DNA of 32,285 nucleotides from Thermoanaerobaculia bacterium. GTDB taxonomy: Bacteria; Acidobacteriota; Thermoanaerobaculia; UBA5066; DATFVB01. How positions within the stretch are numbered: position 1 is the first letter of the stretch; the number at the start of each line of letters is the position of its first letter. Both the position numbers and the translations under genes were made by a program. The notes beneath the pieces are model-generated. The model searched no databases. It was not told the DNA's origin and saw only the letters and a list, made by a program, of their open reading frames with translations. Shown here one piece after another: positions 1 through 32,285 of the stretch. The stretch lies in NCBI GenBank assembly GCA_035260525.1, contig DATFVB010000368.1, forward strand, positions 1 to 32,285, written 5' to 3'.

Positions 1-315
1 ATCGAGCGTGTCTTCCGGCGAAAACGAGATGTCGGCGATCGGCTTTCCGGCGGCGATCACCGCGCGAAGCATGTTGCGCCCGAGAAAGCCCGGCACGGCG
101 CCCACGACGACGTCGGCGTCGGCGACCGCGCGCGCGATCTCGTCGGCCGAGGAGAGATCGGCCGTCCGCGTTCCCACTTTCGCGGACGCCTTCACCCGCG
201 CGAGCACGTCCTCGGACCGGTCGTGAACGGTGACCGCCAATTCCGGATCGGCCGCGAGATCGCGCGCGATCACGGCGCCGACGAGCCCGCCGCCGAGAAC
301 GGCGACTTTTTTCAT
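1..315 (-). CDS. Saccharopine dehydrogenase-like NAD(P)-dependent oxidoreductase, N-terminal part
   Basis: The reading frame starts at ATG 315-313 and runs off the left edge, so only the first 105 residues are visible. It opens with a Rossmann nucleotide-binding fold (MKKVAVLGGGLVGAVIA, GxGxxG-like glycine turn), then an acidic residue pair near the end of the second strand, then a VVGAVPGFLG segment and an ISFSPED segment. These fit the N-terminal domain of the saccharopine dehydrogenase / lysine 6-dehydrogenase family, which oxidises amino-acid C-N bonds with NAD(P). Substrate cannot be read from this fragment. A TAGAAT hexamer lies nine bases before the ATG and there is no Shine-Dalgarno sequence, so the message may be leaderless. 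It is divergent from the VWFA-related gene to its right. Confidence 0.82.
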   Translation of the reverse strand, partial: MKKVAVLGGGLVGAVIARDLAADPELAVTVHDRSEDVLARVKASAKVGTRTADLSSADEIARAVADADVVVGAVPGFLGRNMLRAVIAAGKPIADISFSPEDTLD

Positions 316-324
316 GCGCTTGCG

Positions 325-330
325 ATTCTA
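325..330 (-). promoter_or_regulatory. -10-like TAGAAT element close to the start of the oxidoreductase gene
   Basis: TAGAAT on the minus strand, nine bases before ATG 315. The short distance and missing Shine-Dalgarno suggest leaderless transcription. No convincing -35 was seen. Confidence 0.4.
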
Positions 331-448
331 TGCCGAGGGCGAGAAATGATGAGAATTGATCTATCTATGCACGAGTCGGAATTTCAGGATCGTGTCGCGC
401 GACGGGCCAGTTTTTTTCGTTACAAGGCGACAAAGAGAGGTAAGCCCT

Positions 449-1813
449 GTGATTACGTTCGTGACGTTGTTCCTTGGATTGACGGCCGGAACACAGCGCA
501 TATCCCTGATAGCTGATCACGGAGTTAAAGCGGTTCAGATTACGATCGATGGGACGAGTCTGAGCACGCTGCCCGCACCTCCATGGCAAACGTCTTTCGA
601 TTTTGGGATGAGTTTGAGGCCTCACCGGATCCTGGTCAGGGCACTGGATCGTTCCGGGAACGAGATCGGACGGACGACGCAGCTCGTCAATGTCCCACGA
701 GCCGCGGCGGAGGGTGAAATCCTCCTGGAGCGAGGACTCGACGGTCAGCCGGTCGCCGCGCGCGTGACGTGGGAGAGCGTGACTCAGGCGAAACCCCGCC
801 GGTTCGACGTGACGTTCGACGGCCGTCGGTTGTCCGTCAAAGACCTATCGCGCTTCCCGCTCCCTCGCCACGACGGGAAGCGGGTCCACGTCCTGGTCGT
901 GGAGATGGAGTTCTCGTCTTTCGAAAGAGTCCGTCTGGAGCGCGCTTTCGGCGGCGGAATTGCCGAAAATGCCACGTCCGAGCTGACCGCGATACCGATT
1001 GCCGTCGGCAAAGGAGATCCCGATCGGAAGGCGCTTTCCGGGGCTTTCTCCGCCGACGGCGAGCCGGTCCCCGTCTCGGCCGTCGAAGCCGGGCCCGCAA
1101 AAGTCACCCTCGTGCGCTCGGCCAGAGCCGACGAATGGTTCGATCCCTCGAAGGCGAAGCCCGGATCCGATTCGGCGGGCCCAGGTTCGCTCAGCCCGTT
1201 GACTCCCACACTTTCGGCGGAAAGCCGATTCGTCGAGCGCGAGCCCGGAAGGTTCGACATGGCCCTCGGAGAAGAAGATCAGATCCGCTTTCTCTATCCG
1301 GTGCCGCTCGTCTCGGACGAATCGAGGCTTCCGACGAATCTCTTTCCCGCCTCGCCGTACTACTTCACGGCGGAGCATGGAGGGATTCCGTATCTCCTCC
1401 GGAGCTACACCATGTCCTTCGGCGAAAACGCCCCCGAGCGCATCGCCGATGCCGTCGCGGTCGCGGCTCTGCAGGTGGCCGGCGGAAACCAGCCGCGGGC
1501 CGTCGTTCTCATCTGTTCGAACGATCCTGCCGACGAGAGCCAGTTCTCGGCGACCGTCGTGCGGGACTATCTCAGGCGAATCGGTGTGCCGCTCTTCGTG
1601 TGGTGCGTCGGTGCCGGGAACTGCGCGGACGTTCGCGCACGCTGGGGGGATCTCGAGGAGATCGGCACGGACACCGATCTTCGCCGCGCGATTTCGAAGC
1701 TGAAGAAAGAATTGAAACACCAGCGCATCGTCTGGGTCGAAGGGAGCTGGCTCGCGCAGGATGTGGTTCTTCGTCACCCGATCGAAGGGGTGAGGCTTCT
1801 GGCCGGAAGGTGA
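449..1813 (+). CDS. Exported VWFA-related (acidobacterial-type) protein
   Basis: A 454-residue protein if started at GTG 449, which has an AGAGAGG Shine-Dalgarno about nine bases upstream; the frame is open further upstream but without signal. The N-terminus (ITFVTLFLGLTAG) is a short hydrophobic signal-like segment. Residues about 45-75 resemble the DFGMSLRPHRILVRALDRSG block seen in long members of the acidobacterial VWFA-related family, followed by a VNVPR segment and a beta-rich middle. The C-terminal third (VVLICSNDPADES, then IGVPLFVWCVGAG) looks like the last strands of a von Willebrand A fold. The canonical DxSxS metal site is not visible, so metal binding is doubtful. It is probably periplasmic or surface-bound. 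The true role is unknown. Low-complexity Pro/Ser linker near residues 240-265. Confidence 0.75.
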   Translation: MITFVTLFLGLTAGTQRISLIADHGVKAVQITIDGTSLSTLPAPPWQTSFDFGMSLRPHRILVRALDRSGNEIGRTTQLVNVPRAAAEGEILLERGLDGQPVAARVTWESVTQAKPRRFDVTFDGRRLSVKDLSRFPLPRHDGKRVHVLVVEMEFSSFERVRLERAFGGGIAENATSELTAIPIAVGKGDPDRKALSGAFSADGEPVPVSAVEAGPAKVTLVRSARADEWFDPSKAKPGSDSAGPGSLSPLTPTLSAESRFVEREPGRFDMALGEEDQIRFLYPVPLVSDESRLPTNLFPASPYYFTAEHGGIPYLLRSYTMSFGENAPERIADAVAVAALQVAGGNQPRAVVLICSNDPADESQFSATVVRDYLRRIGVPLFVWCVGAGNCADVRARWGDLEEIGTDTDLRRAISKLKKELKHQRIVWVEGSWLAQDVVLRHPIEGVRLLAGR

Positions 1814-2144
1814 CCGTTCGGCGGTGACCCGGCGGGATCGGCCGCTCTCGACGGCCTTCGCGATCCGAGCCTGAAGCGAGGTCGCGAATCGGGCCAGGCT
1901 CCTTCCGGATGGGGCGCCGGGCGGTCGAGGGCGTGAGCCCGATTCGCGAAAGGCCGTCGCGCGGAAAGTCTCCCGAGGATATCCAGCGCTCTGACGGCAC
2001 TCAGAGCCGCGAAGCGGCCGGCGCGATAGCGCCGAGTGCGCCGATCGCCGAGCACGCTCCGTGCGACGGCCACCGCAGGGAGGAGGTCCGCGCGGCGGGA
2101 GGATTCGCGATCCGAGCTCCGAGAGCGTCGCGAATCCGACGGTC
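1814..2144. repeat. Convergent intergenic region with related inverted repeats
   Basis: No gene is supported in these 331 bases between two convergent genes. A 13-base perfect inverted repeat (TCGCGAATCGGGC at 1882-1894 and its complement at 1937-1949) and a second hairpin with 10-base arms (GGATTCGCGA at 2101-2110, complement at 2128-2137) share the TTCGCGA/TCGCGAA core. The string TTCGCGATCCGAGC occurs at about 1857-1870 and again at 2103-2116. The 2101-2137 hairpin lies eight bases beyond the stop of the barrel gene and could end its transcript, though no U tract follows. Confidence 0.6.
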
Positions 2145-4913
2145 TCAGAACAGTTTCAGGATGAGCGCCGAGGCCGAGACCCCGTGGATGCCGTGGGAAA
2201 CGACGGGGATGCCGACGTCGAACCGGATCAGCGAATTGTTCCACGGGCCGTTCAACTGGCCCGAGATGCCCGCTCCCGAGTAGTAGGCGTGACGGAATCC
2301 GGAGTAGGCGTCGTTCAAGATCGCCTGGTCGTACATCGCCTCGAGCCGGATGATGTTCTCGATGTTCAACCCGTACGAGAGGTTCAGGATCCACGCCTGC
2401 CGGGTGCGCAGGGCGCCGCTCTGATAGCCGCGGAGGGGGTTGCCGGAGAAGGCGCCGAACTCGTATCGGGAGAACCGGTCGAGGTCGGAGCCGGACAGCC
2501 ACGTCACGGCGCCGTGGATCTTCCGGAAGCCGGTGAAGTAGTAATCCTTCGAGATCGAGGCCGAGTACTTTTCGTAATCGCGCTGCCCGGGGCGGAACTC
2601 GGACGTCCCCGGGATCCCCCAGAAGCCCCACGCGTCGCGGTGGAACCGCGAATAGTCGAGGACGCCGTTGAAACCCTCGGCGTTGGCCGTCAGCTTGACC
2701 TCGTATCCGAACGTGAACGTGTCGTTCGGCGTGACGAATTCGTGCGCCGTGTCGGGATCGCGCTGATAGTCGTCCCATTTCGCGAAGAGACCGAGCGATG
2801 CCTTGAGATAGGGCCCGAGCGGATGGCCGAGGTTGACCTGGAAGAGCGCCGGCACGTGCTTCAGGCGCTCGTCCTTGACCTCCTTCCCGCTGCGGTACGA
2901 CGCGTCGCCGAACGGGATCGCGAACCCGACGACATCGGCGCCGAGATCGAACCGGGAGCCGAGGAACGCCGGGTCGGTATAGTTCGTCGTGAGGACCGCG
3001 CCGGCGAAGAAGGTCGAGATCTGCTTCCCCCTGTGGAAGAGGTCGAAGTCGAAGTATTGGACGCCGAGGAGCGGGATCGGATAGCCGAGCGACCCGTCGT
3101 AGAAGAATCCCGCGACGCCGAAGAGGCTCTTCTTCGAGACCTGCTCCTCGACGACGCGTCCGCCGGGAGCCGCGGCGTCCGGGACGAGGTACTTCAGGCC
3201 GTGGTCGGTGTCGCGGACCATCTGCCGGGGCGACGCGTAGACGGCCGTGCGGCGCTCGACGAAATCGGCGGCATTGATCCGGACGTTGCCGAGGACGACG
3301 GAGCGCTCGACCGCCGTCGTCCGTCCCGCCGTCGAGAAGACTTCTTCCCCCTTGATCTCGAGGGGGAGGACGGCTGAGGTCCCGGGAACGGGCCGGTAGT
3401 ACTCCGTCTCGACGTTCGAGAGGGTCTCCCCCGTGAGGTTCATCTGCACGGATCGGCGCCGCAGCAGCGCGAACGTCTTCGTGTCGATCCAAGCGCGGCC
3501 CCGGTACATCGGCTTCTTTCCCGCGGCGGATTTCGGCGTGAAGTCGATCTCCCACGCCGGATGCCCCTCGACGACCGTCTTGCCCGCGAGCGCGTACGCG
3601 TACTCTTCGCCGAGCTCGATCTCGAGGGGAAGTGTGGTCACCTTCTCCGGCTGGAGGATCGGGATCTTCGGGAGGGTCTTCCCCTTCCACTTGATTCCGT
3701 TGACGTAGAACGTGTCCCAGGCCCAGTCGAAGTCCTTCCCGCGCTCCTTGAAGAGCGGCCCTTCGATCGTCAAGTCGAACGTCTCGTTGACCTCGGCGAC
3801 GCGGAACCGGAGCGAGGTCGTCAGGTCGGCGGTGTAGGAGCGGACGAGATCGTCCTGCGCCGCCTTCCAGGCGCGCTCGCGGGCGACGATCTCCTCGGCG
3901 GTGAGGCCGCGCGCGCCGCCGACGGAGACCTGCGCCTGCACTTCGCCCGGCTTGCGCTCGGGGACGAGCCTCACGGCGGCCGGACCGGCGGGGAGGTCGA
4001 GGTCGAGCGTCTTCGCGCCCGCGCCGAGCGCGAAAGTGCGGCGGGCGCCCGAGGCGAGGTTCTCGACCTGGGCTTGGCGGAACGGTCCTCCGGCCGAGAC
4101 GTCGATGCGCGACGGTCCGCCCCCGTCGGCGAACACGATCGGCGTGAGGAGCTTCGCGTCGAAGAAGCGGGCCTCGCTCCCCGTCCCGGTCGCCGGCTGC
4201 GGCGAAACATCCCCCGTGAAATACGCCTGGGCCCGGACGAGCTCCGCCGCAAAGGACGGCCCGTCCGCCGCGGCGAAGAAGACGCGCTCCGCGCGCCGGC
4301 GCGCGAGCCGCGCGAGACCCGCGACGAGGGACACGGCCGGCTCCGCCGGAAGGTCGAGCCAGACGGGAGGGGAGCCGGGGAGCGGCGCGGTCTCGAGGGC
4401 CGTCGCGGAATCGTCGGAAACCAGCACGGCGTCGATCCCGGCGGCGAGCGTCGGATCTTCGAACAGCCGGCGCAGATCCGCGAGACCTTCCGGGCCCGCG
4501 CCCGCGGCGAGAGCGACTTTGACGTCCGGTCGAAGACCGGCAACGGTGGCCGAGAGCCGCTTGACGTCGAAGCGCCGCCGGTCGATTCCCGCTTCTCGTT
4601 CCGGAGCTCCGCCGCCGGCGAGGATCACGGACTCGATGTTCGCGTGCGCCTTGAGCTGCGCGGCGAGCGCGTCCGGGTCCGTCGAGAGGCCGCTCTCGAG
4701 CGCGACCGGAACCGCCGCGAGGCCGTCCAGGAGCGAGGCGTCGGAGATCCGGCGCAGCGGCGACCGGTCGGCGGGGGCTGGAGGTGCCGCGGCCGGGCCC
4801 AGGACGGCGGCATCGGCGCCGAGACGGATCTGTTCGCCGCGGGCTCCGGCGGCGAAGAGGATGAGGCCGACCGCGGCCGCGAAGGTCCGTATCGGACGCG
4901 GCGAGGCCTTCAA
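2145..4913 (-). CDS. Large outer-membrane beta-barrel protein with Omp85-like C-terminus
   Basis: About 922 residues from TTG 4913, chosen because it gives a clean signal peptide (KASPRPIRTFAAAVGLILF, then AAGARG). The frame stays open to TTG 5015, with GTG 4955 as another choice. After the signal come about 300 residues of alternating alpha/beta sequence without recognised motifs. A middle domain (about residues 340-560) has YRGRAWIDTKTFALLRR, like the lipoprotein-sorting (LolA-like) fold found in outer-membrane proteins. The last 350 residues are rich in aromatic, alternating beta strands. They contain NPLRGYQSG, which matches the (V/I)RG(F/Y)-type loop-6 signature of Omp85 barrels, and end in a terminal Phe, the usual BAM recognition signal. 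No POTRA repeats are evident. It stands alone behind recA and its substrate is unknown. Confidence 0.7.
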   Translation of the reverse strand: MKASPRPIRTFAAAVGLILFAAGARGEQIRLGADAAVLGPAAAPPAPADRSPLRRISDASLLDGLAAVPVALESGLSTDPDALAAQLKAHANIESVILAGGGAPEREAGIDRRRFDVKRLSATVAGLRPDVKVALAAGAGPEGLADLRRLFEDPTLAAGIDAVLVSDDSATALETAPLPGSPPVWLDLPAEPAVSLVAGLARLARRRAERVFFAAADGPSFAAELVRAQAYFTGDVSPQPATGTGSEARFFDAKLLTPIVFADGGGPSRIDVSAGGPFRQAQVENLASGARRTFALGAGAKTLDLDLPAGPAAVRLVPERKPGEVQAQVSVGGARGLTAEEIVARERAWKAAQDDLVRSYTADLTTSLRFRVAEVNETFDLTIEGPLFKERGKDFDWAWDTFYVNGIKWKGKTLPKIPILQPEKVTTLPLEIELGEEYAYALAGKTVVEGHPAWEIDFTPKSAAGKKPMYRGRAWIDTKTFALLRRRSVQMNLTGETLSNVETEYYRPVPGTSAVLPLEIKGEEVFSTAGRTTAVERSVVLGNVRINAADFVERRTAVYASPRQMVRDTDHGLKYLVPDAAAPGGRVVEEQVSKKSLFGVAGFFYDGSLGYPIPLLGVQYFDFDLFHRGKQISTFFAGAVLTTNYTDPAFLGSRFDLGADVVGFAIPFGDASYRSGKEVKDERLKHVPALFQVNLGHPLGPYLKASLGLFAKWDDYQRDPDTAHEFVTPNDTFTFGYEVKLTANAEGFNGVLDYSRFHRDAWGFWGIPGTSEFRPGQRDYEKYSASISKDYYFTGFRKIHGAVTWLSGSDLDRFSRYEFGAFSGNPLRGYQSGALRTRQAWILNLSYGLNIENIIRLEAMYDQAILNDAYSGFRHAYYSGAGISGQLNGPWNNSLIRFDVGIPVVSHGIHGVSASALILKLF

Positions 4914-5038
4914 CGGGGGAAAACCCGCCGCCGACCCTCCGGGGATGAAAAACACCGTATTTGCTTCATTCCGGGTCTCCGGAAAATTCTCCGCGGCCCG
5001 CCTCGGGACCCGCAAGGTCCCGGCCTCTCCACCGTGTC

Positions 5039-5079
5039 CGCGGGCAAAGAAAATGCCCGCGACCCTGCGGCCGCGGGCA
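5039..5079 (-). terminator. Three-arm hairpin region downstream of recA
   Basis: The 8-mer CGCGGGCA occurs at 5039-5046 and 5072-5079 with its complement TGCCCGCG at 5054-5061. The middle arm can pair with either neighbour, giving two mutually exclusive stems. It lies about 55 bases past the recA stop on the same transcript. There is no U tract after either stem, so simple intrinsic termination is uncertain. Confidence 0.35.
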
Positions 5080-5132
5080 CCAAAGAGGAGGATCTCGTCG
5101 GGTTCTACGGAGGACCGGCCCCCCGCGTTGGG

Positions 5133-6224
5133 TCAAGCCTTCTTCTTGGCCGGCTCCCGCTCGAGGGGAGGCTCCGGCGCCGGCGCGAGCGCCGGCGCGA
5201 GCCCGAGGTGCTCGCGGATCTTGCGCTCCAGCTCGTTGGCGAGGTCGGGGTTCTCCTTGAGGAACTGCTTGGCGTTCTCGCGCCCCTGGCCGATCCGCAT
5301 GTCGCCGTAGGAGAGCCAGGAGCCGGACTTCTCGATCAACTTGGCCTCCGTGCCGAGATCGAGCAACTCGCCGCCGCGCGAGATCCCCTCGCCGTAATTG
5401 ATGTCGAACTCCGCCTGCCGGAAGGGGGACGCCACCTTGTTCTTCACGATCTTGACCTTCGTGCGCGAGCCGACGACGGTTTCGCCGTCCTTGATCGAGG
5501 CGATCCGGCGGATGTCGATGCGCACCGAGGAGTAGAACTTCAGCGCCCGGCCGCCCGTCGTCGTCTCGGGGTTGCCGAACATCACGCCGATCTTCTCCCG
5601 GATCTGGTTGATGAAGATCAGGCAGGTGTTCGACTTCGAGACGATCGCCGTCAGCTTCCGGAGGGCCTGCGACATCAGGCGAGCCTGCAGGCCCATCTGC
5701 GCCTCGCCCATCTCCCCCTCGAGCTCGGCCTTCGGGACGAGGGCCGCGACCGAGTCGATGACGACGACGTCGATCGCACCGGAGCGGATCAGCATCTCGG
5801 CGATCTCGAGCGCCTGCTCTCCCGAGTCCGGCTGCGAGACGAGCAGGTTGTCGGTGTCGACGCCGAGCTTCTTGGCGTACTCGGCGTCCATCGCGTGCTC
5901 GGCGTCGATGAAGGCGGCGATCCCGCCCTTCTTCTGGGCCTGCGCGATGATCTGGAGCGAAAGGGTGGTCTTGCCCGACGACTCGGGGCCGAAGATCTCG
6001 ATGACGCGCCCGCGGGGCACGCCTCCGACGCCGAGGGCGGCGTCCACGGCGATCGACCCGGTCGGGATCGCGGAGATCAGGACCGGCGGGTGGTCGCCGA
6101 GACGCATGATCGCGCCCTTTCCGTACTGGCGGTCGATCTGGGTGAGCGCGGTCTCGATGGCGCGCATCTTCTCGGTGAGGACGGGACTCGGGGATGTGCC
6201 GGGGACGGGTTTGATCTGAGGCAT
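5133..6224 (-). CDS. recA: Recombinase RecA
   Basis: 363 residues, a normal RecA length. It forms the ATP-dependent filament on single-stranded DNA for homologous recombination and triggers LexA self-cleavage in the SOS response. Walker A is GPESSGKTT, Walker B is [10 protein letters not shown], and the L2 loop region with [21 protein letters not shown] is intact. The C-terminus is a Pro/Ala/Glu-rich tail ending KKKA. ATG 6224 is chosen over the upstream in-frame GTG 6242 because a GGAG lies nine bases ahead of it. The promoter at 6255-6283 gives a leader of roughly 25-30 bases. It is a single-gene unit, divergent from pgpA. Confidence 0.98.
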
Positions 6225-6246
6225 GCTCTCGTTCTCCTTCACGTGT

Positions 6247-6283
6247 TCGCCGGCATTATAAACCGGCGAGCGGGGATTGTCCG
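6247..6283 (-). promoter_or_regulatory. recA promoter with a palindrome over the -10 element
   Basis: On the minus strand a perfect TATAAT (6260-6255) is preceded at 17 bases by CGGACA (6283-6278, sharing GACA with TTGACA). Seven-base arms TCGCCGG (6247-6253) and CCGGCGA (6263-6269) flank the -10, placing a palindrome where a repressor would block RNA polymerase. LexA is the natural candidate for recA, but the sequence does not match the well-known LexA boxes, so the regulator is a guess. Confidence 0.7.
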
Positions 6284-6332
6284 GCGCCCGCGCGGAGCGC
6301 GCTTCGCGGCTCGGCGGGCGCGTGCGACGACT

Positions 6333-6384
6333 TATGATGAGGAGAGATGAGGACGCTCTTTTCTACGCCCCGTCTTCGCTGATG
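6333..6384 (+). promoter_or_regulatory. TATGAT element and 11-codon leader ORF ahead of pgpA
   Basis: TATGAT at 6333-6338 is followed eight bases later by ATG 6347. This opens an 11-codon frame ([11 protein letters not shown]) whose TGA at 6380-6382 overlaps the pgpA ATG at 6382 as TGATG. The layout would allow a near-leaderless message and coupled translation of pgpA. Translation of the peptide is inferred only. Confidence 0.35.
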
Positions 6385-6930
6385 TCAAGACCGAGCCTGC
6401 GGCGCGCATGGAAGGAGAGGCCGATCTCCACGGCGATCGCGACCGGCGCGGGAATCGGGATGATCCCGCTCGCGCCCGGGACGTGGGGAAGTGCCGAGGG
6501 GCTCGCCCTCGCCGCGTTCCTCGCGCGCGTGCCTCGCCCGGCGCTCCTCGACACGCCCACCGCCGCGCCGATCGCGTCCGCCGGGGAGCTCGCCGGTCTC
6601 CTGATCCTCGCCGCCGCTCTCGCGATCCTCGCCGTCGGGATCGTCGCGAGCGGGCGCGTCGAGGCGCTCTCGGAGTCGCGCGACCCGGGAGCGATCGTCG
6701 TGGACGAGATCGCCGGGCAGATGATCGCTTCCGCGCCCTGCGCGCTTCTCGGCGCGGGGGGCAGTCTCTGGGGCCTTTCGTTCCTCCTCTTCCGTCTCTT
6801 CGACGTCTGGAAGCCCGGGCCCATCCGCAAGCTCCAGGAGTTTCCGGGAGGCTGGGGGATCGTGGCCGACGACGCCGCGGCGGGCGTCCTCGCCGGCGCG
6901 ATCACGTACGCGATCGGGAGGATTTTCTGA
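6382..6930 (+). CDS. pgpA: Phosphatidylglycerophosphatase A
   Basis: 182 residues, close to the usual PgpA size. It removes phosphate from phosphatidylglycerol phosphate to give phosphatidylglycerol at the inner membrane. Family motifs are present in order: PLAPGTWGSAEG near the N-terminus, DPGAIVVDEIAGQ in the middle (the acidic catalytic/metal site), FRLFDVWKPGPI, and GGWGIVADDAAAG near the end. There are about four hydrophobic membrane segments. ATG 6382 is preferred because the start overlaps the stop of a short leader frame. ATG 6334 is in frame but has no Shine-Dalgarno and lies in the -10-like sequence. Confidence 0.9.
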   Translation: MSRPSLRRAWKERPISTAIATGAGIGMIPLAPGTWGSAEGLALAAFLARVPRPALLDTPTAAPIASAGELAGLLILAAALAILAVGIVASGRVEALSESRDPGAIVVDEIAGQMIASAPCALLGAGGSLWGLSFLLFRLFDVWKPGPIRKLQEFPGGWGIVADDAAAGVLAGAITYAIGRIF

Positions 6931-7008
6931 CCGGCTGACCTTCCGAACGCCGCTGTCCGTGAGAAATCGAGCCGCGGGCAGGCGCGCCGATCCGGCGCCG
7001 CGTGGATC

Positions 7009-7030
7009 TATAATGGATCTGTTTTGGAGG
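7009..7030 (+). promoter_or_regulatory. vapBC -10 element and ribosome binding site
   Basis: Perfect TATAAT at 7009-7014, then GGAGG at 7026-7030 seven bases before the vapB ATG. No good -35 is seen 16-18 bases upstream. This is probably the promoter of the toxin-antitoxin pair and possibly of the genes behind it. Confidence 0.55.
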
Positions 7031-7037
7031 TGGCCGG

Positions 7038-7274
7038 ATGCCCGTGAACATCTCGATCAAGAACGTCCCCGACGAGATCGCGGAGAGCCTGAGGCGGCGG
7101 GCCGCCCGGGCGCGGCGCTCGCTCCAGGGGGAGCTCCTCGTCGTCCTCGAGCAGGCGGCGGCGAGCGAACCGAAGCTCTCTCCGAAACAAGCGCTCGAGC
7201 GCGCGCGGCAGATGGGCCTGAAGACGCCTCGCGAGGCGGTCGCGATCCTGCGGCGGGATCGCCGTGCCCATTAA
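7038..7274 (+). CDS. vapB: Ribbon-helix-helix antitoxin (FitA/VapB type)
   Basis: 78 residues. The N-terminal NISIKNVPDEIAESLRRRA has the strand-helix pattern of Arc/MetJ ribbon-helix-helix DNA-binding proteins, specifically the FitA-like group (xIxNVPDEI). The charged C-terminal tail (LKTPREAVAILRRDR) would be the toxin-wrapping segment. By family knowledge it neutralises the PIN toxin encoded next and represses its own promoter as a complex. It has a strong GGAGG ribosome site, and its last 11 bases overlap the toxin start. Confidence 0.9.
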   Translation: MPVNISIKNVPDEIAESLRRRAARARRSLQGELLVVLEQAAASEPKLSPKQALERARQMGLKTPREAVAILRRDRRAH

Positions 7275-7644
7275 GGTCGTCGATGCATCCGCTGTCGCCG
7301 CGGTGCTTTTCGTCGAACCGGGAGCCGACACCGTCGCCGGACGGATCGAGGGTTTCGAACTGGCTTGCCCGACGCTGCTGCCGTACGAGGTGGCGAGTGT
7401 GTGCGGGAAGAAGATTCGGAGACAACCGAATCTGCGCCGCGAGCTGCTGAGATCGCTCCTGAATCTCGCCCGGATGGGGATCACCGAGCACGCGGTGCCG
7501 CCGACGGATGCCGTGGATCTCGCGCAACGCCTGGAGCTCACGCCCCACGACGCCGCGTACGTGTGGGTCGCGCGCTTCCTCGACGCCGAGCTCGTGACCC
7601 TCGACCGGAAGCTCGATCGGGCCTGTCGGTCGGCGGGTCGCTGA
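7264..7644 (+). CDS. vapC: PIN-domain ribonuclease toxin
   Basis: 126 residues from GTG 7264, overlapping the antitoxin gene by 11 bases. The PIN metal-binding acids are visible: D7 in VVDASA, E42 in LLPYEVAS, D96 in LTPHDAAYVW and D114 in LVTLDRKL. All four are intact, so it should be an active Mg-dependent endoribonuclease; VapC toxins usually cut tRNA or rRNA. The gene is only five bases from murB, so read-through from the toxin-antitoxin promoter into cell-wall synthesis is likely. Confidence 0.92.
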   Translation: MPIKVVDASAVAAVLFVEPGADTVAGRIEGFELACPTLLPYEVASVCGKKIRRQPNLRRELLRSLLNLARMGITEHAVPPTDAVDLAQRLELTPHDAAYVWVARFLDAELVTLDRKLDRACRSAGR

Positions 7645-7649
7645 TCCCG

Positions 7650-8543
7650 ATGCTGACGCTGTCTCCCGCCGACGGGGAGGTCCGGCCCGGCGAGCCGCTC
7701 TCCGGTCACACGACGCTCCGGATCGGGGGGCCGGCCGAGTGCTTCGTCGCCGCCCGGACGGCCGAGGGGCTCGCCGCGGCGCTCCGGGCGGCGCGATCGG
7801 AAGGGAAGCCCTTCCGGATCCTGGGCAAGGGCTCGAACGTCCTCGTTTCCGACGACGGCGTCGCCGGCTGCGTCGTCGTCCTCGAGGGGGATTTCCTGGC
7901 GGTCGAAATCGAGGGCGACCGCCTCGCCGCCGGGGCCGGCGCGTCGCTGGGAGGCGTCTGCGCGAAGGCGGCGCGCGCGGGGCTGTCGGGGCTCGAGCCG
8001 ATCTCGGGGATTCCCTCCTCGATCGGCGGCGCGGTGCGCATCAACGCCGGCGCCTACGGCGGCGAGATATTCGACGTGCTCGAGAGCGTGAGCCTCGTTT
8101 CTCCCGACGGCGCCGTCGAGGAGCGGCCGGCGGCCGCGATCGCGCACGGATACCGGTGGACGGCGCTCGTCGACTCGGGCGAGATCGTCTGCCGGGCGGC
8201 GATGCGGCTCCGCCGGGCGACGCGAGAGGAGATCGAGGGCAAGACCCGCGAAGTGACCGAGAAGCGCCGCGGCGCGCTCCCGCCGCAGGCGAACGCCGGG
8301 AGCATTTTCAAGAATCCGCCGGGGCGATTCGCGGGTAAACTGCTGGAAGATTGCGGCCTGAAGGGCGTCGAGCGCGGGGACGCCGAGATCTCCCCGCGGC
8401 ACGCCAACGTCATCGTCAACAGGGGCGCGGCGCGGGCGGCCGACGTCCTGGAGCTGATGCGGCTGATGCGCCGGAGCGTCGAGGAGAAGTTCGGGGTCGA
8501 GCTCGAGCCCGAGGTCGAGCTGGTCGGGCTGCCGTGGCCGTGA
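7650..8543 (+). CDS. murB: UDP-N-acetylenolpyruvoylglucosamine reductase
   Basis: 297 residues. MurB reduces the enolpyruvyl group of UDP-GlcNAc-enolpyruvate with NADPH and FAD, making UDP-N-acetylmuramate for peptidoglycan. Visible markers are SGHTTLRIGGPAE (FAD domain entry), ILGKGSNVLVSD, the FAD pyrophosphate loop GIPSSIGGAVRINAGAYGGE, and NAGSIFKNPPG with the catalytic Ser. ISPRHANVIVN follows in the C-terminal substrate domain. The short form without an inserted loop suggests a type II MurB. ATG 7650 follows vapC by five bases. Its last four bases overlap the next start (GTGA). Confidence 0.96.
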   Translation: MLTLSPADGEVRPGEPLSGHTTLRIGGPAECFVAARTAEGLAAALRAARSEGKPFRILGKGSNVLVSDDGVAGCVVVLEGDFLAVEIEGDRLAAGAGASLGGVCAKAARAGLSGLEPISGIPSSIGGAVRINAGAYGGEIFDVLESVSLVSPDGAVEERPAAAIAHGYRWTALVDSGEIVCRAAMRLRRATREEIEGKTREVTEKRRGALPPQANAGSIFKNPPGRFAGKLLEDCGLKGVERGDAEISPRHANVIVNRGAARAADVLELMRLMRRSVEEKFGVELEPEVELVGLPWP

Positions 8544-9508
8544 CGTTTCGCGCGGTCCTCCTCGCGGGCGGCGCGGGGACGCGTCTCTGGCCGCTTTCGA
8601 CGGAAGCCGAGCCGAAGCAGTTCCTCCGCCTCTGGGGGACGACGAGCCTCCTCCAGGATGCATGGCGGCGCGTCCGGCCCGCCGCCTCGCGCGTCTGCGT
8701 GGCGACCGCGGAGCGCTATGCGGCGCGAACCCGCGAGGAGCTCCCCGACCTTCCGCCCGGCGACCTCCTCCTCGAGCCCTCCCGCCGCAACACGGCGGCC
8801 GCGATCGTCCGCGCGGCCGTCGTCCTCGGCCGCGAGAGCGACGAGCCGGTCGTCTTCCTCCCCGCGGACCAGACCGTCGCCGACCCCGAGGCGTTCGCAG
8901 GATGCCTGGCGCAGGCGGCCGCGGCGGCCGCGGCCGAGCCCGTGATCGCCCTCCTCGGGGTGCGGCCCGAACGGGCCGAGACGGAATACGGTTACGTCGA
9001 GGTGGAGGCCGGAACCGGTCCCCGTCGGGTCAGGCGCTTCGTCGAGAAGCCCTCGCGGGAAGCCGCCGAAGCCTACCTGCGCGGGGGGAATCTCCTCTGG
9101 AACGCGGGGATCTTCGCGTTCCGCCCCTCCTCGGGGATCGCGGCGTCGGCGGCCGCCGCGCCGGAATTGCTGGAGGCCTGCCGCCGTTATGTCGAGCGTC
9201 CCTCGGCCGAGGCCTGGGACCGGATCCCGGCGATTTCTTTCGATTATGCGGTGATGGAGAAGAGCAGCGACGCGATCTGTGTCCCGTGCGATGCGGGGTG
9301 GAACGACGTGGGCTCGTATCGCGCGCTCCGCGAGCTCAAGGGGATGGACGCCGCCGGCAACCTGGTGATTTCCGACCGGCCCGTCGTCGTCGAGGGCGTG
9401 CGCGACTCGATCGTCGCGGTCTCGGCCGCCGGAGCGCTCGTCTTCCCGTTCGCTCGCGAGAGCGAGCTCCGCGGACGGATCGCCGGCGCGGCGGGAGAGG
9501 GGAAATGA
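8540..9508 (+). CDS. manC: Mannose-1-phosphate guanylyltransferase
   Basis: About 322 residues, the single nucleotidyltransferase domain without the C-terminal isomerase part of bifunctional AlgA/ManC. It makes GDP-mannose from mannose-1-phosphate and GTP, for polysaccharide or glycan synthesis. Motifs are VLLAGGAGTRLWPLS and PKQFLRL (signature and pyrophosphate loop), NTAAAIVRAA, FLPADQTV, TEYGYVEVE, VEKPSREAAEAYL, GGNLLWNAGIFAF, and AGWNDVGSYRAL near the end. GTG 8540 gives a four-base overlap with murB; GTG 8534, two codons earlier, is also possible. It overlaps moxR downstream by four bases. Confidence 0.9.
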   Translation: MTFRAVLLAGGAGTRLWPLSTEAEPKQFLRLWGTTSLLQDAWRRVRPAASRVCVATAERYAARTREELPDLPPGDLLLEPSRRNTAAAIVRAAVVLGRESDEPVVFLPADQTVADPEAFAGCLAQAAAAAAAEPVIALLGVRPERAETEYGYVEVEAGTGPRRVRRFVEKPSREAAEAYLRGGNLLWNAGIFAFRPSSGIAASAAAAPELLEACRRYVERPSAEAWDRIPAISFDYAVMEKSSDAICVPCDAGWNDVGSYRALRELKGMDAAGNLVISDRPVVVEGVRDSIVAVSAAGALVFPFARESELRGRIAGAAGEGK

Positions 9509-10434
9509 GCGCCTCGCTCGACCGCCTGCGGGAGACCGTCGGCCGCGTCTTCCGGGGAAATCCCGACGCGATCGACCTCGTCCTGATCGCGATCCTGTCG
9601 CGCGGGCACGTGCTGATCGAGGACGTGCCGGGCGTCGGGAAGACGACGCTCGCCCGCGCGATCGGAAAAGCGCTGGACTTGAAGTTCACCCGGATCCAGT
9701 TCACGAGCGACACGCTTCCCGCCGACGTGCTCGGGGTCTCGATCTACAACGCCTCGGCGAACCGCTTCGTCTTCCACCCGGGGCCGATCTTCGGCAACGT
9801 CGTGCTCGCCGACGAGATCAACCGGGCGACGCCGAAGACCCAGTCGGCCCTCCTTCAGGCGATGAACGAAGGGCGCGTGTCCACCGACGAAGGGACGCTC
9901 GACCTGCCGGCCCCGTTCGTCGTGATCGCGACGCAGAACCCGGTCGAGTACCTCGGGACCTACCCCCTTCCCGAGTCGCAGCTCGACCGCTTCTTCCTGC
10001 GCCTGTCGCTGGGATATCCGCCCGCGCGCGAGGAGAAGGACCTGCTCCAGAGCGGCGGCGCGGAGCGGACCCTCGACTCGGTCGAGCCGGTGCTCGAGCC
10101 CGCGGACCTCCTCGCGCTGCAGGCACGGGTCGAAGGGGTGCGCGTGTCGGACAAGCTCCTCGACTACGTCTACGCGTTGATCGAGGCCACCCGGCGCCGG
10201 TCCGACCTGCGCCTGCCGGTCTCGACGCGCGGGGCGCAGGCGTTCTACCGGGCGATCCAGGCGCGGGCGCTCGTGGCGGGACGGGACTTCGCGCTCCCCG
10301 AAGACGCGCAGGCGGTCGCCGAGCCGGTGCTCTCGCACCGGATCCTCTCGATCTCCTCGGACGGATTCGGGACCGGTCCGCGCGAGCGCGAAGTGATCAA
10401 GACGATCCTCGGGGAAGTGCCGGTCCCGGTATGA
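9505..10434 (+). CDS. MoxR-family AAA+ ATPase
   Basis: 309 residues. It has Walker A DVPGVGKTTLA, Walker B VVLADEINRATPKTQSALLQAM and the sensor-1 motif VIATQNPVEYLGTYPLPESQLDRF, the classic MoxR signature. C-terminal helical lid about residues 210-309. MoxR proteins are chaperone-like ATPases that usually act with a DUF58/VWA partner to assemble or activate a client. Here DUF58 and a transglutaminase follow, the common moxR-DUF58-tgpA order. ATG 9505 overlaps the preceding stop (ATGA) and is preceded by GAGAGGGG. A 209-base repeat element separates it from DUF58, which is unusual for this cassette. Confidence 0.95.
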   Translation: MSASLDRLRETVGRVFRGNPDAIDLVLIAILSRGHVLIEDVPGVGKTTLARAIGKALDLKFTRIQFTSDTLPADVLGVSIYNASANRFVFHPGPIFGNVVLADEINRATPKTQSALLQAMNEGRVSTDEGTLDLPAPFVVIATQNPVEYLGTYPLPESQLDRFFLRLSLGYPPAREEKDLLQSGGAERTLDSVEPVLEPADLLALQARVEGVRVSDKLLDYVYALIEATRRRSDLRLPVSTRGAQAFYRAIQARALVAGRDFALPEDAQAVAEPVLSHRILSISSDGFGTGPREREVIKTILGEVPVPV

Positions 10435-10640
10435 GAAAAAAATCCGAAATCCGAATATCGAAACGCGAAACAAATTCGAAATTCGAATGTTCGAAAGTCG
10501 AAACAGCGGCCTAGGCGCGCTTCTTCTTTCGAAGCGGGCGCGACCGGACCAGGTTTTTCGGTGCCGCCATTTTCGGATTTCGGATTTCGAACATTCGGAT
10601 TTGTTTCGGATTTCGAATTTCGTGCTTCGAATTTCTCTCC
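10435..10640. repeat. AT-rich imperfect palindromic repeat (MITE-like) between moxR and DUF58
   Basis: The gap is markedly AT-richer than its neighbours and made of repeated TTCGAA/ATCCGAA words. The arms pair across the element: CGAATGTTCGAAA (10484-10496) matches its complement at 10585-10597, and CGAAACAAAT (10466-10475) matches 10599-10608. A GC-richer core of about 60 bases lies between. The arms read as Asn-Pro-Lys/Arg-Asn-Ser-rich words when translated, as seen in interspersed bacterial repeats. No transposase is present. It may be a non-autonomous element or an mRNA processing structure. Confidence 0.7.
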
Positions 10641-10643
10641 TCT

Positions 10644-11645
10644 ATGTCTGATCGCCCCATCACCCCCCTCATCCCGCGCTGGCACATCCGCATCACGAAC
10701 TTCGGGCTGGGCTACATCCTGATGACGCTGCTGGTCGCGATCGCCGCCACGAACACGGCCAACAACGGGCTCTACACGGTGCTCGCCGGGCTGCTCGCCG
10801 GCATGATCGTCTCCGGGGTCGTGTCGCGGCGGAACCTGCGGGCCGTGCGGTGCACGGTCGAGGCCAACGGCGAGATCTTCGCGGGACGCCCGGCGTGGAT
10901 CGCGGTGACGGTGAAGAACGCGTCGGGGGCTTTCACCGCGCAGGGAGTCTGGTTCCTGCACGAGGCCCTTCCCGGTCCCCTCTACGTCGCGCCGCTCCCT
11001 CCGGGCGCGGAGCGCCGTTACACCCTCGAGGCGGTGTTCCCGCGGCGCGGCGTCTTCGCGGGCGGGGACGCCGGCCTGATGAGCCGGTTCCCCGTCGGCC
11101 TCTTCCGCAAGTACCGGGGCGCTTCGTGGCCGAAGCCGATCGTGGTCTATCCCGACCCGGCCCGCGGCGCGAGGCGCCCGGAGGCTCCGGAGTCCTCCGG
11201 CGGGGCGACGTCGCCGGCGAGCCGGCGGGGATTCGGCCCGGAGGTGCGGACGCTGCGCGAATTCGTCTCGGGCGACGACGTGCGAGACCTGCACTGGAAG
11301 CAGTCGGCGCGGCTGCAGAAGTGGATCGTCCGGGAGCGGCGCGACGAGCGTTCGCGGCGCGTCGTGTTCGCGGTCGACAACGCGGTCGCGGATCCGCTCG
11401 ACCCGGCGGCGGTCGCCGCGGTGGAGCGCGCGATCGCGGCGACCGCGGGGGAGGCGCTCGCGCTCGTCGAAGCGGGAGGAGAGGCGGGTCTCGCCGCGCG
11501 CGGCGTCTCGGTCGCGCCGGCCGGCGGGGCCGGGCAGCGGCGTCGAATCCTGGAGGCGCTCGCCCGGCTCGAGATCCTTCCTTTCGCGGCGGCGCCCGCG
11601 TTTCCGCCCCCGCGGCCGGGAGAGCGCCGGGAGGTCGCCGCGTGA
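10644..11645 (+). CDS. DUF58 domain protein
   Basis: 333 residues. Two hydrophobic segments near residues 22-58 anchor it in the inner membrane. A beta-rich domain follows, then the DUF58 signature LREFVSGDDVRDLHWKQSAR at about 205-225 and a VWA-like remainder (VVFAVDNAVADPLDP). DUF58 proteins accompany MoxR ATPases and transglutaminases and are thought to be their membrane adaptor or client. The start at ATG 10644 comes right after the palindromic element and has no Shine-Dalgarno, unlike most genes of this run. The last four bases overlap the next gene (GTGA), so the two are probably translationally coupled. Confidence 0.92.
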   Translation: MSDRPITPLIPRWHIRITNFGLGYILMTLLVAIAATNTANNGLYTVLAGLLAGMIVSGVVSRRNLRAVRCTVEANGEIFAGRPAWIAVTVKNASGAFTAQGVWFLHEALPGPLYVAPLPPGAERRYTLEAVFPRRGVFAGGDAGLMSRFPVGLFRKYRGASWPKPIVVYPDPARGARRPEAPESSGGATSPASRRGFGPEVRTLREFVSGDDVRDLHWKQSARLQKWIVRERRDERSRRVVFAVDNAVADPLDPAAVAAVERAIAATAGEALALVEAGGEAGLAARGVSVAPAGGAGQRRRILEALARLEILPFAAAPAFPPPRPGERREVAA

Positions 11646-14600
11646 GCGAGCCCTGGTCGAAGCCGCTCCGGGCCGTCCATCAGCGCGCCCTGCTTCCGCT
11701 CGCCGTTCTCGCGCCCGCCGCCCTGCCGTGGACCGGCGCCGCCTCGTTCGCCGCCGTCGGCGTGTATGAGGCGCTCCTCGCGGCCGCCTGGATCCGCGCC
11801 CGGCGCGGCCGGCCGCTCTCGCTCTCCAACGCGGCGCTGAACGTCCTCGCGCTCGCCTACGTCGCCTGGTTCTTCCTCGCGGCCCGGGCGCTCCACGCCG
11901 GCCTCGTGCGGACCGCGTCGAACCTCCTCCTCTTCACGGCCGCGGCCAAGCTCGTCTCGCTCAAGAACCGGCGCGAGGAGAACCTGACGCTCCTCCTCTG
12001 CTTCTTCCTCGCGCTCGACTCGGCCTCGACCTCGACGCACGTCGTCTCGCTCGCGTTCCTCGCCGTCCTCGCCGCCGTCGGGTTCCGGACGCTCGCGCGG
12101 CTCGCCGTCCTCGCCGACTTCGACCGCGCCCCGCCGGAGAGCGCCCTCGGGAGGCTCCCGACGTGGGGGGTGGCGGCCGGATCGGTCGCGGCGACGGCGC
12201 TCGTCTCGGTCCCGCTCTTCATGGCGTTTCCGCGCCTGCAGAGCCCGTTCGCCGTCGCGCCGATCCCGAAGATGGCCGCCGACGGGTCGTTCTTCACGTC
12301 CGACCGGGTCGATCTCGAGTCGTTCTCGTCGACCAAGCACAGCGACCGGATCCTCCTCCGCGTCCAGACGCCCGACGGCGAGCTCCCCGATCCGCTCCGG
12401 CTCCGCGAGGCGACGTTCAACCGGTATCGGAGGGGGCACTGGGTGCGGGAAGGGATGGTCTCCTCGCGGCTGCGGGAGAGCGGCGACGGGAGGGTCGAGC
12501 TGCCGCCGCAGTACGCCACGGCCGTCCCGTCGAAGACCCCGCGGCCCAGGCGGACGCTCTCGATCGAGACGTCGTCGTTCACGCCGGGGTTCCTGTTCGT
12601 TCCCTACGGCACGACGGCGATCGCGTCGGCCGGCACGGCCCTCGCGATCTCGTCCGACGCGACGATCACGTACTCGGGGGCGCCGAGCGACCGCCGGTAC
12701 GCCGCCGAATACGTCCTGCAGGCGGACGGAGCCGGGCCGGGAAGGACGTCGGTTCCGCTCCACGACGTGCCGCCGGAGGTCGCGGTGCTGACGCGCCGGA
12801 TCGTGGCCGGCGCCTCGACGCCGGAAGAGATCGCCTCGCGCCTCCTCGCCTATCTCGGACGCGGGTTCACGTACCGCGTCGACGTTCCCGAAGCGGTCGG
12901 CGATCCGGTCGTCGACTTCCTGACGCGCACCCGCGCCGGGCACTGCGAGTACTTCGCGAGCGCGCTCGCGCTCATGATGCGCTCGGCCGGGATCCCCGCG
13001 CGCCTGGCGACCGGCTCGCTCGGCGGCGAGGTGGGTCCGCTGACGAGCGAGATCCTCGTGCGCGGCGAGAACCTGCACGCGTGGGTGGAGGCGAGCCTCG
13101 ACGGGGAGCGCTTCCGCGTCTTCGACCCGACTCCGCCCGAGGGGCGTCCGAGGATCGTCACGGTGTCGCTCTGGAGGCGGCTCGCCGAGCTCGGCAACGA
13201 GGTCGAGTACTTCTACGACCGGAACGTCCTGGGGTTCAGCACGCTCGAGCAGGTGCAGCTGGTCGAAGCGGCCCGCGAGGCCGCGCTGCGGATGGAGAAC
13301 GCCGCCGCGAGAGCCGGCGCCCTGGCGCGCGTTCACCGCAGCCGGGCGGCCGCCGCTGCGGCGCTTGCGCTCGCGGCCGCGGCGTTCCTGCGGCTCGCCC
13401 GACGGCGCCGGCGGGTGCCGCCGGCCACGCGCGCCTATCTGCGCATCCGCCGGCTCCACGCTCGCCGCTTCGGGCCTCTCCCCGAGTCGGCCCCCTCCGG
13501 CGCGGTCATCCGCGGCTTCGCGCGGGCCGGCCGGGGCGCGGGAGTGGCCGCCCGGAAAATCGTCGAAACCTACCGGGCCGAGGCATTCGGGGACGCGCCG
13601 CCCGACGTCGAGACCGTGCGCGAGATCCGGCGGCTCGTGCGCGCGCTCAAGAAAGCCTCGGCCGCGGCCGCCGCCGTCCTGATCCTGCTCGCGGCCTCGC
13701 CCGGCGCCGCGCGCGCCGCCGATCCGGCGGTTTCGCAGGACGCGCGGCGGCAGGACCTCGCGGGACTCCAGGCGCGCGTCGAGGAGTCGCGGCGGCGCCT
13801 CGCGGAGGCGGAGAAGAAGACCGCTTCCCTCCGGCAGGAGGTCGAGGCGCTCGACCTGCGCCTCGAGCTGGCGCAGCGGCAACGGGAGCTCATCGCCGCG
13901 CGGCGAGACGACCTCGCGCGGCGCTCGAGCTCGCTCGGGGCCGATCTCGAGTCCGCGCGCGCCGCGCGCGCCCGGTCGGCCGATTCGCTGCGCGCGCGCG
14001 TCCTCCTCCTGTCGCGCCTGGGCCGGTTCGGCTATCTGAGGCTGCTCCTCGCCGCGCGGGGGACGACGGAGGTGTTCGCCGCGATGCGCACGCTCGACGC
14101 GATGGCGCAGACCGACGCGCGCGAGCTCGCGCGGTTCACCGACGCGGGGCGGCGGCTCGAGACCGACCTCCGGTCGCAGAACGACCTGCGGAAGGAGACC
14201 GAACAGCTCCTCGCGCAGGACCGGGAGGAGGAGAGGCGGATCGCGGCCGGGAAGAGCGAGCGGATGCGGCTGCTGGCGCAGTCCAGGAGCGAGACCGTCG
14301 CGACGCGGCGGGAGGTCTCCGAGCTCTCGGAGAAGGCGCAGAAGCTCGAGGCGCTCCTCGACCTCCTGGCGAAAGGAGAGTCGACGACGATCGGCTCTCC
14401 GCGGCCGTGGCGCGGCGTGCTCGACTGGCCCGTCCGCGGGACGATCGCCGTCACGTTCGGACGGCATCGCCACCCGAAATTCGACGCATGGACCGTCTCG
14501 AACGGCGTCGAGATCGCGGCGCCCGACGGAACGCCCGTCGCGGCCGTCTACGGAGGGCGGGTCGTGTTCGCCCGCTGGTTCGCCGACTACGGCAACATGG

Positions 14601-14797
14601 CGGTGATCGACCACGGCGACGAGGTGCTCACCCTCTACGCGCGCCTGCGGTCGATCCTGGTCCGCGTCGGCGACGTCGTCTCGACGGGGGACAAGGTGGG
14701 TCTCGTCGGCATCGGTCCCGGGGAGACGGAACCGTCCCTCTACTTCGAGGTCCGCGACCACCAGAAGGCCTCCGACCCGATGACGTGGCTCCGGTAG
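11642..14797 (+). CDS. Fusion: TgpA-type membrane transglutaminase + EnvC-type amidase activator
   Basis: One open frame of 1051 residues. Residues about 10-200 hold several membrane helices (DUF3488 type). A periplasmic transglutaminase-like domain carries an intact triad: C435 in GHCEYFASA, H479 in NLHAWVEA, D495 in VFDPTPPE. A further helix (about 567-585) leads to a basic, presumably cytoplasmic tail. A signal-like helix (about 670-695, KKASAAAAAVLILLAAS) is followed by a long coiled coil (about 700-915). The end is a LytM/M23 domain (about 920-1051) finishing PSLYFEVRDHQ, close to EnvC. The M23 metal ligands are replaced (SNGVEI, YARL, SLYFE), as in EnvC itself, so it should activate amidases rather than cut. 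An internal in-frame GTG at 13637 could start a separate EnvC with its own signal peptide. No stop separates the parts. It overlaps DUF58 by four bases. Confidence 0.85.
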   Translation: MSEPWSKPLRAVHQRALLPLAVLAPAALPWTGAASFAAVGVYEALLAAAWIRARRGRPLSLSNAALNVLALAYVAWFFLAARALHAGLVRTASNLLLFTAAAKLVSLKNRREENLTLLLCFFLALDSASTSTHVVSLAFLAVLAAVGFRTLARLAVLADFDRAPPESALGRLPTWGVAAGSVAATALVSVPLFMAFPRLQSPFAVAPIPKMAADGSFFTSDRVDLESFSSTKHSDRILLRVQTPDGELPDPLRLREATFNRYRRGHWVREGMVSSRLRESGDGRVELPPQYATAVPSKTPRPRRTLSIETSSFTPGFLFVPYGTTAIASAGTALAISSDATITYSGAPSDRRYAAEYVLQADGAGPGRTSVPLHDVPPEVAVLTRRIVAGASTPEEIASRLLAYLGRGFTYRVDVPEAVGDPVVDFLTRTRAGHCEYFASALALMMRSAGIPARLATGSLGGEVGPLTSEILVRGENLHAWVEASLDGERFRVFDPTPPEGRPRIVTVSLWRRLAELGNEVEYFYDRNVLGFSTLEQVQLVEAAREAALRMENAAARAGALARVHRSRAAAAAALALAAAAFLRLARRRRRVPPATRAYLRIRRLHARRFGPLPESAPSGAVIRGFARAGRGAGVAARKIVETYRAEAFGDAPPDVETVREIRRLVRALKKASAAAAAVLILLAASPGAARAADPAVSQDARRQDLAGLQARVEESRRRLAEAEKKTASLRQEVEALDLRLELAQRQRELIAARRDDLARRSSSLGADLESARAARARSADSLRARVLLLSRLGRFGYLRLLLAARGTTEVFAAMRTLDAMAQTDARELARFTDAGRRLETDLRSQNDLRKETEQLLAQDREEERRIAAGKSERMRLLAQSRSETVATRREVSELSEKAQKLEALLDLLAKGESTTIGSPRPWRGVLDWPVRGTIAVTFGRHRHPKFDAWTVSNGVEIAAPDGTPVAAVYGGRVVFARWFADYGNMAVIDHGDEVLTLYARLRSILVRVGDVVSTGDKVGLVGIGPGETEPSLYFEVRDHQKASDPMTWLR

Positions 14798-14881
14798 ACG
14801 GGAGCGCGGCTCGCGCCGCCTGACGCCACCGGAACAAAGCCGAGCGGAGATCTGTTGAAAGCCGCATGACGGTGCCGATGG

Positions 14882-14887
14882 TAGAAT
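14882..14887 (+). promoter_or_regulatory. -10-like TAGAAT just before the S41 gene
   Basis: TAGAAT seven bases ahead of ATG 14895, with no Shine-Dalgarno. TTGAAA at 14855-14860 is 21 bases upstream, too far for a standard -35. Consistent with a leaderless internal promoter. Confidence 0.4.
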
Positions 14888-14894
14888 TTCCGCG

Positions 14895-16061
14895 ATGAAG
14901 TCGAACCGCTCCCGGCTCGCGTTCGTGCTCGCGTCGCTGGCCGGCCTGGTGCTGCTGACGGCGTTGAAGGGGCCGGTCCTCGCTCCTCCCGGGCGCGACC
15001 CGGTCTTGAAGCCCCTGGCGATCTTCACCGAGGTCCTGAATCTCACCCGCAGCAACTACGTCGAGCCGGTCGACGTCTCGACGCTGCTCGCCGGCGCGTA
15101 TGACGGCGTCACCGACGCGATCGATCCCTACTCCTACTACGTTCCCGGCGACCGGATGGCGAAGTATCGGGCGTTCGAGGCCTCCCGGCCGCTCGATTCG
15201 GGGCTCGTGCTCGGCCGCCGCGGCGGGTTCGCGTACGTCGTGGCGCCCGTCCCGGGCTCGCCGGCCGACGCCGCGGGAATCAAGTCGGGCGACGTGGTCC
15301 TCGCGATCGACGGCGCCTCGACCCGCAACCAGGCCCTGTGGGAGATCGAGTCGGCGATCGCCGGTCCGGAGGGTTCGGCGGTCCCGCTCAAGGTCCTGCG
15401 CGGCGGCGACGAGAAAGAGGTCACCGTCCGGCTCACGCGGCAGCGCTACACCCCGGCCACGGTGTCGCAGAGGGCCCAGGACGGCGTTTCGGTGATCCGG
15501 ATCCCGTATTTCGCGCCCGGAACGTCGGCCGCGGTCGAGAAAGCGCTCCGCGCCCAGACCGCCGGCGGCCCCCCGGTGATCGTCGACGTTCGGGATTCCG
15601 CCGGCGGCGACGTCGACGAGGCGGTCCGCACCGCGTCGCTCTTCGTGCCGCCGGGCGAGGTCGTGAAGCTCTCGGGGAAGAAGATCCCGGGCCGGGACTA
15701 CGCGACCGTCGGGTCCCGCGTCTGGAACGGAAAGACGATCGTGCTGATCGACGGCGGCACCGGGGGCGCGCCCGAGGTGTTCGCGGGCGCCCTCCACGAT
15801 CGAGCGGCTGCCGAGCTCGTCGGAGAGCCGACGGCGGGGATGGGCATCGTCCAGCGGCTGCTCCCGATGAGCTCCGGCGGCGCGCTCTACCTGACCGTCG
15901 GCGAGTACGTCTCGCCCTCCGGCACGGAGCTGACGGGTAAGGCGCTCAAGCCCACCGCGCGCGTCGATCTCTTCCCGGGCGACTCCGGCGCTTCCGACGA
16001 CGCGATCCTGAAAAAGGCGCTCGAGATCGCCCACGGCGCTCCCGCGAAAGCGGCGGCGTAG
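14895..16061 (+). CDS. CtpA/S41-family protein lacking catalytic Ser and Lys (pseudo-protease)
   Basis: 388 residues. Signal anchor at residues 8-30 (LAFVLASLAGLVLLTALKG), an N-terminal helical part ending DPYSYYVPG, a PDZ domain at about 95-180 (APVPGSPADAAGIKSGDVVLAIDG), then the S41 core. In active C-terminal processing proteases the nucleophile lies in SASASE and the Lys 25 residues later in GKG. Here the aligned stretch is TGGAPE, with Gly at 291, and GEPTAGMG with Met at 316, so both catalytic residues are gone while the surrounding fold is kept. It probably acts as a PDZ scaffold or regulator. It sits between the EnvC-type fusion and yibQ, the place of an active ctpA in many bacteria. 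Confidence 0.88.
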   Translation: MKSNRSRLAFVLASLAGLVLLTALKGPVLAPPGRDPVLKPLAIFTEVLNLTRSNYVEPVDVSTLLAGAYDGVTDAIDPYSYYVPGDRMAKYRAFEASRPLDSGLVLGRRGGFAYVVAPVPGSPADAAGIKSGDVVLAIDGASTRNQALWEIESAIAGPEGSAVPLKVLRGGDEKEVTVRLTRQRYTPATVSQRAQDGVSVIRIPYFAPGTSAAVEKALRAQTAGGPPVIVDVRDSAGGDVDEAVRTASLFVPPGEVVKLSGKKIPGRDYATVGSRVWNGKTIVLIDGGTGGAPEVFAGALHDRAAAELVGEPTAGMGIVQRLLPMSSGGALYLTVGEYVSPSGTELTGKALKPTARVDLFPGDSGASDDAILKKALEIAHGAPAKAAA

Positions 16062-16130
16062 CGTCCGATTCCTTCGCCGTCTCGTCCCGGCCGCCGCGCG
16101 GGGCCGCGCACCCGGGGAGGCGTTGCCCGG

Positions 16131-16994
16131 TTGCTCCTCGCGCTCCTGCTCTTCGCCGCCGGATTCGGCGCGGCGGTCCTGTGGATGCGTCCCCGCGCGG
16201 CTTTGGAGGCGCCGGCCGTCCGCGCCGGCAGGGCGGCGGCCGCCGTCGCGCCGCCCCGAGCCGCACAACGGCGCTCCGCCCATCCGGCTCCGCGCGAGGA
16301 GGGGATCGTCCTGGCGGCGGACCCCTCCCCGGCGCCGCGTCTGGCGATCGTCGTCGACGACCTCGGCAACGACGACGCGGCGCTCGCCCGAGTCGCGGCT
16401 CTCCCGGCGGCGATCACCGGAGCCGTGCTCCCGGGTCTGCCGCGGAGCCGCGAATCGGCGCAGACGCTGCGATCGGCGGGGAAGGAAGTGCTCCTGCATC
16501 TTCCGATGGAACCGCTCGACCGTTCCGCGCGGCCCGGCCCCGGCCTCGTGAAGGTCGGTATGACGGCCGGCGACATCACTCAGGTCCTGACGGCCGACCT
16601 CGCCGACGTCCCGGGAGCCGACGGGGTGAACAACCACATGGGCTCCCGCGCGTCGGCCGACCGTCCGACGATGGACGCCGTCCTCTCGGTCCTGAAGAAG
16701 CGCGGCCTCTACTTCCTCGACAGCCGGACCACGGCGTTCACCGTCGCGGCCGAGGAGGCCGGGCGGCTGGGCGTTCCCTGCCGGTCGCGCTCGGTCTTCC
16801 TCGACGACGTGGCCGAGGAGTCCGCGATCCGGCGCCAGCTCGACCGCGCCGTCGAAGACGCGCGCGCCGAGGGCGCCGCGATCGCGATCGGCCACCCGCA
16901 TCCCGCCACGCTCGCCGTCCTCGAGCGCGCGCTCCCGGAGCTTCGCGGCAAGGGGATTCGGCTCGTGCGCGTCTCGGACCTGTTTTCCCGATAG
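16131..16994 (+). CDS. yibQ: YibQ-like divergent polysaccharide deacetylase
   Basis: 287 residues from TTG 16131, supported by GGGGAGG ten bases upstream and by an N-terminal membrane/signal segment (LLALLLFAAGFGAAVLW). The catalytic-like domain starts LAIVVDDLGND at about residue 72, then EVLLHLPMEP, GVNNHMGSRAS, LYFLDSRTT, VFLDD and AIGHPHPATLAVLERALPEL. These match the YibQ (DUF610) family, related to polysaccharide deacetylases. The enzymatic activity is not established, and the gene is repeatedly found beside envC and ctpA. It is probably periplasmic and active on peptidoglycan or in division. It follows the S41 gene by 69 bases and is the last gene of the cluster. Confidence 0.9.
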   Translation: MLLALLLFAAGFGAAVLWMRPRAALEAPAVRAGRAAAAVAPPRAAQRRSAHPAPREEGIVLAADPSPAPRLAIVVDDLGNDDAALARVAALPAAITGAVLPGLPRSRESAQTLRSAGKEVLLHLPMEPLDRSARPGPGLVKVGMTAGDITQVLTADLADVPGADGVNNHMGSRASADRPTMDAVLSVLKKRGLYFLDSRTTAFTVAAEEAGRLGVPCRSRSVFLDDVAEESAIRRQLDRAVEDARAEGAAIAIGHPHPATLAVLERALPELRGKGIRLVRVSDLFSR

Positions 16995-17141
16995 GTTCCG
17001 GCGCGGCCATCCGCTCCGTTCAACGGGTCCGGCAGGCCCGCGGGACCGGCTTCCGGCAGGTCTGCGCGCGCCTGGCCGTCACTTCGGAGATTCGCGGCCT
17101 TGCGGCGGCTCCGGTCAGCGGCGGGGAGGATCCGGCTGGTC

Positions 17142-17936
17142 TCAGAGGCGGGGCTTTTCCGGTTCCGCTTCGCGCTCCTCGGCCTTCACGGCGTTCCACC
17201 ACCGGTCGAGCTCCGCCGCGCCGCACGCGCCCACGTCCTTGCCTTCGCGCCGCGCGCGTTCGGCGACGGAGCGGAAGCGGCGGCGGAACTTCGCGTTGGC
17301 GAGCCTCAGCGCGCGTTCCGGATCGAGGTCGGACCGGCGGGCCCAGTTCGCGACGGCGAACAACAGGTCTCCGAGCTCCTCCTCCGTGGCCGCGCGGTCG
17401 CCGTCCGCCTGGGCCGCGCGCGCCTCGCCGATCTCCTCCTCGACTTTCGCGAGGAGATCGGCGTTTCTCTCCCAGTCGAAACCGAGGCCGGCGGCGCGCT
17501 CGCTCATCCGGAGCGCGACCGAGAGCGACGGGAGGGTCGCGGGGATCCCCTCGAGGGGATCGTCGGGCCGCTCTCCGGAGAGCCGCTTCCTCCGTTCCCA
17601 GTTCGCCTTGACCGATTCGGCGTCCCGGGCCTTCTCGGCGCCGAAGACGTGGGGGTGCCGGGCGATCATCTTCGATTCGATCGCCGCCGCGACGTCCTCG
17701 ATCGAGAACCAGCCGCGTTCCTCCGCGAGGCGGGAGACGAAGAAGATCTGGAAGAGGAGGTCGCCCAGCTCGCCGGCAAGCTCGCGTCCGTCGCCGTGGT
17801 CGAGCGTCTCGAGCAGCTCGTGCGTCTCCTCCAGGATGTAGGTGGAAATCGACGCGAACGTCTGTTCTTTGTCCCACGGGCACTCGCGGCGAAGGCGCCC
17901 GACGAGCGCCTCGAGCCGGGAGAGAGCGTCGCCCAT
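17142..17936 (-). CDS. mazG: Nucleoside triphosphate pyrophosphohydrolase MazG
   Basis: 264 residues, the two-domain MazG length. It hydrolyses NTPs or dNTPs to the monophosphate and pyrophosphate, a housecleaning role, and can lower (p)ppGpp effects in some bacteria. First MazG domain: CPWDKEQTFASISTYILEETHE, then ELGDLLFQIFFVSRLAEE with the EExxD metal-binding helices, and FGAEKARDAESVKANWE. Second copy: AKVEEEIGEARAA and EEELGDLLFAVANWAR. Both acidic sets are intact. ATG 17936 has no Shine-Dalgarno; a TAGACT hexamer lies six bases upstream. It converges on yibQ, and the 147 bases between them show no feature. Confidence 0.95.
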   Translation of the reverse strand: MGDALSRLEALVGRLRRECPWDKEQTFASISTYILEETHELLETLDHGDGRELAGELGDLLFQIFFVSRLAEERGWFSIEDVAAAIESKMIARHPHVFGAEKARDAESVKANWERRKRLSGERPDDPLEGIPATLPSLSVALRMSERAAGLGFDWERNADLLAKVEEEIGEARAAQADGDRAATEEELGDLLFAVANWARRSDLDPERALRLANAKFRRRFRSVAERARREGKDVGACGAAELDRWWNAVKAEEREAEPEKPRL

Positions 17937-17942
17937 GGCGGG

Positions 17943-17948
17943 AGTCTA
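17943..17948 (-). promoter_or_regulatory. -10-like TAGACT before mazG
   Basis: TAGACT on the minus strand six bases before ATG 17936, fitting the TAnnnT pattern seen before other starts here. No Shine-Dalgarno. Low certainty. Confidence 0.3.
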
Positions 17949-17990
17949 ATCGTATCCGTCGTCCGCCTCCCGGCAACGAAGGCGGGCGAA

Positions 17991-18100
17991 GCCGCGCCGT
18001 AGCTCGCGTGGGCGAGTAACCGTGCGGGCACAGCCGCGCCGTAGCTCGCGTAGCGAAGGCGGGAAGTGGCGGGCAGAGCCGCGCCGTAGCTCGCGTAGCG
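17991..18100. repeat. Three direct repeats in the mazG/DUF1844 divergent gap
   Basis: The 19-base unit GCCGCGCCGTAGCTCGCGT occurs at 17991-18009, 18033-18051 and 18078-18096, spaced 42 and 45 bases start to start. Copies two and three continue with AGCG, and GAAGGCGGG words recur between units. The units are too few and the spacers too alike for CRISPR. They probably belong to an interspersed repeat family. Confidence 0.75.
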
Positions 18101-18162
18101 AGCGGAGGCGGGTTGCCGCGCGCCGGAAACCGGTGCTATCTTCCGGCCCACCGAGGTGCCCC

Positions 18163-18603
18163 GTGGCGGAAGAAGAGAAGCCGATCAAAGTCTCCGATTT
18201 CCGGATGTTCACTCCGGACGGCGAGCTCAAGCCCGAGTACCGCGATCTCGAGGATGCGCCGGAGCCGGCGGCGGCCGCGCCGCCGCCGGAAAAGAAGGAG
18301 CCGGAGCCCGTGCCGGAGCCCGAGCCGGCCGCGCCCGGGGGCGCCGACCCGGACTTCGTCGACCTCGTACGGTCGCTCGCGACGAGCGCGTATTCGGCGA
18401 TGGGTCTCCTTTCGGAGCCGGGGGCGGGCGCCGCGCGGGACCTCCCGGGGGCCCGCCGGATGGTCGAATGGCTCGGGCTCCTCGAGCGCAAGACCCGTAA
18501 CAATCTCACCTTCGCCGAACAGGATCTCCTGACTCGCGCCCTCTACGAGCTGAGGATGGCCTACGTGGAGGCGAGCGGAGTCGCGACACCGCCGACGCGC
18601 TGA
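18163..18603 (+). CDS. DUF1844 domain protein
   Basis: 146 residues from GTG 18163, with GAGG six bases upstream. An N-terminal stretch (VSDFRMFTPDGELKPEYRD) is followed by a Pro/Glu/Ala-rich linker (about residues 36-62). The DUF1844 helical domain then follows: FVDLVRSLATSAYSAMG, ARRMVEWLGLLERKTRNNL, and LLTRALYELRMAYVEA. The biochemical function of DUF1844 is not known; members are small soluble cytoplasmic proteins common in Acidobacteriota and related phyla. The next ATG follows the stop directly, so it heads a three-gene operon with the TPR and DUF4388 proteins. Confidence 0.88.
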   Translation: MAEEEKPIKVSDFRMFTPDGELKPEYRDLEDAPEPAAAAPPPEKKEPEPVPEPEPAAPGGADPDFVDLVRSLATSAYSAMGLLSEPGAGAARDLPGARRMVEWLGLLERKTRNNLTFAEQDLLTRALYELRMAYVEASGVATPPTR

Positions 18604-20517
18604 ATGCGAACATTCGCCGCGGGAATCGTCTTCCTGCTGTCGATCGCGCTCGCCGCCCGGGCGCAGACGGTCGCGCCGGCGGACTCCGGCGCTCCGGACG
18701 ACGCCGCCTCCTCCGGCGACCGCGTGTCCCCGCTCCCCCCGCCCGCCACCCGGTCCGGGCTTCGCGGGCGCTGGTTCGAGTTCCTGTCGGCGTTGAACGA
18801 GGACGACTATGCCTCCGCGCGGCTCGCGAGCGCCGACCTGCTGCGCACCGCGAGCCGGGTCGGGATCTCTCGTCTGTCCGACTTCTCGCGCGCGGCGCTC
18901 TACCAGGCGCGGCTCGCCGACCGGCAGGGGAAGGCGCAGCGGGCGGACCTCGCCCTCGAGACGGCGATCCAGCTCGACCCCGAACTCGTCGACCCGCGCT
19001 GGGAGAAGGCGCGGCTCGCGTGGGGCCGCCGGCAATACGCGGACTCCGCGATCGCGCTCGGTGAGGCCGTCAACGCGCTCTTCGAGGCGGAGGAGTCGCG
19101 GCGGGAGTTCGTCTCGAACGCGGCTTTGCTGATCGGCGCGTCGTTCGCTCTCGCCGCCGCGGGGCTGGTCCTCGCGCTCATGCTCCGGCACTCGCGGCGG
19201 CTGTACCACTCGATCCGGGAGCGCGCGCAGCCGGCGTTCGGGCGGCGCGGCACGATCGCGGCCGCGCTCGTGCTCCTGGGGCTGCCGTTGTGGCTTTCGT
19301 TCGGGCCGTTCTGGCTCCTCCTCTACTGGTCCGTCCTCGTCTGCATCCACGCCGGGACGCGCGAGCGGATCGTCCTCGGGGCGGCGCTGCTCGTGGTCGG
19401 TTTTCTCGGTCCCCTCACCAAGGAGATCGCGGATCGGAATCTGATCGCGCGCTCGCCGCTCGTCTCGGCGGCGGTCGACCTCGAGGAGAAGAAGGAAGAG
19501 GGGGGATCCGTCGACCTGCTGCGGCGGGCGTCGGAGGTGTTCTCCGAGGATCCCGACGTGTGGTTCCTCCTCGGACGTTTCGCGCAGCGGCGCGACGACT
19601 ACGACGAGGCCGCGGCCGACTACGCCCGGGCCCTGAAGGGCGATCCGAAGTCGTTCCGCGCGATGATCGGGAGCGGCAACATCCATTTCTGGCAGGGGGA
19701 TCTCGGCGAGGCGATGGCGGACTATCGGGACGCGATCCAGGTGCGCCCGCGCTCGGCGCTGGCCTGGTACAACCTCTCGCTGGCGCAGGGCGACGCGTAC
19801 CTCTTCGACCAGCAGAGGGAATCGCTCGCCAACGCCCGGCGCCTCTCGCCGCGCGAGGTCGACCGGTGGATCGAGTCTCCGACGCTCGCGCGCGTGCTTT
19901 CGCTCGACTATTCGATCGAGGAGGCGGAACGCCGCTCCCGGCGCTGGACGCGCGAGGTCAAGAGCCAGTCTCTTCCGGGGCTCGGCCACGCGTATGCGCC
20001 CGCGGACCTCTTCTTCGTGCCGACGTCGATCGGACCCTGGCTCGCGCTCCTGGTCGGGCTCGTCCTGGGGGCGGTCGTCCGTTACCGCCGCTGGGGCGCC
20101 CGCGAATGCGCCCGCTGCGGAGCCGCGTTCTGCCGCCGTTGCAAGGTTCCCGGAAGCGCTGCGCTGTACTGCGCTCCGTGCGACCGGCTCCTGTCGAGCA
20201 AGGCCGCCGCGGACATCGCGTCGCAAGTGGCGCAGTCCGAGGAGGCGCGCCGCAACGTCCGGCAGCGCCAGCGGGAAGCGCGCTGGCTGTCGGTCGTCTT
20301 CCCGGGCGCGCGCCGGATCTCGGAGGGACGGCCCGCGACCGGCCTCCTGATCCTGTTCGGCTTCTTCTTCTTCGTGCTGGTCGCCTTGGTCGGCGGCCGG
20401 ATCTACCCGGTGCGGTCGCTCCCGACGGCGACGTATTTCCCGGTGCGCGAGATCGCCGCGACCGTCCTCGCCTTCGGCGTGTGGGTGGGGGCGAACCTCG
20501 GATTCGTGCGGAGCTGA
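18604..20517 (+). CDS. Membrane TPR protein with zinc-ribbon-like insert
   Basis: 637 residues with no named homologue that I recognise. Residues 1-20 are a signal peptide. A helical repeat part (about 50-160) comes next, then hydrophobic segments at about 173-195, 216-250 and 254-272. TPR-like repeats at about 312-415 include DPDVWFLLGRFAQRRDDYDEAAADYARAL and two further degenerate units. A helix at about 476-494 precedes six cysteines at about 502-525 in CxxC pairs (CARCG, CRRC, CAPC), a zinc-ribbon or B-box-like site. Two more helices follow at about 580-598 and 615-635. It may be a membrane assembly platform. The start directly abuts the upstream stop, and the DUF4388 gene begins three bases after its own. 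Confidence 0.8.
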   Translation: MRTFAAGIVFLLSIALAARAQTVAPADSGAPDDAASSGDRVSPLPPPATRSGLRGRWFEFLSALNEDDYASARLASADLLRTASRVGISRLSDFSRAALYQARLADRQGKAQRADLALETAIQLDPELVDPRWEKARLAWGRRQYADSAIALGEAVNALFEAEESRREFVSNAALLIGASFALAAAGLVLALMLRHSRRLYHSIRERAQPAFGRRGTIAAALVLLGLPLWLSFGPFWLLLYWSVLVCIHAGTRERIVLGAALLVVGFLGPLTKEIADRNLIARSPLVSAAVDLEEKKEEGGSVDLLRRASEVFSEDPDVWFLLGRFAQRRDDYDEAAADYARALKGDPKSFRAMIGSGNIHFWQGDLGEAMADYRDAIQVRPRSALAWYNLSLAQGDAYLFDQQRESLANARRLSPREVDRWIESPTLARVLSLDYSIEEAERRSRRWTREVKSQSLPGLGHAYAPADLFFVPTSIGPWLALLVGLVLGAVVRYRRWGARECARCGAAFCRRCKVPGSAALYCAPCDRLLSSKAAADIASQVAQSEEARRNVRQRQREARWLSVVFPGARRISEGRPATGLLILFGFFFFVLVALVGGRIYPVRSLPTATYFPVREIAATVLAFGVWVGANLGFVRS

Positions 20518-20519
20518 CG

Positions 20520-21803
20520 ATGGCGCTGCGCGGCACTCTCCGGGACTTCTCGCTGGGCGAGATCCTCCAGCTGATCAGCTTCCAGAGGAAGACCGGCGTC
20601 CTCAGCGTCGAGGGAGAGGAGGACACGGTCTCGGTCTCGTTCCTCGACGGGAAGGTCGTCGCCGCGGATTCGCTGAAGCGCCGGTTCGAGAACCGTCTCG
20701 GGAACCTCCTGGTGCGGGCCGGCAAGCTCACGCCCGCGGTCCTGAACGAGGTCCTCGAGGAGCAGAAACGGCTCGAGCAACGGATCGGATTCGTGCTGAT
20801 CAACCGCGGGCTCGTGTCGCCGGGGGACCTCCAGGCGGCGCTCCGCACCCAGATCCTGAATCTCATCTACCGCCTCTTTCGGTGGAAAGACGGACGGTAC
20901 TACTTTTCCCAGGAGAAGTCGGTCGAGTACGAGGTCGACCACTTCACCCCCGTCGCCACCGAGAACATCCTCATGGAAGCGGCGCGGATGAGCGACGAAT
21001 GGCCGCTCATCCAGAGTCGGATCCCCTCGCTCGACATCGTCTTTCGCCGGGCGCCGGGGACCGAGAAGCTCGAGATCGTCTCCGAAGAGGACGAGAAGCC
21101 GCCGGGGACGCTGGCCGTGCCGCCCGAGGAAGCGATCGTCTGGAAGCTGATCGACGGCAAGCGAACCGTCACGGAGATCACCGAGGCGACGTTCCTCTCC
21201 GATTTCGACGTCGTCAAGGCTCTCGACCGGATGCTCGCGCGGCACCTGATCGTCGAGGCCGAGCCGGAGAAGGCGGTTCCTCCTCCCGCTTCGTCGCCCC
21301 CGCCCGAGCCCGCGAAAGAGGTCATTCCGCCGAACACTCCGGCGGCGCTCGTCCTCTGGGGGGTCCTGGCCGCGCTGCTCCTCTTGTCGGTCGTGTTCCT
21401 GCCGCGCAATTCCTTGAACTTCGTGTTGAGCGGGGCGCGGGGGAGCTACCTGGCGCCCGTCGAGAACTCGATCAGCGTCGCCTGGCTCCAGCGGCTCGAC
21501 CGCGGGCTCGAGGTCTTCTACTTGAACGAGGGTTTCTATCCCGCCACACTCGCAGAGCTCGCGTCCGCCGCGGTCGTGGAGGGAGCCGTTCCGATCGAGG
21601 CGGGGACGGCGGGATACCGGTACATCCTCCGGGTCAACGACAACAAGTACGACCTCTACGGAAAGACGCTCGACGGCAAGCTCGATCCCAGCCTGAGCCT
21701 GAGCCGGACGCTCGATCCCGTCGCTCGACAGGCCATGATCACCGAAAGGCACAGGAAAGCCGAAGCCAGGAGAAAGCCGGTCAAGATCGACGTGGTGAAT
21801 TGA
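20520..21803 (+). CDS. DUF4388 / MshEN-like protein with membrane anchor and pseudopilin-like tail
   Basis: 427 residues. The N-terminal DUF4388 domain (MALRGTLRDFSLGEILQLIS, then GVLSVEGEEDTVSVSFLDGKVV) resembles the PatA N-terminal domain. It is followed by LGNLLVRAGKLTPAVLNEVLEEQ and GFVLINRGLVSPGDLQAAL, like the MshEN/GspE N-terminal domain, a known c-di-GMP binding fold. A winged-helix-like stretch (about 200-245) and a Pro-rich linker lead to a membrane helix at about 272-292. The tail (VFYLNEGFYPATLAEL, then YRYILRVNDNKYDLYG) resembles the globular part of type II secretion pseudopilins. The function is unknown; a signalling or assembly role is inferred. It is last in the operon, just before the dnaK promoter. 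Confidence 0.85.
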   Translation: MALRGTLRDFSLGEILQLISFQRKTGVLSVEGEEDTVSVSFLDGKVVAADSLKRRFENRLGNLLVRAGKLTPAVLNEVLEEQKRLEQRIGFVLINRGLVSPGDLQAALRTQILNLIYRLFRWKDGRYYFSQEKSVEYEVDHFTPVATENILMEAARMSDEWPLIQSRIPSLDIVFRRAPGTEKLEIVSEEDEKPPGTLAVPPEEAIVWKLIDGKRTVTEITEATFLSDFDVVKALDRMLARHLIVEAEPEKAVPPPASSPPPEPAKEVIPPNTPAALVLWGVLAALLLLSVVFLPRNSLNFVLSGARGSYLAPVENSISVAWLQRLDRGLEVFYLNEGFYPATLAELASAAVVEGAVPIEAGTAGYRYILRVNDNKYDLYGKTLDGKLDPSLSLSRTLDPVARQAMITERHRKAEARRKPVKIDVVN

Positions 21804-21835
21804 GCATGGGATGCTTAGGTCCTGTCGATTTATAC

Positions 21836-21864
21836 TTGACATGAAGAGGCTCATGTCCTAAAAT
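21836..21864 (+). promoter_or_regulatory. dnaK promoter with candidate HspR operator
   Basis: Perfect TTGACA (21836-21841), a 17-base spacer and TAAAAT (21859-21864). Inside it lies a perfect inverted repeat, GACATGA (21838-21844) and TCATGTC (21851-21857), separated by six bases. A repressor bound there would cover the -35 and the spacer. HspR, encoded downstream, is the obvious candidate. No CIRCE (HrcA) element is present. Confidence 0.75.
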
Positions 21865-21895
21865 GCGCCCGTGACCAGAAGGAGGGCGCAGTCTC

Positions 21896-23818
<1,923 letters not shown>

Positions 23819-23824
23819 AACCGG

Positions 23825-23851
23825 ACGGGGCCTGCGGGCCCCGTTTTTTTT
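23825..23851 (+). terminator. Rho-independent terminator after dnaK
   Basis: An 8-base GC stem (ACGGGGCC at 23825-23832 with GGCCCCGT at 23837-23844), a TGCG loop, then eight T. It begins six bases after the dnaK stop and 16 bases before the hsp20 ATG, so hsp20 expression depends on read-through or on an unseen promoter. Confidence 0.9.
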
Positions 23852-23867
23852 CCCCGCGCGAGGTGCG

Positions 23868-24302
23868 ATGGCGACGTTCCGCTGGAATTCCATGCAGGAG
23901 CTGATGGCGATCCAGGAGAAGATGAACCGCCTCTTCGAGGAGGTGCTCTATCGCCGGGAGTTTCCGGAGGGATCCGACGAGCGGGCCGCCTCGCGCTGGG
24001 CGCCGGCGGCCGACGCCTTCGAGTCGGCGCGCGAGTACGTCTTTCGGGTGGAGATCCCCGGCGTCTCCCTCTCCGACGTGAAGCTCGAGGTGGAGGACGG
24101 GAAGCTCCGCCTCTGCGGAACCCGTCCGGAAGTCGATCCCGCGAGCCGGTTCCTCCGGATGGAGCGCGTGTACGGCGATTTCGACCGCGAGTTCGAGATT
24201 CCCCACGACATCGACGCCGAGCGGATCTCCGCTTCGCTGTCGAGCGGCATCCTGACGATTCGCGCCCCCAAGAAGGGGACGCCCGCGGCGGAGGAACCGT
24301 GA
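23868..24302 (+). CDS. Small heat shock protein (Hsp20/alpha-crystallin family)
   Basis: 144 residues. The short N-terminal arm (MQELMAIQEKMNRLFEEVL) is typical of bacterial Hsp20. The alpha-crystallin domain runs from about residue 42 to 137: APAADAFESAREYVFRVEIPGVSLSDVKLEVEDGKL, split here by family strands, and ends with the conserved SSGILTIRAPKK (normally NGVLTI-type). It holds unfolding proteins in a refoldable state without ATP and hands them to DnaK. It lies just after the dnaK terminator, with a weak CGAGG ribosome site, and overlaps hspR by four bases (GTGA). Confidence 0.95.
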   Translation: MATFRWNSMQELMAIQEKMNRLFEEVLYRREFPEGSDERAASRWAPAADAFESAREYVFRVEIPGVSLSDVKLEVEDGKLRLCGTRPEVDPASRFLRMERVYGDFDREFEIPHDIDAERISASLSSGILTIRAPKKGTPAAEEP

Positions 24303-24664
24303 CGCGCAAGGACGGCTCGGTGCTGATCGGAGAGATCGCGCGCCGCTATTCGATCCACCCGCAGACGCTCCGGATGTACGAGCGGGAAGGGCTCATCCAG
24401 CCCGACCGCACCGAGGGGAATACCCGCCTTTACGGCGTCGAGACGATCGAGCGCCTCGAGATCATCCTCACGCTGACCCGCGATCTCGGGGTGAATCTCG
24501 CCGGGGTCGAGGTCATCCTGAACATGAAGGAAAGGCTCGAGAGCCTGCAGCAGCGCGCGGACCGGCTCGTGGACTACCTCAAGAAGGAGGCCGCCCGCCA
24601 CCGGCCGTCGGACGAGCGGTACGCGCTCGTCAAGCTGCCCGCCGGCGCCCTCCGCAAGCCGTGA
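24299..24664 (+). CDS. hspR: MerR-family heat shock repressor HspR
   Basis: 121 residues from GTG 24299. The MerR winged helix-turn-helix is clear: IGEIARRYSIHPQTLRMYEREGL, then IQPDRTEGNTRLYGVETIERL and a dimer helix beginning TRDLGVNLAGVEVIL. HPQTLRMYEREGL and LGVNLAGVEVIL are hallmarks of HspR as opposed to metal-sensing MerR proteins. By family knowledge HspR represses dnaK-type genes with DnaK as co-repressor. The candidate operator is the GACATGA inverted repeat in the dnaK promoter. It is coupled to hsp20 in front and to the sigma factor behind by GTGA overlaps. Confidence 0.93.
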   Translation: MTRKDGSVLIGEIARRYSIHPQTLRMYEREGLIQPDRTEGNTRLYGVETIERLEIILTLTRDLGVNLAGVEVILNMKERLESLQQRADRLVDYLKKEAARHRPSDERYALVKLPAGALRKP

Positions 24665-25497
24665 CGCGTGCGCGCGGCGAGGGCGGCAAGACCCTCACGC
24701 GATACCTTTCGGAGATCTCGCGATTCCCGCTGCTCGACCCTGCCGAGGAGCGGGAGCTCGGACGGCGGATTCGCCGGGGCGACGCCGCCGCTCTCCGGTC
24801 GCTGGTCGAGGCGAACCTGCGCTTCGTCGTCTCCTACGCCTCGCGGTTTCGCGGCGCCGCGCTTCCCCTCCTCGACCTCGTCCACGAGGGCAACCTCGGC
24901 CTGATGGAAGCCGCCCGCCGGTACGACCCGGCGCAATCCAACCGGTTCCTCTCCTACGCCGTTTTCTACGTGCGCGACGCGATCGTGACCGCGCTCCGGC
25001 GGCAGTCCGGTGCGCTGCGGCTTCCGCGCCGGCCCGGGCAGCTGCTCGCGCACCTCTACGAGACCCTGCAGAAGCTCGAAGGAGAGCTGCGGCGTCCTCC
25101 CTCGGAAGTCGAGATCGCCCGGGAATCGGGTTTGTCACCCCAGCAGGTGCGCTGGCTGCTCGCGCGGCTGCGAGGGGACGTGTCGCTCGACAGCGACGCC
25201 GGGCAGGAAGCCGTCGATGCGGAGCATCGCGGGCTCGTTCCCGGAGCCGAGGAGGCCGCCGTCCGTCACTCGACTCTTCGTGCGCTGAAGCAGGCGGTCC
25301 GAGGGCTCTTCCCGCGCGAACGCCTGGTCCTCGTCCGCCGCTACGGCCTCGACGGCCGCGAGCCGGAGACTCTGCGGGCGATCGCGGAGGCGCTGAAGAT
25401 CTCGAGCGAGCGGGTGCGCCAGATCGAGACGAAGGCGCTCGAGAAATTGCGATCCTCGGAGTCGCTGGGGGGGCGGCGGGCGAAGACCTCCGGCTGA
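24661..25497 (+). CDS. Sigma-70 family RNA polymerase sigma factor (group 2-like)
   Basis: 278 residues from GTG 24661, overlapping hspR by four bases. Region 1.2: TLTRYLSEISRFPLLDPAEE. Region 2: NLRFVVSYASRFRG, then LLDLVHEGNLGLMEAARRYDP and RFLSYAVFYVRDAI. Region 3: RRPPSEVEIARESGLSPQQV. Region 4: LFPRERLVLVRRYGLDG, then a helix-turn-helix TLRAIAEALKISSERVRQIETKALEKLR. There is no long region 1.1, so it is an RpoS/RpoH-like alternative factor. In region 2.4 the canonical TYAxWWIRQAI has become SYAVFYVRDAI, which could alter -10 recognition. Location behind dnaK-hsp20-hspR suggests a stress role. Confidence 0.9.
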   Translation: MTRARGEGGKTLTRYLSEISRFPLLDPAEERELGRRIRRGDAAALRSLVEANLRFVVSYASRFRGAALPLLDLVHEGNLGLMEAARRYDPAQSNRFLSYAVFYVRDAIVTALRRQSGALRLPRRPGQLLAHLYETLQKLEGELRRPPSEVEIARESGLSPQQVRWLLARLRGDVSLDSDAGQEAVDAEHRGLVPGAEEAAVRHSTLRALKQAVRGLFPRERLVLVRRYGLDGREPETLRAIAEALKISSERVRQIETKALEKLRSSESLGGRRAKTSG

Positions 25498-25788
25498 CCG
25501 AGCCGGCGCCGCAACGGGTCGCGCCGAAGCCTTGGCGAAGGCGGATGCATCGAGCCGGACGGGCGCGTACTGCCGGCCGGCGGCTCGACGGACGCTTTTC
25601 GGTACGCCTTCGCCGCCGGCCGGCAGTCCGCATCCCGTCGGGCTCGCGCCTCGCTGCGCCATCGGGTGGTTCTGAACCGAGAATCGCTGATCGCGAGAAT
25701 CGGAGCGGCGGGCGCCGCGACGTGTCGAGCCGAAGCCTTGGCGCGGCGGTGCATCGAGTCGGGCGGGCGAGCGCCTAGGGCCGTCGGC
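25498..25788. repeat. Convergent gap with direct repeats and a 16-base inverted repeat
   Basis: Two copies of an approximately 45-base repeat begin with GCCGAAGCCTTGGCG at 25523-25537 and 25729-25743 and continue with a TGCATCGAG block and a GGGCGGGCG-like end. Between them ACTGCCGGCCGGCGGC (25569-25584) pairs perfectly with its complement at 25612-25627 around a 27-base loop. No gene is supported. The stem may end the sigma-factor or VWFA transcripts, but it has no U tract. Confidence 0.7.
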
Positions 25789-27417
25789 TCAGTCCACGCG
25801 CAAGGGAGCGCGCGCCGTCCCCATCCTCCCGCTCTCCGGGTCGAGCACGTTGACGACGAGGCGATAGGTCCCGCGCCGGAGCCGCAGCGACACTCTCTCG
25901 ACCAGGGGCCGCGCGCCGCGGGTTTCCGACGGCGCCAGCGTGTACGACTGGGTCGTGCGGGTCACCGGCGTCGTTTCCCCCTTCTCGTCGATCGCCGCGA
26001 AGTAATAGACGGCGCGGGCCGTCGCGTGCCCGGCATCGGGGAGGAACGTCAGGTCGGACGCCGGGACTTCGACGTCCACCGTGACGAGCGTCTGCCCGCC
26101 TTCGCGGGATGAAGGGCCCATCCGTACGACCGGGGCGAGGTCGGCGTAGGAGGAGGAAGTCAGGAGCGTGGCGTGCACCCGGTCCTCGACCCTCTTCTCT
26201 TCGTCCTCGGAGGTGTACGTCCGGCGGGCGCGGACGCGCAGGCCCGGCCGCGACACCACGACCTCGACGCGATGCGACGCGTTCGGCGCGACGTTCTTGA
26301 GGTCGACGCCGAGGGAGTAGTAGGTCGAGACGTCGCGGAAGATCGCCGCGAGCGCCGCGCCGACGTCGTTGGTCCGGAGGATCGCCTCGCCGCCCGTCTC
26401 CTCCGCCATCCGGAGGAGACCGGATTCGGTATCCTGCCGCGCGAAGAGCGAGCGTGCCGCCAGCGGCGCGTCGTTGCCCGCGTCGGCGGGGGGCGCGAGG
26501 AGGCCTCGGGCGTCGATCGTGAAGACCGTCGCCTCCAGGGCGTTGGCGCGGTCGATGAACCGGCGGAGCTCCGGCGTCACGTCGCGCCGGAACGAGAGCG
26601 ACGGGACGGCGTGCCGCTCGGCCAGCGCCAGGATCGCCGCGCCGGGCTGGAGCTCGAAGCCCTCGGAGAGGACGAGGAAGACCTTCTTGCCCGCCTTGTC
26701 CCCGAGGAGCGCGAGGGAGTCGGTCATGTCCTCGATGGTCTTCTTCGTCTCCGCGTAGACCTCCGCCTCGTAGAGGCGCGCGCGGTTCTGACGTTCGACG
26801 CGCCCGGCGAGCTCGATCTCGCGGATCGCCTGCCGCTCGCGCTCGACGCGCCGGAGCCCGCCCGGGCCGGAGGCGGGAAGCGCATCGACCGCGGCGAGGA
26901 GCGCTTCGCGCCGGGATGTCCAGTCGACGAGCGTCTCGGGGCGGGACCGCTCCGCGACGATCGTCGCCTCGTCGGAAGGAGCGAGCCGTCCGATGAACTC
27001 GCGCAGGGCGCCGATCGCCTTCCGGCGCCGCGGAGGCGCGAGGCTCGCGTCGTCGATCCAGAGGAGGAAATGACGCGCCACGGACGCCCTCTCCCTCTCG
27101 CCCGGCTTCACGACCAGGTCCGGCGAGAGGTTCTGGAAATCGGAACGCTGCACCGCGCCGTCGCGCACCGCCGCGAAATAGTCGACGTCGACGGGGCGCC
27201 GGTCGACGCGGATCTGGAAGGCGTCGCGCGGCAGGTCCGGAACGGGACGCCCGGCAGGATCGGTGACGACGACGTCGATGTCCATGACGCGCACGCTGAC
27301 GTTCTCCCGGAAGCCGGAGTCCTGCGCCGGAAGCGCCGCGGGAATCCCGGCGAGGCCGGCCGCCGTGAGGATCGCGGCGGGCAAGCGCGCCGGAGGCCTC
27401 CGCGCGGAGGTCGTCAC
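25789..27417 (-). CDS. Exported VWFA-related acidobacterial protein
   Basis: 542 residues from GTG 27417, which overlaps the upstream stop (GTGA). Signal peptide at about residues 8-32 (LPAAILTAAGLAGIPAALPAQ). Then VSVRVMDIDVVVTDPAGRPVPDL with a FQIRVDRRPVDVDYF segment, the N-terminal block of the acidobacterial VWFA-related family. The VWA fold begins HFLLWIDDASLAPPRRRKAIGAL and continues through KKVFLVLSEGFELQPG and ATVFTIDARGL, to LRMAEETGGEAILRTND and YYSLGVDL. The DxSxS metal site is replaced by DDAS. The C-terminus is beta-rich (about 430-542). Periplasmic or surface location is likely; function unknown. A relative of the gene at 449-1813 but with the full family layout. Confidence 0.87.
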   Translation of the reverse strand: MTTSARRPPARLPAAILTAAGLAGIPAALPAQDSGFRENVSVRVMDIDVVVTDPAGRPVPDLPRDAFQIRVDRRPVDVDYFAAVRDGAVQRSDFQNLSPDLVVKPGERERASVARHFLLWIDDASLAPPRRRKAIGALREFIGRLAPSDEATIVAERSRPETLVDWTSRREALLAAVDALPASGPGGLRRVERERQAIREIELAGRVERQNRARLYEAEVYAETKKTIEDMTDSLALLGDKAGKKVFLVLSEGFELQPGAAILALAERHAVPSLSFRRDVTPELRRFIDRANALEATVFTIDARGLLAPPADAGNDAPLAARSLFARQDTESGLLRMAEETGGEAILRTNDVGAALAAIFRDVSTYYSLGVDLKNVAPNASHRVEVVVSRPGLRVRARRTYTSEDEEKRVEDRVHATLLTSSSYADLAPVVRMGPSSREGGQTLVTVDVEVPASDLTFLPDAGHATARAVYYFAAIDEKGETTPVTRTTQSYTLAPSETRGARPLVERVSLRLRRGTYRLVVNVLDPESGRMGTARAPLRVD

Positions 27418-28847
27418 GGCTGGCCGAGGCCGAGGAACTCGAAGAGACGGCGGACTTCCGCGCGCGATTCGGAATCGAGCGCCGGCGGTTTGCGGCCGAG
27501 CACGGGGATGGCGCCGATCGCGCACTGAGGGAGCGCCGCGCGCGCGAACCGGACGGCCGAGAGGAGCGGCGATTCCCGGGGGTTGCCGGCGTCGGAGAGC
27601 ACGTCGGCGATCTCGGCGGTCGCCCGCCAGGCCTCGGCGCGGATCCTTCCGACGACGGGGCGAAAATGCTCGAGGGTCGCCGCCCGGAAACGCCCGGCGG
27701 GGAGCGGCGCGCGCGCGACCGCCTCGAGGAGATCGGCATACGGCACCGCGTGCAGCAGCCCGGCCGCGTAAGCCTCTTCGCGCCCGGCTTTCCACCGCGG
27801 AGCCGCGTGCGAGGCGGCGACGGCCGCCGCGAGCGAGCCGCGCCGCAGCGCTCTCGGGATCGCGTCCGCGGCCGGAAGCGGCGTCCGATCGGGCGCGATC
27901 AGCGCGCAGGCGAGCGTGCGGAACGCGGCGTCGCCGATCCGCCGGGCCGCTTCCCGGAGGGTCCCGACGCGCCGCGTGCCGCCGACGGCGAACGCATTGG
28001 CGAGCATGAGCAGGTTGACCGCGAAGAAGGGATCGAGCTGCGCGAGACCGAGGAGGCGCTCGGAGGCGGCCGCCGCCTCTTCGGAAGCGAGAATCTCCGC
28101 CGTGAAGCGCGCCGTGTCGTCGAAGATCGGGAAGAATGCGACGGGCGCGGCGAGCCTCGAATGGAGGGCCGCCGCGAACCGCCGGAACTGGACGAAAAGC
28201 TCCCGCCCCTTGGCCGCGCCGATGTCGTCCTCGCCGCTCCTCGCGACGACGTCCCAGAACCCGTCCTCGACGGCCTCGGGCCGGAACTCCTGCTCCCACC
28301 CCTCCCCGTCGAGCTCGTCGCCCGCGCGCGAGCGATCGAAGCGGACCGTGTCGTCCATGGCCTTGACCGCGTGGAAGGCGATCACCTGTCCCTTGATCTT
28401 CAGGTGGATCTGGAGGAGGTCCTCGGTCTGGTAGTCGGGGTCGAACTCGAAACGCCCGCGCGTCCAGGTGAGGACGTCCTTCAGGAGCTTCTCCGCCAGA
28501 GCCCCGACGAGCTCCGCGAGCGAGTCGCGTGGAATCCAGTCCTCCTCGAGGAGGACGCGCGTGAGCTTCGTGCCCGAGGCGAGGTTCCGGGCGAGTGAGG
28601 AGTAAAGGCAGGAGACCGGCACGGCGCGCGAGCGCAAAAGCGCCTGGCCCAGCCGGTCCGCGGGCCTGCCGCCGGAGACGTAGACGATGTCGCCGTTCTT
28701 CCAGTCGATCGTCTTTCGATCCGACCCGCGCGTCAGCGTGAGCCGCCCGGACGCGCGGCGCACTTCGAGCCACTGGATGAGATCGACGACGTCGAAGCTC
28801 TCGATCCTGCCGGAGAGATGATTAGCCAAGGAACGAGATTCTATCAT
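27414..28847 (-). CDS. DUF4388-HDOD signalling protein
   Basis: About 477 residues from ATG 28847. The DUF4388 domain starts [19 protein letters not shown] and continues [22 protein letters not shown], with a second half to about residue 170 ([12 protein letters not shown]). The C-terminal half (about 235-470) is HDOD-like: [21 protein letters not shown], a [18 protein letters not shown] helix and [16 protein letters not shown]. The HD metal residues are missing, as usual for HDOD. Such proteins act in signalling or surface motility. A second start, TTG 28829, fits a TAGAAT hexamer eight bases upstream and would remove six residues, beginning [10 protein letters not shown]. The 3' end overlaps the VWFA gene. 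Confidence 0.85.
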
Positions 28848-28878
28848 TCGGGTCCGTCTCACCCGTCCGGAATACAAT
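28838..28878. promoter_or_regulatory. Divergent -10-like pair between DUF4388-HDOD and mutase genes
   Basis: Minus strand: TAGAAT (28843-28838) eight bases before TTG 28829. Plus strand: TACAAT (28873-28878) eight bases before ATG 28887. Neither gene has a clear Shine-Dalgarno. The pattern suggests two divergent leaderless transcripts. Confidence 0.4.
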
Positions 28879-28886
28879 CGGCGGAC

Positions 28887-30470
28887 ATGCCGGACGACGG
28901 GAAGAAAAGCGCGCGCGCGATCCCCGGAGCGACATCCTCCGGGATCCCGATCCGCGCGTCCTACGGACCCGAGGACGCGCGGGGGAACGCGCTCCCGCCC
29001 GGAGAGTTTCCGTACACGCGGGGGCTCTCCGCCGACGGCTTCCGCGGGCGCTTCTGGACGATGCGGCAATACGCCGGGTTCGGGAGCGCCCGCGAGTCCA
29101 ACGCCCGGTACAAGTACCTTCTCGAGAGAGGCCAGACCGGGCTGTCGATCGCCTTCGACCTGCCGACCCAGATCGGTTTCGACTCCGACGATCCCCTCGC
29201 GCGCGGCGAGGTCGGGAAGGTCGGCGTCGCGGTCGCGACGATCGAGGACATGGAGATCCTGACCGACGGGCTCCCGCTCGACCGCGTTTCCGTCTCGATG
29301 ACGATCAACTCGACGGCCGCGATCCTCCTGGCGCTCTACCTCGCGGCCGCGCGCCGCCGGGGATTTTCGTGGGCGGCGCTGTCGGGGACCGTGCAGAACG
29401 ACGTCCTGAAGGAGTTCATCGCGCGGGGCACGTACACGTTCCCGCCCGCGCCGTCGATGAAGATCGCGACCGACGTCTTCGAGTTCTGCCGCGACTCCGT
29501 GCCGCGCTGGAACACGATCTCGATCTCGGGGTACCACATCCGGGAGGCGGGCGCGACCGCCGTGGAGGAAGTCGCCTTCACGCTGGCCAACGGAATCGCT
29601 TACGTGGAGGCGGCGCTCGCGCGCGGGCTCGCGATCGACGACTTCGCGCCGCGCCTGTCGTTTTTCTTCAATGCGCACTCGAACTTCTTCGAGGAGGCTG
29701 CGAAATTCCGCGCCGCGCGGGCGCTGTGGGCCGAGATCGTGCGCGACCGGTTCGGGGCGAAGAACCCGCGCTCCGGCTACCTGCGCTTCCACGCCCAGAC
29801 GGCCGGCTCGACGCTCACGGCGCAGCAGCCGCCGGTCAACGTCGTCCGGACGACCCTCGAGGCGCTGTCGGCCGTTCTCGGCGGCGCGCAGTCGCTCCAC
29901 ACCAACGCCTACGACGAGGCGCTCGCGCTGCCGACGGAAGACTCGGCCAAGCTCGCGCTCCGCACGCAGCAGGTGATCGCCTGGGAATCGGGCGTCGCGG
30001 ACGTCGTCGATCCGCTCGGAGGGTCGTTCCTCGTCGAATCCTGGACGCGCGAGATCCACGACCGCGCGCGGGAGCTCATCGCGAAGATCGACGCGCTCGG
30101 CGGATCGCTCGCGGCGATCGCCAACGGCTTCTTTTCCCGGGCGATCGAGGACGCGGCGTTTGCGGCGCAGCGGCAGGTCGAGTCGGGAGAGCGGGTGATC
30201 GTGGGCGTCAATCGCTTCGTCGAGGAGGAATCGGTCGTGCCTCCGCTCCTGACGATCGGACGGGAGGTCGAGGAGGACCAGGTGCGTCGCCTGCGCGCGT
30301 TTCGCGACCGCCGGGACCCGAAAGCGGTCGAACGGGCCCGCGCCGCTCTGCTCGCCGACGCCCGTGAGAGCCGGAACCTGATCCCCGCGATGCTCGATTC
30401 GGTCGAGGTGGGCGTCACGCTCGGAGAGATCGTCGCGACGCTCAAATCCGAGTACGGCGAGCACGTCTGA
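28887..30470 (+). CDS. B12-dependent acyl-CoA mutase catalytic subunit (methylmalonyl-CoA mutase type)
   Basis: 527 residues, the substrate-binding TIM barrel without the C-terminal cobalamin domain, so a separate B12-binding small subunit must exist elsewhere. It interconverts methylmalonyl-CoA and succinyl-CoA or a related acyl-CoA pair by a radical route. Motifs: [106 protein letters not shown] and [19 protein letters not shown], all intact in order. The Tyr in RQYAGFG and Arg in ARGTYTFPP agree with methylmalonyl-CoA rather than isobutyryl-CoA mutase. It starts at ATG 28887 with no Shine-Dalgarno. It is a single gene, and its partner subunit and G-protein chaperone are not in the window. 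Confidence 0.93.
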
Positions 30471-30811
30471 GGACGATCGGAGCGGGCATCGAGCGGATGT
30501 AAATCTCACGAAAATAACGGCATCCATGTGGAAAAAAAGAGCGTCAGCGTTCGGAGGCCCGAAAAACGGCCCGTCATGCGGCAGAAAAATATCAAGATGA
30601 GGTTCTTCAGTGGTTTACCGAGATGCACAGGAACGTGTGCAATCGCCCCGTTCCCCGCGCCAACCAGCGTTTTCGCTCTGATTTCCGCAGCTTCTGCACA
30701 GCCTTTTCCGAAACCGTGGCGGAAAAGCAGAAAAAACCTCGCCATGACCGAGCTTTGACCGTGCCGACGTGGAGACCTTGCCCACGAACCCGGGGAGAGT
30801 GACGAAGCGTC
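30471..30811. other. AT-richer convergent intergenic region
   Basis: 341 bases between convergent genes with visibly lower GC than the surroundings. Two inverted repeats are seen: TGCACA/TGTGCA at 30624-30641 and CTTTTCCG/CGGAAAAG at 30703-30727 with a nine-base loop. The second has an A-run after it on the plus strand, not a U tract. Short frames exist on both strands (for example 30528-30758 plus) but show no domain or ribosome site, so I call no gene. Confidence 0.5.
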
Positions 30812-32251
30812 TCAGGGGAGCGCCGCCGGACGGATCTGGTGGTCGAGGCGCTTGACGATCGCGCCCCCTTCGGCGGTCGGAAACCTCAGGGAAGGGAAGG
30901 GGCGCGCCCATTCCTTCAGCGCCGGCGATTGGGAGCCGGCATGGACGAGCACGAGCGACGCGTCCTGTCCCGGTGACCAGAACTTCGAAATGGCCCTCGG
31001 GTCGCCGGCGACGGAGTCGAGCGGCCGCGTCCAGGGGTGCGAGCGACGGAGCCAATACGGTCCCTCGACGTAGTAGGCCAGACACACCTGCGCGTACGCA
31101 TTCTCCGTGATGATCCTTTCTCCGGCGGGTCGGGCGTTCAGGAAACGGGCCAGCGGGCGCCAGTCGGGGCGGCCGTCCCGAAAATACGACCGCAGCCCGT
31201 GAAGATCGCCGGCGAGGACCAGGAGAACGACGGCCGCGGTTGCGCCGATGCGCAGCAGGCTCCGGTTTCCGAGGCGTGCCACGGCGATCGCCGCGAGGAT
31301 CGGGATCACGATGCCGACCGGCAGGAAATGACGCGAGACGGCGAAATGCGGATGGACGTGCTCGAGCGATTCGATCACGAAGGCCCCGCCCACCATGCCG
31401 ATGACGACGAAGCGGGTTCCGCGGCGCCTCAGGGCGCAAAACGCACCGGTCGCCGCCAGCGCCGCGTACGCGAGATCGCCGGCGCCTGGCGCGTAGCCTT
31501 CGTTCGGAGCGAATCCGTAGAACGAGAAAAGGGCGCCGAGGCGCGTCCACGACAGGGGCGGAGCGGCGGTTTCCGGCGTCCGTCCGGCCGCGACGCGGAC
31601 GACGGGAAGCCACGGCAGGTAAGCGACGAAGAGCAGGGCGAGGAATGCGGGACTCCAGAGGAGGAATCGTCTCGCCCGCCGCGACCGCGCCGCATCAGGC
31701 GATCTCGCTTCGTCGATCAGCATGGCGGCAGCGGCGATGCCCAGCACGATCGCGGCGATGTACAGGGAGTAGGCCGTGGCGAGGCATGCCAGATAGAGAA
31801 CGACCAGTCGCCGTCCGCCTCCCCATCGGAGGAAGCCGTCGAGACAGAGCAGCGCCGTCAGGAAGGTCAGGAGACCGAGCGAATATGGCCGCAGCTCCTG
31901 TGAGTAACGAACGTGAAACGGAGCGGCGGCGACGAACACGGCGGAGAGAAGCCCCGCCCGCCGCCCGGCGCGTCGCCCGACGAGAAACCCGATCGCGAGA
32001 ATCGAGAGCGTGCCCCACACGACGGGACACAGCCGTCGCGCCGCGTCGGTCGGACCGAGAAGGCCAAAGAGCCGATCGATCACGTAATCCAACGGAGGAT
32101 GGACCGCGTCGAATTTGAGCGATCCCCAGCATTCCGACCACGTCCCGCGAATGAACGAGGCCTGCATGATCTCGTCGAGCCAAAAGGAGAAATGATCGAG
32201 GCGAAGCAGACGAACCGTCAGCGCGAAGAGGGCGACGAGCGCGACCAGCAC
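30812..32251 (-). CDS. GT-C family membrane glycosyltransferase (PMT/ArnT-like), 5' end uncertain
   Basis: About 479 residues from GTG 32251; the frame stays open to the window edge (reading KKKSELGAAYK), so the true start may lie outside. Roughly ten membrane helices. The first periplasmic loop carries the acidic pair LDEIMQASFIRG expected for GT-C enzymes, which use polyprenyl-phosphate sugars. RYSQELRPYSLGLLTFL and HFAVSRHFLPVGIVIPIL match the PMT_2 / glycosyltransferase-39-like group. The C-terminal periplasmic domain (about 370-479) contains RIITENAYAQVCLAYYV and WSPGQDASLVLVHAG. It transfers a sugar to lipid or protein at the periplasmic face; the acceptor is unknown. It converges on the mutase gene. 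Confidence 0.85.
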   Translation of the reverse strand: MLVALVALFALTVRLLRLDHFSFWLDEIMQASFIRGTWSECWGSLKFDAVHPPLDYVIDRLFGLLGPTDAARRLCPVVWGTLSILAIGFLVGRRAGRRAGLLSAVFVAAAPFHVRYSQELRPYSLGLLTFLTALLCLDGFLRWGGGRRLVVLYLACLATAYSLYIAAIVLGIAAAAMLIDEARSPDAARSRRARRFLLWSPAFLALLFVAYLPWLPVVRVAAGRTPETAAPPLSWTRLGALFSFYGFAPNEGYAPGAGDLAYAALAATGAFCALRRRGTRFVVIGMVGGAFVIESLEHVHPHFAVSRHFLPVGIVIPILAAIAVARLGNRSLLRIGATAAVVLLVLAGDLHGLRSYFRDGRPDWRPLARFLNARPAGERIITENAYAQVCLAYYVEGPYWLRRSHPWTRPLDSVAGDPRAISKFWSPGQDASLVLVHAGSQSPALKEWARPFPSLRFPTAEGGAIVKRLDHQIRPAALP

Positions 32252-32285
32252 CTTGTAAGCGGCGCCGAGCTCGGATTTTTTTTTT

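Follow-up and report, generated by a model that had tools for sequence, protein, structure and literature searches.

A TgpA-type transglutaminase and an EnvC homologue joined in one reading frame in a genus of Thermoanaerobaculia

The transglutaminase TgpA of Pseudomonas aeruginosa (PA2873; PDB 6g49, 6g4h) carries a TgpA_N and a Transglut_core domain with a Cys/His/Asp triad, and its chain passes through membrane helices, a periplasmic domain and one more helix to a cytoplasmic tail, at which the protein stops; its gene belongs to a co-transcribed cluster. EnvC, an activator of peptidoglycan amidases with solved structures from Escherichia coli and Vibrio cholerae (PDB 6tpi, 4bh5, 8tzk), consists of a coiled-coil hairpin and a degenerate LytM domain with a recognizable C-terminus, and its gene has a deacetylase gene as a neighbor. 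A precedent for two proteins in one frame is FbcH, the cytochrome b/c1 precursor of Bradyrhizobium japonicum, which is reportedly a single polyprotein whose internal signal peptide is cut after export, as experiments are said to have shown.

The locus described here lies in a window of 32,285 nucleotides, the whole stretch of DNA that was analyzed, which is the entire contig C368 of a Thermoanaerobaculia genome (G000) assembled in 368 contigs. In it, a single open reading frame on the forward strand (11642..14797, +; 1051 residues, stop codon at 14795-14797) does not end at the tail of a TgpA-type transglutaminase, as the Pseudomonas gene does, but continues into a signal peptide and EnvC. A preliminary description, made from the sequence without database searches, had stated that no protein of this layout was known; a literature search has likewise found no description of a TgpA-EnvC fusion, in which known domains stand in a new order.

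Two envelope modules in one frame

The frame opens with a GTG codon that overlaps the stop of the preceding DUF58 gene as GTGA and is preceded, 6 nt on its 5' side, by the Shine-Dalgarno sequence GGAGGT (11630..11635, +). Its translation has no stop between the transglutaminase and EnvC modules, and Pfam places TgpA_N (residues 20-359, 92.4 bits), Transglut_core (383-496, 78.3 bits) and Peptidase_M23 (953-1046) along it in this order from N- to C-terminus, all above cut-off, which bears out the uninterrupted frame of the preliminary description. In DNA of this composition, an open frame by itself is weak evidence, since the ORF has a GC content of 74% (84% in the joint region) and unrelated frames run for about 1000 codons without a stop; the longest stop-free stretches in the window's six frames measure 990-1381 codons. 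The case for the fusion is instead made by homology on both sides of the joint together with a matching frame in a second species (G001), and on these grounds the earlier proposals that the fusion is natural and that its parts are a transglutaminase and EnvC have proved correct.

By every sequence test made, the first module (residues 1-672; 11642..13657, +) is TgpA. It is full length up to the point where the genes of relatives stop: the transglutaminases of a neighboring family, f3, end in RIRKLA, RLRKMS or RLRKI immediately before their stop codons, and these ends align with VRALKKAS at the joint. The transglutaminase core (residues 383-496; 12788..13129, +) is recognized by Pfam and matches TgpA 6g4h/6g49 in fold. 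The codons of the catalytic triad, which had been read as intact, are found at 12944 (Cys435), 13076 (His479) and 13124 (Asp495), all on the forward strand, and the three residues are invariant in an alignment of eight members. Hydropathy indicates five hydrophobic helices in the N-terminal part and a transmembrane helix after the periplasmic domain (residues 568-586; 13343..13399, +), which is followed by RRRRR; the topology envisaged earlier, in which a cytoplasmic tail is succeeded by a second, signal-like helix leading into the periplasm, fits this profile.

The genes upstream of the fusion form the usual TgpA cluster, with murB (7365..8543, +), which is syntenic with the TgpA loci of family f3, followed by a MoxR-type AAA ATPase (8662..10434, +) and a DUF58 protein (10644..11645, +) whose gene overlaps the TgpA start, so that the order MoxR-DUF58-TgpA is present at the locus. 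Within the frame of the ATPase, an N-terminal extension of about 280 residues (window 8662-9500) has no Pfam match, is partly conserved in f3 and may be a separate gene, for example one for a divisome protein adjoining murB. The recA gene (5133-6242, -) lies a few kb from the cluster, in an order that is conserved in f3. Starts that overlap the preceding gene as GTGA, like that of the DUF58/TgpA pair at 11642, recur in the window at 24299 (a MerR-type regulator) and 24661 (a sigma factor), and NTGA coupling seems to be common in this genome.

The second module is best described as an EnvC homologue. In an AlphaFold model, the region encoded by 13724..14371 (+) forms the antiparallel coiled-coil hairpin of EnvC (helix I 695-803, tip 804-807, helix II 808-910), with pLDDT values of about 80-93 over most of its length, and a Foldseek search with the model returned 8tzl_E and PcsB 4cgk among weak matches. 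The model, which was computed without an alignment, is sound over the coiled coil and the transglutaminase core, but it has no meaning in the LytM domain, where pLDDT falls below 40; the identity of this domain is thus taken from its sequence, and no claim on it is made from the model. Active M23 peptidases carry the motif HxGxD / YxHL / HLHF. In the LytM domain of the fusion (14399..14794, +), the five ligand and catalytic positions are occupied by Ser953, Glu957, Arg1001, Ser1032 and Tyr1034, and the domain is therefore judged to be dead, as it is in EnvC. The C-terminus of the fusion, SLYFEVRDHQKASDPMTWLR, resembles the EnvC ending SLYFEIRRQGQAVNPQPWL, in agreement with the degenerate, EnvC-like LytM domain noted in the preliminary description.

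Database comparisons add to this assignment. The EnvC part matches V. cholerae EnvC (8tzk) over its whole length (E=6e-35), and the C-terminal domain also matches solved Pseudomonas-type FtsEX partners and E. coli EnvC. The best NCBIfam model is likewise EnvC, at 92.4 bits (99.7 for the EnvC part alone) against an equivalog cut-off of 270. Because of this distance (92 versus 270 bits), the module is called an EnvC homologue, on the strength of its layout, lost ligands, operon and partners, and is not counted as a member of the equivalog. Unlike the E. coli and V. cholerae proteins, then, the fused EnvC scores below that cut-off, sits behind a transglutaminase and has no conserved start codon of its own.

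The genetic surroundings of the EnvC module are familiar. The next gene, here and in relatives, encodes an S41 (CtpA-type) PDZ protease (14895..16061, +), beyond which lies the gene for a divergent polysaccharide deacetylase (PF04748, SddA/YibQ-like; 16131..16994, +); the gene for the deacetylase SddA/YibQ is a classical neighbor and partner of envC (PMC12440217). The free EnvC proteins of two neighboring Thermoanaerobaculia families, f2 and f3, are 36-48% identical to the fused one and have the same S41 protease next, but they are encoded by separate genes that overlap the stop of a phosphodiesterase gene as NTGA. The window genome also encodes FtsX (by a match to FtsX_ECD) and Amidase_3 genes. 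Its one other match to the fusion protein is limited to the M23 domain, so that the fusion ORF is the only source of EnvC seen in this genome.

A matching frame in a second species

G001, the only other genome of the family that was examined, has about 80% DNA identity to the window. In it, the outermost gene of contig C87 is the transglutaminase and that of contig C189 is EnvC; on both flanks, gene order is shared with the window, and DNA identity is about 78-82%. Contig C87 reads in frame past the natural end of the transglutaminase into LRKTAAAAAVLLAL, the core of the EnvC signal peptide, and C189 picks up EnvC at AAAPAPDAPPDARRQDLAGLQ. Both contigs break within the GC-rich signal helix, leaving a gap of about 18 bp as judged from the window.

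This linkage bears directly on whether the fusion might be an error, that is, two genes that appear as one through an indel that hides a stop or through a chimeric contig. The assembly is of the metagenome type and comes in 368 contigs, and a joint of 84% GC is a place where such errors might be suspected. Against this stand an independent contig, C87, in which the TgpA end and the EnvC signal core share a frame; differences between the window and G001 across the joint that number 4, 2 and 8 at codon positions 1, 2 and 3 over 17 codons, as in coding DNA; and the reciprocal junction of the proposed inversion (see below), which is present in G001. A sequence or assembly error is accordingly regarded as highly improbable. 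Specifically, an assembly artefact is unlikely, and a chimera was rejected because the second species has both the same linkage and the reciprocal junction.

Outside this genus, searches returned the two modules separately. A match at 1e-25 is present in 126 of the 149 genomes of the class, and among the matches listed for these 149 genomes only the window has one match that covers both modules. A phylum sample of 297 genomes contained no other fusion. None of 80 named TgpA loci from the TgpA alignment (mostly Acidobacteriota, including Thermoanaerobaculia), 68 of which have at least 2 kb of downstream sequence, has EnvC nearby. Single-sequence scans of genome and viral contigs yielded no further fusion, a viral scan with the EnvC alignment gave no matches, and among plasmids no record spans both halves of the fusion. 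The domain order proposed at the outset is thus common to both species of the genus that were examined, whereas in every other family examined tgpA and envC are two separate and unlinked genes; as the family is represented by two genomes only, the fusion is known from one genus. Long frames that precede EnvC in several f2 and f3 genomes (e.g., G006, G011, G015) were also considered; they are out-of-frame readings of GC-rich DNA and not fusions, because the true upstream gene is the phosphodiesterase.

Junctions of a proposed inversion and the start codon of EnvC

The comparison with family f3, in three genera, gives an indication of how the two genes may have met. The left and right parts of the window are colinear with two f3 loci on different contigs, and the switch from one to the other falls exactly at the joint. 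In f3, the gene after the transglutaminase is that of a bacterial sugar transferase in convergent orientation (two genomes inspected), and in f2 and f3 EnvC is preceded by a type I phosphodiesterase, with a stop/start overlap that reads ATGA, GTGA or CTGA. Contig C326 of G001 carries the phosphodiesterase and sugar transferase genes side by side and convergent, and the phosphodiesterase retains its own end and stop. In the window genome, both genes lie at contig ends, where the phosphodiesterase is truncated by the end of the contig.

The simplest history consistent with these junctions is an inversion. It would have taken place in the ancestor of the genus, with one breakpoint between the 3' ends of tgpA and the sugar transferase gene and the other between the 3' end of the phosphodiesterase gene and the 5' end of envC, and it would have yielded both new junctions. 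The envC start codon of relatives overlaps the stop of the phosphodiesterase gene, and such an event would have left envC without its start; as the G001 phosphodiesterase has kept its own end and stop, the EnvC start presumably went with it or was lost. With that start gone, EnvC would have needed to be captured in frame: the tgpA stop would have been lost, and the last tgpA codons would have been joined in frame to envC with the core and the cleavage site of its signal peptide.

A different way of supplying EnvC was raised in the preliminary description, namely that an internal in-frame GTG (13637..13639, +) might release free EnvC, so that the gene would give rise to dual products, the fusion and a separate EnvC translated from this or a nearby codon. 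The codon is present, and a start there would yield a complete signal peptide, VRALKKASAAAAAVLILLAASPGAARA; moreover, a CTG is present in G001 three codons downstream, and CTG seems to be the start of the EnvC genes of f2. However, the GTG is a GTC in G001, it aligns with the TgpA tail of f3 and not with EnvC, and it has no Shine-Dalgarno sequence, with a duplex energy of -5.0 that is ordinary among 34 in-frame start codons and contrasts with -11.0 at the TgpA start. There is also no upstream stop that would allow termination-reinitiation. GTG 13637 is therefore probably just a valine codon and an unlikely source of free EnvC, and dual products as a whole are very doubtful; the small chance that is left concerns the G001 CTG, given the apparent CTG starts in f2.

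As for these f2 genes themselves, the EnvC loci L037, L038, L039, L041 and L044 have no usable ATG, GTG or TTG before the signal peptide, and the phosphodiesterase stop reads CTGA, which suggests a CTG start kept across several genera. Locus L043 has GTGA, locus L040 has CTGA plus an ATG slightly downstream, and at L036 a short repeat, VTGARRVTGAERVTGAQRETGAGR, is present in the EnvC N-terminus, where several GTG codons could serve as starts.

Cleaved polyprotein or tethered pair

The fate of the fusion protein depends on how the joint is read. In the junction (residues 663-692; 13628..13717, +), the basic TgpA tail RRLVRALKK runs into the EnvC core ASAAAAAVLILLAA, an SPG breaker and an ARA cleavage motif. 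The layout is KK-ASAAAAAVLILLAA-SPG-AARA/ADP, where the slash marks the putative cut, with an n-region charge of +4 and a core of 14 residues, which is short for a membrane anchor and typical of a signal peptide. Between the window and G001, the linker after the putative cut is variable (6 of 13 residues), against 2 changes in 46 residues of the conserved coiled coil.

The hydropathy of the same helix (residues 665-683), 1.65 over 19 residues, is in the range of a membrane segment, and the helix could be a seventh transmembrane anchor. The result would be a stable bifunctional protein with EnvC permanently tethered, as the preliminary description proposed, in which the place or timing of the transglutaminase is coupled to amidase activation; that one frame is found in two species, and that fused genes often encode partners, would agree with such a protein. 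The hydrophobic core, however, extends over only about 14 residues before SPG and ARA/AD follow, the inversion breakpoint would explain the fusion in place of selection for coupling, and the lack of linkage between tgpA and envC in every other family examined also speaks against a functional pair.

A further objection to a tether comes from the way in which EnvC works. In E. coli, FtsX binds EnvC close to the hairpin tip, at residues 114-128 and 141-160, and activation requires that the heptads at the EnvC N-terminus pair with the restraining arm (PMC7668044, PMC12505981). An alignment with E. coli EnvC, weak and free of gaps, maps the FtsX sites to about 780-793 and 808-826 of the fusion. In the model, the N-terminus of EnvC is 109 helical residues from the tip, or some 16 nm at 0.15 nm per residue, and the linker between the membrane helix and this N-terminus measures about 12 residues. 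A tethered EnvC could thus hardly dock on FtsX in the established manner, which has the tip bound to FtsX and, at a great distance from the membrane, the N-terminus paired with the restraining arm. By analogy, the fused EnvC could cooperate with FtsEX in the E. coli manner only if its N-terminus were unattached and well away from the membrane. Given the hallmarks of a cleavable signal and the short linker, the permanently tethered pair finds no support and is considered unlikely.

Cleavage by signal peptidase I would resolve the conflict over the linker, and a processed polyprotein is therefore taken as the most likely reading. In such a scheme, the fusion gene would be translated as one polyprotein of 1051 residues, in which the basic cytoplasmic tail of TgpA would supply the n-region for an internal signal peptide and Sec would move EnvC into the periplasm. 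Signal peptidase I would most likely cut after Ala692 (ARA/AD), which would give TgpA an additional membrane helix at its C-terminus and would release EnvC to work with FtsEX and the amidases as usual. As in FbcH, one frame would serve two membrane or periplasmic proteins, with the fused EnvC lacking its own start and keeping its signal peptide; unlike FbcH, whose products are respiratory subunits of one complex, TgpA and EnvC are not known partners, and their separation is here deduced from the joint. Two points count against cleavage: signal peptides that follow several transmembrane helices are not invariably cut, and the mature start visible in G001, AAAPAPD, has a proline near the expected cut site. 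The cleavage motif can be seen only in part in that species because about 18 bp of the joint are missing. Overall, a polyprotein that was made by an inversion and is cut by signal peptidase into two proteins appears reasonably probable, judging by the sequence features of the joint for the cleavage and by homology for the functions of the products.

Taken as a whole, the locus appears to be a clean natural case in which an inversion cut a cell-division gene from its start and in-frame capture behind an unrelated membrane protein rescued it, with both inversion junctions still visible. Were the fusion to stay uncut, which seems quite unlikely, it would constitute a transglutaminase with its own tethered amidase activator that bypasses or modifies the control of cell separation by FtsEX, and TgpA would be tied to the control of peptidoglycan amidases. 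If the polyprotein is processed, two envelope proteins would be made through one translation event by way of an internal signal peptide, and their ratio would be fixed at 1:1.

Follow-up and report, generated by a model that had tools for sequence, protein, structure and literature searches.

A candidate autoregulatory HspR/HAIR-like operator in the promoter of a dnaK-hsp20-hspR-sigma gene row of a Thermoanaerobaculia bacterium

The window analysed in this study is a stretch of 32,285 nucleotides from a Thermoanaerobaculia bacterium (GenBank assembly GCA_035260525.1, contig DATFVB010000368.1, forward strand). The row of genes that begins with dnaK contains the following features:

21896..23818, + strand: dnaK, 640 aa (NF001413, 1037.8 bits, cut-off 648)
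23823..23846, + strand: terminator-like hairpin with a T run in the gap between dnaK and hsp20; a similar hairpin is present in a congener (locus L046)
23868..24302, + strand: gene for a small heat-shock protein, Hsp20, 144 aa (PF00011, 70.3 bits, cut-off 20.8)
24299..24664, + strand: hspR-like gene for a MerR-family repressor, 121 aa (NF047375 HspR, 94.5 bits; PF13411)
24661..25497, + strand: gene for a sigma-70 family factor with regions 1.2, 2, 3 and 4, 278 aa (profile matches)

The start of hspR overlaps the stop of hsp20, and the start of the sigma gene overlaps the stop of hspR, so these three genes run end to start. The original prediction had placed an hspR gene three genes downstream of the promoter under study. 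A MerR/HspR-like gene is indeed found downstream on the same strand, but as the third gene of the row, two after dnaK. The row was compared with the loci of 56 strong HspR relatives, and dnaK adjoins hspR in all 57 loci, the window included. A hairpin with a T run lies 3' of dnaK in 6 of the 57 loci by a simple test. Because of the hairpin in the window, hsp20, hspR and the sigma gene could be expressed less than dnaK, and the ratio of DnaK to HspR may be set in this way. The gene on the 5' side of dnaK, whose frame spans 19290-21803 (the true start is probably later), matches NF053729, a model of an MshE-related c-di-GMP-binding domain, at frame residues 469-521, and relatives of this frame are present in 29 of 57 loci.

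The product of 24299-24664 remains below the equivalog cut-off of the NCBIfam model NF047375 (94.5 against 105 bits), although this is still its best NCBIfam match, and it contains a MerR-type DNA-binding domain (PF13411, 57.5 bits, cut-off 21.6). We therefore call it HspR-like, by its best match together with its position and the distribution of its predicted sites. Of 60 genomes searched (the own genome, that of one congener, and genomes of the order and class), 59 have a relative of HspR, 57 of them at E <= 3.2e-31 and two weakly (G019, 4.8e-8; G055, 8.9e-11); the same search of 60 genomes found none in G017.

Four sequence elements were located in the 92-bp gap before dnaK, which is occupied by the palindrome of the original prediction and by a promoter:

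21834..21856, + strand: predicted HAIR-like HspR operator, ACTTGA-CATGAAGAGGC-TCATGT, in a register conserved at the dnaK and clpB promoters of relatives; its core, CTTGACA-N7-GCTCATG, spans 21835-21855 with the dyad centre at 21845
21836..21841, + strand: -35 hexamer TTGACA, within the left arm of the operator
21838..21857, no strand: perfect repeat GACATGA-N6-TCATGTC, centre 21847.5
21859..21864, + strand: -10 hexamer TAAAAT, after a 17-bp spacer

The repeat was described beforehand as perfect and as overlapping the -35 box and spacer of a near-consensus promoter, and both statements hold: it has 0 mismatches, and it overlaps TTGACA-N17-TAAAAT (21836-21864). This promoter agrees with the consensus at 11 of 12 hexamer bases and was the only sigma-70-like promoter in a scan of 21700-25700. 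The HAIR consensus, the binding site of HspR, is given as CTTGAGT-N7-ACTCAAG (PMC7464140, PMC6102357, PMC2687793), and the window site shares 10 of its 14 bases. CTTGA stands at 21835-21839 and TCATG at 21851-21855, with 11 bases between them, and the right operator arm falls within the promoter spacer. A probe used in gel shifts of the Streptomyces coelicolor dnaK promoter holds ACTTGA-N11-TCAAGT (PMC2687793), to which the window matches at 11 of 12 bases. The right arm therefore matches as well, and it was a mistake to say that CTTGA alone resembles HAIR: when the site is read in the HAIR register, TCATG stands correctly placed where HAIR has TCAAG. The axis first proposed lies 2.5 bp off the HAIR dyad. 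When 250-bp stretches are randomised, 5-7% of them contain a match to at least 10 of the 14 HAIR bases; the case for an operator rests on conservation.

The upstream DNA of dnaK was compared in 54 of the 57 loci, in which the start of dnaK lies within the stretch (it does not in L051, L052 and L055). The conserved element of these promoters is ACTTGACA-N7-RCTNANGT, which is in the HAIR register and takes the form CTTGACATGAAGAGGCTCATG at 21835-21855 of the window. In most dnaK promoters it reads ACTTGACA-N7-RCTNAGGT and is followed by the -10 box. The gap from CTTGA to TCA(A/G/T)G is 11 bases in the relatives, as in HAIR, and xTTGAC-N10-TnA occurs in 44 of the 54 stretches. The dnaK sites of three relatives (L067, L079, L096) share 12 of 14 bases with HAIR, and two clpB promoters (L143, L155) share 13 of 14. 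A matrix trained on the same 54 dnaK stretches that it scored exceeded 15 bits in 52 of them, 8 of these matches, all of family f7, being in another arrangement; the scan found no site within 250 bp of dnaK in L075. The dnaK upstream DNA of these f7 loci (L064, L071, L072, L081, L082, L083, L085, L088) contains an element ending in CTCAGGTTT approximately 60-95 bases before dnaK, and several of them have a further HAIR-like site approximately 35-55 bases before the gene.

The distribution of the element among genes was then considered. The pattern ACTTGACA-N8-CTCANGT-NN-TA, with at most three mismatches, gave two matches in the window's own genome (3.80 Mb), one at dnaK (0 mismatches) and one 30 bases before clpB (1 mismatch), and the reversed pattern gave one per strand. 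A HAIR operator is expected at both dnaK and clpB of one genome, and the site is present at both here. The shorter pattern CTTGACA-N7-RCTNANGT, without mismatches, occurs in this genome and the congener at dnaK and clpB only; with up to two mismatches it is no commoner than its reversal (13+11 against 15+10 in the own genome, 9+11 against 26+24 in the congener). When the longer pattern was slightly loosened and searched in 19 genomes of the order with at most one mismatch, 28 matches were obtained in 17 genomes and none with the reversed pattern in the same 19. All 28 precede heat-shock genes, as judged by position and by the reading frames behind them (16 dnaK, 7 clpB, 3 groES and 2 hsp20). 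The design of the pattern drew on the dnaK sites and on the clpB site of the own genome, and the groES and hsp20 sites are independent of it. We believe that the site pattern is specific enough to call targets from sequence. A matrix built from 42 dnaK sites was applied to 52 clpB stretches, of which 27 scored higher than the best of 1040 letter shuffles; on the opposite strand 2 of the 52 did so. The other 25 stretches lay within the shuffle range, and these include the genomes with near-canonical HAIR at clpB (L143, L155). The proposal of an HspR operator in the dnaK promoter is thus well supported by conservation, by the dnaK and clpB sites of the own genome and by the scan of the order. 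It is very likely that the element is a HAIR-like operator to which HspR is predicted to bind. The sequence, its register, its conservation and the set of genes that carry the site are established by this comparison.

The repeat had also been taken for a non-standard operator whose specificity may have changed, and this part of the original prediction is not supported. Read in this way, the palindrome itself would be a genus-specific operator for HspR or another MerR-type dimer, with its axis shifted by 2.5 bp; we consider this unlikely in view of the clpB sites, a promoter-anchored symmetry test and the HspR alignment. The perfect 7-bp arms speak for it, as does GACATG-N8-CATGTC, which is kept in the dnaK promoter of the one congener. 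However, a palindrome as good as this (arms of 7, gap of 3-10) appeared in 2.5% of 4000 randomised copies of the 92-bp gap by letter shuffle and in 3.8% by a first-order Markov model, and 49 of 350 tiles of 92 bp from the window contain one, so that on its own the palindrome is weak evidence. In both congeners the clpB sites, ACTTGACATG...ACTAAGGT, do not have its right arm, the own clpB site among them, and near-canonical HAIR sites occur in some relatives.

For the symmetry test, sites were chosen by TTGACA-N17-TAnnnT hexamers without any condition on the right arm, which gave 61 sites (39 of 54 dnaK and 22 of 52 clpB stretches). The HAIR axis was the strongest symmetry of 18 axes tried (z 10.5 against spacer shuffles), with all five HAIR pairs kept in 3 of the 61 sites and four pairs in 17, and the axis first proposed was second (z 6.2). 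The perfect 7-bp palindrome occurs in 1 of the 61 sites, and 6 of its 7 pairs in one more. An earlier count on 70 sites was biased, since a pattern that fixes 2 of the 5 HAIR pairs had selected its 44 dnaK sites, and the matrix had selected 26 of the 52 clpB sites, with L147 and 25 others omitted. The partial symmetry on the first axis across relatives is real. In eight sites of four near genomes, a chosen set (dnaK and clpB of G000, G001, G003 and G005, with G007 of the same family omitted), the share of pairs kept is higher on this axis, 34 of 64 against 38 of 88 for the HAIR axis, in part because ACTTGACATG is common there.

An alignment of 83 sequences was used to ask whether HspR itself has changed. 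The helix HPQTLRxYEREGL varies little or not at all among them, and the window protein, with HPQTLRMYEREGL, agrees and shows nothing genus-specific. Over residues 8-82, the only departure of the window protein from a residue kept in at least 80% of the 81 others is I13, which is V in 65 of them. No genus-specific change was found in the recognition helix across these 83 sequences. For HspR of Mycobacterium tuberculosis, a role of R29 in HAIR binding has been reported (PMC10415612). When the repeat was sought across the own genome with at most three mismatches, 140 matches were obtained against 33 for the reversed control, and among the first matches listed the best after that at dnaK had 1 mismatch. 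The original prediction was to be given up if its motif occurred nowhere else and was not conserved. This is not the case for the motif in the HAIR register, and it is largely the case for the exact palindrome. In all likelihood the dnaK-promoter repeat is the usual HspR site in a slightly degenerate form, read with an offset, and that the perfect palindrome at 21838-21857 is probably incidental. This case shows that a palindrome found by eye may be real and yet lie in an offset register.

It could also be argued that only a sigma-70 promoter is conserved and that the likeness to HAIR is due to TTGACA in the left arm. TTGACA and the -10 box do make up the promoter consensus, and the left arm is indistinguishable from the -35 box. 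The right arm, in contrast, is no promoter element, yet its columns 19, 20, 22 and 25 are nearly invariant. The promoter-matched control rejects this explanation: among the 23 TTGACA-N17-TAnnnT sites of the own genome, 5 of 5 right-arm bases are found at dnaK and clpB alone, and the other 21 promoter-like sites have 0-3. We regard conservation of the promoter alone as very improbable. Control through HrcA and CIRCE, or an RNA hairpin in the leader, is scarcely credible: HrcA is encoded in the genome, but the CIRCE-like repeat before the own groES (17 of 18 bases, L125) looks unlike the dnaK site, CIRCE (TTAGCACTC-N9-GAGTGCTAA) was not seen by eye in the dnaK promoter, and the repeat, whose last base is 21857, lies wholly upstream of the -10 box and would not be transcribed from this promoter. 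The identity of the dnaK repeat with CIRCE was thus rejected.

The HAIR-like site was also looked for more widely, in named loci, of which two of the nearest carry the label Thermoanaerobaculia. Among 26 named loci examined (L213-L238, of 80), the start of dnaK and its upstream DNA were available in 19, and the dnaK matrix exceeded 20 bits in 13 of these. The remaining six (L213, L214, L216, L226, L228, L229) scored lower, and five of them contain TTGACA-N8-CTNA. CTTGACA-N7-ACTCAAG stands before dnaK in three loci of Acidobacteria (L219, L220, L222), and CTTGACA-N7-RCTAAAG in two loci labelled Bryobacteraceae. In four Nitrospirota-type loci (L233, L234, L236, L237), ACTTGA-N11-TCAA was found with an embedded -35 box, and the frame behind it reads as DnaJ-like from its translation. 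Locus L225 is labelled Arcobacter sp., and its HspR and dnaK promoter resemble those of Bryobacteraceae; this metagenome bin may be mislabelled. No HspR work on Acidobacteria was found in our searches of the open-licence literature, and an HspR operator is hereby proposed for a phylum for which those searches found none.

We take the element to be a probable autoregulatory operator of the dnaK-hsp20-hspR-sigma row. HspR binding, repression and feedback by DnaK are inferred from what is known of Streptomyces, mycobacteria and Helicobacter, and the row is presumed to be transcribed as a single operon. An HspR dimer would bind ACTTGACA-N7-GCTCATGT and cover the -35 box together with most of the spacer, which would deny the housekeeping sigma factor access to the promoter of the row; a second HspR site would do the same at clpB. 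DnaK co-represses with HspR in other bacteria (PMC10415612), and by analogy with Streptomyces and mycobacteria it may serve as co-repressor here. Repression would be lifted when unfolded proteins draw DnaK away or when heat unfolds HspR, and fresh DnaK and HspR would then close the feedback loop.

Similar arrangements are known in other bacteria. The HspR-HAIR system of Streptomyces (dnaK, clpB, lon) likewise has a MerR-type repressor encoded in the dnaK operon, with dnaK and clpB among its targets. The S. coelicolor dnaK promoter is described with three sites, whereas one was seen in the window. The window also differs from Streptomyces in that the inner bases are CA and GC where HAIR has GT and AC, and in that the left arm merges with a consensus -35 box. 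Its row contains hsp20 and a sigma gene, and neither grpE nor dnaJ lies between dnaK and hspR. In Helicobacter pylori, HspR is reported to cover both promoter boxes, -35 and -10, of the hspR operon (PMC6032397), which resembles the window, although hspR lies there in a cbpA-hspR operon. The left arm is similarly conserved in the Campylobacter jejuni sites, and the right arm is reported to differ between strong and weak sites (PMC7464140). HspR acts together with HrcA on groE in H. pylori and C. jejuni; in contrast, the groES stretch of the window's genome has CIRCE only. In Bifidobacterium, dnaK and clpB have HAIR and groEL has CIRCE (PMC9004370, Table 2). The consensus there is longer and flanked by A- and T-rich DNA, and dnaK is preceded by two sites in three of the four tabulated strains. 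Because the own groES has a CIRCE-like repeat and the genome an HrcA gene, the own groE is probably controlled by HrcA. In four genomes of the order (G012, G013, G014 and G017; L122, L123, L127 and L319), a HAIR-like site is followed directly by CIRCE before groES, which suggests joint control of groES by HspR and HrcA in some genera, as reported for Campylobacter.

The sigma gene behind hspR is a more unusual feature of the locus than the operator. In 31 of 57 loci a sigma-70 family gene lies 3' of hspR on the same strand. The two genes overlap in the window; elsewhere they are mostly 18-81 bases apart (range 0-268, extrapolated ends). The best NCBIfam scores of the sigma factor place models of the RpoD/RpoS type ahead of RpoH, and a search of the own genome with the sigma protein as query gave one other relative, at 34% identity. 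In open-licence literature searches we found no HspR system coupled to a sigma factor in a switch of the following kind. In this part of the Acidobacteriota, one and the same element would be HspR arm and -35 box, read by both HspR and sigma region 4, and the row of genes that it controls also encodes a sigma factor; we tentatively raise the possibility, which we hold to be a doubtful one, that these parts form a combined repressor-plus-sigma switch. If this is true, heat shock would lift the repressor and simultaneously make a sigma factor that redirects transcription.
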